From NCBI RefSeq assembly GCF_006874625.1, contig NZ_CP030034.1, forward strand, positions 744,001 to 808,000: a stretch of DNA of 64,000 nt, read 5' to 3'. Of this stretch, positions 1 through 64,000 are shown one piece after another. The DNA is from Bdellovibrio sp. NC01 (GTDB taxonomy: Bacteria > Bdellovibrionota > Bdellovibrionia > Bdellovibrionales > Bdellovibrionaceae). How positions within the stretch are numbered: position 1 is the first letter of the stretch; every line of letters starts with the position of its first letter. Both the position numbers and the translations under genes were made by a program. The notes beneath the pieces were generated by a model. The model did not search any database, was not told the DNA's origin, and saw nothing but the letters and a program-made list of their open reading frames with translations.

Positions 1-485
1 CAGGTGAAATCATTCGTACACGTACAGATGAATTAGGTATCCGCATCTCTGCTATCGAGAAAGAAAAAGCTGAAGTGCAAGAATCTGCACAAAGTGAAAT
101 TCTAATCTTAAAAGGCAATTTGCAATACAAAGAGAACGAAGTTGCCAAAGCTCGTATCAAAGTTGAAGAGCTTGAAACTCGACTTAAATCTGACTTTAAA
201 AAGATTCGCGTTCGCGAGAGAGAACTTGAAAATCGATTAGAGCTTTTGCGTGCTGAAAAAGCCGCGTTGGTTCGATCGAAGGACGAGTATATCCTCGACC
301 AAAAAAGAAAGATTGATCAGCTATCCCAAGAACTGGATAATTATCGCAAGAAGTGTCTTGAACTTAACAAGACCCTTGAGGCGAACCAAGACCAGTTCAA
401 ACGTACTGAACGTGCCTTACGTTTAGCTCTGACGAACTTAGAGGTCAAAGAGGAGAACCTCACGCCACTTAAGAAAGCAGAGTAG
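1..485 (+). CDS. Coiled-coil protein, 3' end only
   Basis: The reading frame is open from base 3 with no stop upstream, so the gene starts before the window. The visible 160 or so residues are almost entirely charged heptad-like sequence (many E, K, R, L), which predicts one long coiled coil. No signal peptide, membrane segment or catalytic motif is visible in this part. The stop lies 6 bases before the next gene on the same strand, suggesting co-transcription with the metallophosphoesterase. A structural or scaffolding role is inference only. Confidence 0.75.
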   Translation, partial: GEIIRTRTDELGIRISAIEKEKAEVQESAQSEILILKGNLQYKENEVAKARIKVEELETRLKSDFKKIRVRERELENRLELLRAEKAALVRSKDEYILDQKRKIDQLSQELDNYRKKCLELNKTLEANQDQFKRTERALRLALTNLEVKEENLTPLKKAE

Positions 486-491
486 AAACGT

Positions 492-1634
492 ATGGAGTCC
501 ACTGTCGCAGTAGAGTCCAGCGACGGCTCAGCGGTCGTCGCCAAACCCGCGCCAATTAAAAAAATCAAAGTCGTCGTCAGCGATTTGCATTTGGGCAAAG
601 GTCGTTTATTACCTCAAGGTGGTTTGAACTCCTTAGAAGAATTCTATTACGGCGAAAAGCTGGTGGAATTCATTCACTATTACTCCACAGGTATTTACAG
701 AGACTATGAAGTTGAGATGATCATCAATGGTGACTTCTTTAACTTCTTGCAGTGCGATTACAAAGGTCACTTCCTTTCAGTTATCACGGAAGCTGTGACA
801 CTGGAGATCTTGAAGGACATCGTGAAAGGTCACGAAAACGTTTTCAAAGCTCTGGCCGAATTCGCGGCAAAGCCTGGTAATAATATTACTTATATCGTCG
901 GCAATCACGATCAAGGCATGTTGTGGCCTGCGTGCCGCGCGTACTTGAATCAAGTTATTGGCGCGCCCGTGCGCTTTAAAAACATCGTGTATTTCTTTGA
1001 TGGCGTGCACATCGAGCACGGTCACATGCACGAAGCCGCGAATCGTATGGATCCCAAAAAATTCTTCTTAAAAAAGAATCTGGTTGAGCCCATTTTGAAT
1101 CTGCCTTTCGGTTCGCACTTCTTCTTGGAAGTCGTATTGAAAATCAAACAGACATATCCACACGTCGATAAGATTCGACCTTTCGGCAAAATGGTGCGTT
1201 GGGCGCTGGTTAATGAAACCATGACGATGGTGCGTGCGTTCTTTATGGCACTTGGTTACTTCCTTAGAAGTGCTTTTGTTAAGGACCCGCGTCGTCATTG
1301 GCCGATCAAACGAATCATCCAAGTCATCCTGGAAAGCGCGATTTTCCCTGATTTAAGTGAATCAGCGCGTAAGATTCTTAACGATGAGCGCGTTCACACG
1401 GTGGTCTTTGGCCACACGCACGTTTACCAGTATCGTCAATGGAACGAGAACAAAGAATATTTTAATACAGGAACATGGACGGAGCTGACTTCTTTGGATA
1501 TTGTGTCCCTAGGAAAAATCACGAAGCTTACGTACTGTTTAATCGAATACCCTGAAGACGGCGGACGCCCGCGCGGTCGTTTGAAAGAGTGGAAAGGGTA
1601 TCACCGTATTGAGGAAGACGTCGCTATCTCGTGA
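492..1634 (+). CDS. Calcineurin-like metallophosphoesterase
   Basis: A 380-residue cytoplasmic protein with the ordered metal-binding motifs of the calcineurin-like phosphoesterase fold: VVSDLHLG near residue 28 (DxH), NGDFFNF near 75 (GD), VGNHDQG near 138 (GNHD), HGHMHE near 175 and FGHTHVY near 308 (GHxH). The roughly 130-residue stretch between the fourth and fifth motifs, which includes hydrophobic helices, is longer than in minimal family members. Substrate cannot be told from sequence; relatives include UDP-2,3-diacylglucosamine hydrolases and nucleases. It follows the coiled-coil gene by 6 bases. A short hairpin (TCTCGC-TTTT-GCGAGA, 1643-1658) lies between it and pgi. Confidence 0.85.
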   Translation: MESTVAVESSDGSAVVAKPAPIKKIKVVVSDLHLGKGRLLPQGGLNSLEEFYYGEKLVEFIHYYSTGIYRDYEVEMIINGDFFNFLQCDYKGHFLSVITEAVTLEILKDIVKGHENVFKALAEFAAKPGNNITYIVGNHDQGMLWPACRAYLNQVIGAPVRFKNIVYFFDGVHIEHGHMHEAANRMDPKKFFLKKNLVEPILNLPFGSHFFLEVVLKIKQTYPHVDKIRPFGKMVRWALVNETMTMVRAFFMALGYFLRSAFVKDPRRHWPIKRIIQVILESAIFPDLSESARKILNDERVHTVVFGHTHVYQYRQWNENKEYFNTGTWTELTSLDIVSLGKITKLTYCLIEYPEDGGRPRGRLKEWKGYHRIEEDVAIS

Positions 1635-1682
1635 TTTGCGATTCTCGCTTTTGCGAGAGTGTAGACACATGGAGATATCACG

Positions 1683-2900
1683 ATGTTAGAAATCACTCAA
1701 TCCAGTCACCAAATTCCAAACGAACTTTTGCAAGCCTGCCAATCATCTTTGAAGCTTTTCATGGAAAGAAAAGAGATTGGCTTTCCGCAATTGGTTGAGC
1801 GCATTCAGTTGTGGCAACAATCGCACAAGCACGGTGCTGACTTCGCAGCCAAATTCAAAAAACTTGTCGTCGTCGGTCTTGGTGGTAGTTCGCTAGGGAC
1901 TCGTGTTATCGCGGAAGTGTTCAATTCTAAAAACATGTTCTTCGTTGATAACGTTGACGCTTTGGAATTTGAAACTTTGATTGAAGAGCTTGGCAGTCTG
2001 AAAGATGTTGCTTGGGCTTTCATCTCTAAAAGCGGGACAACGATCGAATCATTGTGTGCCCTTGAACTTCTTTTGCAAATCTACGAAGAAGAAAAATTAG
2101 ATCTTTCTAAGCACAGCATCGTGATCTCTGAAACAAAGGAAAGCTCGTTGACTCAATGGGCGCGTAAACATCAAGTTCCAGAGTGTGAAATTCCGCTGGA
2201 TGTTGGTGGTCGATTTTCTGTTCTTTCTCCAGTCGGTATGTTCCCGGCAGCGTTCTTAGGCCTGGATCTTGAAAAAATCCGTGTCGGTGCGAAGCGCGCG
2301 TTGTTGGATACAGCAACTGTGACACAAACGATGGCCCAAGTGATCATGAGCTACCAACGTGAAGAATGGATCACTTTGTTGTGGTCGTACAATTCACGCC
2401 TTAAAAACTTCGGCGGTTGGTATGCACAGTTATGGGCTGAATCACTAGGTAAAAACCAAACTCGCGCCGGTGGAGCAGCTCCACGTGTAAGCACACCAAT
2501 GGCTGCAATCGGTGCTTCTGATCAGCACTCGATCTTGCAGCAGGTGATGGAAGGTACGAAAGATAAGTTTGTGATGTTCATGCGCTCTGAAGAATCAGAA
2601 GGCGGATCACAAAAAATCCATAAAACACATTTCAAAGAAACAGCCGATCTTCACGGTCGCACAATGGGTGAGTTGCTGCGCGCCGAAGCTCTAGCAACGC
2701 AAGAGGCATTAAATCAAAATGGCGTTGCCACAATGACTTTGAAAATGAAGGCCTTGGACGAAGAAACTTTGGGTTACTTGTTCATGTTCTGGCAGCTTGT
2801 CGTTGCAGGAATGGGCGAATACCTAAAGATCGATGCCTTCAATCAACCAGGTGTGGAACTTGGTAAAGTCCTTGCGAAAGCAAAATTGAAACAGCACTAA
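1683..2900 (+). CDS. pgi: Glucose-6-phosphate isomerase
   Basis: Interconverts glucose 6-phosphate and fructose 6-phosphate in the cytoplasm. The 405-residue protein carries the sugar-phosphate-binding VVGLGGSSLGTR loop near residue 60, SKSGTTIES near 117 and the family C-terminal region including the TADLHGRTMGEL segment. It is shorter than the roughly 550-residue enterobacterial enzyme and nearer the compact bacterial form. A GGAGAT ribosome-binding site precedes the ATG. It is convergent with the ROK glucokinase gene, so the two steps that move glucose from maltodextrin into glycolysis lie side by side. Confidence 0.95.
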   Translation: MLEITQSSHQIPNELLQACQSSLKLFMERKEIGFPQLVERIQLWQQSHKHGADFAAKFKKLVVVGLGGSSLGTRVIAEVFNSKNMFFVDNVDALEFETLIEELGSLKDVAWAFISKSGTTIESLCALELLLQIYEEEKLDLSKHSIVISETKESSLTQWARKHQVPECEIPLDVGGRFSVLSPVGMFPAAFLGLDLEKIRVGAKRALLDTATVTQTMAQVIMSYQREEWITLLWSYNSRLKNFGGWYAQLWAESLGKNQTRAGGAAPRVSTPMAAIGASDQHSILQQVMEGTKDKFVMFMRSEESEGGSQKIHKTHFKETADLHGRTMGELLRAEALATQEALNQNGVATMTLKMKALDEETLGYLFMFWQLVVAGMGEYLKIDAFNQPGVELGKVLAKAKLKQH

Positions 2901-2940
2901 GACAGTTTGAGTAATTGAAGTGGTCTCTGAAAATGAGATA

Positions 2941-2970
2941 AAAAAGGGAGCGTGAGGCTCCCTTTTTTAT
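2941..2970. terminator. Bidirectional intrinsic terminator
   Basis: Stem GGGAGC (2946-2951) and GCTCCC (2957-2962) with loop GTGAG, flanked by an A-run on the left and a T-run on the right. It can therefore end transcription of pgi on the plus strand and of the maltodextrin operon (ROK gene last) on the minus strand. Confidence 0.9.
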
Positions 2971-2993
2971 GGTCATCAAAGATATTTTTCTGA

Positions 2994-3965
2994 CTAGGAT
3001 TTCTTTTGCGAATAAAGATGCGGAAGATATCCGGCACCTAAAACACCCGCGTGATTTTTTGACTTCGCAATTTCGATCTTACATTCGAACATTGGATTCA
3101 ATTGGCGAATCATTTTTGAATAGTTCGCTTTTAGTTCTTTCAGATACAAGTGCTTGATTTTAATCAAGCCACCGCTGATGAAGATCTTTTCTAAATTAAA
3201 CGTCAAAGACAGATCGTAACAAAGAGTCGCCAATGCCCACGCCATATCCGCATACAAAACGTTGTACTTTGGATCTTTAGATTCAACCAACTCTTCAACC
3301 GAATTGCCAGTGAAACCCATTTCACGAGCGCGACGTAAAAGTCCCGTTCCTGAAGCGATGCCTTCGACAGTGCAGTGGTGAAGTTTGTCTGGATTGTTTT
3401 TTAGTTTATTGAAGTCGGCAATCAAGTGACCACATTCAGAACCCATGCCTTGAGATTGGCACGGGAAGTGATTGAAGATGATGCCAGAACCGATACCAGT
3501 GCCGATGCTAACAACCGCGAAGGAAGCCATACCCTTAGCACCACCAACCCAGCCTTCAGCTAAAGCTGCAGCCGTCGCATCATGCTGGAAGAACACTTTG
3601 GTTTTGAAGCCTTGTTTGTTGATTTCTTTTTCTACTAGATCGCGAATTGGAACGATCTTCCAGCCTGGATAGTTCACAGGATTGATCAATTTACCTTCAG
3701 CCGCATTCAATGGACCGGCGCTCGCAAGGCCAATACCTTTAAAAACAGAAGCAGACGTTTCTTTAGGAAAACGTTTTTTAAAATCCAAAGCGATGTCGGC
3801 CATCAATTGAATCACGCGCTTCTGCGTTTTAGCTGCAGAGTTTTCGCGTTTCATGTCGACAGGAACTTTTACGAAGTCCAGCATTTCGCCTTTATCTGTT
3901 AAAAGCGCTGCTGCCAGTTTCGTTCCACCTAAGTCAAAACCGATCGTATAAGTTTGTTTTTTCAT
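2994..3965 (-). CDS. ROK-family glucokinase
   Basis: A 323-residue sugar kinase expected to phosphorylate glucose released from maltodextrins. The N-terminal phosphate loop FDLGGTKLA (about residue 10) and the GIGSGI glycine-rich motif (about 160) are clear, followed by the ROK segment ECGHLIAD with the GH pair. The usual zinc-binding CxCGxxGC cluster is not present in standard form: the corresponding stretch keeps only one cysteine (HHCTVEGIASGTG). The start overlaps the alpha-amylase stop by 4 bases (ATGA type), making it the last gene of the operon. Glucose is the likeliest substrate from context; fructose or N-acetyl sugars cannot be excluded. Confidence 0.88.
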   Translation of the reverse strand: MKKQTYTIGFDLGGTKLAAALLTDKGEMLDFVKVPVDMKRENSAAKTQKRVIQLMADIALDFKKRFPKETSASVFKGIGLASAGPLNAAEGKLINPVNYPGWKIVPIRDLVEKEINKQGFKTKVFFQHDATAAALAEGWVGGAKGMASFAVVSIGTGIGSGIIFNHFPCQSQGMGSECGHLIADFNKLKNNPDKLHHCTVEGIASGTGLLRRAREMGFTGNSVEELVESKDPKYNVLYADMAWALATLCYDLSLTFNLEKIFISGGLIKIKHLYLKELKANYSKMIRQLNPMFECKIEIAKSKNHAGVLGAGYLPHLYSQKKS

Positions 3966-5413
3966 AGTGCTTTTTTCTTCTGTGATGCAGTCGTGCGGTT
4001 TAAAAGAACCATTGCTGAGTAAGCTTGGATAACAACGTTGGCCTTACCCTGAGCATTCACTTCAATCATATTAGGACATGAATGAGTGTTCGGGTTGTAT
4101 GAAGCGCCAACGATATTGCAGTACTTGCCAGCAGGAAGACCGGTTTGGAATTCCTTTGGCAATTGATTGCCTGAAAAATTAATTGCAACAAAACCTTTTT
4201 GCCCACGACTGAAAGCAAGCTGATCCGTATTGTTGCTCCAGAAATTATTTACAACGAATGAACCGTCTGTTTGATTTCTGAAATCAACCATCGCTGCCAC
4301 TTCAGGCAAACGATGTTCACATGTAAACGGAGCTGTACATTGATTCTGTGAACTTAATACTGGCAAAGTGCGCAGTTGTTCATTCAGTGGGGGGCCGTCG
4401 TCATAATTCGTAAAATCATAACCCGTATAAACTTGTGGGTAACCAAACGGCCACGCCAACATGAAGATCTGTGCCAGGCGATACAGCTTTTGATCTTCGC
4501 TTGAGTACTTCAGGATGTACGGATCACCTGTGCGTTCAAGATCGTGATTCGTCACAAAGACAATCGAGTCATTCGAAGCCGGAAAGTTTTCTCCGATGTG
4601 TAGAAGACCGTCCATTTTTTTATCTTTGATGGCAGCACCCAAACGGTGAGCATAGTCGTACGCTGTCACGTCACCAATCGGCGTGTAATCAGCGTAAGAG
4701 ATCGGTCCTGCGGGATCATAGATCACTTCCTGATAAACGTAAGCAGAGCGTTTCAGCTGGCTCATGATCGCTTTTAAGTCTTTAGCAGGAATGTGTTTCG
4801 CAGCATCGATGCGGAAACCCGCAACACCCAAATCCAAAAGGTGATTTAAGTAAGCAGCGATGGTGTTTTGAACTTTTGAAGTTTCAGTTGCAAGATCAGC
4901 AAGATCGACCAATTCACAGTTTTGTAATTCGTAAAGGTCTTTGTAGTTCACGATGTCATCATTGCCATTGCGACCGCAGTGATGGAAATCATTGAAGTCA
5001 TAAATGCCAGGATAGTCATAGTGAGTGAAGCTTGTACCACCAACAGCAGTGCCACCAGGAATGCCTGTCATGTGATTGATGACAGCATCAGCGTAAATAT
5101 CAACGCCCGCTCTGCGGCAGCGTTTTACCATGTCGGCGAATTCGGCTTCGTTACCGCTGCGTGATTCGATTTTATAACTTGCGACTTGATAGCGTTCCCA
5201 CCACGGATGTTTTTCCCAAACGATGTGTTCATGTGGTGGCGAAACTTGAACGGCAGAAAAACCAGCAGGGCCCAGATACAATTCACACTCACGCGCGATA
5301 TCTTTCCACGGCCACTCGAACATCTGCACAAAAACGGTGCGTGGAGCGGCTTGCGCTGCAAAGCTTGCGAAGAACAGGCAGAAGATGGAAAGACAAAGGC
5401 TTAGCTTCTTCAA
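3962..5413 (-). CDS. Exported animal-type alpha-amylase (GH13)
   Basis: A 483-residue GH13 enzyme that should cut alpha-1,4 glucan bonds outside the cytoplasm. A signal peptide (MKKLSLCLSIFC...AAQA) is followed by the (beta/alpha)8 motifs DAVINHM (region I), GFRIDAAKH (region II, nucleophile D), a YQEVIYD segment (region III, acid E) and FVTNHDLER (region IV). The segments MFEWPW, GFSAVQVSPP, WWERYQ and RSGNEAEF closely recall animal and Streptomyces amylases. The position matching the third chloride ligand (Arg/Lys337 in animal enzymes) appears to be Gln (WPFGYPQVY), which suggests chloride independence. It lies 11 bases after malK and overlaps the kinase gene. Confidence 0.93.
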   Translation of the reverse strand: MKKLSLCLSIFCLFFASFAAQAAPRTVFVQMFEWPWKDIARECELYLGPAGFSAVQVSPPHEHIVWEKHPWWERYQVASYKIESRSGNEAEFADMVKRCRRAGVDIYADAVINHMTGIPGGTAVGGTSFTHYDYPGIYDFNDFHHCGRNGNDDIVNYKDLYELQNCELVDLADLATETSKVQNTIAAYLNHLLDLGVAGFRIDAAKHIPAKDLKAIMSQLKRSAYVYQEVIYDPAGPISYADYTPIGDVTAYDYAHRLGAAIKDKKMDGLLHIGENFPASNDSIVFVTNHDLERTGDPYILKYSSEDQKLYRLAQIFMLAWPFGYPQVYTGYDFTNYDDGPPLNEQLRTLPVLSSQNQCTAPFTCEHRLPEVAAMVDFRNQTDGSFVVNNFWSNNTDQLAFSRGQKGFVAINFSGNQLPKEFQTGLPAGKYCNIVGASYNPNTHSCPNMIEVNAQGKANVVIQAYSAMVLLNRTTASQKKKAL

Positions 5414-5424
5414 AGTTTAGGCTC

Positions 5425-6468
5425 CTAAAGGCGTTGATTCAGGCCCGTTTTTTTATCAAACAGGTGTGCCTTTGTCAGGTCGATCTTCAAAGGAACCGAC
5501 TGACCCGTGGAAAAATTAGCCTGTGAATCGACGAGGATTCTCACACTTTGGTTCCCTAACTGACCGTGCAGCATTTGTTGGCCGCCTAAATTTTCTGACA
5601 GCTCGATTTTAAAGCTACCTAATTCCACTTCATTCTGGGTTAAAGCGCCCTCTTTCACTTTAAAGGCTTCTGGGCGAACTCCCAAAACCTGATCGGATTT
5701 TTGGGCTTCAGACCATGGAAGTCTTTTCACGATATCGCCTTCAATGAAGTTCATTTCAGGGGAGCCAATGAAACTTGCGATGAACATGTTCTTAGGCTTG
5801 TGATAAATCTCGGAAGGAGTTCCCACTTGCTCGATCACGCCGTCTTTCAAAACAGCGATACGATCACCCATTGTCGTTGCTTCCATTTGATCATGTGTAA
5901 CATAAATCATGGTGCTTTTAAGTTGTTGGTGAAGACGTTTGATTTCCACACGCATTTGCGAACGAAGATGGGCATCCAGATTCGAAAGCGGTTCATCGAA
6001 TAAAATCACCGGCGTTTGACGAGTCAATGCACGCCCTAAGGCAACACGCTGACGTTGACCGCCAGAAAGTTCTTTGGGTTTGCGAGCCAGCAGGTGAGAG
6101 ATCTGCAAAAGATCCGCGATCTCTTTCGTGCGCGAAGAAATTTCTGCAGGATTCAGACCTTGTAGTTTCAAGCTGAAGCCCATGTTTTCTTCAACGGTCA
6201 TGTGCGGGTAAAGCGCATAGCTTTGGAATACCATTGCGATGTCACGGTTTTGCGGTTCGATATTATTAATGACCTTGCCTTCGATCTTAATCTGACCGGC
6301 ATCCAATGTTTCAAGGCCCGCAAGAGTACGTAACAAAGTTGATTTACCGCAACCAGAAGGTCCGACAAGAACCAGGAATTCTCCTGAAGAGATTTGCAGA
6401 TCAATTCCTTTAAGAATTTTTGCCGCGCCAAAGCTTTTTTCGCATTTTGCAAATTCAATTGAAGCCAT
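5425..6468 (-). CDS. malK: Maltodextrin ABC transporter ATPase (MalK type)
   Basis: The 347-residue ATP-hydrolysing subunit that powers sugar import. It has Walker A GPSGCGKST near residue 38, signature LSGGQRQRVALGRAL near 134, Walker B VILFDEPLSNLDA and the switch histidine in YVTHDQ, then a TOBE-containing regulatory domain from about residue 235 (VLGVRPEAF). The CUT1-type C-terminal domain is kept but the protein is a little shorter than E. coli MalK (371). It is separated from malG by 2 bases. Context with malG, the MalE-MalF fusion and glucanases supports maltose/maltodextrin rather than another sugar. Confidence 0.92.
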   Translation of the reverse strand: MASIEFAKCEKSFGAAKILKGIDLQISSGEFLVLVGPSGCGKSTLLRTLAGLETLDAGQIKIEGKVINNIEPQNRDIAMVFQSYALYPHMTVEENMGFSLKLQGLNPAEISSRTKEIADLLQISHLLARKPKELSGGQRQRVALGRALTRQTPVILFDEPLSNLDAHLRSQMRVEIKRLHQQLKSTMIYVTHDQMEATTMGDRIAVLKDGVIEQVGTPSEIYHKPKNMFIASFIGSPEMNFIEGDIVKRLPWSEAQKSDQVLGVRPEAFKVKEGALTQNEVELGSFKIELSENLGGQQMLHGQLGNQSVRILVDSQANFSTGQSVPLKIDLTKAHLFDKKTGLNQRL

Positions 6469-6470
6469 AA

Positions 6471-7289
6471 CTAACCCTTCACACTGCCCATCGTTAAACC
6501 TGAAACCAGATAACGACTGATACTAATAAACAAAATCAAAGCAGGAACGCTGACGATCAATGCGCCCGCTGCATACAAACCCCATTGCGTTGCAAGACTT
6601 GCCTGGAAAGAGCGAAGCCCCAACGGCAATGTATAAAGTTGTGGGTCCTGTAATACCACCGCCGCAATCACGTATTCGCTCCAGCTATTCATGAAGCTGA
6701 ATAAAGCCGTGATAACCAAAGCGGGTGATGACACGGGTAAAATAATTTTCGTAAAGATCATCCACTTTGAACAGCCATCCAACAAAGCTGCTTCTTCAAG
6801 CTCCTTCGGGATAGTGTCGTAATAGGCTTTCATCTGCCAGATACAGAATGGCAAAGCCGTCGACGAATAAATCACAAACAAGCCAATGAAGCTGTCGATC
6901 AAGTGAAGTTTAGAAAGAATCACAAAAAAAGGCAGCATCAGCATCGTCGCTGGAAACATCTGTGTCGTTAACAATGAAAACAACATCATATTTCTGCCAC
7001 GGAAACGATAGCGAGACAGCGCATAGGCGCTTGTCGATGCCAACGCCACACCAACAAAAGTCGTCACGGCACTGATCAACAACGAGTTACGCAGCCACAA
7101 CAAGAAATCCGTTTCCACAAACAAGGCCCAGAAATTCTTTAACGTTGAATTCGGTCCAATGATTTCCAGTGACTGCGTTTGGAAAGCGTTGTCACCACGC
7201 AAAGAAACTGAAATCACATAAAGGATTGGATACAACGAAAACGCTGCAAACAATAAAATGCTAAACCAAGCAAAAGCTTTTTTAATCAT
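6471..7289 (-). CDS. malG: Maltodextrin ABC transporter permease (MalG type)
   Basis: A 272-residue inner-membrane subunit with six predicted transmembrane helices. The permease coupling (EAA) loop is LEEAALLDGCSKWMIFTKIILP around residue 187, which contacts MalK, and the C-terminus ends SGLTMGSVKG, very like the MalG tail of other bacteria. The start codon overlaps the stop of the MalE-MalF gene by one base, so translation is probably coupled. Confidence 0.92.
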   Translation of the reverse strand: MIKKAFAWFSILLFAAFSLYPILYVISVSLRGDNAFQTQSLEIIGPNSTLKNFWALFVETDFLLWLRNSLLISAVTTFVGVALASTSAYALSRYRFRGRNMMLFSLLTTQMFPATMLMLPFFVILSKLHLIDSFIGLFVIYSSTALPFCIWQMKAYYDTIPKELEEAALLDGCSKWMIFTKIILPVSSPALVITALFSFMNSWSEYVIAAVVLQDPQLYTLPLGLRSFQASLATQWGLYAAGALIVSVPALILFISISRYLVSGLTMGSVKG

Positions 7290-9487
7290 TACTGAGTCTC
7301 CTTACGGTATTGCGCGCGCAAAGAGCTCAAGCCCCACACCACAAGAATCAAGAAGATCAACACAGACACGGAAGCTGCGTATCCATAGCGGTACAAGTTA
7401 AAGGCCGCTTTATAAACGTAGCTGACAAGAATGTGCGTTTGATCGCCCGGCTCGCCAGAGTTGGAAACAAGCCAGATCACGTTCAAATTATTAAATGTCC
7501 ATATAGAACCCAGCAATGCTGCTGGCGCCATCACTGGCAACAACAATGGCCAAGTGATGTGACGGAAACGTTGCCATGCATTCGCACCATCAAGCACTGC
7601 GGCCTCATACAACGAGTGTGGAATGGACTGTAAACCACCCAATGCTACGATCATCATGAATGGGAATCCCAACCATACGTTCGTAAGAATACAAGCGGTA
7701 AACGCCGTAAACGGTTGGCTTAACCACTGAACCGGAGAGAGATGCAAAAATTTTTGCAGGAAGATATTGATCGGGCCGTATTCTTGATTGAACAGAGCTC
7801 GCCACGTAAGTGCTGTGATGTATTGCGGAACCGCCCAAGGGATGATGAGCAAGGCACGCCAGAAACCTTTGGCTGGCATCACTTGGTTGATTACAACCGC
7901 CAAGAACACACCAATCGTCACGTGGAAGAATACGTTGACCACAGTCCAAATCACCGTCTTTAAGAACAACGAATAGAAACGTGGATCCGTCAGTGCGTTC
8001 ACATAGTGAGTAAAACCAACTAGCGACCAATCTTGGAAGGTGCGAAGGCTGAAGTTCGAAAACGAAATCGCGATATTATAGAAGAACGGGTAGATGATCA
8101 CCGCAAAGATGCCGATGAACGCTGGCAACATCATGTAGTAAGCGAAACGATTCGGACCTTGGAAGCCTTTGACGAACGCAACAAATGATTTTCTGAACGC
8201 AAAGATCGCCCACAAGATCAGAACCAGGAATAAACCTTTCAAGATCCATGCACCGGGGCCTGGTTCCAGAACTTCATTCATCTCGGTGATTTGTTTTTCC
8301 GCTGTGATCTGTGCACTTTCAGCAGCTGCTGTTGGCGTCGCACTGCCAGCCAAAACCTTTTGATATTGAATGCGTAAGCTATCCCAGATCGCGCGCACTT
8401 CAGGAACAATCGGCATCGGGTGACCAACGGCCATAATGTCTGAAGAGATCTTCAATAAAGGGTTGTTCTTCACAACATCAGATTCACGCGCTTGCAAGTT
8501 TGAAGGAAGAATTCCTACTTTTTCTGCAAACAACATTTGTACAGGTTGTGACGTCAGATATTTCAACAATTTCACCGCGGCATCATAATGCTCTGGTGAT
8601 TTCATGTTTACGTTTAAAGAATAACCTTTAGTTCCAACAAGCGGAGCCGGCCATTTACCTGTTGAAGAAATCATTGGGATGCGAGCGATGCCGAAATCAA
8701 CTTTCGCTTCTTTATAATCACCCCAAGACCAGTCACCATTGATCAACATCGCAGCTTTGTTACCTTTGAACAAAGCATTTGCTGTTTCATAGTCACATTC
8801 TTTAGGAATGATTTTATATTGATCGCGCAGATTTAAAATAAATTGGAACGTGTCACGCAAAGCCTTTGTGTTCAGGTTTGGTTGCGTGTCGTTCTTCATG
8901 AAGTCTTCGCCAAATGCCGGAATAAACGGGGCAAAGAAGAATGGCTCAGTATAATTAAATACCAGACCCCACTGATCAATCTTGCCGTCACCGTCTTTAT
9001 CGATCGTCAATTTTTTGCCCATCGCGATCAATTCATCAGAATTCGTCGGTGGGTTTGGCATCAACTTCTTATTATAAAGAAGCATCAAATGATTGCCGAC
9101 GCCGTCACCGATCATGAAGTGCTGATCGTGAAACTTTGGTGCTGCAAGTGGATCAAATTGCGTAAAGAAATCAGCGCCTAAGATTTCATCTAACGGACGA
9201 ATGATTCCCATTGTGGCAAACGGACCGATTTGATCGCTAGGACCGTAAACCAGCTCAGGACCGCTACCACCCATAGCTGCTGATTGATAACTGCTGCGCA
9301 GTTCTTCAGTTTCCCGATAAGTCGCTTGAACTTTAACGCCGGGATTTTCTTTTTCGAATTTTTCTAAGGCCTCTGCCAAAACTTGGCGATGGGCATAGAT
9401 CATTTGATGCCAGATGTGCACGCGAATTTCTTTCGCTTGCACGCTGACGGCAAATAGAAGGCTTAACAGGAAAAACAGACTACGCAT
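7289..9487 (-). CDS. malEF: MalE-MalF fusion: binding protein joined to permease
   Basis: A 732-residue protein joining two normally separate subunits. Residues 1-18 form a signal peptide, about 19-405 a type-I maltodextrin-binding protein (VHIWHQM start, EKENPGVKVQ), an extra membrane segment lies at about 414-431, and about 445-732 form a MalF-like permease (MLPAFIGIFAVIIYPF; EAA loop YEAAVLDGANAWQRF near 627). The frame is continuous with no internal stop or start signal, so it is a real fusion. Topology works: the binding domain is periplasmic, the extra helix brings the chain to the cytoplasm, and the permease follows. No separate malE is present. One-base overlaps on both sides (TAATG type) indicate tight coupling. 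Confidence 0.93.
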   Translation of the reverse strand: MRSLFFLLSLLFAVSVQAKEIRVHIWHQMIYAHRQVLAEALEKFEKENPGVKVQATYRETEELRSSYQSAAMGGSGPELVYGPSDQIGPFATMGIIRPLDEILGADFFTQFDPLAAPKFHDQHFMIGDGVGNHLMLLYNKKLMPNPPTNSDELIAMGKKLTIDKDGDGKIDQWGLVFNYTEPFFFAPFIPAFGEDFMKNDTQPNLNTKALRDTFQFILNLRDQYKIIPKECDYETANALFKGNKAAMLINGDWSWGDYKEAKVDFGIARIPMISSTGKWPAPLVGTKGYSLNVNMKSPEHYDAAVKLLKYLTSQPVQMLFAEKVGILPSNLQARESDVVKNNPLLKISSDIMAVGHPMPIVPEVRAIWDSLRIQYQKVLAGSATPTAAAESAQITAEKQITEMNEVLEPGPGAWILKGLFLVLILWAIFAFRKSFVAFVKGFQGPNRFAYYMMLPAFIGIFAVIIYPFFYNIAISFSNFSLRTFQDWSLVGFTHYVNALTDPRFYSLFLKTVIWTVVNVFFHVTIGVFLAVVINQVMPAKGFWRALLIIPWAVPQYITALTWRALFNQEYGPINIFLQKFLHLSPVQWLSQPFTAFTACILTNVWLGFPFMMIVALGGLQSIPHSLYEAAVLDGANAWQRFRHITWPLLLPVMAPAALLGSIWTFNNLNVIWLVSNSGEPGDQTHILVSYVYKAAFNLYRYGYAASVSVLIFLILVVWGLSSLRAQYRKETQ

Positions 9488-12174
9488 TATCTAGCACCTT
9501 TAGATTTTGTCGTCGCAGAAACAAGTTTCAATACAACAGTGCTGCGACCAGGAATCTGAATAGCAGATTGCGCTGGCATCAAGACGACTTGGGCTAAAGC
9601 AGGATCTACTTTAGCGTCTAACAATGGATGAAGCTGCCATGAATAACCCAGCACTTTATTCGAGAATAAACGCGGTTCACGAGAGCTATTAAACATAATC
9701 AATAAAGCTTCATTGCCTTGGTGAAGAGCCATCGCAATCAAACCCGGTTGCGGCGTCACTTCATCATCAATGAAAACTAATTTCGCCATGATTTCATCTA
9801 GCGAGTTCATTTTAAACAACGAACTGCTTTGGCGCACACGAATCAAGGCTTTGAAATAGCGATCCGTTTGTTGAATCAACTCTGGCGATACTTTCATTTC
9901 AGGCACAACCAAGCGCGGCTGCCAGAAGGACCAATCATCAAGATTTTTCCATGCTGGAGGTAAGCCTTCACCCCAGTGATTGTTTTGTTTGCTCCAATCA
10001 ACACGGTTGAAGAAGTCGCCAGAATCATAACTGTCTTGGTCGCCATTTTTTGAACGCAGCAATTCAGTTCCAGCTTCTACAAACGGAATGCCTTGGCTCA
10101 GCATCGGAATAGCCAACGCCAACTGCACCATACGTTGACGATCTTCAGAAGTCGTTAATGTTGGAGTACGACCACTTGTAAAGAACGGGGCTTTGGCTTG
10201 AACCGCATCCCATAACGAATAACCATCGTGAGCCGAAACGTAGTTAATCGTTTCAATCGGTGTCGCCGATGTGCCCACCGATGAAGAGCGGAAATAAAGA
10301 TCGCCACCGTGAATGACAGAGCCTAAGTGTTCACGGAAAGTGAAATCACGTAAGTTGCCAGCAAGACCGACTTTGATAACGTCGCCCAAGTGAAGCAATT
10401 TATCGCGTTGGCCATCAGCATCCGGAGGCGTGTTGCGATTCGCAGGTTCACGATTGAAATCGAAATACAAACCCGTCGCAAAGCCTTGATCCGATTTTTC
10501 AGTGGAGTTTGTTGTCCCACCACGAACAGCATCGCGCAGACGATCGTTGAAAAGACCAATGCCAGCGCCGAAAGAATTTGCAGCCGTCATCGCACTGCCA
10601 GGATCTTGGCCAAATAAGGAACCAAACGACCAACCTTCGCCGTAAATATAAATTTTAGAACCATCGATGCCGTCGTTTTGTTCCGTTAAAGAGCGAACTG
10701 CATCTTTAATTTTCAACATCGTTTGACGAGTATGGAAAGACATCAAATCAAAACGGAAAGAGTCGATCTTGTATGTACGTGCCCAGAACAAAACGCTATC
10801 GATCATCAGCTTTTCCATCATGCGATGTTCAGAAGCCGTGTCATTACAGCATGAAGACGTTTGCACATTACCTTCATCATCAAGACGGTAATAGTAAGAA
10901 GGCACGATCTTATCGAATACCGATTGCGGCAACAGACCGTTTTTGTAAGTGTGATTGAAAACGACGTCTTGAACGACGCGCAGGCCAGTTTGATTCAAAG
11001 ACTGCACCATGCTGCGCACTTCTTTAATGCGTGAAGAACCTTGTGGATCTACTGCATAGCTGCCGTCTGGCGCTAAGAAATGCACGGGATCGTAGCCCCA
11101 GTTAAAAGCATCTTGCGAACGAATCTGTCCCAAAGCACCTTGCACGTCTTGCAAGTTTGTACTTGGGAAGTTCACAGTCTCCCACGTATTTTTGTCTTCA
11201 TCGACAGAGCCAAAGTCATTGAATGGCATCAAATGCACGTGAGTTAAACCGGCTTCGCTTAAAGAACGAAGCTGAGTCATACCGTCGCTGTTTTCTTGAG
11301 TGAACGCCATGTAAGAGCCGCGATACATAAACGGCACCGTTTGGTCACCCGCACTGAAATCGCGAATGTGCAGTTCATAGATAACGATATCTTTGAAAGA
11401 ATTCAAAGCAGGCTTGCGCAAGTAATCCCAACCCGCAGGTTTTAAATCAGCAGCATTGACGTCAACGATTTGTGACTTCGATCCGTTTGTTGCAAGGCTA
11501 AAGCTGTAGGGATCAGTGACCAGTGACGTTTCAAGTTTATCCGTCGTCGGTTGGTACACAGTCACTTCATAAAGATAGAAATAATTTTGATATTGAGCAG
11601 GCAATGTCGCAGACCACACGCCATGATCTGTTGTCATATTGTAGATCTGCTCTGGAGAAGTGTTCGGTGTATTTCCATTACGGTAAACGAAAACACGCAC
11701 ACTCATCGCAGTCGGCGCCCACAACTTTAGTTGCCACTGTGAGCCTTGTGAACTGACGCCTAGGTCTTTGCCGTCATAGAAATATAAATCATCAAGCAGG
11801 CCCGCATACTGAATGGCTGTTGCATCCAAAAGCTGTTGATTGCTGTTGATCGTGTAGACTTTTAAAGGACGACGAATCAATTCGTTGATATCAGAAGCTT
11901 TGATGTTTGCTGTGCTTAAAAGCGCATAGTTATCATGGGCTTCAATCACTGGCAGAGAAAAATTCAGGGGATTATTTTTGAAAGCAACTTCGCTGTTCGC
12001 AAGCACGAAGTTCATGTTGTCAGCAACACGAAGTCCTTGCGAAAGCTTCACCAAAAGTTGACGTGAATTCAGCCACTGCGCACGCATCGGTCCCGCGAAA
12101 ACGGGCTTCGCGAAAACGAAAAGACTGATCAACATGAACGCGGCAAAACCGCGGCTACAACGCCTTTGAAGCAA
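9487..12174 (-). CDS. Exported pullulanase-type debranching enzyme (GH13)
   Basis: An 895-residue enzyme expected to split alpha-1,6 branches of glycogen or pullulan. After a signal peptide (ending near AKPVFAG) come an N-terminal carbohydrate-binding-like region (LKLWAPTAMSVRVFVY, CBM48 type), then the type I pullulanase motifs FNWGYDPVHF, VVQDVVFNHT, SFRFDLMSFH and IYGEGWSFG, and region IV YVSAHDGYSLWD. It is the first gene of the minus-strand operon, reading away from lamB. Export together with the amylase means branched glucan can be reduced to linear maltodextrin before uptake. Whether the enzyme stays periplasmic or is secreted further cannot be told. Confidence 0.92.
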   Translation of the reverse strand: MLQRRCSRGFAAFMLISLFVFAKPVFAGPMRAQWLNSRQLLVKLSQGLRVADNMNFVLANSEVAFKNNPLNFSLPVIEAHDNYALLSTANIKASDINELIRRPLKVYTINSNQQLLDATAIQYAGLLDDLYFYDGKDLGVSSQGSQWQLKLWAPTAMSVRVFVYRNGNTPNTSPEQIYNMTTDHGVWSATLPAQYQNYFYLYEVTVYQPTTDKLETSLVTDPYSFSLATNGSKSQIVDVNAADLKPAGWDYLRKPALNSFKDIVIYELHIRDFSAGDQTVPFMYRGSYMAFTQENSDGMTQLRSLSEAGLTHVHLMPFNDFGSVDEDKNTWETVNFPSTNLQDVQGALGQIRSQDAFNWGYDPVHFLAPDGSYAVDPQGSSRIKEVRSMVQSLNQTGLRVVQDVVFNHTYKNGLLPQSVFDKIVPSYYYRLDDEGNVQTSSCCNDTASEHRMMEKLMIDSVLFWARTYKIDSFRFDLMSFHTRQTMLKIKDAVRSLTEQNDGIDGSKIYIYGEGWSFGSLFGQDPGSAMTAANSFGAGIGLFNDRLRDAVRGGTTNSTEKSDQGFATGLYFDFNREPANRNTPPDADGQRDKLLHLGDVIKVGLAGNLRDFTFREHLGSVIHGGDLYFRSSSVGTSATPIETINYVSAHDGYSLWDAVQAKAPFFTSGRTPTLTTSEDRQRMVQLALAIPMLSQGIPFVEAGTELLRSKNGDQDSYDSGDFFNRVDWSKQNNHWGEGLPPAWKNLDDWSFWQPRLVVPEMKVSPELIQQTDRYFKALIRVRQSSSLFKMNSLDEIMAKLVFIDDEVTPQPGLIAMALHQGNEALLIMFNSSREPRLFSNKVLGYSWQLHPLLDAKVDPALAQVVLMPAQSAIQIPGRSTVVLKLVSATTKSKGAR

Positions 12175-12292
12175 AACACTTCCCCCACGAATTGAGTGTC
12201 TACTTTTATTCCATGAGCTAGTCAGCTCAATGCATAAGTGCTAGTCAGGGCGGGACTTTATGGGTAAGCCTCGTATTTTTCAAGGGACGAGA
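12175..12292. promoter_or_regulatory. Divergent control region between the pullulanase operon and lamB
   Basis: This 118-base space must hold both promoters. It has a direct repeat GCTAGTCAG at 12217-12225 and 12240-12248 (23 bases apart) and an overlapping inverted repeat GAGCT-AGTC-AGCTC at 12215-12228. On the minus strand a possible -35 TTGAGC (12230-12225) and -10 TAAAAG (12208-12203) are 16 bases apart, with the inverted repeat covering the -35 side. These are good operator candidates, but no regulator gene is nearby. Confidence 0.4.
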
Positions 12293-13603
12293 ATGAAAAG
12301 AATTATTTGGGCGCTATTATTTGTATTCTTAGGTGAACAATCTTTCGCATTAAATGCTGATTTTTTAGGCTATCTACGTGGTGGAACGGGCTTGAATCTT
12401 CAAGGTGGTTCTAAGGAGTGTTTCTATAACAACGGATTACCGGGTAATTTCCTACGTTTAGGGAATGAGTGTGATTTCTATACTGAACTTGCCTTGGTTT
12501 TTAATCACAAAACTGCGACCGCGGACGACCCAACATTTTTTAAGACGCAACTGCGCTTTGCTTACAGCTCTAAAGGTTTGCGTCAATGGGAATCCACGGT
12601 TGTTCCGGTAAATTCTAGCAACAACACAGTGAAAGTCCCTCAATCAGAAATTGAAGCTTTCGTAAAGGCCGGCGGTTTTTCTGAAGTCCCTGGCGAGTTC
12701 TGGGTCGGTAAAAGATTTTATCGTGACGTCGATTTGCACATCTTCGATTGGTACTACTACGCCGACATGAGTGGTGTTGGTGCGGGTATCGAAGCGTTGT
12801 CTGTGGGCCCAGGTCAGTTGGCGATTGCGCACATGATTCAAGCGAATGAAGACTTCAATACAACGTCAGTAGGTCGTCCGGCATTGAATGCGATTGATTT
12901 GCGTTACACATCTTTGAAAGTTGCTGACGATGCAAAATTAAATTTCTGGGGCGTATATGCATGGGCACCAGGAAGTTCTGATGGTTCGACAGAGTACGTT
13001 CCAACAAATGGTTACGTTCTTGCGACACGTTTGGATTCAGTCGCATACACTGGTCACAGCAATACAACTTTGATGTTCGGCCAAGGTGCGATGAAAGATT
13101 TCAACATCTACGGAAGTAGCGCAGTGAATTCTAACGACACTTCACAAAATCACGCATGGAACGTGCGCTTTGTTGAAGACTGGAGTCGTGATGTCACTGA
13201 TTCTTGGGCTTTCATGTTCGGTTTGGCTGCGAATTACGGTAGCAACGGCAAAGATCAATACGATATCGTTCAATGGCAAGAGATCGGCATTCGTCCGATT
13301 TATTTTGTCTCTGACAGATTTCAGTGGGTTTTTGAAACGGGTTACTCGCACATCAAAGATGAATCGGAAACTTTGTCGAACGGTCAACTGGCGGGTGATC
13401 GTGAACTTGCACGTGTGACAGTGGCTCCGCAGTTATCCATGAGCAAAAGTATTTGGGGTCGTCCTGTGCTTCGCGCCTACATGTCGTACTCGTTCTGGAA
13501 TAGCGCAAATGAGGACGTGAAATATATCGGAGCGAACGCGCCAACGTTTGCAAACAAATCATCAGGAATGACATTTGGCTACCAATTCGAAGCCTGGTTT
13601 TAA
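12293..13603 (+). CDS. lamB: Maltoporin (LamB family)
   Basis: An outer-membrane sugar channel of about 436 residues. The mature N-terminus shows the maltoporin pattern: FLGYLRGGTGLNLQGG, then a cysteine-bearing stretch and FLRLGNECDFYTELAL, closely like RLGNE...YxEL of other LamB proteins; the protein ends in an aromatic residue (EAWF) as barrels do. An in-frame ATG at 12260 exists, but the ATG at 12293 gives a proper signal peptide (MKRIIWALLFVF...SFA) and has GGGACGAG before it, so it is preferred. Divergent from the maltodextrin operon. A palindromic repeat begins inside its stop codon. Confidence 0.9.
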   Translation: MKRIIWALLFVFLGEQSFALNADFLGYLRGGTGLNLQGGSKECFYNNGLPGNFLRLGNECDFYTELALVFNHKTATADDPTFFKTQLRFAYSSKGLRQWESTVVPVNSSNNTVKVPQSEIEAFVKAGGFSEVPGEFWVGKRFYRDVDLHIFDWYYYADMSGVGAGIEALSVGPGQLAIAHMIQANEDFNTTSVGRPALNAIDLRYTSLKVADDAKLNFWGVYAWAPGSSDGSTEYVPTNGYVLATRLDSVAYTGHSNTTLMFGQGAMKDFNIYGSSAVNSNDTSQNHAWNVRFVEDWSRDVTDSWAFMFGLAANYGSNGKDQYDIVQWQEIGIRPIYFVSDRFQWVFETGYSHIKDESETLSNGQLAGDRELARVTVAPQLSMSKSIWGRPVLRAYMSYSFWNSANEDVKYIGANAPTFANKSSGMTFGYQFEAWF

Positions 13604-13707
13604 ACTTGCGATACGTGACCGCCTCCTGCGTTGCTTCGTCGTCGGCGTACATTTCGTACGCCTTCCTCCTTGCGCCTTGGATTCGATCACGTCTCACAAG
13701 TTTAAAA
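13598..13707. repeat. Palindromic repeat element, copy 1 (after lamB)
   Basis: Outer arms TTTTAAACTTG (13598-13608) and CAAGTTTAAAA (13697-13707) pair perfectly and overlap the lamB stop codon; inner arms ACGTGA (13613-13618) and TCACGT (13687-13692) also pair; the core is GGCGTAC-ATTTC-GTACGCC (13644-13662). The core and its flanks (CGTTGCT..CGTCG and CTCCTTGCGCC) are shared with the element after polA, while the arms differ. The rest of the space to dgcB shows only a small inverted repeat GCTAG/CTAGC (13816-13833). Confidence 0.75.
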
Positions 13708-13894
13708 TTTGTGAGTACAAATGTTTTATATTGGGAATTACTTACTATCTGTTGATCAACTGAACATCTAAATATGAACTAATAGAGTCAGGACTTAGGT
13801 CTTATCTCGCTCGTAGCTAGGCGTGAGACTAGCGGGATCATTTTTGCGATCTGAGCGATTGTCATTCAGCGCATGAAGCCTCATAATTTTTTCT

Positions 13895-14830
13895 ATGGCT
13901 CACAACGATGATTCTTCCAATGATAACTTAGAAAAAACCAGTATTGTCGCGAGTGACACTTTCAAGGGTCGCTTGCGTGAAGCGGACGATGTTCCGCCCG
14001 CTGTTCTTGTGTTGATTGGACCTCCGGGTTACGTGGGGAAACAATATCCAATTACTGCGAACGATATCGTGATTGGTCGTTCCGTAGAAAGCCAAGTTTA
14101 CATCGACGATAAAAGTTTAAGTCGTTCGCATGCGAAGTTCGCCGTGAATAGCGGTGAAGTTTCGATCATCGATTTGGGCTCGACAAATAAAACAATCGTG
14201 AATGGTCAGGCTTTGCCACCTTTAGCGTCGTGTTTGTTGAAAAATAACGATCAAATCAAAACGGGTAACGTGATTTTCAAATTCCTTGAAAAAGGAAGTT
14301 TGGAAGCGATCACGAACCAAGCGATGTATGAAAAGTCTCAGAAGGATGCTTTGACGGGTGCACATTCAAAAGGTGCATTGATCGAAAAAGGCCCTGAAGC
14401 TATGAAGCGTTCAGAAGTTCTGAACGAACCATTAAGCCTTGTGACTTTCGATATCGACCATTTCAAAAAAATCAACGATACCTATGGTCACCCAGGTGGC
14501 GACTACGTTCTGAAAGAACTGTGCCGTATCGTGATCACAAAATTGATCCGCGCAAATGACTTCTTTGCTCGTTATGGCGGTGAAGAGTTCGTTCTGCTTC
14601 TTTCCGGTTCAAACGCAAAAATAGCCGGTGAAGTGGGTGAGCGTATTCGTCACACTATCGAAACCAGCGAATTTGTATTCGAAGGAAAAAAGGTGTCTGT
14701 CACTATTTCAGTAGGTGTTGCAACGAAGAACGCCACTGAAACAGAATGGACTCAACTGTACGAACGCGCCGACAAAGCCTTGTATCAATCAAAACAAGGC
14801 GGCCGTAATAAAGTCACCATCGCCCCTTAG
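13895..14830 (+). CDS. dgcB: FHA-GGDEF diguanylate cyclase, DgcB type
   Basis: Makes cyclic di-GMP from two GTP. The 311-residue protein has a roughly 40-residue N-terminal tail with several Thr/Ser, an FHA phosphothreonine-binding domain at about 45-135 (IVIGRSVES, SLSRSHAKF, DLGSTNKT), and a GGDEF domain at about 150-311 with active-site GGEEF and an RxxD inhibitory site five residues before it (RAND). In B. bacteriovorus a cyclase of this architecture (DgcB, Bd0742) is needed for prey invasion; I assign the name from domain order and the nearby ECF sigma factor. Phosphorylated tail residues may bind the FHA domain. No good ribosome-binding site is seen before this ATG. Confidence 0.9.
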   Translation: MAHNDDSSNDNLEKTSIVASDTFKGRLREADDVPPAVLVLIGPPGYVGKQYPITANDIVIGRSVESQVYIDDKSLSRSHAKFAVNSGEVSIIDLGSTNKTIVNGQALPPLASCLLKNNDQIKTGNVIFKFLEKGSLEAITNQAMYEKSQKDALTGAHSKGALIEKGPEAMKRSEVLNEPLSLVTFDIDHFKKINDTYGHPGGDYVLKELCRIVITKLIRANDFFARYGGEEFVLLLSGSNAKIAGEVGERIRHTIETSEFVFEGKKVSVTISVGVATKNATETEWTQLYERADKALYQSKQGGRNKVTIAP

Positions 14831-14841
14831 TCTTTAGGGGC
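14822..14841. terminator. Hairpin spanning two convergent stop codons
   Basis: GCCCCT (14822-14827) pairs with AGGGGC (14836-14841). The stem overlaps the dgcB stop and the stop of the convergent small gene, so it may end transcription from both sides. There is no long T-run, so it is only a candidate terminator. Confidence 0.4.
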
Positions 14842-15136
14842 ACGCACCTGAAATAGTTGGATAAGATTCACACGAACTGCGAGCTGGCTGCATGCAAGCT
14901 TGCAGACATACTTGCGAGTTTGCAAAATAGGCGTCTTCAAGTTTGCGGGCCGCTTCCTGAGCCTGTGCATATTGTGAAGGATTTGCTCCCGCTGTGCGAG
15001 CGCAAACGTCTATCATGGCTTGGTAGCTACTTAATACGCTATTCATCGAGTTAAGAATATTAGCGCAAGGATCTGCATAGGACGTTGAGGCAAATGTTAA
15101 GACAGTCAATGCGCTAGCAAACATTATTTTTGTCAT
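14834..15136 (-). CDS. Small exported cysteine-rich protein, unknown function
   Basis: A 100-residue protein with a clear signal peptide (MTKIMFASALTV...SYA). The mature part of about 80 residues has six cysteines, enough for three disulfides, and is otherwise polar and probably helical. AAAGGAG precedes the ATG, supporting the start. I recognise no family. It is convergent with dgcB with 3 bases between the stops. Confidence 0.75.
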   Translation of the reverse strand: MTKIMFASALTVLTFASTSYADPCANILNSMNSVLSSYQAMIDVCARTAGANPSQYAQAQEAARKLEDAYFANSQVCLQACMQPARSSCESYPTISGACP

Positions 15137-15308
15137 AGAAGACTCCTTTGAGGCGCACCCTATGTTCTGGCTTCCAGGACGGCTATAAGTTTTCTTGATT
15201 TGTAGCTTTTCCTCATCATTAAGTGGTTGTAGCTAAATTTGCGCTCAGTTGCATAAAGACTTTCTTTTTCTCTAAAAATTTTATGAACTGTACATTCAGG
15301 AGGTAGAA

Positions 15309-15749
15309 ATGCCGGTAGTGAATGTACAGTTAGTTTTTCCTATGATTGCGTTGGTTTTTCTGACGATCATCGTTTTAGTTGTGACTTTTCGTCGTCGAGT
15401 AGCGGCAGTGAAGACGGGAAAAATTCCAATTACTCACTTTAAAACATACACAGAGGGCGAACCGCCTGCGGATATAGTTCAGGCCGCTCGTCATTATGCG
15501 AACTTGTTTGAAGCACCGGTGTTGTTTTATGTCGCGTGCCTTGTTGGTATGGTTTTGCCTGTTCAAGGAATTGCGTTTGTGGTTTTGGCGTGGCTTTTTG
15601 TGATCGTACGTGCCATTCATGCCGTGATTCATATGGGTCAGAATAAATTGTTCTATCGTATGCGAGCATTTTTCACGGGTATCGTGATTTTAGCGATCAT
15701 GTGGATTATGATTCTTGTGAAAGCGATTCAGATTTCGTCCATCGCTTAA
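15309..15749 (+). CDS. MAPEG-family membrane protein
   Basis: A 146-residue integral membrane protein with four predicted helices. The segment NLFEAPVLFYVACL followed by VRAIHAVIHMG...YRMRAF matches the MAPEG pattern (membrane-associated eicosanoid/glutathione metabolism proteins). Bacterial members are mostly uncharacterised; a glutathione-linked role is only family-based. AGGAGG lies just before the ATG. It stands between dgcB and the exported peptidase group without obvious coupling to either. Confidence 0.8.
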   Translation: MPVVNVQLVFPMIALVFLTIIVLVVTFRRRVAAVKTGKIPITHFKTYTEGEPPADIVQAARHYANLFEAPVLFYVACLVGMVLPVQGIAFVVLAWLFVIVRAIHAVIHMGQNKLFYRMRAFFTGIVILAIMWIMILVKAIQISSIA

Positions 15750-15813
15750 TTTTTTCTAGAGATCTTCACCTAGGTCCGTTGTCGAAAGCCAACGGCCTAG
15801 CGACAATAATGGA

Positions 15814-16965
15814 ATGACTGGTACGTCCCTTCACTTCGCCATTTCCATTCTTCTTTTTTGCTCTGCTGGCCACGCACAGACTGCGGGCGGTAGAAAAAAA
15901 GTGACCTTCAATCCACCCGCAAAAACGCAGCCGGCAGCAAAAGCTGATGGCGGGAATTTAAATGCTGATTGCGGCGACATGGATTTGAATCAAGGTGCAA
16001 ATTCACCGTTCAATAAAATTCCAGTTTACGATCAAGATGGCACTGGGATTTGTTATGCTTATACGACAGCACAAATGACAGATTACTATCGCTTCAAAAA
16101 AGGCGATACCTCTTATGATTTAACGAATCCTGTCTATGCGGCTTACGACACTTATGGAACTAAGAATCCATTTAAGGCCAACTCTCTTTACGCAGGTGTT
16201 GCGACCGATGTGAACGATGCGATTCGCGCAAAAGGCGTGTGTAGCGATAAAGAAGTGAAAGCGCGTCTTGCTGAATATATGAAAGTCAGTGGCGGTTCCG
16301 AAGCTGAAGTTTTGCATTTCCTTGAAACTGTTTATCAAAATTTGAATCCTAAAAGCAACAAAACCGATTGGACAAAAGTTTCAAGTGTCATGACTTCAAC
16401 AACCGGAGTGTCGTGCAAGCAGCAAGAGCAACTTAAAAGTGTTGCTCTGAAAAGGAATGTCATGGGCGCTTCAGCTCCAGCGGTTTTGCAAAACCTGTTT
16501 AAGAATTGCAAAACTCATCCGGTGAAAGTTCCAGACATTGAAGTTTTTCAATTCGGATCTGACGTGAACATGAAGCGTGCGATGGATAAGGGTTTGAATC
16601 AAACCATGCCAGCGCAGCTTATGGTCTGCGCGAATCTTTTTACAGATAAATCTTATAAAGGCGTCGTCAAGAAGTCTCAGAATTCGCAGCGTGATGCAAT
16701 GGATGGCACACGTCCAGACTGCGAAGCGCATTCGATCTTAGTGACGGGTCGCAAGAGCATCAATGGGCAATGCAGTTATCTTGTGCGCAATTCTTGGGGC
16801 ACGAATTGGAAACCCAAAGGTGCCAAAGCCTGTGCGTGCCGAACGTGGTCAGGTCAGTACAAACAGATCTGCTCGAATCCTGATGAAGTCGACGAGTACG
16901 TCGGCTGCTGGTACGGCGCCAGTGAGTTAACTGCTAATACGGGGAGTGTCGGTGTCTTCAAATAA
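15814..16965 (+). CDS. Exported papain-like (C1-type) cysteine peptidase
   Basis: A 383-residue protein with an N-terminal signal peptide (to about residue 21) and a papain-type catalytic layout: oxyanion Gln74 and nucleophile Cys80 in VYDQDGTGICYAYT, His306 in CEAHSILVTG and Asn326 in LVRNSWGTNW. The Cys motif departs from the classical QGxCGSCW but the order and spacing fit. About ten further cysteines suggest disulfides outside the cytoplasm. The 3' end overlaps the next gene by 20 bases. A role in breaking down prey protein is inference from the predatory setting. Confidence 0.82.
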   Translation: MTGTSLHFAISILLFCSAGHAQTAGGRKKVTFNPPAKTQPAAKADGGNLNADCGDMDLNQGANSPFNKIPVYDQDGTGICYAYTTAQMTDYYRFKKGDTSYDLTNPVYAAYDTYGTKNPFKANSLYAGVATDVNDAIRAKGVCSDKEVKARLAEYMKVSGGSEAEVLHFLETVYQNLNPKSNKTDWTKVSSVMTSTTGVSCKQQEQLKSVALKRNVMGASAPAVLQNLFKNCKTHPVKVPDIEVFQFGSDVNMKRAMDKGLNQTMPAQLMVCANLFTDKSYKGVVKKSQNSQRDAMDGTRPDCEAHSILVTGRKSINGQCSYLVRNSWGTNWKPKGAKACACRTWSGQYKQICSNPDEVDEYVGCWYGASELTANTGSVGVFK

Positions 16966-17341
16966 AATACTTTTTTTAGTCATCACATTTGCTTCCTTGG
17001 CGGCTGGGGCCACTTGTCGTCCTGCGACTTGGACTGCGAACGAAAAAGATTTTACGGTTTGTTACGATATGAAAACAGACGCGTTGCTTTCTGAATCTTG
17101 TATTAACGGTTCGTGTGATGCGCGTACGTTTTTAGATAAAGTGCGCGGCGTGAAATTACCTTCAGAAGGAGTGAATCCTCATAATCCAGGAAGCAAATAC
17201 TGCAGATGGGTGCAGGGTACTGTGGTCATCGCACGCAATGCACGCGGCTCGCAAACGGCCTTCTGCCAAGGATCTGATGGAACGCTCGTGGATCTTGCAG
17301 GGCTTGCGGAATATGCGGACGACTCTGAAGAACAAAAATAA
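16946..17341 (+). CDS. Small exported protein overlapping the C1 peptidase gene
   Basis: A 131-residue protein starting at GTG 16946 (a second GTG at 16952 is possible) inside the end of the peptidase gene, so the two are probably translated together. It has a signal peptide (ILFLVITFASLAAGA) and six mature cysteines, ending in an acidic tail. No known family is evident. Its tight link to an exported cysteine peptidase makes an inhibitor, chaperone or partner role possible, but nothing in the sequence proves it. Confidence 0.75.
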   Translation: MSVSSNKILFLVITFASLAAGATCRPATWTANEKDFTVCYDMKTDALLSESCINGSCDARTFLDKVRGVKLPSEGVNPHNPGSKYCRWVQGTVVIARNARGSQTAFCQGSDGTLVDLAGLAEYADDSEEQK

Positions 17342-17361
17342 TTAACTAAGATTTCAAACTC

Positions 17362-17392
17362 ATAACAAGCCAAAATTTCTTCGGCTTGTTAT
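17362..17392 (+). terminator. Hairpin after the peptidase gene pair
   Basis: Perfect 10-base stem ATAACAAGCC (17362-17371) and GGCTTGTTAT (17383-17392). Only a short T-rich stretch follows, so termination is likely but not certain. Confidence 0.6.
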
Positions 17393-17434
17393 TCCTGCCT
17401 TCGTTCAAATAACAACCTAACGAACGAGGGCTTC

Positions 17435-18277
17435 ATGAAGAACCTATCTTTACTTACGCTCGCTGTAATTTTGACGGCGGCATCGCTGACTTACGCAAAA
17501 GACATTGATAAGTCGGGACAACAACAAGCTCCGGCAAGTAAAAAAGAATACTGCACGCAGGGCACAGATCCGAACTACTACAAAAGCTTGATTTACAATT
17601 ATCAAAATCGTCTGTCGTTTTTAAATGCCGGAGGCATCGGTAACGGCGGAGTCTGTTGGTGGCATTCGATGTTCACCCGCAACGCCACTTACATCGCGGT
17701 CTATCGCCCGGAACTTCCCCGTGCTTCAGCGGATCGCGCTAAACGTATCATTGATGCGATCATCGCGAACGACGCGGTCGTTGAAATTCCTGGTTATAAA
17801 AACTTGTATGAATTTTCAATCGACTATCATCAACAAATTCAATCCGCTTTGAACCGTTGGCAAATCAGCGAAGGCATTGCGTTTGGATGGTTGCGTGGTC
17901 TTAGCGGCAAAACGCGTGTGGCTCCGGATGTTTTAAAATCAATGATGGATGAACTTTATCAAGAAGTGCGCAGCGGGCGTATTGCTTACCAGAAACTGCA
18001 GATTCCCGGCATCATGGCGCATGCATGGCTTGTGGTCGACATGTGGAAGACCAATCTTGGTTATGACTTTGAAGTGGTCGATAGCAACACTCGTGAAGTT
18101 TATAAAGTGCACTATCAAAAAGGCATGACTCATTTGAACGAATACAATTCCGTTCCGTACACGGGTAGGAATTCTGCGAACTATAGTTCCTATACGTCGG
18201 CTAAGAAAAATTATTGCAAGCTGGGGATCAATTCAGAAAATAAACCACAGCTTCAGCAAAACTACGCTGGCAATTAG
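17435..18277 (+). CDS. Exported protein with possible Cys-His-Asp peptidase site
   Basis: A 280-residue protein with a signal peptide (cleavage near residue 21). I do not recognise the family. The sequence shows GNGGVCWWHS with Cys74 at the start of a probable helix, GIMAHAWLVVDMW with His196 leading a hydrophobic strand, and YDFEVVDSNT with Asp216/Asn218. This order (Cys helix, His strand, Asp or Asn strand) is that of papain- and transglutaminase-like enzymes. A good GAACGAGGG ribosome-binding site precedes the ATG. Neighbouring exported peptidases support a peptidase or peptidase-like role, but the assignment is inference. Confidence 0.8.
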   Translation: MKNLSLLTLAVILTAASLTYAKDIDKSGQQQAPASKKEYCTQGTDPNYYKSLIYNYQNRLSFLNAGGIGNGGVCWWHSMFTRNATYIAVYRPELPRASADRAKRIIDAIIANDAVVEIPGYKNLYEFSIDYHQQIQSALNRWQISEGIAFGWLRGLSGKTRVAPDVLKSMMDELYQEVRSGRIAYQKLQIPGIMAHAWLVVDMWKTNLGYDFEVVDSNTREVYKVHYQKGMTHLNEYNSVPYTGRNSANYSSYTSAKKNYCKLGINSENKPQLQQNYAGN

Positions 18278-18293
18278 TAAATCTTTAAAAGAG

Positions 18294-18325
18294 GGACGAA
18301 ACGAAATTAGTGAATACGTTCGTCC
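18294..18325 (+). terminator. Possible terminator overlapping the next convergent gene
   Basis: GGACGAA (18294-18300) pairs with TTCGTCC (18319-18325), followed on the plus strand by a T-rich stretch. It overlaps the stop codon of the convergent small gene. Confidence 0.45.
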
Positions 18326-18564
18326 TTCACCTCTTTTTCTTTTTTCTTCATTTCTTTTTCAGCTTTTTTTTTCGCTTCTTTCTGCTGCTTTTTTGTTCCC
18401 ACTAAAGTGGTGTCAGGCATTTCCGTTTGTTTTGGAGTTGGCTCTGGTGGCTCTGCCATCGCTTGCGAGCTCTGACTTTTGGGAGTTTGCTGGGCAGAAT
18501 GTTGTGGCTGCTGAGCATATATATAGATGGGAAGGCAGACAGTTAACACGGCCAGTGTTTTCAT
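18307..18564 (-). CDS. Small exported lysine-rich protein
   Basis: An 85-residue protein with a short signal peptide (MKTLAVLTVCLPIYIYA) and a mature part of low complexity: Gln/Ser/Pro/Glu-rich then a KKQQKEAKKKAEKEMKKKEK-type charged helix. AGGAGG sits well placed before the ATG, which is the main reason to accept it as real. No function can be assigned. Confidence 0.65.
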   Translation of the reverse strand: MKTLAVLTVCLPIYIYAQQPQHSAQQTPKSQSSQAMAEPPEPTPKQTEMPDTTLVGTKKQQKEAKKKAEKEMKKKEKEVKDERIH

Positions 18565-18869
18565 AAGTCCTCCTATTTATTAGGATCATTTCGTTGGCAA
18601 ATCGAGTCAACGCGACCTCTCCCAAGGCCATATCCAGACCCATAAGAATTTCTTATGTGCGTCATAACAAAATGCGTAATTCCTAAATAGTTTCATATAT
18701 TTAGGGCCACATTGACTCTGCACAAATTGGCATCAACGTTGCTTATTAGAAACAGTGTAGGCACCGCGGGTTTGGGGGCGAATTTACCGGGGGCTGAGAG
18801 GGGGCAAGATGGCTCTTCTGGAAAAAAATTCAGAACGTTAACCGAAAATAGACAGAAACGAGTCAAAGT
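18565..18869. promoter_or_regulatory. Long spacer with two palindromes before the ECF sigma gene
   Basis: This 305-base region holds no credible gene. It has a perfect 17-base odd palindrome, CATAAGAA-T-TTCTTATG (18641-18657), and a second inverted repeat CCTAAATA/TATTTAGG (18682-18689 and 18698-18705, 8-base spacer). TTGACT at 18712-18717 could be a -35 element, but no matching -10 at 17 bases is convincing. The two palindromes are plausible operators for either divergent gene. Confidence 0.4.
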
Positions 18870-19493
18870 ATGGAGAGAGATCTAATAGTGCTATCGGATC
18901 TTGAACTGGTAGAAAAAGTGAAGTCGGGGGACAGACGCTCTTTTTCCGAACTCGTGAAACGACATCAGAGAAGTTTGCTGCGCTTGAGTTTGAGGTTTGT
19001 AAAAGACATGGATGTAGCTGAGGACGTGACTCAGGAAGCTTTCATCAAAGCTTACGAGAAACTGAACTCATTTGAAGGGCGTGCGTCTTTCAAAAGCTGG
19101 TTGTTCCAAATTGGCGTGAACACAGCTCGCAACAAACTGCGCGAATTTAAGCGCGATACTGTAGATGTTGAAGACGTGCATTTAGCAGTGGAAGCAGAGG
19201 CTGAACACACTCTGGTCCACACGGCGGTGGCTGACATACTTCAAAAAGAAGTAGATAAGTTGCCAATGAAACAGAAGACAGCCTTGGTTCTTCGTGTGTA
19301 CGAAGATCTTAGCTTTAACGAAATCGCTGAGATCATGGAGTGCCCATACGATACAGCCAAAGCGAATTACCGCCACGCTTTGATGAAACTTCGTCAGACT
19401 TTTGAGCAACAAGAAGAGCTTAAAAACTGGACTGAAGAAGTTGGTGGTTTCTTTACAGAAATGAATCATAGATTTGCGGAAGCAGAAGGATAG
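18870..19493 (+). CDS. ECF (group IV) RNA polymerase sigma factor
   Basis: A 207-residue RpoE-like sigma factor. Region 2 is at about 22-90 (FSELVKRHQRSLLRLSLRFV, DVAEDVTQEAFIKAYEKL, SFKSWLFQIGVNTARNK) and region 4 at about 130-185 (LPMKQKTALVLRVYEDLSFNEIAEIM, with helix-turn-helix). No region 3 is present. ATG 18870 lacks a ribosome-binding site; GTG 18888 has GGAGAGA before it and may be the true start. In B. bacteriovorus HD100 an ECF sigma gene (Bd0743, from memory) neighbours dgcB, which agrees with this locus. The next gene looks like its anti-sigma factor. Confidence 0.9.
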   Translation: MERDLIVLSDLELVEKVKSGDRRSFSELVKRHQRSLLRLSLRFVKDMDVAEDVTQEAFIKAYEKLNSFEGRASFKSWLFQIGVNTARNKLREFKRDTVDVEDVHLAVEAEAEHTLVHTAVADILQKEVDKLPMKQKTALVLRVYEDLSFNEIAEIMECPYDTAKANYRHALMKLRQTFEQQEELKNWTEEVGGFFTEMNHRFAEAEG

Positions 19494-19497
19494 GTAC

Positions 19498-19980
19498 ATG
19501 GATCGTCGTGATGAGCAAAATGTCCCTTTGGACAAAGTTCGCAAGAAAATGAAGGCCATGGATGATTTCGAAATGGCGATGAGTGACGACTTCTTCGATT
19601 CACTCCATGACAAGATCATGGCGAAAGTTGAAGAAGCTGAAATGGCACCACCGCCAGTCTTGATGACGCCCAGAAACATGCTCCGTGCTCACTGGCGCGG
19701 ATGGCTTTACCCCGTTGGGGGGTTAATGTCTCTGTTCCTGATGTCTTTCATGATGATCGGGCAGGTGTCAAAAGTGAACCAGGGCATGCAACGCGTGGGT
19801 CTTTTGAGTGACGGTCATGAACGCATCGTCGCAGAAGCTTTATTGGCTCCTGAAGATGTGTCCCAGACTTTAATCAGCACTCAGTCTGAATCTGACTTTT
19901 TTGTGGACGTAGCTAATGAATCATTTGAAACTTTATCAGTAGCTAAGTTCAACAAAATCATGGGTGAGAGCGTGCGCTAA
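19498..19980 (+). CDS. Probable membrane-bound anti-sigma factor
   Basis: A 160-residue protein starting 4 bases after the sigma gene stop, with AAGGATAGGT before ATG 19498 (an earlier in-frame ATG at 19474 would overlap the sigma gene). The N-terminal about 75 residues are acidic and cytoplasmic, one transmembrane segment follows (GWLYPVGGLMSLFLMSFMM) and the C-terminus is periplasmic. This layout and position right after an ECF sigma gene are typical of anti-sigma factors, although no zinc-binding (ZAS) motif is visible. Confidence 0.65.
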   Translation: MDRRDEQNVPLDKVRKKMKAMDDFEMAMSDDFFDSLHDKIMAKVEEAEMAPPPVLMTPRNMLRAHWRGWLYPVGGLMSLFLMSFMMIGQVSKVNQGMQRVGLLSDGHERIVAEALLAPEDVSQTLISTQSESDFFVDVANESFETLSVAKFNKIMGESVR

Positions 19981-20003
19981 TCACCCATTGCGGGTGGATC
20001 GAC

Positions 20004-20492
20004 GTGCGTTTCATAATCCTAGTTTTTACATTCATCGTCTTCCAAACAGTTCAGACCCAAATCGCAAGGGCTGAAACTTCCGATAAAAAAAATCAGTTAG
20101 AAGAGCTTTTCATTTGGAAATTAAGTGATGAGCTAAAGCTTTCTCCGGTTGAGGAGAAAAAATTCACTGACATTGTGAAGGACCTCAACCGTAAGAAAGC
20201 CGATCTTAATAACGAACTTCAAGAAATTACCGAAAAGATGTCAAAAGCCGCGAACACAAAGAAACGTGAAGAGCAGCTCGTGGCTTACCGTAAAACACTG
20301 CAATCTTACAATCATATTAGCGAAGAAGAGTTTGATAAGCTGAAACCACTTTTAGGTGCTGATCGTTTTGTTCAGTATCTACAAATTAAACAAGACTTAA
20401 CAAAACGAATTAAGTCGATGCTTGCAAACCCTGAAGCTCCGAAGACAGACAAAAAAAATCTTCCAGCTCCGAAGGTCATAGAAGAAAAATGA
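20004..20492 (+). CDS. CpxP/Spy-like periplasmic protein
   Basis: A 162-residue protein with a GTG start, a signal peptide (to about ARA, residue 23) and an all-helical mature part. LKLSPVEEKKFTDIVKDLN and the later LLGADRFVQYLQIKQDL resemble the LTxxQ-type helices of CpxP/Spy envelope stress chaperones and sensors. It follows the sigma/anti-sigma pair on the same strand with 23 bases between, so it may be the sensor or a target of that cassette. The family call is by pattern only. Confidence 0.6.
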   Translation: MRFIILVFTFIVFQTVQTQIARAETSDKKNQLEELFIWKLSDELKLSPVEEKKFTDIVKDLNRKKADLNNELQEITEKMSKAANTKKREEQLVAYRKTLQSYNHISEEEFDKLKPLLGADRFVQYLQIKQDLTKRIKSMLANPEAPKTDKKNLPAPKVIEEK

Positions 20493-20493
20493 T

Positions 20494-21831
20494 ATGGAAC
20501 AACCAACAAGCTTTGCGAGACTCTGGGATAAGTTAGCTACCCTGTGTCTTGTAAATCTGTTGTCGTTCTACTGCTTCTACCTTTCCGGCATTCTTTATAT
20601 CGAAAGCACCACTCTGTTTTTCAATCCTGCTTCCACAGGCTTTGCTTCTGTCAGTTCACTTCTTAGTTTCTTTCTTGGATTTTTATTGCGACCGATTGGG
20701 GCGCTGTTCTTTGGTTTCGTTGGTGACACTCGTGGTGCAAAAAAATCTTTAGTTCAGAGCATGGGCTTGCTGGGAGTCATGACATTAGGAATTGGCATTT
20801 TGCCGTCCTTCGAAAAGATTGGCATCGTTGCTTCTTTAATGAATGTCTTTTTGCGGCTGGGACAAGGTTTTGCAATTGGTGGAACGTATTCCTGTTCAGC
20901 AATTCTTGGCTATGAATTAGCGCCTGAAGGTGCGAAAGGCCGCTACACAAGTTTATTACAGCTGTCTGTACCTGCTGGGTATTTAGCGGCGATGGCGATC
21001 ATCGTGATTCTAAAATTAATGATTGGTATAGAAGCGTTTCTATCGTGGGGATGGCGTGCGTGTTTCATGCTGTCGATTCTGGTTTTGTATTTTACTTTTC
21101 GTCTTCATCGCAGCGATGAGTTTGATCAAGTTCATACAGAACGAAGTACCCCTGCTGAGTATCGCGATCATCTTGCCGGATTTCTTAGTAATAAAATCCA
21201 ACTAAAAAATTTCTTCCTGATGATCTTACCGCTCATGGTGGGGTTGGGAGTGGTTGGATACATTAGTAACATCTATAAACTTTATTTCTTTCAATCGGTA
21301 TTGAAGGTTGATGCGCCAACGGTCAGTTTTATCATTGCGACTTCAAGTCTGCTGTATATGCCAAGTTATTATCTGTGGGGACGGCGTGCAGATAGGATTG
21401 GGAGTGAAACTGTTTTGTTGCATGGATTGACATTAAGTTTAATTTTTATTTTTCCTCTGTTCATGCTCTTGCAATATTGGGTCACTCATCACGCGGGCGC
21501 ACAAGCGCGCTTGGGATTCAGCACGCTTGTGATGATCCTGATTTCCGCCGGCATAAGTTCTGTCGCGATTATCGGTTACAGCCCATTGATTGCTTATGTC
21601 TGTCAGCGAGTACCAACGGCCTTGCGTTGCACGCTTTTTTCGCTCGTCTACAATCTTGGTTTTGGCATTTTGTCAGGGATAGTGCACTTGATGAGCGGCT
21701 TCCTTTTTGAAAAGTACCGCTGGGTATTTGTGGGACTTTGGCTGATGGAAATAATTGGCGTGATTTGCGCGGTGATTATTTTGTTTTATCGTCGAAAAAT
21801 GGTTACGTCGGATTCGCGATCAGCTCTTTAA
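20494..21831 (+). CDS. MFS transporter, metabolite:H+ symporter type
   Basis: A 445-residue protein with twelve predicted transmembrane helices. The loop GFVGDTRGAKKSLVQS between helices 2 and 3 is the MFS motif A (GDxxGxKK), and FLRLGQGFAIGGTYSCSA recalls the MHS subfamily (ProP, KgtP, ShiA: RxxQGxxxGGE). The acidic residue normally ending that motif is replaced (GGTY). Its 3' end overlaps the convergent aminopeptidase-like gene by 29 bases. The substrate is unknown. Confidence 0.85.
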   Translation: MEQPTSFARLWDKLATLCLVNLLSFYCFYLSGILYIESTTLFFNPASTGFASVSSLLSFFLGFLLRPIGALFFGFVGDTRGAKKSLVQSMGLLGVMTLGIGILPSFEKIGIVASLMNVFLRLGQGFAIGGTYSCSAILGYELAPEGAKGRYTSLLQLSVPAGYLAAMAIIVILKLMIGIEAFLSWGWRACFMLSILVLYFTFRLHRSDEFDQVHTERSTPAEYRDHLAGFLSNKIQLKNFFLMILPLMVGLGVVGYISNIYKLYFFQSVLKVDAPTVSFIIATSSLLYMPSYYLWGRRADRIGSETVLLHGLTLSLIFIFPLFMLLQYWVTHHAGAQARLGFSTLVMILISAGISSVAIIGYSPLIAYVCQRVPTALRCTLFSLVYNLGFGILSGIVHLMSGFLFEKYRWVFVGLWLMEIIGVICAVIILFYRRKMVTSDSRSAL

Positions 21832-22849
21832 GTTTAGCGGCAGGATCTTTTTCACCTTGTAAGGCTTTGCAGCGCTCAATAAATTTACTGAAATCGCGAC
21901 CTGATTGTTCATACAAAGTTTCAAAGTCACTCATGTCTTGCATGTAGGTTTTAAATACCAATAGGCGAGCGTTGTTGAGTTTTGCTTTTGTAAACTTATC
22001 CCAGTCACGGGTTTGCATTTTTGGCAGAACCTCGTCGGCGAAACGTTTTTGAATTTCGGCAATTCGTGCGGCACGAAGTTCTTCTTTGCGATCTGTTGCC
22101 GGAAGTTTTTTATACCACTCTGTCAAATCACGAATTTCTTTAGAGATAAAAGCTGAAAACAATTTGTCGTCTTCGTTGTTTTTGCGAACCTCAGCTAATG
22201 TCGCTGACTGGGGGCCTTCCGTTTTTAAGTAGTACATCTCTGCACCCTTATTGCCCAGGAAGTTTGCTAAGCGCTCATTGAAGTCAGCTTCGTGTTTGAT
22301 GTACAAAGTCGCATGCACGGTTTCGTGAATGATTGTATTCACAAGATCGAAGTCCTTATAACGAAGCATCGAGCTTAATAAAGGATCTTTAAACCAACCG
22401 AGTGTGCTGTAGGCGGAAACGCCACGCATGTAAGTATCTAAATCTTCTTTTTTTAATTCTTCTTCTTCAGATTTAGCATCGGCTTCGTTGAAATAACCTT
22501 TGTAAGGCATTTTGCCAACGATAGGGTAAGACCACTGATAGTGTTTCAATTCCCACTTATAAGCGGCACTGACAACGTAAGTGACATAAGGACGATCCAA
22601 TTTCACATAAGACGTGTAGTTTTGTGTGGGCTTAAGATGCAGATCGTTTTCCGCGAACTGACGTGCTTTTTGTGCAAGTTCCAGTTTACGTTTTTCTTCA
22701 GTCGAAATGTTTGGATCTTTGAGGGCATCATCAATTGGAACACGGCTGTTCAAAAGTTTGACTTGATTGTAGGCCGAGCTAAACAGGTAGCTGACTTGGC
22801 AACCTGTTAGCAGAGGAAAAAGTAAAATCAAATACTTTAAAGAATCCAC
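21803..22849 (-). CDS. Predicted aminopeptidase lipoprotein (COG4324/Aminopep type)
   Basis: A 348-residue protein with a lipoprotein signal (LLFPLLTGC) and the start YLFSSAYNQVKLLNSR typical of the predicted aminopeptidase family, in which a GCQ..Y..Q..GQ..LL pattern recurs. The metal site is HETVHATLY with the glutamate of NERLANFLGNKGAE downstream (HExxH...E). The start is GTG, overlapping the end of the upstream barrel gene by 13 bases, which suggests coupled translation. Activity has rarely been tested in this family. Confidence 0.82.
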   Translation of the reverse strand: MDSLKYLILLFPLLTGCQVSYLFSSAYNQVKLLNSRVPIDDALKDPNISTEEKRKLELAQKARQFAENDLHLKPTQNYTSYVKLDRPYVTYVVSAAYKWELKHYQWSYPIVGKMPYKGYFNEADAKSEEEELKKEDLDTYMRGVSAYSTLGWFKDPLLSSMLRYKDFDLVNTIIHETVHATLYIKHEADFNERLANFLGNKGAEMYYLKTEGPQSATLAEVRKNNEDDKLFSAFISKEIRDLTEWYKKLPATDRKEELRAARIAEIQKRFADEVLPKMQTRDWDKFTKAKLNNARLLVFKTYMQDMSDFETLYEQSGRDFSKFIERCKALQGEKDPAAKLKELIANPT

Positions 22850-23412
22850 GAGATACCGGCACGGAAGGCAGAGTCGTCAGTGGATGTATCGTTACCCACC
22901 GGAGTTTTCCACGCATCGTAACTGAATTTTAAACTAAAGCTGTCAGTCAAAGCGACTTTCAAACCAACACCGTAACTTGGCGCCAATGCTTTTTCAGGAT
23001 CATTGGTGTAAGTGTCTACGCCTTCGATCTGAACTGTTTGCGTGCGATTGATTTGCGCCACGCCGCCCTTAATATAAGGTTGGAACAACGCCGTTTTTTC
23101 TGCCAAGACAAAGATCAAATCCGCGCCCAAAATTTGTGAACGTTGTTTCGTCACGCGGCGAGGATCGGCAGTGAAGGCCTTTGATTCTACAATCGTCGTT
23201 GCATCTGTATAGCTAAGCTCCAGAGCGATTCGTTCCCAGAAGTAAAGTGATACGGAGCCCGTGAAAGATTCTGTTTTGTTGCTGTTGTTTTCATCGTAAG
23301 TCTGAGTCTTAAAGCCATATTGGGCACCTAACTCAGTGTACATAGCATTTGCGGATAACGTGACGAAACTGACCAAAACGACGGCTAGCAAATTAAAACA
23401 TTTCATATTCAT
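22837..23412 (-). CDS. Small outer-membrane beta-barrel protein
   Basis: A 191-residue protein with a signal peptide (cleavage near SANA, residue 23) and alternating strands (YTELGAQYGFKTQTY, LYFWERIALELSYTDAT, YGVGLKVALTDSFSLKFSYDAW), ending AFRAGISWIL. This fits an eight-stranded porin-like barrel (OmpW/OmpA-barrel class). It overlaps the aminopeptidase-like lipoprotein gene, and the pair probably forms one operon. No specific function. Confidence 0.75.
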   Translation of the reverse strand: MNMKCFNLLAVVLVSFVTLSANAMYTELGAQYGFKTQTYDENNSNKTESFTGSVSLYFWERIALELSYTDATTIVESKAFTADPRRVTKQRSQILGADLIFVLAEKTALFQPYIKGGVAQINRTQTVQIEGVDTYTNDPEKALAPSYGVGLKVALTDSFSLKFSYDAWKTPVGNDTSTDDSAFRAGISWIL

Positions 23413-23495
23413 CTATCCTAACAAGGCGCCGTGGCGAGTAACATGAAATCCGTTGTCCTCTGGACTAAAGCTCTAGGAAGGAATAAAACTTTGGT

Positions 23496-23912
23496 ATGAG
23501 TGATAAGAAATTGAAGTGTGGACTTCCCCAAGACGAAGCTGAATTAAGAAAACTTCTGACTCCAGAGCAGTACCGAATCATGGTTGAAAACGGAACCGAG
23601 GCACCTTTCCGCAATGCCTATTGGGACAATCATGAAGAGGGCATCTATGTCGATGCAATTTCTGGCGTCCCGCTTTTTTCAAGCGAAGATAAATTCGATT
23701 CAAGATCGGGATGGCCAAGTTTTACTCGTCCGATTGATTCGGCAGCGATTGTTGAAATCGAAGATCTGAGTCATGGAATGATGCGTGTCGAAGTTCGTGC
23801 GAAAGGTTCCAATTCGCATTTGGGTCACGTGTTTGATGATGGACCGGCACCGACAGGTCTACGTTATTGCATCAACTCGGCGTCTTTAAAATTTATTCCT
23901 AAAAAAACTTAA
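23496..23912 (+). CDS. msrB: Peptide methionine (R)-S-oxide reductase
   Basis: Repairs methionine-R-sulfoxide in proteins. The 138-residue enzyme has [32 protein letters not shown] and the catalytic cysteine in [11 protein letters not shown]. The two CxxC zinc pairs found in many MsrB proteins are absent ([17 protein letters not shown] instead), so it is the zinc-free form. No signal peptide, hence cytoplasmic. Stand-alone, not fused to MsrA. Confidence 0.95.
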
Positions 23913-23922
23913 TCGGAAAGTA

Positions 23923-24819
23923 CTAGCGAGCATTCACCATCATCGGTGGACGATAGTTCACCGTGAATGTGAATTGCAAATGAATGTAGCCGTCATCCTG
24001 AACCATCTCTTGCGGTGGGTTCGGGAATACGCGCGCTTCTTTGAAGGCATTTACCGCGGCGGCATCGAAAGATTTAATTCCAGATTCTTTCATGATGATG
24101 GCTTTTTGTAAAAAGCCGCGACGATCCAATAAGAACTCAACCTGCGTGTTCCAATTTCTGTTGCTGGCAGCCATTGCCGTCGATTGATCAAAGGTATTGA
24201 TCGCTTGTTGTACGCGTGATTCCCAGCGGAAACGTACAAGTTCTTCGATGCGCGCGTAGAATGTATAGAACAGATAACGATCCGTATTTAAAGCTGTGAA
24301 TGAGCCAATTTTTACGTCTGTTGGCAGTGATTCGCCGACGGAAGAGCGACCTTCGTTCAATTGATTCATCTCGCGCAACTCTTTAGAGATATCAACCGTG
24401 CGATAACCGTCTTTATCTTTTTCAGTGACATCTTCTTTGTGGGCTTGCTGTTTTTGCTGCGCTTGTTGTTGCTGTTGTTGGCGAGCTTGTGCGGCAGCTT
24501 GGTTGCTACGATTTGCAGTCATGCCATTATCAGCTGCTTGCATTTCTTTTTTCACGCGTTGTTTTTGCTCGGAAAGGAAGCGCGCCAACGTGTCGTCTTC
24601 TTGCGCTTTCAATTGGTCAGGCACAAGTGCTTGGCGCACGATTTGTTTTTCTTTTTTCGCCGTTTTTTTCATGAGCTCCGTCGGCGGCGGGGGAGCCAAG
24701 GCGATTTCGATCGTTTCTGGAGGCTTATTTTCAAAGCGCGGAGCAAGGACCACCACTGCCAATAAAAGCAGAATGTGGAAGAGTAAACTCGCGGATATGG
24801 CCTCTAGAACTCGTTTCAT
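23923..24819 (-). CDS. TonB-like energy-transducing protein
   Basis: About 298 residues: one N-terminal membrane helix (LLFHILLLLAVVVLAP), a proline-containing and then Gln/Lys-rich periplasmic linker with poly-Q/A stretches (RQQQQQQAQQKQQ), and a C-terminal TonB-type domain (FLLDRRGFLQKAIIMKESG, FDAAAVNAFKEARVFPNPP, HLQFTFTVNY). TTG 24837 gives a six-residue longer form; ATG 24819 is preferred but neither has a good ribosome-binding site. A second TonB lies at 60123. No exbB/exbD is next to it, and its partner receptor is unknown. Confidence 0.8.
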   Translation of the reverse strand: MKRVLEAISASLLFHILLLLAVVVLAPRFENKPPETIEIALAPPPPTELMKKTAKKEKQIVRQALVPDQLKAQEDDTLARFLSEQKQRVKKEMQAADNGMTANRSNQAAAQARQQQQQQAQQKQQAHKEDVTEKDKDGYRTVDISKELREMNQLNEGRSSVGESLPTDVKIGSFTALNTDRYLFYTFYARIEELVRFRWESRVQQAINTFDQSTAMAASNRNWNTQVEFLLDRRGFLQKAIIMKESGIKSFDAAAVNAFKEARVFPNPPQEMVQDDGYIHLQFTFTVNYRPPMMVNAR

Positions 24820-24860
24820 GGTCTCATTATGGTACAAACTAGACTTAGGTGCAAGATGGC

Positions 24861-24887
24861 TAAAGTTGAAACAATTCCTGCCGATAA
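24861..24887 (+). promoter_or_regulatory. Sigma-28 (FliA) promoter for the PilZ gene
   Basis: TAAAGTTG (24861-24868), an 11-base spacer, then GCCGATAA (24880-24887). This matches the FliA consensus TAAAGTTT-N11-GCCGATAA at 15 of 16 positions. The PilZ start codon is 25 bases downstream, leaving a very short leader. In Bdellovibrio FliA promoters are known to drive attack-phase genes. Confidence 0.88.
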
Positions 24888-24911
24888 GAATATCACTTAT
24901 ATGGGGGATAA

Positions 24912-25418
24912 ATGGGGAAAGTTCTCGAGTTCACAACGCGCCTAAGATCTGAAAACTCTTTGGGAAAGAATAAAACCGAAGCGGCACAGGTTCATGACAT
25001 TACTGAGGCACGTCAAGAGATCCTGAGCAGAGATCGCCGTGAAGTAAAACGCACCATTTTGACAGAATTTGTGGGTGCTTTTGTCATCCTTCCAGAGAAA
25101 GGCCTTTTGAAGGCTGCTTTGTACGATATCTCTGAAAATGGTTTGGCATTTGAATTGGACATGTTGGAAGGCGCATTCCAAAAAGACGAAGAAGTTGCAA
25201 TGCGTGTTTATCTTAATCACTCAACTTATTTCCCATTCACGATTCGCGTAACCAATGCGCGTGTGATTGAAGATGAAGGTATCGTTCGTCATGGTGCTAA
25301 TTTCGTAAAAGGCACTGTGAATGATGTTGCACTCCATCATTTTATTAAGTTCATTGAGACGGTCAGTGCGAGTCTGAAGACAGACACAGGCGACGTCGTT
25401 GTTTCTCATATTTCTTAA
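24912..25418 (+). CDS. PilZ-domain c-di-GMP-binding protein
   Basis: A 168-residue cytoplasmic protein. A roughly 35-residue N-terminal tail precedes a PilZ domain with the RxxxR motif (RREVKR, near residue 43) and the DxSxxG motif (DISENGLAF, near 75), so cyclic di-GMP binding is expected. Its sigma-28 promoter ties its expression to the flagellar/attack-phase programme, which suggests a motility or predation output for the signal made by cyclases such as the one at 13895. GGGGGATAA precedes the ATG. Confidence 0.9.
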   Translation: MGKVLEFTTRLRSENSLGKNKTEAAQVHDITEARQEILSRDRREVKRTILTEFVGAFVILPEKGLLKAALYDISENGLAFELDMLEGAFQKDEEVAMRVYLNHSTYFPFTIRVTNARVIEDEGIVRHGANFVKGTVNDVALHHFIKFIETVSASLKTDTGDVVVSHIS

Positions 25419-25580
25419 TTTTTCGTTCTTCTAATTTTCGAGTCACGGGGCTTTTCCGTAGACTTTGGTCTTGGGATTTGTTGCAATTTAGCTGTGGGGT
25501 CTCTGCAGCCGGATGCTTCAAATCCCATGTTTTATTTTTACCTCGAGCAAATCGAGGAAAGACCAAGTCGGAGGGTTCTC

Positions 25581-26897
25581 TTGAGTAAAGCGAAACGCAG
25601 AAAAATTGTTATTGATACGAACGTTATTCTTTTCGACGCTCAGGCTATTTTGCGTTTTGGAGAAGCTGATGTTCATATCCCTATCTCTGTTATCGAAGAA
25701 GTCGATAAATTCAAAAGAGATCAAGGTGAGAACGGTCGCAATGCTCGTCAATTCAGCCGCTTCATCGACGTTCTTCGTGCGAAGGGCTCTTTAGCAAGTG
25801 GTGTGCAAATTGATAACTCTGAAACGATGGTTTACATCAATACGGATTTGATGTTGGCTGGTATGCCGTCAGAGTTGGATCACCACAAAGCGGACAACCG
25901 TATCTTGAACACTGCTTTGGCTTTGCAAAAACAACATCCACGCTACAAAGTGGAGTTGATTTCTAAAGACATCAATCTTCGTATTAAGGCAGACGTTTAC
26001 GGCGTTATCGCTAAAGACTACGAAACGAATGACATCAACCGCGACGATTTGTACGAAGGCTACCATGAGATCATGGTTTCTCCTGCGCAGATCGACGCTT
26101 TCTATAAAGAAAAACGTTTTGAATCAGATGCAAAATTGTACGCGAATCAGTACGTGATCATGAAGGATTCTGCGAATCCAAATCACTCTGCAATCGGTCG
26201 TTACAGTGCTGCTGAAAAAGCCATCGTTCCGTTGATGCAAGCTGCAGATTCTATCTGGGGTATTCATGCACGAAACGTTGAGCAAGCTTTCGCACTGGAT
26301 TGTTTGTTGAATGACGAAATCATGTTCGTATCGCTGGTGGGTAAAGCTGGTACTGGTAAAACTTTGATGGCGATCGCTGCGGGTCTTCATAAGACGTTGG
26401 ATCAAGGGCAATTCCAAAGATTGCTGGTTTCTCGTCCGATTTTCCCAATGGGCCGCGACATCGGTTACTTGCCGGGTGATATCGAACAAAAATTGAATCC
26501 ATGGATGCAACCCATCTTCGATAACGTTGAGTTTTTGATGGGTGCGGACAAAAAAGCAGCGGGTCGTGCGCAAGAATTAATCAATCAAGGCATGTTGAAC
26601 ATCGAGCCTTTGACTTACATTCGCGGTCGCAGCATTCCGAAGCAATACCTGATCGTTGACGAAGCACAAAACTTGACTCCGCATGAGATCAAGACGATTG
26701 TTACTCGTGCCGGAAGAGGAACAAAAGTCGTTCTTACGGGTGACGTTTATCAGATCGACAATCCTTACGTAGATTCAGCGAACAGCGGTTTGACGTATGC
26801 GGTTGAAAGATTCAAAGGTCACTCGATTGCAGCTCATGTCACTTTGACTAAAGGTGAACGTTCAGAGCTTGCAGAGTTGGCAGCAAATATTCTGTAG
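25581..26897 (+). CDS. PIN-domain PhoH-family ATPase
   Basis: About 438 residues combining an N-terminal PIN ribonuclease domain (KIVIDTNVILFD; acidic residues at EEVDKFK and later) with a C-terminal PhoH ATPase (Walker A GKAGTGKT, SRPIFPMGRDIGYLPGD, Walker B YLIVDEAQNLTPHE, TGDVYQID). Such PhoH2-type proteins unwind and cleave RNA. TTG 25581 is chosen because GGAGGG lies 5 bases before it; an upstream in-frame GTG at 25494 would add about 29 low-complexity residues. A small hairpin CCTCGA/TCGAGG (25541-25557) precedes this start. Confidence 0.88.
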   Translation: MSKAKRRKIVIDTNVILFDAQAILRFGEADVHIPISVIEEVDKFKRDQGENGRNARQFSRFIDVLRAKGSLASGVQIDNSETMVYINTDLMLAGMPSELDHHKADNRILNTALALQKQHPRYKVELISKDINLRIKADVYGVIAKDYETNDINRDDLYEGYHEIMVSPAQIDAFYKEKRFESDAKLYANQYVIMKDSANPNHSAIGRYSAAEKAIVPLMQAADSIWGIHARNVEQAFALDCLLNDEIMFVSLVGKAGTGKTLMAIAAGLHKTLDQGQFQRLLVSRPIFPMGRDIGYLPGDIEQKLNPWMQPIFDNVEFLMGADKKAAGRAQELINQGMLNIEPLTYIRGRSIPKQYLIVDEAQNLTPHEIKTIVTRAGRGTKVVLTGDVYQIDNPYVDSANSGLTYAVERFKGHSIAAHVTLTKGERSELAELAANIL

Positions 26898-26906
26898 GAG
26901 TTAAAA

Positions 26907-27329
26907 ATGGCAGCGAATAAAAACATCGACGTAGGATTTACAAGTTCAGTGACTGTGAAAGTGACTGATAAAATGGTGCACCAGTTTGCAGAGCTTTCTG
27001 GCGACCATAATCCAATCCACTTAGATGATGCATACGCTGCTAAAACTCGTTTCGGTCGTCGTATTGCTCACGGTATGATTTCAGGCGCGTTGATTTCTCG
27101 CGCGCTTGTTGAGTGCATCGGTGGTGGCGGTGTTTATTTGGGTCAATCTTTGAAATTCGTTAATCCGGTTTTCATCGACGACACAATCACAATCACGATC
27201 AAGATCACTGCCGTTCGTAAAGAAAAAGGCATTGCGACTGTCGAAACAAACGTAACGAAGGACAATGGCGACATGGTCGTTAAAGGCGAAGCCGTTATTA
27301 TGGTTGGCCGCGACATGGAACATGCCTAA
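26907..27329 (+). CDS. MaoC-like (R)-enoyl-CoA hydratase
   Basis: A 140-residue hot-dog protein with the hydratase-2 motif: FAELSGDHNPIHLDDAYA (Asp and His catalytic pair) and FGRRIAHGMISGALISR. It should hydrate trans-2-enoyl-CoA to (R)-3-hydroxyacyl-CoA, as PhaJ does. It starts 9 bases after the phoH stop with GGAG before the ATG and overlaps the BLUF gene by 8 bases. Role in fatty acid use or polyester supply is not settled by context. Confidence 0.88.
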   Translation: MAANKNIDVGFTSSVTVKVTDKMVHQFAELSGDHNPIHLDDAYAAKTRFGRRIAHGMISGALISRALVECIGGGGVYLGQSLKFVNPVFIDDTITITIKITAVRKEKGIATVETNVTKDNGDMVVKGEAVIMVGRDMEHA

Positions 27330-27750
27330 GGTTTTTCACCTAATTTATTTAAGTCACGCAGTCGCGGATCTCAGTTACACTGACATCCGCGATATCTTAG
27401 AGACCTCTCGAAAAAATAATTCCCTGGCTGAAACTACCGGCGTATTGATTTATCGCGACGGTTATTTCGTGCAAGTTCTTGAGGGTAACAAGGCAACGGT
27501 TTTAGATCTTGTTGAGAAGATCAAAGAAGACGATCGCAATTATAAACTCAAAGTTCTTGTGCAAACTGAAAGTTCCCAGCGCTATTTCAAAGAATGGTCG
27601 ATGGGATTTTTAGACGGGGATATTGAGGCTAATACAACGGATGCGTTGTTGGATCTTTTTGATATTTGTTATGAGTCTGAAAAAACGGATGAGGCGAAAA
27701 TCATGGAAATGGTAAAGCGCTTTAGTGAATCCGTTCCGCCTTTAAAATAG
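27322..27750 (+). CDS. BLUF-domain blue-light photoreceptor
   Basis: A 142-residue protein that is essentially one BLUF (FAD-binding) domain plus a C-terminal helical tail. The flavin-sensing residues are all present: Tyr9 in HLIYLSHA, Asn32/33 in RKNNSL, Gln51 in YFVQVLEG, and Trp92/Met94 in EWSMGF. ATG 27322 begins inside the end of the hydratase gene (8-base overlap). There is no attached EAL or cyclase domain, so it must signal through a partner protein. Confidence 0.9.
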   Translation: MPKVFHLIYLSHAVADLSYTDIRDILETSRKNNSLAETTGVLIYRDGYFVQVLEGNKATVLDLVEKIKEDDRNYKLKVLVQTESSQRYFKEWSMGFLDGDIEANTTDALLDLFDICYESEKTDEAKIMEMVKRFSESVPPLK

Positions 27751-27765
27751 CTCTTCTAAAAAATA

Positions 27766-27794
27766 AAAAACCCGGTCTTGTGAACCGGGTTTTT
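27766..27794. terminator. Bidirectional intrinsic terminator
   Basis: AAAAACCCGGT and ACCGGGTTTTT form a stem of at least 6 GC-rich plus 5 A-T pairs around loop CTTGTGA, between the convergent BLUF and clostripain-like genes. A-run on one side and T-run on the other allow action in both directions. Confidence 0.9.
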
Positions 27795-27813
27795 CGTTTT
27801 TATGTCTTAAAAA

Positions 27814-29004
27814 TTATTTTTTATTCAAAGTCTTAAGGAATGAACCCCAGTCAGAATTTTTATGGAAGCGTAAACCTTGGTAACGTTCAGCATACTGTGA
27901 ATAGTCGCTGTCATCTGAAGGCAGCCAAACAGAAACACCCCAAGTTTTTTGATCTTGAGTTTGGTCGTTTGAAAGCACAAAGCTGTTTTGTGCAGAACGA
28001 AGAGCTGCGAAAGAAGAGGCAGTGATGCCGCCTTTTTCAAGCTGAGTTAAGAAGTCCAAAGCGTCTCTGTAATCCCAGTTCGTGAAGAACTTCGTATTAC
28101 CTGCTGCCATTTTTGCTTTCGCGATGTCTGAAGCAGAAAGTTTGTTCAAATCGCTACCCACTTGTGCGAAGGCTGCTTCGTAAGCACCGATTTTAGACAA
28201 ATCATATGCTGACATTGTTACGGGTCTTTTGCCGTTGATGCCGCCGTTGTATGAAGCTGTATAGTCTTTTGAAAGAAGAGCTGCCACTTGTGCTGAATTC
28301 AATGAATCAACTTGTGCGGCCCATTTAGTTAGGAACGTGTTGTAAGGCCAGCCGGCACCTGGCTCAACATCTTGTGAACCTACGTAATAGCTAACTGAAT
28401 CTTGCATTTCAGAAGCAACTTCGATCATACCCATCAAGCACGCGTCGGAAGCGTAGATATCTACTTTATGACCGATGATTTTTGCTGACTCTGCCATTGC
28501 TTGAGCCAATTGTTCAGTCGTCATGTAGTTGCCAGTTCTGTCATCCCAAGAGATATCTTGGATATGAGTGCCGTTGTTATTAACACTCGTCAAATGCCAG
28601 CCGTTACCATGATCCCAAACAACGATGAAGTAGTGTTTTGCTGGATAGTTTTGGTTTGCCCAATCAACGAAACGAACAAGTTCTTTCCAGTCACCCATGT
28701 CAGCGCCACCCAAGTTTTGTACAACTGGTGATGTGACTTTCTTTTTGTCGTTATCTTTTTTAACAAGCAGACGTTGCACGTTTGGATTTTTAGCAGAACC
28801 CCATTGAACAAGAATGTTCATCTTGTCTGAAGAACCAACTTCTTCCATTTGGTTGATGTTCTGAGCTCCGAAGCTATCAAGGTTGTTCACACCGTTGATA
28901 AATACTAGGAAGTTCCATTCTTTCATTGGCTCAGCAGCATGTGCGAATGAAGTTCCAATAAGTAACAGAAGGCACACTAGAACGCGCGACAAGTGGTTTG
29001 TCAT
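27814..29004 (-). CDS. Exported clostripain-like (C11) cysteine peptidase
   Basis: A 396-residue protein with a signal peptide (cleavage near SFAHA, residue 23) and the C11 catalytic pair: His in FIVVWDHGNGWH (near 130) and Cys in DIYASDACLMGMIEVA (near 180). The following GSQDVEPGAGWPY is also typical of the family. Clostripains cut after basic residues and are often self-processed; whether this one is cannot be seen. GGAGG precedes the ATG. An exported degradative enzyme fits predation on other bacteria. Confidence 0.9.
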   Translation of the reverse strand: MTNHLSRVLVCLLLLIGTSFAHAAEPMKEWNFLVFINGVNNLDSFGAQNINQMEEVGSSDKMNILVQWGSAKNPNVQRLLVKKDNDKKKVTSPVVQNLGGADMGDWKELVRFVDWANQNYPAKHYFIVVWDHGNGWHLTSVNNNGTHIQDISWDDRTGNYMTTEQLAQAMAESAKIIGHKVDIYASDACLMGMIEVASEMQDSVSYYVGSQDVEPGAGWPYNTFLTKWAAQVDSLNSAQVAALLSKDYTASYNGGINGKRPVTMSAYDLSKIGAYEAAFAQVGSDLNKLSASDIAKAKMAAGNTKFFTNWDYRDALDFLTQLEKGGITASSFAALRSAQNSFVLSNDQTQDQKTWGVSVWLPSDDSDYSQYAERYQGLRFHKNSDWGSFLKTLNKK

Positions 29005-29155
29005 TTTTCCTCCGTGAAAAATGTGTCAGGCGCCAGTGTAGCTCCAATTTGGAACTGGACCAAGCAATAACTCACATTTGATAAGACCTTCGCTCGATCT
29101 AGATTGTTGATCCTTAGCTGCGCGAACGTCTAGTATTCACTTTGGAAAAGCAGTT

Positions 29156-29422
29156 CTATTCATGATGACGAAGTTTTGCTTTCTCGTCTGATTGTTCAGC
29201 AGTGCCACCAGTTCCTGAACCCGATACGGCTCCAGTTCCTTGTGTGCGATTTAATTTTTTCCCTTTGGTGCCCGTGCCCTTTTTCTCAGTCGTATGGGGC
29301 GAGTCACCTTCGTGGCCTTGCTCCATAGGTGGGCCGCTCATGTTATCTTTTTCTGCTGGTTGCGCGTGCGAGTTCAGTGCAAAGAAGAGCGATAGAATGG
29401 AAAGTGCGATCAGATGTTTCAT
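29156..29422 (-). CDS. Small exported Gly/Lys/Thr-rich protein
   Basis: An 88-residue protein with a signal peptide (MKHLIALSILSLFFALNSHA) and a low-complexity mature region rich in Gly, Lys, Thr and His. GGAGGT lies 4 bases before ATG 29422, better than the upstream in-frame start at 29434. It resembles in style, not in sequence, the small charged exported protein at 18307. No family recognised. Confidence 0.6.
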   Translation of the reverse strand: MKHLIALSILSLFFALNSHAQPAEKDNMSGPPMEQGHEGDSPHTTEKKGTGTKGKKLNRTQGTGAVSGSGTGGTAEQSDEKAKLRHHE

Positions 29423-29443
29423 GCGAACCTCCATATAAGAAGG

Positions 29444-30010
29444 TTAGCGATTTCTACACATCATAAGAAGGGAATGATAGTTGTTCTTCACCAATTGCTG
29501 ACTGCCGGTCAGACGTGCGATTTGCAACGAACCTTGCACCATACTTAAGATCAAGTTCGCAACTTCCGGTATCTTAAGTCCCTTACGAAGGTCGCCATCA
29601 GAAACACATTCGCGCAGAACTTGTTCGATCCATTCCTTCTGTCCTTTATGGAGTTCAAGCAAGGCCGTTTTCATTTTTGTGCCCAAAGTGTTGTAGTCGA
29701 TGCAAAACACACCAGTCGGGCAGACCTTCATTTTATCTGATGACATATCTTGGAACATGTCGAAGAAACGTTCTAGCTTCGTTAGAGCTTTCACTTCACC
29801 CAGCGAAAGCGTCCATTGTAGAAATGCATCTTCATAATCTGAAATCAGAGCTAAACCCAGGTCTTCTTTTGAGCTAAAGTAATAATGCAAACTGGCTTTG
29901 CGGATACCCAAATCGTCAGCGATATCCTGGAAGCTAAATCCATTAAATCCTTTTAGTTGGAGCTGAGCTTTGGCGCTTTTAATCGCTTGTGTTTTAGTAT
30001 CCATGGGCAT
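29444..30010 (-). CDS. TetR-family transcriptional repressor
   Basis: A 188-residue regulator. The N-terminal helix-turn-helix is textbook TetR (GFNGFSFQDIADDLGIRKAS, then LHYYFSSKEDLGLAL), with a helical ligand-binding domain behind it. It is divergent from a thiolase gene with a perfect palindrome immediately upstream of its own start, so self-repression and control of the thiolase are likely. The ligand may be an acyl-CoA or fatty acid, by analogy to FadR-type TetR proteins; this is inference. ATG 30004 is an alternative start. Confidence 0.9.
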   Translation of the reverse strand: MPMDTKTQAIKSAKAQLQLKGFNGFSFQDIADDLGIRKASLHYYFSSKEDLGLALISDYEDAFLQWTLSLGEVKALTKLERFFDMFQDMSSDKMKVCPTGVFCIDYNTLGTKMKTALLELHKGQKEWIEQVLRECVSDGDLRKGLKIPEVANLILSMVQGSLQIARLTGSQQLVKNNYHSLLMMCRNR

Positions 30011-30012
30011 AT

Positions 30013-30032
30013 TCTACCTACCAGTAGGTAGA
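30013..30032. promoter_or_regulatory. TetR-type operator palindrome
   Basis: TCTACCTAC-CA-GTAGGTAGA: 9-base perfect arms around a 2-base centre, placed 2 bases upstream of the repressor start and 47 bases before the thiolase start. The sequence is of the kind bound by TetR-family repressors and would block the repressor's own ribosome-binding region. Confidence 0.82.
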
Positions 30033-30079
30033 TAATCAAGGCCTCGAATACGAGGTTTCTGACACAAAAGGATTTCCTT

Positions 30080-31366
30080 ATGATGAAAACGAAACAAATG
30101 CGACCTGTAGCGATCATCGCGGGTTCAAGAACTCCATTCACGAAATCAATGGGTCTGTATTCGCGCATTTCGAATCAACAGTTAATGACAGCAACAATTC
30201 GCAATCTTGTAGAGAAAACGAATCTTCAAGGTCAACGCCTTGGCGACGTCGCTTTGGGTGCAGTTATGAAGAATGCTTCTGACTGGAACTTGGCGCGTGA
30301 GTCAGTTTTGGGTTCAGCTTTGGATCCTCATACTCCGGGTTACGACGTACAACGTGCCTGCGGTACAGGTTTGGAAACTGCTTGGCAAATCGGTTTGAAG
30401 ATTGCTTCAGGTGCGATGGAAAGCGGTATCGCTGGTGGTACTGATACAAACTCTGACATCGCAGGGGTTTTGCCGCACAGATTTTCGTGGATCATGATGG
30501 ATGCACAAAAAGAAAAATCTGTCCTAGGTCGTATCGCAAAATTTGCGGAATTAAGACCAAAAGATTTGAAACCAAAATTCCCAGCAGTGGTTGAGCCGCG
30601 CACAGGCCTTTCAATGGGTCAGCATACAGAATTGATGGTTCAAGAGTGGGGCATTTCACAATTGGAACAAGATAAGATTGCATTGGCATCCCACCAAAAC
30701 GCCGACAAAGCGTGGAAAGCGGGCTTCTTTGACGATCTTGTTTTTGAATTCAAAAATTTGAAAAAAGATACGATCGTTCGTGGTGATACAAGTCTTGAAA
30801 AGCTAGCGAAGTTAAAACCAGCATTCGACTTCACAGGCAAGGGCACGTTGACAGCAGGGAACAGTACGGCATTGACGGACGGTGCGGCTGCGGTTCTTCT
30901 TGGTAGCGAAGACTTTGCACAAAAGCATAATCTTCCAGTTCTTGCTTACTTGGTTGATGCGGAAGTGGCAGCGGTTGATTACGTCGCTGGTGAAGGCTTG
31001 TTGATGGCACCAACCTATGCAGTAGCTCGTATGCTTCGTAGAAATAATTTGAAACTCCAAGATTTTGATTTCTATGAAATTCACGAAGCATTCGCGGGCC
31101 AAGTCGCTTGTACTTTGAAAGCATGGGAAACTGAAGAATATTGCGTGAACAGACTTGGCGAGCCCGGTGCACTAGGTTCCATCGACCGCAGTAAATTGAA
31201 TGTGAACGGCGGAAGTTTGGCTCTTGGTCATCCATTCGCAGCGACAGGTGGACGCATTCTTGTGAGTCTTGCAAAAATGCTTGCACAAAAAGGTTCGGGT
31301 CGCGGTTTGATTTCGATCTGTACTGCGGGCGGTATGGGCGTAACTGCTATCGTTGAACGTCCATAA
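30080..31366 (+). CDS. Acetyl-CoA C-acyltransferase (thiolase, FadI-like)
   Basis: A 428-residue thiolase. The acyl-accepting cysteine is in VQRACGTGLETA (near residue 92), the catalytic His in LALGHPFAATGGR (near 380) and the second Cys in ISICTAGGMG (near 412). Length and the insertion pattern fit the FadI branch that works in beta-oxidation, though a biosynthetic thiolase cannot be ruled out. The TetR operator upstream suggests induction by an acyl-CoA-type signal. No fadJ-type partner is adjacent. Confidence 0.9.
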   Translation: MMKTKQMRPVAIIAGSRTPFTKSMGLYSRISNQQLMTATIRNLVEKTNLQGQRLGDVALGAVMKNASDWNLARESVLGSALDPHTPGYDVQRACGTGLETAWQIGLKIASGAMESGIAGGTDTNSDIAGVLPHRFSWIMMDAQKEKSVLGRIAKFAELRPKDLKPKFPAVVEPRTGLSMGQHTELMVQEWGISQLEQDKIALASHQNADKAWKAGFFDDLVFEFKNLKKDTIVRGDTSLEKLAKLKPAFDFTGKGTLTAGNSTALTDGAAAVLLGSEDFAQKHNLPVLAYLVDAEVAAVDYVAGEGLLMAPTYAVARMLRRNNLKLQDFDFYEIHEAFAGQVACTLKAWETEEYCVNRLGEPGALGSIDRSKLNVNGGSLALGHPFAATGGRILVSLAKMLAQKGSGRGLISICTAGGMGVTAIVERP

Positions 31367-31432
31367 AAATATCTCTCATTAGTTTCATGACATCTCTCCT
31401 AATAATACTTAGGATTACAAGGGAGAGGTGTC

Positions 31433-32563
31433 GTGTTCGCTAAATTCTTTCTCTTCATGTTATTGTTCGTTGGCTCTGTGAGTTTTGCACAAAGCACTCA
31501 AAGCACGCCTTCGCCAGAAGAGATGTTAGGCGAAAAGCCGATTCCTAAGCCACCTACGGCTCCAGCTGGAACGACAACAAATCTACCTCCAGCACCGTCA
31601 TCAGAAAAAACGATGACCAACACGTTGATCACACCCGCGGCAGAAGCCAAACCAAAAAAGAAAAAGAAAAGACTGAAAGGTCCTGTCGATACCGAGCCTG
31701 AAGATTTCGAAAAAGAGCCTGAACCGGCAAAGCCCTTGATCGAACGCGCCGCTGATTATTTGCAAGGTCCGCAAGAAGGCATGTCAGATCGCGTGATCGT
31801 TCTTGCCAATGAAGTCGACCGTTTGTTCGGTACCACTCGTGCCTTGGATGAATACTACGAAAGCAGTTTGCGTATTTATCAAACGTCTTACGTGAATTCG
31901 AAAGGTTCTGGGTCCTATGATATTTCTACCAATTTAAATTTAAGTTTGCCGAATTGGAAAGACACGGAAAAGAAGTTTCAAAATTGGTGGAATGGTCCGC
32001 AGGACGACGAAGGCAAAGTGACCCAAAAGGAATTTAAAGAAGCCAACCCTTGGGAATTCAACCAAGGTGTTAATCTTCGCTTCAGTCGTCCTGTTGCTTA
32101 CGGTGCTTTAGCGCGTGTAAGTAAGAACTTTTTAACTGGCGATGTCGTGAATCACTTTTATCAACAAGTCGGTTGGGATTCCGATCGTTTGTGGGAGTCT
32201 GTGACGTCACTAACGAATGACTATGCCTTAGATCGTAAGTTGCTGTTTCGTTTTCTTGATGAGGCGGATTGGGGAATTAGCGATGAAAAATTTAATTCTT
32301 ATCACGGGCCTTCACTGATCTATACCATCAATCGTGTCAGCTTAACGTCATTCGATTTACGTTTGATCACGATCATTGAAGACAACAATCTTTACACTGA
32401 TAACTACACCGCAGGCATCACTTATCGTACCGCTGTGTTGCCATTGAATTGGCTGTTCGTGCAAATCACGCCAGAGCTATCATGGCCACGCCGCGAACAC
32501 TTCACTGCAACCTGGACAATGTATTTCGAAATCGAAATCGTCTTCGGTAGCGTGAAACAATAA
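31433..32563 (+). CDS. Exported protein, possibly outer-membrane, unknown function
   Basis: A 376-residue protein with a GTG start and signal peptide (MFAKFFLFMLLFVGSVSFA). Residues 20-95 are Pro/Thr/Lys-rich (PKKKKKR run), and from about residue 115 the sequence alternates as membrane strands might (DISTNLNLSLPNW, QGVNLRFSRPVAYGAL, ITYRTAVLPLNWLFVQ, TWTMYFEIEIVFG). I recognise no family. The ribosome-binding GGGAGAGG (31421-31428) can pair with CTCTCC at 31394-31399, a possible translational control. Confidence 0.75.
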   Translation: MFAKFFLFMLLFVGSVSFAQSTQSTPSPEEMLGEKPIPKPPTAPAGTTTNLPPAPSSEKTMTNTLITPAAEAKPKKKKKRLKGPVDTEPEDFEKEPEPAKPLIERAADYLQGPQEGMSDRVIVLANEVDRLFGTTRALDEYYESSLRIYQTSYVNSKGSGSYDISTNLNLSLPNWKDTEKKFQNWWNGPQDDEGKVTQKEFKEANPWEFNQGVNLRFSRPVAYGALARVSKNFLTGDVVNHFYQQVGWDSDRLWESVTSLTNDYALDRKLLFRFLDEADWGISDEKFNSYHGPSLIYTINRVSLTSFDLRLITIIEDNNLYTDNYTAGITYRTAVLPLNWLFVQITPELSWPRREHFTATWTMYFEIEIVFGSVKQ

Positions 32564-32575
32564 AAAAAGCCCAAA

Positions 32576-32604
32576 AAAAAGAGAGTGTTGCCACTCCCTT
32601 TTTA
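32576..32604. terminator. Bidirectional terminator
   Basis: GAGTG (32583-32587) pairs with CACTC (32592-32596) across loop TTGC, with a long A-run before and TTTTT after. It lies between the convergent exported-protein and lpdA genes. Confidence 0.7.
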
Positions 32605-32626
32605 AATTCAAAATTTAAAATCTGAA

Positions 32627-34051
32627 TTAGTGTTTCAAAGGTTTTTGGATGATGTGGATCGCGTGGCCCAAAGTTGCCTCTGCGCACTCCATGATCGTTT
32701 CGCCCAAAGTTGGATGCGGATGGATCGACAAAGCAAGATCTTCGATTCTTGCGCCCATTTCGATTGCAAGAACTGCTTCAGAGATCAAGTTTGAAGCTTC
32801 AGGACCCACGATGTGAACGCCCAACAAAACATGTGTTTTCTTGTCAGCGATCATTTTCACGAAACCTTCAGTTTCCATCATGCTCACAGCACGGCCGTTC
32901 GCGCCGAATGGGAATTTACCGATCAATAGATCGTTGTAGCCCTTCGCTTTCGCTTCAGCTTCAGTCATACCCGCAGATGCGATTTCTGGATCTGTAAATA
33001 CAACCGCTGGAACTGTTTTCGCATCGTAAACACGGTTTGCACCAGAGATCACTTCAGCAACCAACACACCTTCGTGTGAAGCTTTATGCGCAAGCATTGG
33101 TTGGCCCGCGATATCGCCGATAGCAAAGATGTTTTGCACGTTTGTTCTGCGTTGAGCATCCACTTTTACGAAGCCACGCTCGTCAACAGCAATGCCTGCT
33201 GCTTTCAAGTTCGCTTGGTCACCGTTTGGACGACGTCCTACAGTTACAAGAATCTTATCGCATTTAACAACTTCGTCTTTACCGTTGATTTCAACAGTAA
33301 CCTCGTAGCCGTCTTTAACTTTTTTCTGAGATTTAGCTTTCGCACCGTACATGATTTTTACGCCCGCTTTATCAAGCTTACGTACAACCACGTTTGCGCA
33401 ATCTGGATCAACAACACCAGCCAATAGAGAAGGCATCGCTTCGATCACAGTCACTTCAGTACCTAGTTTACGAAGGTACGAAGAGATTTCCAAACCGATG
33501 TAACCACCACCGATAACTGCAACACGTTTTGGGATTTCGTCGAATGCCAAAGCGCCAGTAGACGAGCAAATATCTTTTTCGTCGAATTTGAAACCAGGGA
33601 TTTCAATTGGACGAGAACCCGTTGCTACGATGAAGTATTTTGATTGGATCGCTTCCGTACCAGAAGACGATTTTACAGAGATTTCTTTAGAAGATTTGAA
33701 TTCAGCGTCGCCCTTGATGTGAGTGACACCGTAACCTTTAAGAAGTTGACCAACACCGCCAGACATTTTGTCACATACGGATTGTTTCCACTTCACAAGT
33801 TGTTTCATATCAACGTTGATATCGCCTTTGATCATCAAGCCCATATCTTTGAAGTTATGTTGAGCTTTATGAAGAAGGTGAGTTGCCGTGATCATTGCTT
33901 TTGATGGGATACAACCCACGTTCAAGCACACGCCACCCAAGAATTCTCTTTCGATAACTGCTGTTTTAAAACCAAGCTGAGCAGAGCGGATAGCGGCGAC
34001 ATAACCGCCAGGACCCGCACCGATTACTACTACGTCAAAAGATTGAGCCAT
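32627..34051 (-). CDS. lpdA: Dihydrolipoyl dehydrogenase (E3)
   Basis: Re-oxidises dihydrolipoamide in 2-oxoacid dehydrogenase complexes. The 474-residue flavoprotein has the FAD loop VIGAGPGGYVAA, the redox pair GGVCLNVGCIPSKA (CxxxxC), the NAD loop VIGGGYIGLEI, an FAIGDIAGQPMLAHKA segment and the C-terminal His-Glu pair in SIHPHPTLGETIME. It follows the E2 gene by one base in the same operon. E1 genes are not in the window. Confidence 0.97.
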   Translation of the reverse strand: MAQSFDVVVIGAGPGGYVAAIRSAQLGFKTAVIEREFLGGVCLNVGCIPSKAMITATHLLHKAQHNFKDMGLMIKGDINVDMKQLVKWKQSVCDKMSGGVGQLLKGYGVTHIKGDAEFKSSKEISVKSSSGTEAIQSKYFIVATGSRPIEIPGFKFDEKDICSSTGALAFDEIPKRVAVIGGGYIGLEISSYLRKLGTEVTVIEAMPSLLAGVVDPDCANVVVRKLDKAGVKIMYGAKAKSQKKVKDGYEVTVEINGKDEVVKCDKILVTVGRRPNGDQANLKAAGIAVDERGFVKVDAQRRTNVQNIFAIGDIAGQPMLAHKASHEGVLVAEVISGANRVYDAKTVPAVVFTDPEIASAGMTEAEAKAKGYNDLLIGKFPFGANGRAVSMMETEGFVKMIADKKTHVLLGVHIVGPEASNLISEAVLAIEMGARIEDLALSIHPHPTLGETIMECAEATLGHAIHIIQKPLKH

Positions 34052-34052
34052 A

Positions 34053-35717
34053 TTACAGCATCTCCACCAAAAGTTTACCTGGGTTCTCGATACGAGCGAT
34101 GAATGCTGCCAAGAAACGAGCTGCCAACGCGCCGTCGATCAAACGGTGGTCCGCAGTCATCGTGTAGTTCATCACTTTGATCGCTTTCAACTGACCATCT
34201 TTGATAACCGGTTTTTCGTCGATTTTGTACATACCAAGGATCGCCACTTCAGGGTGGTTGATCACTGGAGTTGCGTAAGTGCCGCCGATTGAACCGATGT
34301 TAGTGATAGTGATTGAAGCACCTTTCATTTCGTCTGGTTTCAATTTGCCATCACGCGCGCGTTTAGAAAGATCGATGATCTCTTTAGAAATCTCAAGGAT
34401 CGTTTTTTGATCTGCATTTTTGATCACTGGAACAACAAGACCTGTTGGAGTGTCAGCTGCGAAACCAAGGTTGAAGTATTTTTTGTAAACGATTTCACCC
34501 GCAGCATCGTCGATAGATGCATTGAACATTGGGAATTCGCGGATCGTTGCAATCATCGCCTTCATCACGATAGGAAGGTAAGTGATTTTTGTACCGTTCT
34601 TTTCAGCGAAGTCTTTCAAAGACTCACGAAGAGCAACCAAAGAATCGACCTTAGCTTCATCCATGATAGTGAAGTGCGGGATGATTTGTTTTGAACGCTG
34701 CATGTTTTCAGCGATACGTTTGCGGATACCGATCAATGCTACACGCTCTTCAGCCGCGCCCGCAGGGCCTTGGTAAGAAGGACGTGGGATTGTCATACCT
34801 GGAGCAGAAGCAGTTGGAGCTTTAGCAGAAACTGCACCCGCACCAGCACCGCCACCAGCCGACAACACGTCTTCACGAGTCACGCGACCCGCAAGACCAG
34901 TACCAGTTAGTGAGTTGATATCAACGCCAGTTTCGCGAGCAAGTCTGCGAGTTGCAGGAGTTGCCAAAACTTTTGAATCAGCTACTGGAGGGAAGATACC
35001 ATTCGGAGCAACAGTTGCTGCCGCTGGTTTCGCTGCTGGAGCTGGAGTTGAAGCTGCAGATGCACCTGCGAAGTTTGCGTGTGCAGAAGCAGGAACTTCA
35101 CGTTGCGCGCCCGCCGGAGAAGAAGACGGAGCAGATGCCGCAGCACCCGAGCCTTCAAGTGTGATCATTGTTGAGCCAACTTTAACAACGTCGCCTGATT
35201 TAAATTTCAATTCTTTGACGATACCAGCTGCTGGAGTCGGAACTTCAACAGTTGCTTTGTCAGTCAAAACTTCAGCGATTGCTTGATCTGCTTTGACAGA
35301 GTCACCTGGTTTTACCAACCACTTAACAAGTTCACCCTCTGTAACGCCTTCACCCAATTCAGGAAGTTTAACGTCTTGAACTTTACCGCCACCTGCAGCT
35401 GCTGCTGGAGCTGGTGTTGAAGCTTGAGGAGCTGCTGCTTTTGGAGCTGCCGCTGCTGGAGCCGGAGCTGCTTTGCCTGCGCCCGCTTCCAATGTGATCA
35501 TTGTTGAACCAACTTTTACAACTTGGCCCGGTTTGAATTTCAATTCTTGAACAGTACCAGCAGTAGGAGATGGAACCTCTACAGTTGCTTTGTCAGTCAG
35601 AACTTCAGCGATAGGTTGATCTGCTTTTACAGAGTCACCTGGTTTTACCAACCATTTTACCAATTCACCTTCTGTGACACCTTCACCAAGTTCAGGCAGT
35701 TTTACATCAGTTGCCAT
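34053..35717 (-). CDS. pdhC: 2-oxoacid dehydrogenase E2 with two lipoyl domains
   Basis: A 554-residue acyltransferase core. Two lipoyl domains (about 2-77 and 113-190) each carry the lipoylated lysine in LTDKATVEV; they are nearly identical to one another and joined by Ala/Pro-rich linkers. A peripheral-subunit-binding domain follows (TPATRRLARETGVDINSL...GRVTREDVL, about 253-288), then the catalytic domain ending with TADHRLIDGALAARF (HxxxDG). Pyruvate is the probable substrate, but branched-chain or 2-oxoglutarate E2 cannot be excluded without E1. AAAGGAAC precedes the ATG. Confidence 0.93.
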   Translation of the reverse strand: MATDVKLPELGEGVTEGELVKWLVKPGDSVKADQPIAEVLTDKATVEVPSPTAGTVQELKFKPGQVVKVGSTMITLEAGAGKAAPAPAAAAPKAAAPQASTPAPAAAAGGGKVQDVKLPELGEGVTEGELVKWLVKPGDSVKADQAIAEVLTDKATVEVPTPAAGIVKELKFKSGDVVKVGSTMITLEGSGAAASAPSSSPAGAQREVPASAHANFAGASAASTPAPAAKPAAATVAPNGIFPPVADSKVLATPATRRLARETGVDINSLTGTGLAGRVTREDVLSAGGGAGAGAVSAKAPTASAPGMTIPRPSYQGPAGAAEERVALIGIRKRIAENMQRSKQIIPHFTIMDEAKVDSLVALRESLKDFAEKNGTKITYLPIVMKAMIATIREFPMFNASIDDAAGEIVYKKYFNLGFAADTPTGLVVPVIKNADQKTILEISKEIIDLSKRARDGKLKPDEMKGASITITNIGSIGGTYATPVINHPEVAILGMYKIDEKPVIKDGQLKAIKVMNYTMTADHRLIDGALAARFLAAFIARIENPGKLLVEML

Positions 35718-35959
35718 GTTGCGAATGTTCCTTTCAATTTATCAAATCTCTCGTGCAAAAAGGTCCTTTCAGAAAAGTCCTTTTCCAGAGCGATTTTGCT
35801 GTCTTTTTTTAAACAGTTCTTTCTAAGCCTGCCATAGAGTATTTGCACCGACTTACGCATCGCATAAGGCGTTATTATCAGAGGCGGGTGGAAGGGGGTT
35901 GAAATTGGCCTCAAGCCCCTTTAAATTCACCGGGAAATTCCAAGTAGTACGGGGGACCG

Positions 35960-36691
35960 ATGAAATTTTCTGCACAATTGCAAGAGGGCGTGTTTTTAAA
36001 ACGTTATAAACGCTTTTTCGCTGATATTGAGTTCCAAGGGCAAACTTTGGTAGCTCATCTTCCGAACACGGGGAGCTTGAAGACTGCGAACAATCCAGGG
36101 CAAAACTGCCTGTTTTCTACGAGTGACAACCCTGAAAGAAAGTTAAAATACACACTTGAGATGATCCAATCACCGGCTGGCGGCTGGATCGGCGTGAACA
36201 CGGCAACACCCAACACGGTGATGCGTGAGACTTTGATGGATCTTGTGGGTAAGGGCTCACATGAAGCCGAAAGCTTCTCGCACTGGGCTTCGTTTGATGA
36301 AGTAAAGCCCGAATACAAAATCTCGGCAGAGACCCGTTTGGATTTCATGTTGAAGAAAAAAGCTTCAGATAAAATGCATTTCATCGAAGTGAAAAACGTT
36401 ACGTTGGGTGAAAACGGAGTCGCGAAATTTCCCGATGCCGTGACAGAGCGTGGGCAAAAACATTTGCGCGAACTGATGGCGTTGATCGACCAAGGCCACT
36501 CGGCGGAAATCGTTTTCACAGTACAAAGACAAGACTGCGAAACGTTCGCACCGGCTGATGATATCGATCCTGAATACGGTCAATTACTTCGTGAAGCCGC
36601 TAAAAAAGGTCTTAAAATTTCTCCGTTAGTTGTTGATCTCAGTCCTGCGGAAGCGGCTTTATCTGCGAAGAAGTTAGCTTTGAGTTTTTAA
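35960..36691 (+). CDS. sfsA: SfsA family DNA/RNA nuclease
   Basis: A 243-residue protein with the full SfsA pattern: LKRYKRFFADIEF, HLPNTGSLKT, WIGVNTATPN, ETRLDFML, HFIEVKNVTLGENGVAKFPDA and VTERGQKHLRELM. The DF..EVKN residues resemble the PD-(D/E)xK nuclease core; the family was first named as a sugar-fermentation stimulator. GGGGGA precedes the ATG. The 242 bases before it (35718-35959) show no clear gene or strong signal. Confidence 0.93.
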   Translation: MKFSAQLQEGVFLKRYKRFFADIEFQGQTLVAHLPNTGSLKTANNPGQNCLFSTSDNPERKLKYTLEMIQSPAGGWIGVNTATPNTVMRETLMDLVGKGSHEAESFSHWASFDEVKPEYKISAETRLDFMLKKKASDKMHFIEVKNVTLGENGVAKFPDAVTERGQKHLRELMALIDQGHSAEIVFTVQRQDCETFAPADDIDPEYGQLLREAAKKGLKISPLVVDLSPAEAALSAKKLALSF

Positions 36692-36698
36692 ATTTTTA

Positions 36699-36726
36699 AA
36701 AGGAGGTCCCAGACCTCCTTTTTTTT
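36699..36726 (+). terminator. Intrinsic terminator after sfsA
   Basis: AAGGAGGTC pairs with GACCTCCTT around loop CCA, followed by a run of T. A strong factor-independent terminator. Confidence 0.92.
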
Positions 36727-36844
36727 AGCCCAGGTGCCGGCTCTTAAGGATTCGAGCAGATTTTTCATTCTGACCAAAGTCCAACTCCGCTTTGAACCGG
36801 ACATATTTTGCGACAAGTTTTAGTCCAAGATTTAGACTGAAATA

Positions 36845-37216
36845 ATGAAACATCTCGTCGGGTTAATCCTGTTTTTCATTTCTAGTTCTGCCTTTGCGTG
36901 GGAGATCTCGTTAGATCGTACCAATCATGTTGGTATTCGCAAAATCGACATCCTTAAACAGGAAAACGGTGCTTACATTTTTAATGGCAAAGATTTGGGA
37001 AAAACGCTGCCCGCAAAAGTTTTAGCGGCGTGGAAACAAATCGAAAAAGGACCGGTGAAGTCTTCGCGTTTGTTGCAGTGTGAATCCGGCAAATTTGTTT
37101 TTACCAAAAAAGATAATAAAAAATCTTTGCGTCGTGAAGGCTGCACGGAAGGCGATGCTTACGGGCAGATGATTAAAAATATCGAAGAAGTTCGTACTTA
37201 TTCGCAGGGAACCTAA
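36845..37216 (+). CDS. Small exported protein upstream of HExxH peptidase
   Basis: A 123-residue protein with a signal peptide (MKHLVGLILFFISSSAFA) and a lysine-rich mature part containing two cysteines (LLQCESGKF, RREGCTEGD). It is followed after 3 bases by the HExxH gene, so the two are almost certainly co-expressed and exported together. I do not recognise the family; an inhibitor or accessory role is only a guess from the pairing. Confidence 0.7.
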   Translation: MKHLVGLILFFISSSAFAWEISLDRTNHVGIRKIDILKQENGAYIFNGKDLGKTLPAKVLAAWKQIEKGPVKSSRLLQCESGKFVFTKKDNKKSLRREGCTEGDAYGQMIKNIEEVRTYSQGT

Positions 37217-37219
37217 CTC

Positions 37220-38698
37220 ATGATGAAGCACGTGATTATCGCTTTGACGGTTTTCTATTCGTTGCAAAGTTTTGCTGCCGATTCGAATGACATGAAGGAA
37301 TCGATCAATAAAATTTCGCAAATTCGTAAAAGTTTGGCTGCATCTGCAGGTGTGACGGCGGCTTGTGATACGCCGAACTCTCCAAATTGTAGCTTTCAAA
37401 ATTATTGCAGTGCTTTTGCTGATAAAACGCAAAGCATGTACTTGTTCCAAGACGCCGACGGTCGCCAAGTTCCTAATTTCCAAATGGCGATGTATTTAGA
37501 TGTCGCTGAAGCGTGTGCTCGTCGTCCATTCCCGCAAGCGGCAGTGCAAGATCCCTTTGTCTATCCCGAACAGCTTATCAGTGCGGCTAAAGCGGGCGGA
37601 GCTGCGCAATTGAAAAAAAATAAAGCGCGCTATCAAGAAGCATTAACTCGCACCCGTACGATTTTTGAAGACGCGCGTAAAGGTGTTATCGAAATGTTGC
37701 AAGCTCGCCGCACGAGCGATAACGCCGCGGCGATTGATAATATGATTCAACGTATTCAAAGTGCGAAGATGGCTACTCCAGTATTTGGCGATGCCAAATA
37801 CTCGTTAAGTGTTGAGGGCTGTGAGGCACCGAATGCGTTTTATAGTCCAAGCAAACATGAAATCACGATTTGCCCGCAGTTTATGAACATGCCTGAAGCG
37901 TCGTTATATGCGACGATTTCCCATGAGCTGGGGCACGCCATCGATCCATGTACAATGGCTTTTGGTTTTGAAAAAGACAAAGGTGGCTTAGCGATGTCCG
38001 TTCCAGAATTTATGGGCGGTGTTCCCGCTTCTGGCAAAGAAGTGTTCAAAGCTTTAAAAGCCAGTGCCAATCCGTATTCGTCTGTGATTTCGTGTTTACA
38101 GAAAAAATCTTCGATCGGCGTCGATGTTCCTTCTGCACAAGAAATGCTTTCTCGCATTGATAAAGATGAACAAGAATTGTTGGATGAAGCGCGTGGTGAC
38201 AATACAACGGAGATCGAGAGCGGTTCATCGCCTGGTGACGACCTTCTTGATGCGACCAAAGCGCAATTCGAAGATCAGCGCAATGTGATTCGCAATCACT
38301 ATGATGAATATAAATATTGCTCGACGTTCAGTAACAACGGTCATATGCAGGAATCATTTGCTGACTGGGTTGCATCGCAAACAGTTGCAAAAAAGATTGA
38401 TGGTATTCAAGACTCTGCGAAAGCTAAAGATTTTGCGTTCGCTTCCAATTCCATCTTCTTCAGTATCGATTGTGAAAACGTACATCAAGCGGTGGTCAGC
38501 AAAATTAAGGCAGCCGCTGGCGAACAATGCTCTTACCTGGATGGTATGGAGAAGGTGATTAAAGAAAGTGGCGAAGGCCACGGTGATCACCCTGAAACTT
38601 CGCTGCGTGTGAATCGCATCATGTTTGCGAAACCTGAAATTAAAAAAGCGCTCGGATGCAGCTCTAGTGGCGGCGACACGGGCGACGAGTGTAAGTAA
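37220..38698 (+). CDS. Exported HExxH zinc metalloprotease
   Basis: A 492-residue protein with a signal peptide (cleavage near SFAA, residue 20). The zinc site is His235-Glu236-Leu-Gly-His239 in ATISHELGHAID, and a likely third ligand is Glu378 in GHMQESFADW, giving a gluzincin-like arrangement with a long (about 139-residue) insertion. Around twelve cysteines suggest disulfides. It follows the small exported protein by 3 bases. No named family is recognised; peptidase activity is inferred from the motif. Confidence 0.82.
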   Translation: MMKHVIIALTVFYSLQSFAADSNDMKESINKISQIRKSLAASAGVTAACDTPNSPNCSFQNYCSAFADKTQSMYLFQDADGRQVPNFQMAMYLDVAEACARRPFPQAAVQDPFVYPEQLISAAKAGGAAQLKKNKARYQEALTRTRTIFEDARKGVIEMLQARRTSDNAAAIDNMIQRIQSAKMATPVFGDAKYSLSVEGCEAPNAFYSPSKHEITICPQFMNMPEASLYATISHELGHAIDPCTMAFGFEKDKGGLAMSVPEFMGGVPASGKEVFKALKASANPYSSVISCLQKKSSIGVDVPSAQEMLSRIDKDEQELLDEARGDNTTEIESGSSPGDDLLDATKAQFEDQRNVIRNHYDEYKYCSTFSNNGHMQESFADWVASQTVAKKIDGIQDSAKAKDFAFASNSIFFSIDCENVHQAVVSKIKAAAGEQCSYLDGMEKVIKESGEGHGDHPETSLRVNRIMFAKPEIKKALGCSSSGGDTGDECK

Positions 38699-38763
38699 TT
38701 CGTAGAAATTTCTGACGTGATTTTTTAAATTCCTGTCGAGGAATCTGACAGAAAAAAAGAGTT

Positions 38764-38791
38764 TAAAGTTTTAATATGAGCGCTCCGAAGA
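38764..38791 (+). promoter_or_regulatory. Possible sigma-28-like promoter for the L,D-transpeptidase gene
   Basis: TAAAGTTT (38764-38771) matches the FliA -35 box exactly; 12 bases later TCCGAAGA (38784-38791) matches the -10 box GCCGATAA at only 5 of 8 positions. Spacing is one base long. A weak candidate, noted because of the strong FliA promoter at 24861. Confidence 0.3.
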
Positions 38792-38816
38792 CCTTCGTGA
38801 AACCACGGAGGTCGGC

Positions 38817-39629
38817 ATGAAGCCCTCAACATTTAAGAGTCTTCTCTCGGTATCCCTTCTCACTTTTGCCTTGGCGGCCTGTGCGCCGGGTGGCTTTGAA
38901 TCTTCAGCAACAAAGCTTGCCGATGATCCCGATAATGAAACGACCTCGGTCGGTGATAATTCTAGCCAAAGCAGCGGCAGTACGGAATTGCCTTCGACTT
39001 CTGGGGGTTCCTCCAGTTCGTCAAGTGGATCAAGTTCATCGTCCTCATCGGGATCTACGTCTTCGGGATCGACGCCATCCAGTACTGACGTGATGGCAAA
39101 GTATTCGTATGTTGATCCAACTAAAATTGTTCCAACGGGCCAGTTGAAATCCGCACTAACTTATTACGATAAGAACGCTTCAAAAATTAAAAACAAAGAC
39201 TACATGTCGGTCATCGATTTCAGACAGTACTCGGGCAAAAAACGTTTCTTCATCATCAATATGAAAACGGGTGAAGTGTGGGCGATTCGTGTGGCGCATG
39301 GTAAAGGTTCTGACCCTGATCATGATGGTTACGCGAATAGTTTCAGTAATGTCTCTGGTTCAAATTCAAGCTCTTTGGGCTATTACCTGACGGCAGAAAC
39401 TTATGATGGCAGCCATGGTTATTCTTTGAAGTTAGACGGGCAGTCTTCGACGAACTCAAATGCGCGGTCACGTGCTATCGTGGTTCATGGAGCTGACTAT
39501 GTGTCTGAGTCGAACGTGATTCAAGGTCGTAGTTGGGGTTGTCCTGCGGTTGCGATGGAAAATCGAACGAAGGTGATTAATATGATTAAAGGCGGCAGCT
39601 TGATTTATGCTTCTGCGACTGAAAATTAA
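38817..39629 (+). CDS. L,D-transpeptidase (YkuD_2 type) lipoprotein
   Basis: A 270-residue lipoprotein: lipobox LALAAC after the signal peptide, then a Ser/Gly/Thr-rich flexible linker (about 40-95), then a murein L,D-transpeptidase catalytic domain. The active-site cysteine is in RSWGCPAVAM (near 241) with the preceding IVVHGADYV histidine, the HxxxxxxxxxxGC-type layout of this family. It should act on peptidoglycan stem peptides of self or prey; L,D-transpeptidases reinforce the prey wall during Bdellovibrio growth. GGAGGT lies just before the ATG. Confidence 0.88.
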   Translation: MKPSTFKSLLSVSLLTFALAACAPGGFESSATKLADDPDNETTSVGDNSSQSSGSTELPSTSGGSSSSSSGSSSSSSSGSTSSGSTPSSTDVMAKYSYVDPTKIVPTGQLKSALTYYDKNASKIKNKDYMSVIDFRQYSGKKRFFIINMKTGEVWAIRVAHGKGSDPDHDGYANSFSNVSGSNSSSLGYYLTAETYDGSHGYSLKLDGQSSTNSNARSRAIVVHGADYVSESNVIQGRSWGCPAVAMENRTKVINMIKGGSLIYASATEN

Positions 39630-39669
39630 GAAACATAATTTGATTACTTGTTAGAAGGTGCATAATAAA

Positions 39670-39694
39670 AAAGCGGAGGTAAAACTCCGCTTTT
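39670..39694 (+). terminator. Intrinsic terminator after the L,D-transpeptidase gene
   Basis: AAAGCGGAG (39670-39678) pairs with CTCCGCTTT (39685-39693) with T-run; A-run on the left also allows use from the minus strand. Confidence 0.9.
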
Positions 39695-39746
39695 TGTTTT
39701 TATGCTGACTCAGCAAATATTGCCGAGCGAATTTTTTGACACCTGA

Positions 39747-40133
39747 TTAGAACAACTTCAATTGTTCGCCAACAAGCTTCTTAAGGTCTTCCGCGTAACC
39801 CATGTACTCTTTTAAATCCAAACGATCTTCTTTGCGAACATGGGCGCTTGTATCGTTGTATTGAGTCAGCTCAATAACGTCTGCGTGTGAAGAAACCTCT
39901 GCGAAGCCTTCTTCTTCCAAGATCGCCATTAAATTATCTAGGTCGTGACCTTCAGCATCGTGTGGGTATTCAAGTTCACGCATTTCCAACATCGCTTTCA
40001 GGTACAATTCACAAGCCTGAGCTAGGTTGTAACCAGCGATATCGTGTTGTTTCTCATCGTTCAGATTGTTCTTTGCAGTTTCAAGGTTGTCTTGCGCCTT
40101 TAAAACCATCGATTTAGCTGTAGAAACGCTCAC
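39747..40133 (-). CDS. HEPN-like helical protein
   Basis: About 128 residues from GTG 40133, which has AAGGAG 7 bases before it; a longer frame to 40172 would run into the terminator region. The all-helical sequence with YNLAQACELYLKAMLE and HDLDNLMAILEEEGF resembles HEPN domains. The RNase motif R-x4-6-H of toxic HEPN proteins is not seen, and no nucleotidyltransferase partner is adjacent, so a toxin-antitoxin role is not supported. Confidence 0.65.
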   Translation of the reverse strand: MSVSTAKSMVLKAQDNLETAKNNLNDEKQHDIAGYNLAQACELYLKAMLEMRELEYPHDAEGHDLDNLMAILEEEGFAEVSSHADVIELTQYNDTSAHVRKEDRLDLKEYMGYAEDLKKLVGEQLKLF

Positions 40134-40163
40134 GAGAAACTCCTTCGGTAGAGAAAAATAAAA

Positions 40164-40191
40164 AACCCACAAACCTTGCGATTTGTGGGTT
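40164..40191 (-). terminator. Intrinsic terminator of the DsbA-like gene
   Basis: AACCCACAAA (40164-40173) pairs with TTTGTGGGTT (40182-40191), ten perfect pairs; on the minus strand a run of T follows. It separates the DsbA-like gene from the HEPN-like gene. Confidence 0.9.
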
Positions 40192-40229
40192 CAGTATTAT
40201 CGAGAATTTTTAAAAATTCACGACTATTT

Positions 40230-41024
40230 TTACTCTTTTTTATCGCCACCGTTACCAAGTTGACGGTCGATGATAGATTTGAATTCAGAGAATGGGTAAG
40301 CACCACGAAGAGAAACACCGTTGATCAAGAAACCTGGCGTACCAGAGAAGTTGAATTTACGAGCTTCTTCCATGTCAGCTTCGATTTGTTTCGTGATTTT
40401 TTCGTCTTTCAAGTCTTTTTCAAGACGTTTCATGTCCGCGCCTGCTTTTTTAGCAGTCTCTTTCAAGAAACCTTCTTTTTTAGAACGAAGTTCGCCTTGG
40501 TTCTCGAAAACGATGTGGTAGAACTTTTCAGCTTTTGCATGGTCTTGCATTGCAATCGCTTCGAAGTAACGAGCTGAAGGCATCGCCATTGGATGGAAAT
40601 CAAGAGGCATGTGCTTGTAAAGAACGCGAACGTCTTTAGGGTAAGCTTTCATAACTTCTTCGATAGTTGCGTAACCTTTAGAGCAGTATGGGCACTCGAA
40701 GTCAGAGTATTCAACGATCGTGATCTTAGCGTCTTTTGGACCAAAGATAACGCGACCTTCTTGAACTTCTGGTTTCAATGGGTTTTTGAATTCTTCGTCA
40801 CGCTTTTTAGATTCTTCAGCGATCGCTTTTTCTTGAGCTTGTTTTTGAGCGTTTTGAGCAGCTTTGTTTACTACTTCAATGAATTGCTCAGGAGCTTTTT
40901 CGATAGCAGCGAAAACGATGCTTGGATCTTTTTCTACAGCTTCTTTTAATTGTTTCGCAGACGGAGCACAGTTCACTAGTGAAAGTGCGATAGCAGATAG
41001 ACCGAATAACTTAAGTGCTTTCAA
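40230..41024 (-). CDS. DsbA/thioredoxin-like lipoprotein
   Basis: A 264-residue thiol-disulfide oxidoreductase. Lipobox LSLVNC marks it as a lipoprotein; a charged helical region (about 25-95) precedes the thioredoxin-like domain with redox motif ECPYCSKG (near 115) and the cis-proline loop SGTPGFLING (near 235). The CPYC centre resembles DsbC/DsbG and Thioredoxin_4 proteins. It could fold the many cysteine-rich exported proteins of this window. GGAGG precedes the ATG. Confidence 0.88.
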   Translation of the reverse strand: MKALKLFGLSAIALSLVNCAPSAKQLKEAVEKDPSIVFAAIEKAPEQFIEVVNKAAQNAQKQAQEKAIAEESKKRDEEFKNPLKPEVQEGRVIFGPKDAKITIVEYSDFECPYCSKGYATIEEVMKAYPKDVRVLYKHMPLDFHPMAMPSARYFEAIAMQDHAKAEKFYHIVFENQGELRSKKEGFLKETAKKAGADMKRLEKDLKDEKITKQIEADMEEARKFNFSGTPGFLINGVSLRGAYPFSEFKSIIDRQLGNGGDKKE

Positions 41025-41231
41025 ATTTTCCTCCAGATGGAAATTTTTTAAATGTACAAAATCAAAGCCACTCCATTTGACACCAAAAACTAGGTATAGA
41101 AAACAAAAAAACGCCTCGTACTTTAGTCTAGCTACGTCGTAATGCTTCGCTCTAGAATTAGGCTCCCTGAGTAGTCTCAGTTTGATAGCTCTGGACTTGC
41201 TCGAGGCACCGGAGCCTTTACACTTGTTACT

Positions 41232-41855
41232 ATGAAAAATTCAAATTTTATTTTAGCAAGTTTGGTATTTGTATTTTGTATGAATGCCCACGCAGGGTTG
41301 TTGTTTAACTACTCTCAATTGGCAACAAAAGATCTCGATCAAATGAACAAGTTGGTTAACGACAAAGTGAAAGAATCGCGAAAGTCGCCGGGCGGCAAAG
41401 CAATTCCACTGCGTGAGGCCTTGCAAGCCGTCTACTCGAGACCCAACGAAGATGACATGATTGACAAAGTTGTCGCACCTCTTCGCACAAATTTAGATGA
41501 GTTGGACGCATGGGAAAAAACGATCAGTCAATTAACTGACGAAGCGATCGGCGCTTTGAAGCATCCAAATACATTTAAACCGGTGGTGCAAGTGACCTAC
41601 GCCATCTTTCTGGAAAATCTTTTGGCAGAGATCAAGCCTCTCGTAAAAGATAACGGTTTTGAGAAGAAGATTGCTGAAAGAGTCAGAGACGCGAAGATTG
41701 AAATTTCGAAAGCCGCTCAAGATGAGAGGGCACTTCGTATGATGAAATCTTTGGTTTCTCCATCAGAAATTGCGAATCAAATTCTAACTCAACCTGCTCC
41801 TGAACAAGCAAAAACGACTGAAACGTCGGCAGAAAATTCCACTTCTCAGCAATAA
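41232..41855 (+). CDS. Exported helical protein, unknown function
   Basis: A 207-residue protein with a signal peptide (ending near NAHA, residue 18) and a mostly helical, charged mature part ending in a Gln/Thr/Ser-rich tail (about 185-207). No motif or family is recognised. It stands alone between the DsbA-like gene (divergent, 207 bases away) and the leader region at 41952. The spacer 41025-41231 shows no clear gene. Confidence 0.65.
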   Translation: MKNSNFILASLVFVFCMNAHAGLLFNYSQLATKDLDQMNKLVNDKVKESRKSPGGKAIPLREALQAVYSRPNEDDMIDKVVAPLRTNLDELDAWEKTISQLTDEAIGALKHPNTFKPVVQVTYAIFLENLLAEIKPLVKDNGFEKKIAERVRDAKIEISKAAQDERALRMMKSLVSPSEIANQILTQPAPEQAKTTETSAENSTSQQ

Positions 41856-41951
41856 TTTCCCTCGACTTGACTGGCCCCTCGTCCGCGCAGACCACGGGCC
41901 AGCGTCAAACGATAGATCTCCTCAACTCTTCGAAAATCGCCTCAAATTGAC

Positions 41952-42061
41952 TCAAGTTCTAGTGAACTCCTACCGATATAACAACATGGGAAGGGCACGA
42001 GCCGGATGCTTGTGCAGGCTTCGCGAAAGCGGAGCAGTGAACAGAGAATTAGGAGGATTCA
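41952..42061 (+). promoter_or_regulatory. Structured leader with two hairpins and near-FliA promoter
   Basis: TCAA (41952) then, after 16 bases, ACCGATAT (41972-41979) resembles a FliA promoter with one extra spacer base. Downstream, GCACGAG/CTTGTGC (41995-42015, 7-base loop) and GCTTCGC-GAAA-GCGGAGC (42018-42035, GNRA tetraloop) form two adjacent stems, then AGGAGG lies before ATG 42062. The structured RNA may be a regulatory leader or a small RNA; the conserved core of c-di-GMP riboswitches is not present. Confidence 0.4.
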
Positions 42062-42340
42062 ATGTTTCTTCAAGGCGATTTGCAAATGATGTTTGATGCA
42101 CTTTACACAGTAGGCGCTATCGATCCAGTTTTGAAATTAGACTGGTCAGAAGTGACGAAAGAGATGATGGCAAACCCACAAATCTTGAGTGATGCATTCC
42201 AAACAATCAATGGCTGCCGCGGAGACAAAGACCTCTTGGTTCAAAAACTTCACATGATGGATCCAAGATCCGTGAATTATATCGCGATGGAGGTTGCTCG
42301 TGAATTCTGTGAATTCCAAGATCGTAAAGACTTGCACTAA
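42062..42340 (+). CDS. Small cytoplasmic protein, unknown function
   Basis: A 92-residue helical protein without signal peptide or membrane segment (MFLQGDLQMMFDAL start). AGGAGG precedes the ATG. I recognise no family. Its last 41 bases overlap the following cupredoxin-like gene, whose ribosome-binding site lies inside it, so the two are probably translationally coupled, with the cpaF-like gene next. Confidence 0.75.
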   Translation: MFLQGDLQMMFDALYTVGAIDPVLKLDWSEVTKEMMANPQILSDAFQTINGCRGDKDLLVQKLHMMDPRSVNYIAMEVAREFCEFQDRKDLH

Positions 42341-42812
42341 GATCTCTTTGCTTTTGTGTTTGGCTTCACCGGCGTTTGCCTGGGAAGTTGACTTTTCAAG
42401 ACGCCAAGTGGAATTCAACAAGGTGAGCAACGAAGATCGTCTTCCAGCCAGCGTGCAAGAAGATCAATCCGCTTCAATTTTGAATAAAGTTTTCGACTCT
42501 GTTGAGCCCACTCAAGACATCGTTATCATGAATACGGAAAAAGGTTTCGTACCAGATACTGTGCGCTTGAAAAAAGGCAACAACTACCGCGTGCACATTG
42601 TGAACGTAAACGGTAAAGAGAAAAACGTCAGCTTCGTACTTGATGCTTTCTCTGAACACCACAACACGGTTTTCGGTGAGCAAAAAGTTTTCAACGTGAC
42701 TCCTAAAACGGATGGAATCTTTTCTTACCAATGCCCTGAAACAGCGGTGCAAGGTAAATTCATTATCTACTCTGATGCTAACTCTTCAGGAAGAAAACCC
42801 GCTTCTAACTAA
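42300..42812 (+). CDS. Exported cupredoxin-like protein
   Basis: About 170 residues from GTG 42300, which has GGAGG 6 bases before it within the upstream gene. A signal peptide (ISLLLCLASPAFA) leads to a domain resembling cupredoxins: GFVPDTVRLKKGNNYRVHIVN, then DGIFSYQCPETAVQGKFIIYS. The strand pattern and one cysteine fit, but the His/Met ligands expected after the cysteine are missing (QGK instead), so copper binding is doubtful. It sits directly before a CpaF-type ATPase gene. Confidence 0.75.
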   Translation: MNSVNSKIVKTCTKISLLLCLASPAFAWEVDFSRRQVEFNKVSNEDRLPASVQEDQSASILNKVFDSVEPTQDIVIMNTEKGFVPDTVRLKKGNNYRVHIVNVNGKEKNVSFVLDAFSEHHNTVFGEQKVFNVTPKTDGIFSYQCPETAVQGKFIIYSDANSSGRKPASN

Positions 42813-42820
42813 AGCGGGTT
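42796..42820 (+). other. Intercistronic hairpin over a stop codon
   Basis: AACCCGCTT (42796-42804) pairs with AAGCGGGTT (42812-42820); the cupredoxin gene stop lies in the loop and the following AAGGAC/ATG belongs to the CpaF-like gene. No T-run follows, so it may modulate translation or mRNA stability rather than terminate. Confidence 0.55.
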
Positions 42821-42831
42821 AAGGACGTTTT

Positions 42832-43944
42832 ATGTCGGATCAATCGAATGTTTTTAGACAGACCATCCAGCAGAATCTGGGTCCTGTAGCAAAGTATCTC
42901 GACGATTCTACTGTCTCTGAAATTCTTGTGAATGGTCCCAAAGAAATTTTTGTCGAACGTAAGGGTAAACTTGAAAAGGTTCCTGACACGTTTATGGGTG
43001 AAGACGATCTGCGTGCGGCTGTGAACTCGATTGCCCAATCGGTCGGTCGTCGTATCGACGACGAAAACCCGCGCCTTGATGCGCGTTTGCCTGATGGCTC
43101 GCGTATCGCAGCGGTGATCCCTCCGTGTTCGCGTAAAGGGACGACGCTTTCTATTCGTAAATTTACAAATACTAAAATCAGTTTCACGGATTACATTAAG
43201 CTCGGCACTATTTCTGAAGACGGTGCGCGCTTTTTGGATATCTGTATGTTCCTTGGCAAAAACGTGATCGTCAGTGGTGGTACCGGTTCTGGTAAAACGA
43301 CTTTGCTTTCATTGTTGTGCTCGCGCATTCCTAAAGGTCAGCGTGTGTTGGTGATCGAAGACTCTTCCGAGTTGCAAATCGATTACGACCACTTGGTGAT
43401 GTTTGAAACGCGCATGGCCGATGCCATGGGTAAAGGTGAAGTCACAATCAAAGATCTTGTGAAGAGTGCTCTGCGTCTTCGTCCGGATCGCATCATCGTC
43501 GGGGAGGTTCGTTCCGGCGAAGCTCTTGAGTTGTTGAATGCGATGAACACAGGTCACAAAGGTTGTATGGGCACGGTGCATGCGAACTCGCCTGAAGATG
43601 CGATCGTTCGTTTGGAAGCGTTAGCCCAAGGTGGCGACGGCAAAATCAGCGAAAAAGCTTTGCGCCAACAAGTTTCATCGGCGATCGACATCATCGTACA
43701 AATCTCGCGTTACGGAGACGGCTCACGCCGCATCGGTGCGATCAGCGAAGTGCGTGGTTTCTTGCCAGACGGTTCGTACGACGTCGTACCAATATTCGAA
43801 CTAGGTCGTTTAGTCCGCCGTCCCGATGGAAAACTAGAAGGTCAGTTGCAAGCAACAGGCAACGTCCCAACCTTCATGGAAGAAATCGTGGACAACAAAC
43901 TCCCATTCCCAAAATCCAAATTCCAAAAACCAACAGCCGCCTAA
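42832..43944 (+). CDS. CpaF/TadA-type secretion ATPase
   Basis: A 370-residue type II/IV secretion ATPase of the CpaF branch. An N-terminal domain with the STVSEILVNGP motif precedes the ATPase with Walker A GGTGSGKTTL, the Asp-box VIEDSSELQ, Walker B-type DRIIVGEVRSGEAL and His-box GHKGCMGTVHANSP. Such ATPases power Flp/Tad pili or related machines. No other tad/cpa genes are nearby, so it is an orphan here and might serve a complex encoded elsewhere. Confidence 0.9.
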   Translation: MSDQSNVFRQTIQQNLGPVAKYLDDSTVSEILVNGPKEIFVERKGKLEKVPDTFMGEDDLRAAVNSIAQSVGRRIDDENPRLDARLPDGSRIAAVIPPCSRKGTTLSIRKFTNTKISFTDYIKLGTISEDGARFLDICMFLGKNVIVSGGTGSGKTTLLSLLCSRIPKGQRVLVIEDSSELQIDYDHLVMFETRMADAMGKGEVTIKDLVKSALRLRPDRIIVGEVRSGEALELLNAMNTGHKGCMGTVHANSPEDAIVRLEALAQGGDGKISEKALRQQVSSAIDIIVQISRYGDGSRRIGAISEVRGFLPDGSYDVVPIFELGRLVRRPDGKLEGQLQATGNVPTFMEEIVDNKLPFPKSKFQKPTAA

Positions 43945-43949
43945 CCGAG

Positions 43950-44107
43950 GGTGTCTGTCACTAATTTGGGTCTACACCGCGTCATGCAAGGGTGCCTGCC
44001 ACTTTTTCCGCAAAAGTGCCTGGCACTTTTTTGGGCCCATACTGCGTTAAAACGCCGGCCGAGTCGCGTTTATGACGCGCTGTAGACCCAAAAAAGTGGC
44101 AGGCACC
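43950..44107. repeat. Clustered inverted/direct repeat with GTGCCTGGCAC units
   Basis: A 36-base arm at 43950-43985 is repeated in inverted form at 44072-44107 with 31 of 36 positions matching. Between them lie GGTGCCTGCCAC (43991-44002) and the near-perfect palindrome AGTGCC-T-GGCACT (44015-44027), followed by a diverged direct copy of the TTTGGG..TAC.CGCGT part (about 44029-44048). It fills the space after the CpaF-like gene and resembles REP-type elements; no transposase is nearby. Confidence 0.75.
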
Positions 44108-44168
44108 TTTTTGGTTTTTGCATAATATAGTTATTTCAATGGGATGGGATTTGCGCTAAGACCATTCC

Positions 44169-45206
44169 GTGCACTTTAGTTGTAAGATATCTAACGCAGT
44201 TTTGACGGTTCTTGAAGAGCAGGGTGAAGACCTGACGCCGATCTATGAACAGACACATCTGTCTGTCGAACTTTTGCGTGATTCTTCATACTGGATTTCT
44301 GCTCCCGACATGGAGCAGTTCTTAGAACTTGTTGTTCGTCTTCCGTTGAAATCGAATGAAGGTGATGTGCTTGTCAAAGCAGGTCACAATGGTCCCGAGC
44401 TTCGTGCGTGGGGTGTGCTTGATAGCGTGCTTCGCATGATGCCACGTCCACAGGAAATTTTTAATCAACCGGAACAATTCCTGTCGTACTTCATTTCGCC
44501 AAAACCACCGATTGAAAATTTGCGCCGAGACGAAACAAGCATCGGCTTCGATCTTCCACTGCCGGCCGAGCAATATCCTCTGGTCACGACGTACTTAAAA
44601 GCGGCGTTCGAATCTTTGCCGGTGTATGTGGGACAACCGCCTGCTCATTGCGAGTGGACGGGCATTAGTTTGAAATTGAATTGGTCGACAGAGCAGAAGT
44701 CTATCTTCAGCGAAAACGAAAATGTCGGCCACCAAGTCAGTCCCGATTTGTTCAAGAGTTTGATCGACGATTTGCAAAGAACTCAGCGCGAGCGTGAAGA
44801 TTTGCAAAAGTATGTTGGCGATCTTGAAGAAAAAATTCGCGACTACGAAAAACAAAAACTGCAATCTTCAAAAGATCTTGCGAGCAACGCCAAAATTTCT
44901 GCCGAGTCGCCATCGCTTCTTCCACAAGAAGGCACGTTGTCGCACTTGCATTTCGATAGCGAATCTCCAGGTTATGTTTTGAATCAGAACTTAGCGCGCA
45001 TGCACGACTACATGGTTCGTGCTCAGCAATTGATTACGATGCTTGCCGCTCAAGGAAAAATGACTCCAGCAGTGAAGGAAGCCATGAGACGTGTTGATTG
45101 GGAGTTTGTGAAAACTCAATATCCACGCACGGTTTTCGAAAGCATGGAGCTTGTTAAAAAATTTAATAAAGTAAACACCGAGAAGGAAGGAAATCATCAT
45201 GTCTGA
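44169..45206 (+). CDS. Protein with coiled coil, unknown function
   Basis: A 345-residue cytoplasmic protein with a GTG start. The N-terminal 160 or so residues ([33 protein letters not shown]) faintly recall the sensory domain that precedes AraC regulators, but no helix-turn-helix follows. Residues about 195-235 form a coiled coil ([16 protein letters not shown]) and the C-terminus is helical. The 3' end overlaps enolase by 8 bases, so its expression may influence enolase. Confidence 0.7.
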
Positions 45207-46467
45207 AATCGTCAGTCTTATCTCCCGTGAAATCTTGGACAGCCGTGGAAATCCAACGGTTGAAGTAGAAGTAACTACTGCAGACGGTAACGTAGGTCGC
45301 GCCGCTGTACCATCAGGTGCATCAACTGGTGCGCATGAAGCTTGCGAGCTTCGTGATGGCGATAAAAATCGCTACTTGGGTAAAGGTGTTTACAAAGCTG
45401 TTGATAACGTTCGCGAAAAAATCGCTCCGGAATTGTTGGGCTTGCAAGCGACAGAGCAAGTTTACATCGACAAAATTTTGCGCGACATCGACGGCACTGA
45501 AAACAAATCGAACTTAGGCGCGAATGCGATCCTTGGTGTTTCATTGGCGGTTGCGAAGGCAGCAGCTCTTGATACAAATCTTCCGTTGTACCGTTACGTG
45601 GGTGGTTCACAAGCTTGCCGCTTGCCAGTTCCATTGATGAACGTATTGAACGGTGGTGCGCACGCGAACAATGGCTTGGACATCCAAGAGTTCATGATCA
45701 TTCCAACTGTGAACAACTCTTACGCTGAATCACTTCGTGCCGGTGCCGAAATCTTCCACACGCTTAAGAAAATCTTGGGCAAAAAAGGTTTCTCGACGGC
45801 GGTTGGTGATGAAGGTGGTTTCGCTCCTAAATTGGGTTCGAATCAAGAAGCGATGGATTTGGTTATGAGTGCGATTGTTGATGCTGGTTATGATCCAGGT
45901 CAAAACGTATTCTTGGGCTTGGACGTTGCTTCGACTGAACTTTACAAAGATGGCAAATACACTTGGGAAGGTTCGCAAATCACTCCGAATGAACTTCTTG
46001 GCATCTACAAAAATTGGGCGGAGAAATATCCATTGATCTCTATCGAAGACGGCTTCTCTGAAGACGACTGGGATTCATGGGTGAATGCAACTGCACAAAT
46101 GGGCCAAACAATGCAATTGGTTGGTGACGATTTGTTCGTAACAAACCCTAAACGTCTTCGCCAAGGTTTGGATAAAAAAGCTGCGAATGCTTTGCTAGTG
46201 AAAGTAAACCAAATCGGTACTTTGACAGAAACTTTCGAAGCTGTGAATTTGGCGCAAAGACACAAATACAAAACTGTGATGTCTCATCGCTCTGGCGAAA
46301 CAGAAGACGTGACGATCGCAGACTTGTCTGTGGCGTTGAACTGCCACCAAATCAAAACGGGCAGCTTGTGCCGCGGTGAAAGAACTGCGAAATACAACCA
46401 ACTTCTTCGCATCGAAGAAGACTTGGGTGGTATGGGCACATACTGGGACAAATCCGCTTTTAGATAA
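45199..46467 (+). CDS. eno: Enolase
   Basis: Converts 2-phosphoglycerate to phosphoenolpyruvate. The 422-residue enzyme has [27 protein letters not shown] with catalytic Glu, the magnesium Asp in GLDVAST, the [12 protein letters not shown] region, and [13 protein letters not shown] followed by [17 protein letters not shown] precedes the ATG, which lies inside the previous gene (8-base overlap). The ftsB gene follows, as in many Proteobacteria. Confidence 0.98.
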
Positions 46468-46487
46468 TTTCCGAAAACGATCTGGAC

Positions 46488-46513
46488 TAGCCACCGCGGA
46501 CTTGCGGTGGCTA
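46488..46513 (+). other. Hairpin between eno and ftsB
   Basis: TAGCCACCGC (46488-46497) pairs perfectly with GCGGTGGCTA (46504-46513). No T-run follows, so it could stabilise the eno mRNA or partially attenuate ftsB rather than act as a full terminator. Confidence 0.5.
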
Positions 46514-46523
46514 CACTAGATTC

Positions 46524-46829
46524 ATGTCTTATACTCAATTTGCACTTGGTGTTCGTCGTTTCCTAAATCATCCCACTCGCGTGGCGATGGTGTGCTTCGT
46601 TGTCTTCACAACTTCGATCGTATTGAACGGAAACTTATGGCGCCTGTGGGGTCTACACAGAGACTTCGCCCATATCGAAAGTGAAATTGGACAAACTAAA
46701 AAAAGCATCTTCGATTTGCAAAGTCAGTTGAAGCAAGCCAAAGATCCAGCTTTTATCGAACGTCAGGCTCGCGATAAATTGGATTTGGCTGGCGAACATG
46801 ACCTTGTCTTTGTTTTTCCTGAACAATAG
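46524..46829 (+). CDS. ftsB: FtsB/DivIC-type septum formation protein
   Basis: A 101-residue single-pass membrane protein: short cytoplasmic N-terminus, one helix (VAMVCFVVFTTSIVLNG), then a periplasmic coiled coil (HIESEIGQTKKSIFDLQSQL) ending DPAFIERQARDKLDLAGEHDLVFVF, the conserved end of the family. It acts with FtsL and FtsQ in division. Position directly after eno supports the call. Confidence 0.88.
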   Translation: MSYTQFALGVRRFLNHPTRVAMVCFVVFTTSIVLNGNLWRLWGLHRDFAHIESEIGQTKKSIFDLQSQLKQAKDPAFIERQARDKLDLAGEHDLVFVFPEQ

Positions 46830-46939
46830 GCGTACCTAGACCTCAAATGCGACGCATTAACGCGTGCTTCTCGGTTATACTCTTACTAGTATTCATGCTC
46901 TAAACAGGTCTACTTTGTTTAATGAATCTAGAGGTTTAT

Positions 46940-47245
46940 ATGACTGAGAACGAAAACTACTCACTTGATTGGAACAAAGAAAGCGTTCGCGCCCTTCGCC
47001 TGCGTTTGGGTTGGAGCAAGTCAGACATGGCTCGCAGACTTCAGTGTTCTTTGACAGATCTTGAGTCTTTCGAAAAGGGCCAAAGCGAGATGAAGTCACT
47101 CATCAAGTCGCAACTTGAGATGATGTATCGTCAATGCCAAGAATGTTCTGATGAAGTGAAGTACACAGCTGCTTGTGAAAACGTTTTAGAGAAAAGCGCA
47201 CTTGAACAAGTTGAGTTTTCTCGCGTTAAAGCAGACCTCGAATAA
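46940..47245 (+). CDS. XRE-family helix-turn-helix protein
   Basis: About 101 residues from ATG 46940, chosen for its AGAGGT ribosome-binding site over an in-frame ATG at 46922. The N-terminal half is a lambda-repressor-like helix-turn-helix (VRALRLRLGWSKSDMARRLQCSLTDLESFEKG), followed by a helical tail. It lacks a nearby partner toxin or operon, so it is probably a stand-alone transcription factor. Targets unknown. Confidence 0.8.
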   Translation: MTENENYSLDWNKESVRALRLRLGWSKSDMARRLQCSLTDLESFEKGQSEMKSLIKSQLEMMYRQCQECSDEVKYTAACENVLEKSALEQVEFSRVKADLE

Positions 47246-47304
47246 TCCCGTATCGACAATAATTCACTCCCGTTGTAGAAATATTCTGCAAAGGGAGTTC
47301 TCGA

Positions 47305-49917
47305 ATGAAAAAGCTCTATTTAGTTGATGTCAGTTCTATGTTTTTTCGCGCCTTTTACGCGATCAGACCGCTGACGTCTCCGGCGGGTGTTCCAGTGAAC
47401 GCCGTCTATGGTTTCCTCAGCATGATTTCCAAACTCATGAAAGATGAGAAGCCAGAATACCTTGTGTTCTGTTACGACCGTAAAGAACCTTCTTTCCGTC
47501 ACGAAATGTACGACCAATACAAAGCGCACCGTTCAGAAATGCCTGAAGACCTTGGCGTGCAAATTCCTTACATCAAACGTTTAGCTGACGTGATGGGTGT
47601 GCCATCGCTGGAAGTGCCAACGTTCGAGGCCGACGACATCATCGGCACGTTAACAAAATATGGCCGCCGTCAAGGCATGGACGTAGTCATCGTGTCAGGC
47701 GATAAAGACTTCGCGCAGTTGATCGAACCTGGCGTTGTTCTTTACGACACAATGAAGGACATCAAATACGACTCTGAGGGAGCCTTCAATAAATGGGGCG
47801 TGCGCCCAGATCAGTTCATCGATTTCTTGGCGATCCTTGGCGACTCGGTCGATAACGTCCCGGGAGTGAAAGGTGTCGGCGAAAAAGGTGCGATTAAGTT
47901 GCTTGAACAGTTTAAACACCTTGAAGACATCTACGAAAACATCGACAAAGTTGAAAGCAAAAGCGTGAAAGAAAAGCTTCTTGCTTCTAAAGACAATGCT
48001 TTGATTTCCAAAAAGCTCGTGATTATTTCAACGGATATTCCGATCGATGAGAATCTAGAGACCTATAAACTTCGTCCTTGGAAGACCGAAGAGCTTCGCG
48101 CTTTATTGCGTGAGCTGAATTTCAAAAACTTCGAGAAAAATCTTTTAGGTCTTGAAGGCGAAGATAAACTTAAAGCTGACGGTACAAACTGGTATTCGGA
48201 AACTGCCAACCCTTCGCCTCAAAAAGTGCAAGTAGCAGCGGCTCCAGCAAATGTCAGCGATCCATTGACGGCCTCTATTGCAGAGATCACTGAATACACC
48301 GCTCAAGAATACCCTGAAGTGAAAATGTCGACTCGTGAGCTAACAGAAGTGTTGGCAGAGAATCAGCCTTTATGGGGCTTCCAAGACGAACGCGGGGTTT
48401 TCCTTGGTACTGACAAAGAAGTGATTTCGGTTTCCGATTCAGAAAACTTGGGTATCTTAACTGATACTTTCAATGTTCGCTGGAGCGGATTTGATCTGAA
48501 AGAATTCTGGCATAAGATCGGCGCAAAAACTCCGGTCGCTGCGTGGGATAGCATGCTTGGTGCTTACATTTTGAAGGCCGGTGATGCGACTGACTTCGCA
48601 AAAATGTACAACAAGTTTATGGGTGAAGAGTTGCGTGAAATGCCAACTCCATCACAGCTTTACAATTCGCATTTACATTTTGCCAAGACAATCCAAAAAC
48701 TTCTTAAAGAAGTTCACGGCGACAAAGTTTACAACACCCTAGAATTGCCACTCGCAAACGTCTTACTTGCGATGGAAAACTGGGGTATTCGCATCGACAC
48801 GGATCTTTTGAAAAAAGAAAGTGAAGATTTGGCGAAAGAAATCTCGGAACTTGAAACCGCAATTCACAAAGAAGCAGGTGAAAGTTTCAACGTCGGCAGT
48901 CCAAAACAATTGGGCGTCGTTCTGTTTGAAAAAATGGGTCTGCCAGCCGGTAAAAAAACGAAAACTGGCTATTCAACAGATGAAGAAGTGATGTTGGGAC
49001 TAGAACATCCGATTGCGAAATTGATTTTGAGCTGGCGTGAACTTTCAAAATTAAAATCGACATACGTAGATGCAATTCCAGCGTTGATCTCTCCAAAAGA
49101 TCAGCGTGTGCACACAAGCTTCAATCAAGCACTGACAACGACGGGCCGTCTTTCAAGTACTCATCCGAACTTGCAAAACATCCCCGTCAGAACAGAGCGT
49201 GGTCAGCGTGTGCGTAAAGCCTTTATCGCGGCTCCACGAATGAAGTTGATGTCTGTCGACTATTCACAAATTGAGCTAAGAATCTTGGCGCACATTTCTG
49301 AAGATCCAAACATGATGAAAGCCTTCGCTGAAGACCTAGATATCCATGCGGCAACCGCTGCGGAAGTTTATGGTATCGACTTGAAGGCTGTGACATCAGA
49401 ACATCGCCGTGCAGCCAAAGCTGTGAACTTTGGTATCGCTTACGGTCAGGGAGCATTCGGTTTAGCTGAAAACTTAGGTATTTCTCGTTCGGAAGCGAAA
49501 GATATTATCGATCGTTACTTCACGCGCTTTAAAAACGTGCGCGACTATATCGAAGGCACGATCAAATTGGCCCACGAACAAGGTTACGTAGAAACATTGT
49601 TCGGTCGTCGTCGTTACATCGATGAACTGAAGTCTAAGAACATGGCTTTGAAAAAATTTGGCGAGCGCGCCGCAATCAATGCCCCGATTCAAGGAACGGC
49701 AAGTGACATCGTTAAAAAAGCGATGATCGATGTCGCCGCAAAAGTTCCAGTGCGCATGCTGCTTCAAGTGCATGACGAATTGATCTTCGAAGACACAGAA
49801 GCAAACTTGCAAAAGTACTCTGCTGAATTAGTGAAGATCATGGAATCGGTGGTTGCTTTGAAGGTTCCGCTCAAGGTCAATTATGCCATCGGCGATAATT
49901 GGGACGAAGCCCACTAA
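47305..49917 (+). CDS. polA: DNA polymerase I without proofreading motifs
   Basis: An 870-residue repair and gap-filling polymerase. An N-terminal 5'-3' exonuclease (YLVDVSSMFFRAFYA, FEADDIIGTL, GDKDFAQL, GVKGVGEKGA) is followed by a shortened middle domain where the DxE motif of 3'-5' exonucleases should be but is not (LWGFQDERGVFLG), then the polymerase motifs TTGRLSSTHPNLQNIP, MSVDYSQIELRILAH, RRAAKAVNFGIAYG and LLQVHDELIFE. It should polymerise without proofreading, like the Bacillus and Thermus enzymes. GGGAG precedes the ATG. Confidence 0.96.
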   Translation: MKKLYLVDVSSMFFRAFYAIRPLTSPAGVPVNAVYGFLSMISKLMKDEKPEYLVFCYDRKEPSFRHEMYDQYKAHRSEMPEDLGVQIPYIKRLADVMGVPSLEVPTFEADDIIGTLTKYGRRQGMDVVIVSGDKDFAQLIEPGVVLYDTMKDIKYDSEGAFNKWGVRPDQFIDFLAILGDSVDNVPGVKGVGEKGAIKLLEQFKHLEDIYENIDKVESKSVKEKLLASKDNALISKKLVIISTDIPIDENLETYKLRPWKTEELRALLRELNFKNFEKNLLGLEGEDKLKADGTNWYSETANPSPQKVQVAAAPANVSDPLTASIAEITEYTAQEYPEVKMSTRELTEVLAENQPLWGFQDERGVFLGTDKEVISVSDSENLGILTDTFNVRWSGFDLKEFWHKIGAKTPVAAWDSMLGAYILKAGDATDFAKMYNKFMGEELREMPTPSQLYNSHLHFAKTIQKLLKEVHGDKVYNTLELPLANVLLAMENWGIRIDTDLLKKESEDLAKEISELETAIHKEAGESFNVGSPKQLGVVLFEKMGLPAGKKTKTGYSTDEEVMLGLEHPIAKLILSWRELSKLKSTYVDAIPALISPKDQRVHTSFNQALTTTGRLSSTHPNLQNIPVRTERGQRVRKAFIAAPRMKLMSVDYSQIELRILAHISEDPNMMKAFAEDLDIHAATAAEVYGIDLKAVTSEHRRAAKAVNFGIAYGQGAFGLAENLGISRSEAKDIIDRYFTRFKNVRDYIEGTIKLAHEQGYVETLFGRRRYIDELKSKNMALKKFGERAAINAPIQGTASDIVKKAMIDVAAKVPVRMLLQVHDELIFEDTEANLQKYSAELVKIMESVVALKVPLKVNYAIGDNWDEAH

Positions 49918-49921
49918 TCGT

Positions 49922-50014
49922 CGCCAGATCCTCGCCGATACCTTCGTTGCTCGTCGGCGGCGTACAGGTAGTACGCCTTTCTCCTTGCGCCTCGGTCTCG
50001 ACGAGGCTTTGGCG
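49922..50014. repeat. Palindromic repeat element, copy 2 (after polA)
   Basis: Core GGCGTAC-AGGTA-GTACGCC (49959-49977) with flanks CGTTGCTCGTCGGC and CTCCTTGCGCCTCGG, nearly the same as the element after lamB. Outer arms CGCCAGATCCTCG (49922-49934) and CGAGGCTTTGGCG (50002-50014) pair at 11 of 13 positions plus one wobble but are unrelated in sequence to the arms of copy 1. It begins 5 bases after the polA stop. Confidence 0.75.
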
Positions 50015-50030
50015 CCGGAAGAGTGACTGT

Positions 50031-50819
50031 TTAACGGCGTGCCCAGAGGAAGAGGCGTTTGAAGGGGTAGAAGAATGGGCGGTCGTCGGGGAGGATTTTG
50101 AATAATCGCTCTTTGTAGGCCGTTAGGAATTTTTCGTAGTCGTCTTTACTTAAGCGGCTTCTGAAATGTGTCAGCATTGAACCTTTGACCCACTCAACCA
50201 CTTCTTCGCGTGAGCCAAGTTTGTGGCCGTAGATTTCTACGTGAGCTTTTTGTTCTGCAAAACCGAGTTTAAATAATAACGTCGCATAGTCTTCGGCCAA
50301 CATCATCGTGTTGGCTTTTTCGTAGGTTTGACCTTTCAGCAAAGTCTTCCACGGCTCTTCATGACTCATCTGAGCTGCTAATGTGTGAGTTGGATAATCG
50401 TGATTCATCGGCATTTGTACAGCCAACTGTCCACCTGGCACCAGTGCTTCGTACAAGCGTTTGAATAAATCAGGATGGTTGTCACACCATTGAAGAGCTG
50501 CATTCGAAAAGATCACGCCGTATTTTTTATCAGCGGACCACGTGTTGATATCACCAAACGTAAACGATAAACCGTTGCCAGCAAACTTCTGCGCATCTTG
50601 CATCATCGTATCAGATGAATCTAAGCCTGTTGTTGAAGACGCTTGCAAGTGACGGTGTAAAGCTGCAGTCAGCTCGCCCGTGCCGCAGCCAAGATCAATC
50701 GCAGTACCGTTTGGGATCGGATGAACCATGTCCATCAAATCGAAGAACGGTTGCGAACGTTCGTTTTTAAATTTTTCGTATTGATTTGGATTCCAAGAGG
50801 AAGAAGGGGAAGAAGTCAT
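50031..50819 (-). CDS. SAM-dependent methyltransferase (trans-aconitate methyltransferase-like)
   Basis: About 262 residues from ATG 50819 (GGAG 7 bases upstream). Motif I AIDLGCGTGELTAALH binds S-adenosylmethionine; TTGLDSSDTMM, FTFGDINTW and FSNAALQWCDNH continue the class I methyltransferase fold, and the last segment closely recalls trans-aconitate 2-methyltransferase (Tam), with a matching C-terminal half. Substrate is not proven. Confidence 0.85.
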   Translation of the reverse strand: MTSSPSSSWNPNQYEKFKNERSQPFFDLMDMVHPIPNGTAIDLGCGTGELTAALHRHLQASSTTGLDSSDTMMQDAQKFAGNGLSFTFGDINTWSADKKYGVIFSNAALQWCDNHPDLFKRLYEALVPGGQLAVQMPMNHDYPTHTLAAQMSHEEPWKTLLKGQTYEKANTMMLAEDYATLLFKLGFAEQKAHVEIYGHKLGSREEVVEWVKGSMLTHFRSRLSKDDYEKFLTAYKERLFKILPDDRPFFYPFKRLFLWARR

Positions 50820-50875
50820 AAGCAATCTCCTTGCCCCACAATTTACGCTTACAAATGAACGCTGTCAGGGATTAA

Positions 50876-51508
50876 TTATTCAGTTTCCCAACCGACAACG
50901 CGGCCACCCTCAAAATACACAAAACGTGTCTCTTTACGGTAACCTTCCGGTGAAGACGAGAAGCGTTGATACTTCCAACGTTCATTTTTGTAGATCGGAT
51001 TTCCAGAAACTTCGACAGAAGCTGGTTCGCCCCACGAACGTTTCACGTATTCTTGCGGCATACCGATGGCGATGTCCTGCGTCTCGATCAAATCTTTCAT
51101 TTCAGCTTGTGGAGCTTGCGAACGATCCCAGATCTTGTGGCTGTTCATCCATTGCTGGCGACCTTCTAAAGAAGGAATCGATAAGAACGAGATTTTTTCT
51201 TCATCGTTCTTCAACCATGGCAAAACTTTGGAATATTGTTCTTTTTCTTTTTTAGAGCTCAGGCTGCGCTCAAGTTCGCGAACCTTTTGGCGATTGCGAA
51301 TATCTTCCAGATCGCTTTCCGACAGAGAGCTTGGATCTTTTCCTAATTCATAGGCAGTTTGGCGAACGGCTTTATCGCGACTTGAACTGCGATCACGTGA
51401 GTCGGAGTATTGAACCCCATCAGAACCATAACCACTGTTTGCTGATCTTTGGAAACCCGCACAACCTGCCAGCATAGGCACGGTAACTAGAAAAGACATC
51501 CATTTCAT
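50876..51508 (-). CDS. Lipoprotein with SmpA/BamE-like C-terminus
   Basis: A 210-residue lipoprotein (lipobox MLAGC near residue 16). A Ser/Asp/Arg-rich linker and a charged helical middle part lead to a C-terminal domain, DIAIGMPQEYVKRSWGEPASVEVSGN...FEGGRVVGWE, whose 'GM...V...WG.P' pattern resembles the SmpA/OmlA (BamE-like) fold. It is too divergent to call BamE. Probably outer-membrane anchored. Confidence 0.75.
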   Translation of the reverse strand: MKWMSFLVTVPMLAGCAGFQRSANSGYGSDGVQYSDSRDRSSSRDKAVRQTAYELGKDPSSLSESDLEDIRNRQKVRELERSLSSKKEKEQYSKVLPWLKNDEEKISFLSIPSLEGRQQWMNSHKIWDRSQAPQAEMKDLIETQDIAIGMPQEYVKRSWGEPASVEVSGNPIYKNERWKYQRFSSSPEGYRKETRFVYFEGGRVVGWETE

Positions 51509-51610
51509 TGAAAGACTCCTAAAACTAAATTCTAGCCGATGGACTTCTGTTTATAAATTGTTCTTGCTGCTTATTTAGTTCTTTTCTTACAATCGTCTTG
51601 GGAGATTCGT

Positions 51611-52585
51611 TTGGCTGAAAATGAAAGCACGACCAAAGTAGAGGACCACAATAAAGAAAACTCTCCGGAAGAAACTTCGGAAGAGCTTCTTTCGTTGGAT
51701 AATCTTGATTCTATTTTGGCGGAAGAAGATCCCGAGTTTGCAAAATCCTTGGGAGAGATCGGTCCGATCGATCCGAATTCGCAAATCGACAGCGACGGTA
51801 CTTATACTGTCGATGATGAAAAGAAACTTTGGGCAAAGGGTTCAGCACTTCGCCAAAAGATCCTTAAAGTTTTCCCATTCCTTCCAAGTCTTTCTTATAA
51901 AATTAAAATGCAAAGATCTGCACTTCGTTTGAAGTGGATCGACACCAAAGAAAAACTCCGCGTAGGAATTAAAGCCGCTGGTCCCGCAACTTTGAAAGCG
52001 ATCAAAGCAGGCTTAGGAAAAATTAAAGACGGTATAGGCGCAGGCCTCGCTGCATTCAAAGAATTTAGCTTAGTAAAAAAATTAGCATTCGTGGGATTAG
52101 TTGCAGCGACAGTGGTCGCCTGCATCGTGGGCTACAAAGCTGCAAATCACAAGCTTTTGCCAGAAGATCAAGATCTGTTCTTGCCATCATTGGAAGAATG
52201 GGCGCAAGCGAAGTATTTGTACGATACTAAAGAAGAACAGATGGAATCATTTTATGATTCCACAAGAACATCTCAAAACATGATTGAGATGAAAAAGATT
52301 GTTGCGAATATTCGCCCTTCGAAGAGCTCCGGGCCAAATCCTATGGCCGCGATGGAGTTTTATGTGGAAGGCACGGTCGCTGAAGTCGTTGTCGAAATCA
52401 AAGACCGTGAGCCTGAGATGAAGGATTTATTCCTGAGGACGATCGAAGAGATGAATTACGATCAGATGGCGTCAGGGGAAGGAAAACAACTTCTTTGTGA
52501 CCGTCTTCGTAAGGACATCAATAAAGTCCTTACGACCGGTAAAGTTCGTCGTATCTTTATTAAGACCGCAATCGTTAAGCCTTAA
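51611..52585 (+). CDS. FliL-like membrane protein with long cytoplasmic N-terminus
   Basis: A 324-residue protein with TTG start preceded by GGGAGA. Residues 1-80 are acidic and disordered-looking, about 80-155 basic and helical, then one transmembrane helix (AFVGLVAATVVACIVGY, about 160-180). The C-terminal 80 residues (AMEFYVEGTVAEVVVEI, EPEMKDLFLRTIEEM, KQLLCDRLRKDINKVLTTGKVRRIFI) follow the FliL domain pattern. FliL supports the flagellar stator; the long N-terminus is unusual. It overlaps the convergent sigma-54 activator gene by 11 bases. Confidence 0.75.
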   Translation: MAENESTTKVEDHNKENSPEETSEELLSLDNLDSILAEEDPEFAKSLGEIGPIDPNSQIDSDGTYTVDDEKKLWAKGSALRQKILKVFPFLPSLSYKIKMQRSALRLKWIDTKEKLRVGIKAAGPATLKAIKAGLGKIKDGIGAGLAAFKEFSLVKKLAFVGLVAATVVACIVGYKAANHKLLPEDQDLFLPSLEEWAQAKYLYDTKEEQMESFYDSTRTSQNMIEMKKIVANIRPSKSSGPNPMAAMEFYVEGTVAEVVVEIKDREPEMKDLFLRTIEEMNYDQMASGEGKQLLCDRLRKDINKVLTTGKVRRIFIKTAIVKP

Positions 52586-53804
52586 AAGCCTCGACATCGA
52601 TATCGTAATATTTCAAACGATCGTGCAAAGTACTCTTTGGCATTCCAAGATCTTGTGCTGTTCGACGTTGATTGCCTTTATTTGCTGCCAAACGTTTCAG
52701 GATCATTTGTTTTTCGATCTCTTTAATCACAGGGATGTTATTGACTGGCGTCGCTTCTTGAGTCGAAAGCAAAGTTTTATCCAAAAGTTTTTCAATGTGA
52801 TGTTCTTCAATTTGAATACGTGGATACAAAGCTGAAGCACGAGTGACAAGATTTTTTAGCTCTCGGATATTACCTGGCCATGGGTGTTTCTTCATGCGTG
52901 CAATCGCGTTGAATGAAAAACGCACCTTCATTTTTTTAGCAAAGGCATAAAGAAGGTGATCGAAATCTTCCATACGCAAAGTCAAAGCTGGTGGGGATAC
53001 CGTCACGACGTTCAAACGGAAATACAAGTCAGAACGGAAGGCGCCTTCGCGAATTTTATCAGAAAGGTTTTGGTGAGTCGCCGCAATGATACGTACGTCT
53101 GTCTTCACGTTACGATCTGCACCGACCGGGCGAATTTCGCTGTTTTCTAAAGCGCGCAAAAGTTTTGCCTGCAAGCTGTAAGAAAGATCACCAATTTCAT
53201 CAAGGAATAAAGTACCGCCGCGAGCTGATTCAAACGCTCCTTTGCGGTCGTTGATAGCGCCCGTGAACGAGCCTTTGATGTGACCGAAAAGTTCACTCTC
53301 AATCAATGTTTCACTTAAGGCGCTGCAGTTGACGGACATGAACGGGCCGTTTTTACGAAGACTGTTGTCATGCAAAGCTTGGGCAATGACGTCTTTACCT
53401 GTGCCGGATGGGCCCAGGATTAAAACTGGAAAATCTGTTTTAGAAACGTTGCCAAGAGTTTGCAGTTCTTCATTCCAAACTTCGTTACGACTTTCGAGTG
53501 GGAAAGTTGATGTGACCTCTTTTTCAAGAGTGAATAGCAACTCTTGGTCGCCGATGCGGATAATGTCGCCCTCTTGCAGAAGGGCTTCGACGATCTTTGC
53601 GTCGTTCACAAATGTACCGGAAGCTGAACGCATATCGCGAATCATGAATCCGACTTCTTTTCGCTCTAAACGGCAGTGACGATCGGCAACGTCTTCGCCG
53701 GAAATTTGGACCTGGCAGTTGGAGTCTTTACCAACGGTCACGAAGTCCGTGATTGAAAGAGTTTTCGGGTTTTCGCCAAAAGTTTTAAGGTAAGCTTGTT
53801 GCAT
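52575..53804 (-). CDS. FHA-domain sigma-54-dependent transcriptional activator
   Basis: A 409-residue enhancer-binding protein. An N-terminal FHA domain (about 15-95; [21 protein letters not shown]) replaces the usual receiver. The AAA+ domain (about 110-330) has Walker [10 protein letters not shown], the sigma-54 contact loop as GSFTGA (canonical GAFTGA), Walker [14 protein letters not shown] and the R-finger region; a Fis-type helix-turn-helix ends the protein ([20 protein letters not shown]). Phosphothreonine signals may control it. The A to S change in the loop is tolerated in some activators. Confidence 0.92.
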
Positions 53805-53952
53805 TAGGGTTTCTCCTGCTTAAAAAGTGTTCATTGTCGCAGGGAAGGCATTTACAAGAGGCTTGCCGCGCTCAGATGCAATTAAATGAACCTCTGCGGC
53901 ATTTCGACTCGCCTAATTATCAGGGACAGGATGGCTTTCTCAGAATTGAGAA

Positions 53953-54551
53953 ATGGAAAAGGCTTTGATAGACTCGGTTATGCCAAAATCGATTCAATTC
54001 ATTAAAAGTGCTGTCCTGGCAAAAGATTACCCCGTTCATAACATGGCCGAAGTGGCTATCGCAGGTCGCTCTAACGCTGGAAAAAGTTCCTTCATTAACG
54101 GTCTTGCGAAAAGCAAAATTGCAAAGGTCTCTTCGACTCCGGGTAAAACACGTCTTTTGAACTTCTTTAATATGGAAGATTCGTATGTTCTGACGGACAT
54201 GCCGGGTTATGGCTTTGCAGCTCGCAGTGGTAATGAATTGCGTGAGTGGCAACAGATGATCGAAACCTATCTGACAACTCGTGAAAACCTTAAAGGTTTG
54301 ATTCTTGTGATGGATATTCGTCGTTCATGGACTGAAGACGAAGAGATCATGAAACGTTTTTCAGAGCGTGAAGGTTTTCCGATCGCTGTGGTGTTGGCGA
54401 AAGCCGATAAACTTTCTTACAGCCAAGTTCTGCAAGCTGTAGCGAAAATCAAAAAAGTGACAGGCTTAAGTGCGGTGTTTGCTTCTTCGGCGACGAAGAA
54501 AGAAGGCGCGCAAGCTGTTGAAGACTATATTTATGAGAATTGGATAAAAGA

Positions 54552-54555
<4 letters not shown>
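53953..54555 (+). CDS. engB: Ribosome biogenesis GTPase EngB (YihA/YsxC)
   Basis: A 200-residue GTPase for large-subunit assembly. G1 AGRSNAGKSSF, G2/G3 region STPGKTRLLNFF and DMPGYGFA, G4 LAKADKLS (usual TKxD) and G5 FASSATK are present. ATG 53980 (MPKSIQF) would give the length typical of the family; 53953 adds nine residues. It overlaps kdsB by 4 bases. Confidence 0.93.
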
Positions 54556-56991
<2,436 letters not shown>

Positions 56992-56999
56992 GTGAACGT

Positions 57000-57980
57000 A
57001 TGTCGAAAGTAATTCAACAAGGTTTGCGAGTATTAGACGTCGAAGCGCAGGCAATTCTAGCTTTGAAAGGCAGAATTGGTGCTGAATTCGAACAAGCGGT
57101 GAAAACAATCACGGCTTGTAAAGGCAAACTGATTTTGACTGGCATGGGTAAGTCCGGTCAGATCGCTCGTAAATTGGCGAGCACGTTTTCTTCAACGGGA
57201 ACGCCTGCGGTGTTCTTGCATCCGGCAGAAAGTTCACACGGTGATTTGGGTGTCGTTGAAAATGATGACGTCGTTATCGCTATTTCCTATGGCGGTGAAG
57301 TGCCAGAGTTCGCAGGAATTTTGCGTTTTGTTGCTCGTAAAGGTATGCCTTTGATTGGCATCACGGGGAATGTGAATTCATCGTTAGCGAAAGCATCGCA
57401 AGTTGTTTTGAACGTCCACGTTTCTGAAGAAGCTTGTCCGTTGGGATTAGCACCAACCGCAAGCAGTACAGCAACGTTAGCTTTGGGCGATGCCGTTGCA
57501 ATGGCTGTGATGTCTGAAAAAGGTTTTACAACTGAAGACTTCGCAGAGTTCCATCCAGGTGGCAGTCTTGGTTACCGTTTGTTGACTCGCGTGCGCGATG
57601 TTATGCACGGCGGAGATGCTTTACCGACAGTGGGCTTGGAAGCGCCATTGCGCGAAGTGTTCTCGATCATGACTCATAAAGATGTTCGTGGTGCAGCAGG
57701 TGTTGTCGATGAAAAAGGTGATTTGGTTGGTGTGATTACCGACGGTCAAATTCGTCGTCGTCTTGAAAAGAGCACGGATCCATTGACTGGAACTGCAAAA
57801 GATTTGATGACTGCAAATCCACGCACGATTGATGTGAATGAATTGGCGGAAAAAGCTTTGTTCATCATGGAGCAATTCCAAATCAACATGTTGTTCGTTC
57901 TTGATAAAGACAATGTTCAAACAAAAAAACCAGTGGGTATCTTGCACGTACAAGATTTGTTGCGCGCGAAGCTTCGCTAG
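57000..57980 (+). CDS. kdsD: Arabinose-5-phosphate isomerase (KdsD/KpsF)
   Basis: Interconverts ribulose 5-phosphate and arabinose 5-phosphate, the first step to Kdo. The 326-residue protein has an SIS domain (GMGKSGQIARKLASTFSSTG, HPAESSHGDLGV, AISYGGEVPE, GLAPTASST) and two CBS domains from about residue 200 (VRDVMHGGDALP, VGVITDGQIRRRL, AKDLMTANPRTI). AGGTGA precedes the ATG, 8 bases after pyrG. It is the last gene of the LPS-precursor group. Confidence 0.95.
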   Translation: MSKVIQQGLRVLDVEAQAILALKGRIGAEFEQAVKTITACKGKLILTGMGKSGQIARKLASTFSSTGTPAVFLHPAESSHGDLGVVENDDVVIAISYGGEVPEFAGILRFVARKGMPLIGITGNVNSSLAKASQVVLNVHVSEEACPLGLAPTASSTATLALGDAVAMAVMSEKGFTTEDFAEFHPGGSLGYRLLTRVRDVMHGGDALPTVGLEAPLREVFSIMTHKDVRGAAGVVDEKGDLVGVITDGQIRRRLEKSTDPLTGTAKDLMTANPRTIDVNELAEKALFIMEQFQINMLFVLDKDNVQTKKPVGILHVQDLLRAKLR

Positions 57981-57990
57981 GCTGGTCTAC

Positions 57991-58029
57991 ACTCCGGCTC
58001 CGCCGGAGTAAGCAAGCCGAGCTTTTTTC
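57991..58029 (+). terminator. Hairpin and T-run after kdsD
   Basis: ACTCCGGC-TCC-GCCGGAGT (57991-58009) is a perfect 8-pair stem, followed by a small AAGC/GCTT stem and TTTTTT (58023-58028). Probably terminates the kds operon. CCGAGCTT/AAGCTCGG (58017-58024 and 58054-58061) is an additional inverted repeat downstream. Confidence 0.6.
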
Positions 58030-58133
58030 TCTGCGAAATTATTTTCTAGAATGAAGCTCGGTTATCTTTTACTTTTCAATTGCATCTCAACTCTTAATCA
58101 TCTTGTTCCGTTTTCCCTCGAAGAATTGCGTTG

Positions 58134-58160
58134 AGGACGTTTTTTTCATAGAAGCGTCCT
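58134..58160 (+). promoter_or_regulatory. Hairpin abutting the TonB-receptor start codon
   Basis: AGGACG (58134-58139) pairs with CGTCCT (58155-58160), whose last base touches ATG 58161. No ordinary ribosome-binding site lies at the normal distance, and GAGG at 58133 is inside the 5' arm. The structure could control translation of the receptor. No Fur-box-like sequence was recognised in 57981-58160. Confidence 0.4.
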
Positions 58161-60104
58161 ATGAAAATTCAGAACATTCTAATTACTAAGCCTTACTCAT
58201 TACTATTGTTAACTTTAGCATTCAGCGCAGTTAGTATTCGCGCGCAAGCACAAGACAACATCAAGATGGATACTGTTCGTGTGCAAGATGACGAATGGAA
58301 AGATACTGAAAAAGTCGATGCGACAGAGATCGAACAAAAACAAGCAACAAACTTAAAAGAAGTTCTTAAAAATACTCCTGATGTCACAGTGGGTGGTTTG
58401 AACAATACAGCACAAAAAGTTTATGTGCGTGGTTTGGAAGATCAAAACTTGAACATCACTGTTGATGGTGCACGCCAAAGTCAAAACATGTTCTATCACC
58501 AAGGTCGTTTGAACATTGATCCAGAGATGATGAAACGTGTAGATGTCGATGCAGGAACGGGGAATGCGTTGGCGGGTCCTGGTGCTTTAGGCGGCACAAT
58601 GCGCTTTGAAACGAAAGATGCAGAAGATCTTTTGGCTCCAGGTCGCGTTGCTGGTGCGATGATTAAAGGTGAATACGGCACAAACGCTGACGAGAAAAAA
58701 GGTTCTTTAGCTGTTTATGCTCGTCCAACAACAAATACTAGCTTCTTGTTATACGGAACATCTTCAAAATTCAATGACTACACTGACGGGGGTGGCGATA
58801 AGGTTCCGCTGACGGGCGGAGAGCCATGGAGTGTGCTTGGTAAATTAACTTGGCGTCCAACTTCAGATCAAAAGGTCAGTTTGTCGCGCACGCAACGTGA
58901 AGATAATGGGACAAGATACATTCGTTCAAACTATGGTTCTGCGGGTGGTAATGCCATTGCCGATCAAAAATTCAGAACCATCACAAATACGTTGGCCTAT
59001 GATATCGCTCCTGAAAATTCTTTGTTGAATTTGAAAGCTGAGGCGTACACATCTAGCAATACGATTGCTTACGATCAAACAGCAGGAACATCGGATGGTC
59101 ACTGGGATAGTTACGGTGGTGATGTTCGTAATACTTTTAAAATGGGCGATAGCAAGTTAACGGTGGGTACCGACTACAACGTTGATAAATCTAAAGGTAC
59201 GAATTCGAAAGGCACCGCCGACGAAGAAGGTAACATTTACGGTTTGTATGCGCAGTTTGATCAAGTGCTCACTCCTAATTGGTTGGGATCAGTTGGAGCA
59301 CGTTGGGATGATTACAATCTGACTCAAGCAGATGACAGCAAGATTCGTAATAATCACCTAAGCCCGAACGTAATGCTGACTTACAATATCAATGGCAACT
59401 GGGCGACTGATTTGTCTTGGAGCCAAGCTTTCAAAGGCGCGACTCCGGCGCAGTCTTTCTTGCTAGGCAATGTGACGTCGGTGACTCCAGTCAGCGGTCT
59501 TGAAGGTTCTGTTGCAGAGACGACTCAATGGGCTCTTCACTATAAAAACAATCCATTCATGAGTGATTTGACTGTTTATGACACGATCATCAGCAATCCG
59601 ATCAACGTTGGTATTAATAGAACGACCGGTGTGGTGACTCGTTCAAATATCGATAACGTTCGTTCGCAAGGTGTGAATGTGGGTGTCGGTTACACAGCGG
59701 GTTCATTCACTGGTAAAGTCGCTTATGCGCACAATAAAACACGTTTCGGTAGCGAACCTTTAGGTTACACAGCATTTGGTATCGGCAGTGGCTTCGGCGA
59801 TCGTATTAACTTAAGCCTTGAAAAAGTCTTTAGTGAATACAATGTGACATTGGGTTGGAATTCATTGTTTGCGATGGAACTAACGGATGTGCCGGCTAAT
59901 TCTCCGTCACAACCTGGCTATGATGTCCATGATATCAGTGCAACGTGGTTGCCAATTGGTGATGCTCGTATTGGCTTCGCCATCCATAATATCTTTGATA
60001 AAAAATACGTGGCGCAAGGCTCGGTCTTTGCGATTAATGGGAATGAAATTCCACTGTATGAAGAAGGACGTGACTTCCGTATCTCTGGAAGCTATTTCTT
60101 CTAG
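58161..60104 (+). CDS. TonB-dependent outer-membrane receptor, probably haem type
   Basis: A 647-residue receptor. The signal peptide ends near RAQA (residue 30); the TonB box is near KMDTVRV; the plug domain follows (LKEVLKNTPDVTV, KVYVRGLEDQNLNITVDGARQ, GTGNALAGPGALGGTMRFET), then the barrel, ending SGSYFF. The plug sequence resembles haem/haemoglobin receptors, and AFKGATPAQ lies where FRAP-type motifs occur, but the NPNL motif is not evident. Co-transcribed with its TonB 18 bases downstream. Iron or haem uptake from prey is a reasonable inference. Confidence 0.88.
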   Translation: MKIQNILITKPYSLLLLTLAFSAVSIRAQAQDNIKMDTVRVQDDEWKDTEKVDATEIEQKQATNLKEVLKNTPDVTVGGLNNTAQKVYVRGLEDQNLNITVDGARQSQNMFYHQGRLNIDPEMMKRVDVDAGTGNALAGPGALGGTMRFETKDAEDLLAPGRVAGAMIKGEYGTNADEKKGSLAVYARPTTNTSFLLYGTSSKFNDYTDGGGDKVPLTGGEPWSVLGKLTWRPTSDQKVSLSRTQREDNGTRYIRSNYGSAGGNAIADQKFRTITNTLAYDIAPENSLLNLKAEAYTSSNTIAYDQTAGTSDGHWDSYGGDVRNTFKMGDSKLTVGTDYNVDKSKGTNSKGTADEEGNIYGLYAQFDQVLTPNWLGSVGARWDDYNLTQADDSKIRNNHLSPNVMLTYNINGNWATDLSWSQAFKGATPAQSFLLGNVTSVTPVSGLEGSVAETTQWALHYKNNPFMSDLTVYDTIISNPINVGINRTTGVVTRSNIDNVRSQGVNVGVGYTAGSFTGKVAYAHNKTRFGSEPLGYTAFGIGSGFGDRINLSLEKVFSEYNVTLGWNSLFAMELTDVPANSPSQPGYDVHDISATWLPIGDARIGFAIHNIFDKKYVAQGSVFAINGNEIPLYEEGRDFRISGSYFF

Positions 60105-60122
60105 GCACAAGGATATTAATTA

Positions 60123-60776
60123 ATGGTCATGGTCCGCCCTTACTTTTCATACATCGTTTCTTTGGCTTTGCACTTAGGTGTGTTCGGCTTGGTATCGGTG
60201 TATGCGATGAAGCCGGTTGCGATCCCTTACGGTCATTACAAAAAAGGCGATCCAATGCTTGTTGAGATTGGATTGTCTTCGCCAGCAAAGACTTCGGTGC
60301 AGAGTGCGAAAGCGCAACCTGCGCCGGCGGATAAAGGCGATGTCGTGATTCCTTCTACGAAGAAGGAAGACAAACAAGTTTCTGAAGCGAATTCAAATCA
60401 AGATCAAGTGGCACGCGGTGAAATCGGTTTTAAAGATGGCACTCATGAAGGCGGGGAGCTTGGTCATTCTAAAGGTTACCAAGCGACGGCTCGTGAACGT
60501 TACTTGTTCGAGCTGCATGTCTTGATCGAAGGACGCAAGATTTATCCAGCGCTGTCGAAACGTTTGCGTGAATCTGGCAAAGTCACTGTGCAATTTACTG
60601 TGAATAAAGACGGCGCGATTCAAGACGTTATGGTGAAGAACCCAAGTCATTTTGAAAGATTGAATTCAGCGGCATCTGAATTAATCAACGGAATCAAAAG
60701 ATATAAGCCGTTGCCAGCAGGATTTGAGGGAGATCAAGCTAAGCTCGAAATCCCCATCGAGTATTCTTTGAACTAG
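60123..60776 (+). CDS. tonB: TonB energy-transducing protein
   Basis: A 217-residue protein: N-terminal membrane helix (YFSYIVSLALHLGVFGLVSV, with the SxxxH-type Ser/His), a Lys/Ala/Gln linker and a C-terminal TonB domain (GRKIYPALSKRLRESGKVTVQF, NSAASELINGIKRYKPLPAGF). It starts 18 bases after the receptor stop and should energise it. ExbB/ExbD are not encoded nearby. The 3' end overlaps the convergent asparaginase-like gene by 4 bases. Confidence 0.9.
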   Translation: MVMVRPYFSYIVSLALHLGVFGLVSVYAMKPVAIPYGHYKKGDPMLVEIGLSSPAKTSVQSAKAQPAPADKGDVVIPSTKKEDKQVSEANSNQDQVARGEIGFKDGTHEGGELGHSKGYQATARERYLFELHVLIEGRKIYPALSKRLRESGKVTVQFTVNKDGAIQDVMVKNPSHFERLNSAASELINGIKRYKPLPAGFEGDQAKLEIPIEYSLN

Positions 60777-61291
60777 AACTTTTCGAAAGTTCCTTTTTCT
60801 TTATTTTTACGAACATTTGGTAGAGCGAACACTTGGTTGTGGAACGAGATATAGAATCCCGGTTTCAAAAGTTTCGCTGCAAGTAACGCTTCGGTTACGT
60901 TTTGAGATGCATCGGAATCGTCGAAGCCCATTGGAATCATCGCACCAGTGAACACGACGGCCACCGTTGGATGGGGAAGCTTGTTGAAGCAGTATTCTGC
61001 GCTGACACTCATCGTATCTGTTCCGTGAAGAACCACCATCGGATGACCTTGCTTCATTTCAGCTTGAACTGTCGCTGCGATTTCTTCGCGGTCTTGGTCC
61101 GTCATGTACAAAGAGTCTTTGCTCATCAGCGGATGCACAAGGATGTTTGTGTACGGCAAGCGCATTTTTGAAAGAATGCGGTTCTTAATGCTAGTGCCAC
61201 GATTCTGAAGAGAACCATCGAATTCATCGTAGGTCTTTTCGATCGTTCCACCAGTCGTAATAATGACGACGTCTTGATGTTGGTTTTTCAT
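60773..61291 (-). CDS. Asparaginase N-terminal-domain-only protein
   Basis: A 172-residue protein matching only the N-terminal domain of L-asparaginases: nucleophile Thr in IITTGGTIEK (near 12-16) and LHGTDTM (Thr91-Asp92) are both present, with VFTGAMIPMG after them. Normal asparaginases have a further roughly 130-residue C-terminal domain completing the active site; here the protein ends with a charged tail. The frame is intact, so this is a compact domain protein rather than a visible frameshift remnant. Activity is uncertain; small asparaginase-domain proteins of this type exist in other bacteria. Confidence 0.82.
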   Translation of the reverse strand: MKNQHQDVVIITTGGTIEKTYDEFDGSLQNRGTSIKNRILSKMRLPYTNILVHPLMSKDSLYMTDQDREEIAATVQAEMKQGHPMVVLHGTDTMSVSAEYCFNKLPHPTVAVVFTGAMIPMGFDDSDASQNVTEALLAAKLLKPGFYISFHNQVFALPNVRKNKEKGTFEKF

Positions 61292-61337
61292 TTGAAGAAA
61301 TCCTAATGCGAAGGCTTACGCTTGGCAAGCCCCGGCG

Positions 61338-63239
61338 CTAGAGTTTAACGCCGGAAGCGAAGAGGGCAATGTTAGCTTTTGTGTCAGTAATTTCGTTGGC
61401 GCCAAACATTTTAATCAGCTGCTGAACCAACGCATCGATTTGCGACTGGTTTTGCTCACGCTTTTGTTGAATCTGGTATAAGTAGCCTTGCACGTCATTC
61501 AACTCTTGTTGTGACGGGATGCCATAACCGGCTTTCACGATTTGGGCAGGGCCTGTCAACTCTTGGTCGAAAGAAAGAGTTTTAAGGATGCTATCAACAA
61601 AGCTTTTCTTCTGTTGTCCTGCTGCAGTTTTTTCGTCGATGTCACCCTGAAGGAATTGATTGTATGTGTACTCTGTCACACGTTTTTCAATGAAGCGCTC
61701 TAGATACAAGAAGGCTGCTGACCATTTTCTTTTTTGTAGTGGTTCAGCAAAGGACCTGCTTAAGTACAGTTGTCTGCGCTGAGAGGGCTCAAAGTTTAAC
61801 CATTTCTTCAAAGAATATTTTTGACCCGAAAGTTCACGGATGATGCTTAAGGCCTGATCTAGGTTTGCTTGATTTGATGGGAAATAGTAGCCCGCGGCTT
61901 TGGCAGCAGGAAGGTTCTTCATATCTACTTCATTGCTGATCAGGTTATGATTTTTTAGTTCCTGCAAAACACCTTTTGGAGTTTGTGTACGAACATTCAT
62001 AAGATCGGCGCGACCCAAGCCTGCTTTAAGCAAGTTCATGATTTCAACTGCGCAGTTGTTGCTTAGGAAATAATATCTGTTGTTATAAGACCAATGAGTT
62101 TCCACGGCTCGTTCAAGAAACGATTTGATTTCTTCGCGAGTTAATGACAACGGATAGCTTTTTAAATCACGCAATTGTGTAACATTGTATTCGCTGATGA
62201 TTTGTACGAATGGAACGAAGAACAGGCGACTTGGATACTGACCCGTCAAGCCACCCCAGCCGCTAATTTGTGGGCTATCAAGAAATGCGCGGAATGATAC
62301 GACGATATGTGATTGAATGTCTTGAAGACATTCAGGCCCCACAGTTTTTCTTTCAGGAGCACACACAACAATGCGCGCAAGGGAATGCCCGAAAGAACTC
62401 ATCAAGGCATCGCCGTCTCCGGCAAGAAGATAATGAATTTGATAAACGCGACTTGGATCAATTGAGCGAATTGCTTTTTCAGCTTTGCCGAATTGGGAAT
62501 CCACAAAGGACAACGTCTCTTGGCAGGCTTGTTCCCCAAATGGTTGAAAGTTGAAGTGCTTGGCTAGATATCTATATATAGACGGACGACGGCATTGATA
62601 CTCACGGTCTGTCAGAAAGTATTCCATGTTCACGGCGAACATCTCTTGAGGGCTGCGAGCTTCATATGGATCTGGAGAACGATACCCAAATGTCGTCTCG
62701 TCCATGCGCATTCCATTGCCGTTTAATTCTTGATACCAACCAGTGGCATCTAAGAAATCAGGCATGGTTGAAACTGTCGTTTTTGTATTCTTATAAAGTT
62801 GGCAGACGTCGGGCACACCGTATTCACGATTATGCTGCTCTGACATCTGGCAATCCCACTTCGCATCTTTAATATCCTGAGGAATAACCTTCAGGAAATC
62901 ATAGACGTGAGAAAGCTCATGCACGATCGTGCGAGTCACGAGGTCATCGCGATCAAGGATTCGGCTATTGATTGTAATCACGCCCTTTGAATTGGCTTCA
63001 CCCGCAACGTGAGCATCCAAATCGACAAGTTGAATTTGATAAGCAGGGAACTTCACGCGGCCTTCTAAACGAATGCGCATGATTGGGGGTAAAAGATTGT
63101 AAGCGCCTAAGAAAGCGGTTGCCACTTGATCTCTTTGTTTGCTGGTTCCTCCAAAAACGGAAAAACGTGGCTGAACGTTTCCGCTCGCCCAAGAAATCGA
63201 AGCCGCCATAACTATAAATAGAGACAGTAGTGCTTTCAT
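61338..63239 (-). CDS. Exported HExxH plus DUF4105 (Lnb-like) two-domain protein
   Basis: A 633-residue protein with a signal peptide (MKALLSLFIVMAASISWASG). The first part has a zinc motif RTIVHELSHVYDF (His107, Glu108, His111) with a possible Glu ligand in SPQEMF (near 199). The second part, about 262-430, is a DUF4105/Lnb N-terminal periplasmic domain: LMSSFGHSLARI (His285) and YFLSNNCAVEIMNLL (Cys396), a cysteine-peptidase-like pair. A helical C-terminus follows. Two potential hydrolase sites in one exported chain is notable. A CCGGCG/CGCCGG hairpin (61332-61354) spans its stop. Confidence 0.82.
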   Translation of the reverse strand: MKALLSLFIVMAASISWASGNVQPRFSVFGGTSKQRDQVATAFLGAYNLLPPIMRIRLEGRVKFPAYQIQLVDLDAHVAGEANSKGVITINSRILDRDDLVTRTIVHELSHVYDFLKVIPQDIKDAKWDCQMSEQHNREYGVPDVCQLYKNTKTTVSTMPDFLDATGWYQELNGNGMRMDETTFGYRSPDPYEARSPQEMFAVNMEYFLTDREYQCRRPSIYRYLAKHFNFQPFGEQACQETLSFVDSQFGKAEKAIRSIDPSRVYQIHYLLAGDGDALMSSFGHSLARIVVCAPERKTVGPECLQDIQSHIVVSFRAFLDSPQISGWGGLTGQYPSRLFFVPFVQIISEYNVTQLRDLKSYPLSLTREEIKSFLERAVETHWSYNNRYYFLSNNCAVEIMNLLKAGLGRADLMNVRTQTPKGVLQELKNHNLISNEVDMKNLPAAKAAGYYFPSNQANLDQALSIIRELSGQKYSLKKWLNFEPSQRRQLYLSRSFAEPLQKRKWSAAFLYLERFIEKRVTEYTYNQFLQGDIDEKTAAGQQKKSFVDSILKTLSFDQELTGPAQIVKAGYGIPSQQELNDVQGYLYQIQQKREQNQSQIDALVQQLIKMFGANEITDTKANIALFASGVKL

Positions 63240-63446
63240 ATATAGATATCAGAGCAAAGATCGCACCCAGTTTGCTTTTCGATTCACGCATTTAAGAAGC
63301 TTTGAGCATCTAAGTCGTCTATTTCATCAACACACGGACCGACAATTGTTGTCGCTTTTGAGTGTTTCGCGTCTCAAATTGAATAGGATCAAACTGAGAC
63401 GGCACACCCGTTGCTTTATGGCTCTGCGACACATTAGGAGGTTATT

Positions 63447-63773
63447 GTGAAAAAGGTATTACTATTGGCTTTAGTTATGGGTTCGGCAACTTCTGCATTT
63501 GCAGCTAACAAATCTGTTTCTACTCAAGTGCTTGAGAGCGTATCTTCATCTTCTTACTCTAAAGTAGAGTGTTCAATGGAAGACTATACTTGCCAGAAAT
63601 TGATTTTGGATATGGGCCGCCAAGAGGCGTTGAGCCGTGTTCTTTCTGGTGATGAAGGTAAATTGTCTGCTGTTCTTCAGCAATCAATCGCTATCGTTCG
63701 CCAAAACGATGCTTCTGCTAAAGATCTAACTGATGCGCAAATCATCGAGATCTTGGCTTCACAACAACAATAA
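63447..63773 (+). CDS. Small exported protein, unknown function
   Basis: A 108-residue protein with GTG start and AGGAGG well placed before it, a signal peptide (MKKVLLLALVMGSATSAFA) and a short helical mature part with two cysteines (VECSMEDYTCQKL). No family recognised. The upstream spacer contains an inverted repeat CGTCTCA/TGAGACG (63370-63376 and 63395-63401) that may be an operator or hairpin. The next exported-protein gene follows after 32 bases. Confidence 0.75.
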   Translation: MKKVLLLALVMGSATSAFAANKSVSTQVLESVSSSSYSKVECSMEDYTCQKLILDMGRQEALSRVLSGDEGKLSAVLQQSIAIVRQNDASAKDLTDAQIIEILASQQQ

Positions 63774-63805
63774 TTTTTTATTAACTACTTAAGAAGGAAC
63801 GTCCA

Positions 63806-64000
63806 ATGAAACACTTATTGACGTCTATGTTAGCTTTCTTTGCTGCTGCTCCGGCATTTGCCTATATCACGGCAACAGCTGCTAACAAACCAATTGATGT
63901 GAACACAAGAACTCACATCCTTATCGTTGGTAACGGTACTGACCTTGGTAACGCTTTGACTCAAGCAGCGACTGCTCAAGCAAAGAAGTATCAAGAGCTT
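63806..64000 (+). CDS. Exported protein, 5' part only
   Basis: The frame is open from ATG 63806 (AAGGAAC upstream) to the window end, 65 codons. It begins with a signal peptide (MKHLLTSMLAFFAAAPAFA) and a mature start containing VNTRTHILIVGNGTDLG, suggestive of an alpha/beta fold. Too little is visible to assign a function. It is probably in one operon with the small protein before it. Confidence 0.75.
   Translation, partial: MKHLLTSMLAFFAAAPAFAYITATAANKPIDVNTRTHILIVGNGTDLGNALTQAATAQAKKYQEL

Follow-up and report, generated by a model that had tools for sequence, protein, structure and literature searches.

The palindromic repeats that follow lamB and polA in Bdellovibrio sp. NC01 belong to a dispersed family of hairpins, ~100-110 nt long, in which a conserved head of ~50 nt sits atop an imperfect stem of ~25 bp whose sequence is private to its locus. 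Comparison of copies supports preservation of the folded shape while the stem sequence varies among loci. The family shows properties beyond those of the original prediction, namely placement at stop codons, a bottom-strand mismatch chemistry and a leading-strand orientation. The reading that we consider most likely, at roughly even confidence, is a folded element of single-stranded DNA that resembles REPs in its distribution and attC sites in its strand logic.

Two copies of the element in the window

The window, that is, the whole 64-kb stretch of DNA analysed, carries two copies, each downstream of a gene on the same strand. Top denotes the strand on which the repeat was originally described, and bottom the complementary strand.

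12260-13603, + strand: gene upstream of copy 1, LamB porin (PF02264)
13598-13707, + strand: copy 1, whole element, 3' of lamB
13598-13626, + strand: copy 1, 5' stem arm, locus-specific, overlapping the lamB stop codon (13601-13603)
13627-13643, + strand: copy 1, conserved head, 5' side, TGCGTTGCTTCGTCGTC
13644-13662, + strand: copy 1, apical hairpin GGCGTAC-ATTTC-GTACGCC
13663-13678, + strand: copy 1, conserved head, 3' side, TTCCTCCTTGCGCCTT
13679-13707, + strand: copy 1, 3' stem arm, locus-specific, complementary to the 5' arm with mismatches
47305-49917, + strand: gene upstream of copy 2, DNA polymerase I (polA)
about 49919-50017, + strand: copy 2, whole element, 3' of polA, slightly wider than the 49922-50014 first assigned
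49919-49942, + strand: copy 2, 5' stem arm, locus-specific, starting 1 nt past the polA stop codon (49915-49917)
49943-49958, + strand: copy 2, conserved head, 5' side, TTCGTTGCTCGTCGGC
49959-49977, + strand: copy 2, apical hairpin GGCGTAC-AGGTA-GTACGCC
49978-49993, + strand: copy 2, conserved head, 3' side, TTTCTCCTTGCGCCTC
49994-50017, + strand: copy 2, 3' stem arm, locus-specific

As the original prediction held, both copies carry GGCGTAC-N5-GTACGCC, CGTTGCT and CTCCTTGCGCC, and both hairpins start where a gene on the same strand ends, at its stop codon. The outer stems measure 24-29 nt and differ in sequence between the copies; the 29-nt arms of copy 1 are 83% complementary. The predicted fold of the lamB copy reaches -42.6 kcal/mol, compared with -22.5 ± 2.96 for shuffled sequences (z -6.8), and the polA copy alone gives a weaker signal (z -2.2). 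Predicted as DNA, the bottom strand is the more stable in both the lamB copy (-27.4 vs -22.0 kcal/mol for the top strand) and the polA copy (-27.5 vs -20.8 kcal/mol). No third copy was found within the 64-kb window, and no Rfam model matched the window at its gathering score.

A family dispersed across Bdellovibrionales

The pyrimidine-rich, conserved head encloses the apical hairpin GGCGTAC-N5-GTACGCC, and the exact pattern occurs five times in this genome. A blastn search with one copy as query retrieved 11 clear copies, and a covariance model trained on ten copies retrieved 12 strong copies (55-101 bits) with about eight weaker ones, so that the whole-genome search and covariance model originally proposed yielded more than the two copies of the window. 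The model has matches in 37 of the 60 relatives searched, with 0 to 28 per genome, and extends to other families of the order; a pattern scan of named genomes added matches in two Bdellovibrionaceae MAGs. The copies analysed in detail are the better-scoring matches of one ten-copy model and comprise 99 copies from 11 genomes, or 67 loci once orthologous sites are grouped by shared flanks, with orthology assigned by shared peptides and ORFs called mechanically. No conserved flanks outside the stem are evident among the copies, and the literature searched yielded no description of such a family for Bdellovibrio.

Several variants accompany the main form. A weaker subtype B ends in TGAAAAAGG...CCTTTTTGA, has a constant G.G mismatch and a longer head, and is bordered beyond these ends by locus-specific inverted repeats of 6-11 bp that match perfectly; it occupies loci L036, L038, L039 and L041 and the polA sites of genomes G001, G008, G018 and G010. 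L034, L035 and L135 contain an additional hairpin within the head (GCGTGG...CAAGTGC..GCACTTG), and L222 contains two nested ones, as if hairpins were growing on the element. A minimal form at L042 (G000:C1:2291177-2291215) has an A/T-tract stem, AAAAAGACC..GGTCTTTTT, and a head reduced to its base.

Conserved pairing in stems of differing sequence

Stems were measured outward from a head anchor in the 99 copies, and arms that differ among loci pair within 88 of them across the 11 genomes, in agreement with the predicted combination of non-conserved sequence and internal complementarity; the additional copies thus share the paired arms of the window copies. Across 20 stem positions, the 83 ungapped copies have on average 16.9 that pair, compared with 5.8 of 20 when a 5' arm is combined with the 3' arm of another locus. 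The 5' arms of different loci are identical at 5.9 of 20 positions, about as expected of unrelated arms. The choice of anchors had itself favoured pairing, so the test was rerun with the offset search applied to the swapped arms as well; real copies then scored 17.5 on average and swapped arms 4.1. Stem length is confined too, the stem ending 25-29 nt from the head anchor in 47 of 55 loci.

Orthologous copies, compared over sequence pairs in which related pairs share events, contain 24 pair-sites at which both bases have changed with pairing kept, and 65 mismatches retained identically. A further 27 sites are paired in one copy only, 15 of them with a C.A or A.C mismatch in the other, which is G.T on the bottom strand. 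Since compensatory changes occur and the same mismatches are kept, the fold itself appears to be selected, and the original claim of a structure under selection is borne out.

Mismatch chemistry and orientation of the bottom strand

Beyond stem position 6, the top strands of 55 independent loci contain 58 C.A, 56 C.T, 14 G.T and 4 G.A mismatches, which read on the bottom strand as G.T, G.A, C.A and C.T, respectively. The binomial p values of this asymmetry are 2e-7 and 9e-13, and the excess of top-strand C.A and C.T therefore indicates that the preserved pairs are those of the bottom strand. The asymmetry is equal in leading- and lagging-oriented copies and is therefore a property of the element. 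Fold predictions with DNA parameters make the bottom strand the more stable in 53 of 59 loci (mean -26.0 vs -22.3), or in 50 of 59 when the arms are folded alone; with RNA parameters it is predicted to be the more stable in 42 of 59.

With the origin taken at dnaA and the terminus assumed to lie opposite, at half the genome length, the top strand is the leading strand in 87 of 99 copies, and the genes at the same loci are leading over 64% of their length. Independent loci away from the assumed terminus divide 51 to 3 in favour of the leading strand, so that in 51 of these 54 the leading-strand template is the bottom strand. The orientation of the element thus tracks replication more strictly than that of the neighbouring genes.

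The gene upstream lies on the same strand as the element at 46 independent loci, and at 33 of these the base of the hairpin falls between -13 and +10 nt from the stop codon. The 32 adjoining stops comprise 16 TAA, 16 TAG and no TGA, compared with 24.5% TGA in neighbouring genes (p 1e-4); this absence may be a weak signal, given that TGA ends just 5 of 51 genes in the window. The element also lies just downstream of rnpB in four species, with subtype B at that site in two more. Near tRNA-Trp in seven species, it is antisense to an operon of tRNA-Thr/Tyr/Gly/Thr, a 397-aa ORF and tRNA-Trp, in which the arrangement suggests that the ORF is probably EF-Tu.

Gain and loss of copies

Near relatives differ in the presence or absence of the element, and decay can be seen at several sites: the head lost and the arms kept (L148 vs G011), the outermost arms alone remaining (L133 vs G022), and the 5' arm remaining (L176 and L180 vs G023). 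Other sites are empty without trace, as at L180 in comparison with G005 and G021 and at the polA and rnpB sites of relatives. A model in which the element enters the loop of an existing hairpin was considered and set aside, the element-free sites of relatives being mostly without a hairpin; the headless arms of G011 and the outermost arms of G022 are explained equally well by deletion from a full element. A few sites, the polA site of G010/G011 and L130, suggest but do not establish that an inverted copy of one flank arises at insertion.

Genome G012 contains tandem triplets with a period of ~100-115 bp (G012:C1:2255628-2255935 and 2398694-2398963) and no Y1_Tnp match; the 5' arms of its tandem copies are unmatched. 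At L240 (G022:C1:3567930-3568460), where another species has the element, a palindromic GGTACGCCGTACCTTTTGGGGGT repeat is present as two direct copies.

Relationship to known repeat systems

REP and BIME sequences associated with TnpA-REP (RAYT) resemble the present family in being multicopy extragenic palindromes with conserved bulges or mismatches, often near gene ends, and REPs are recognised as folded single-stranded DNA (PMC8266576). The family is a multicopy extragenic palindrome in the same sense, with 12 strong copies here and 37 of 60 relatives positive, and of the three kinds of element originally proposed, a REP-like family comes closest. The likeness has clear limits, as REPs are 20-50 nt long with conserved stems and an outside GTAG-type tetranucleotide, whereas the element here is ~105 nt long with private stems, a conserved head, tens of copies and no consistent Y1 partner. 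No conserved GTAG/GGAG-type motif was seen outside the stem; on the bottom strand, AGGAG(G) lies within the head, on the 5' side of the apical hairpin. Membership of the REP class fails on stem conservation and is not proven. ERIC, YPAL and similar repeats are imperfect palindromes of ~100 nt dispersed between genes, with ends conserved in all copies; the element shares their length, imperfection and intergenic position and differs in its locus-specific stems.

The foldable strand invites comparison with attC sites, which are single-strand hairpins with conserved irregularities and have their foldable bottom strand on the leading-strand template (PMC11023631). In attC sites, however, the ends are conserved, the centre is variable and gene cassettes are flanked, whereas here the centre is conserved, the ends are variable and copies are dispersed singly. 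None of 24 genomes of the genus has an integron integrase passing the curated cut-off of TIGR02249, and the element ends are locus-specific, without the R boxes RYYYAAC / GTTRRRY, so that attC membership fails. Intrinsic terminators likewise form hairpins at gene 3' ends, but the element mostly lacks a T-run, has a conserved internal head and can precede a separate terminator.

A strict REP family moved by the Y1 transposases (RAYT) that these genomes encode appears unlikely, although several associations point towards it. A Y1_Tnp gene is found about 90 bp from one copy, three other species have related elements 3' of homologous Y1 genes, and copies are present in 12 of 12 congeners with this Y1 subfamily, all five copy-free congeners being without it. 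Against this, G011 and G022 have the endA/Y1 pair without the element, stem sequence is not common to the copies (5.9 of 20 positions) and no conserved tetranucleotide is seen outside the hairpin. G012 and G017 contain 27-28 copies each, G012, a complete genome with 27, having no Y1_Tnp and G017 one; several genomes with Y1_Tnp have no copy. Orphan REPs are known, however (PMC6006769). The endA/Y1 pair is itself syntenic, and the adjacency of the element may therefore belong to endA. The Y1 transposase as partner is thus weakened by this synteny, by the element-free pairs and by the Y1-free G012, and the lead is suggestive only.

The gene in question, a Y1_Tnp/RAYT-like gene of 196 aa (L022:2832-3422; G000:C1, about 1181331-1181921, minus strand), is convergent with the endonuclease I gene endA; the element copy lies between the two, and the synteny of this pair extends to at least six species. 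A second Y1_Tnp gene (L023:1914-2804; G000:C1, about 614400-615300) stands between two flagellin genes and is flanked by a 41-nt inverted repeat (AGGGTGTCTGTCGTTTTTTTGGGTC...) of 93% complementarity, a separate small element. Inverted repeats of AAAAGGTACCTGCTTACTTTTGC adjoin Y1 genes in L082-L084.

Discussion

The main rival to a folded DNA strand is an RNA hairpin in the 3' end of the transcript from the upstream gene, which would block 3' exonucleases or affect translation termination at the stop codon, as reported for E. coli REPs near stop codons; we regard it as a possibility of limited probability. Position is compatible with such a role, and with the mRNA 3' stabiliser of the original prediction: the hairpin base sits at the stop codon in 33 of the 46 independent loci that follow a gene on the same strand, the element lies just downstream of rnpB in four species, and TGA is absent from the 32 adjoining stops. 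The sense strand, however, carries the non-pairing mismatches C.A and C.T and not G.U, and is predicted to fold worse. The direction of the element is tied to replication more strictly than that of the neighbouring genes. About one-third of copies lack an adjacent upstream CDS in the sense direction, and in seven species the element is antisense to the tRNA operon.

A transcription terminator of the intrinsic type, unusual in its conserved loop, would account for a strong hairpin at gene ends and for the A-tract/T-tract stems of some copies, but TTTT follows within 10 nt of the 3' arm in just 10 of 61 independent loci. In the present genome the element at endA is followed by an ordinary intrinsic terminator, AAAAAGCCGCAGAAGATGCGGCTTTTTT, and at the same site in two relatives the ordinary terminator stands alone; this part of the original prediction is not upheld, and we judge it quite improbable. 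Neutral palindromes, whose arms would be kept complementary by template-switch (quasi-palindrome) correction during replication and not by selection, agree with the very long, nearly perfect stems that run into the gene end at L063 and L071 and with the loss of arms and heads through short deletions between relatives. Such correction should erase mismatches, yet 65 are identical in orthologous copies; because mismatches are conserved, a purely mechanical correction is disfavoured. The mismatch types are moreover strand-asymmetric, and the unmatched 5' arms of the G012 tandem copies have been left uncorrected, making neutral palindromes very unlikely.

We prefer the single-stranded-DNA reading because it explains both the mismatch asymmetry and the orientation bias, which the mRNA reading does not. 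The preserved object would be the hairpin that the bottom strand forms as single-stranded DNA, and a putative structure-specific DNA-processing protein would recognise its shape and conserved head. Candidates would be an HUH/Y1-type or other recombinase or a nuclease, with precedents in TnpA-REP reading REPs and the integron integrase reading attC bottom strands. Copies with the foldable strand on the lagging-strand template may be lost or disfavoured, giving rise to the orientation bias; the attC bottom strands of chromosomal integrons also lie preferentially on the leading-strand template (PMC11023631). Other observations weigh against a folded DNA strand: IS200/IS605 insertion is reported into the lagging-strand template (PMC6006769), unlike the leading-template location of the better-folding strand here; the family has no recombinase or transposase linked to it; and the tight sense-direction placement at stop codons is not predicted by a purely DNA-level model.

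A more specific proposal, which we advance tentatively and regard as rather doubtful in its full form, is a previously undescribed single-stranded-DNA hairpin system of Bdellovibrionales, in which a putative enzyme would read the head together with a stem of fixed length and free sequence, and would move or maintain the element at gene ends with its foldable strand off the lagging-strand template. The host lineage is predatory, and such an element was not found described there in the literature searched. Elements that keep shape and change sequence are hard to detect from sequence repeats alone. The family offers a clean case, as covariation, mismatch chemistry and replication orientation are each readable from genomes and jointly point to a folded DNA strand, not RNA. 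In the proposed hairpin system, each new copy would obtain or construct a stem private to its locus. Confirmation of the folded DNA strand would place the element beside REP, attC and IS200/IS605, the few known cases of bacteria handling folded single-stranded DNA.
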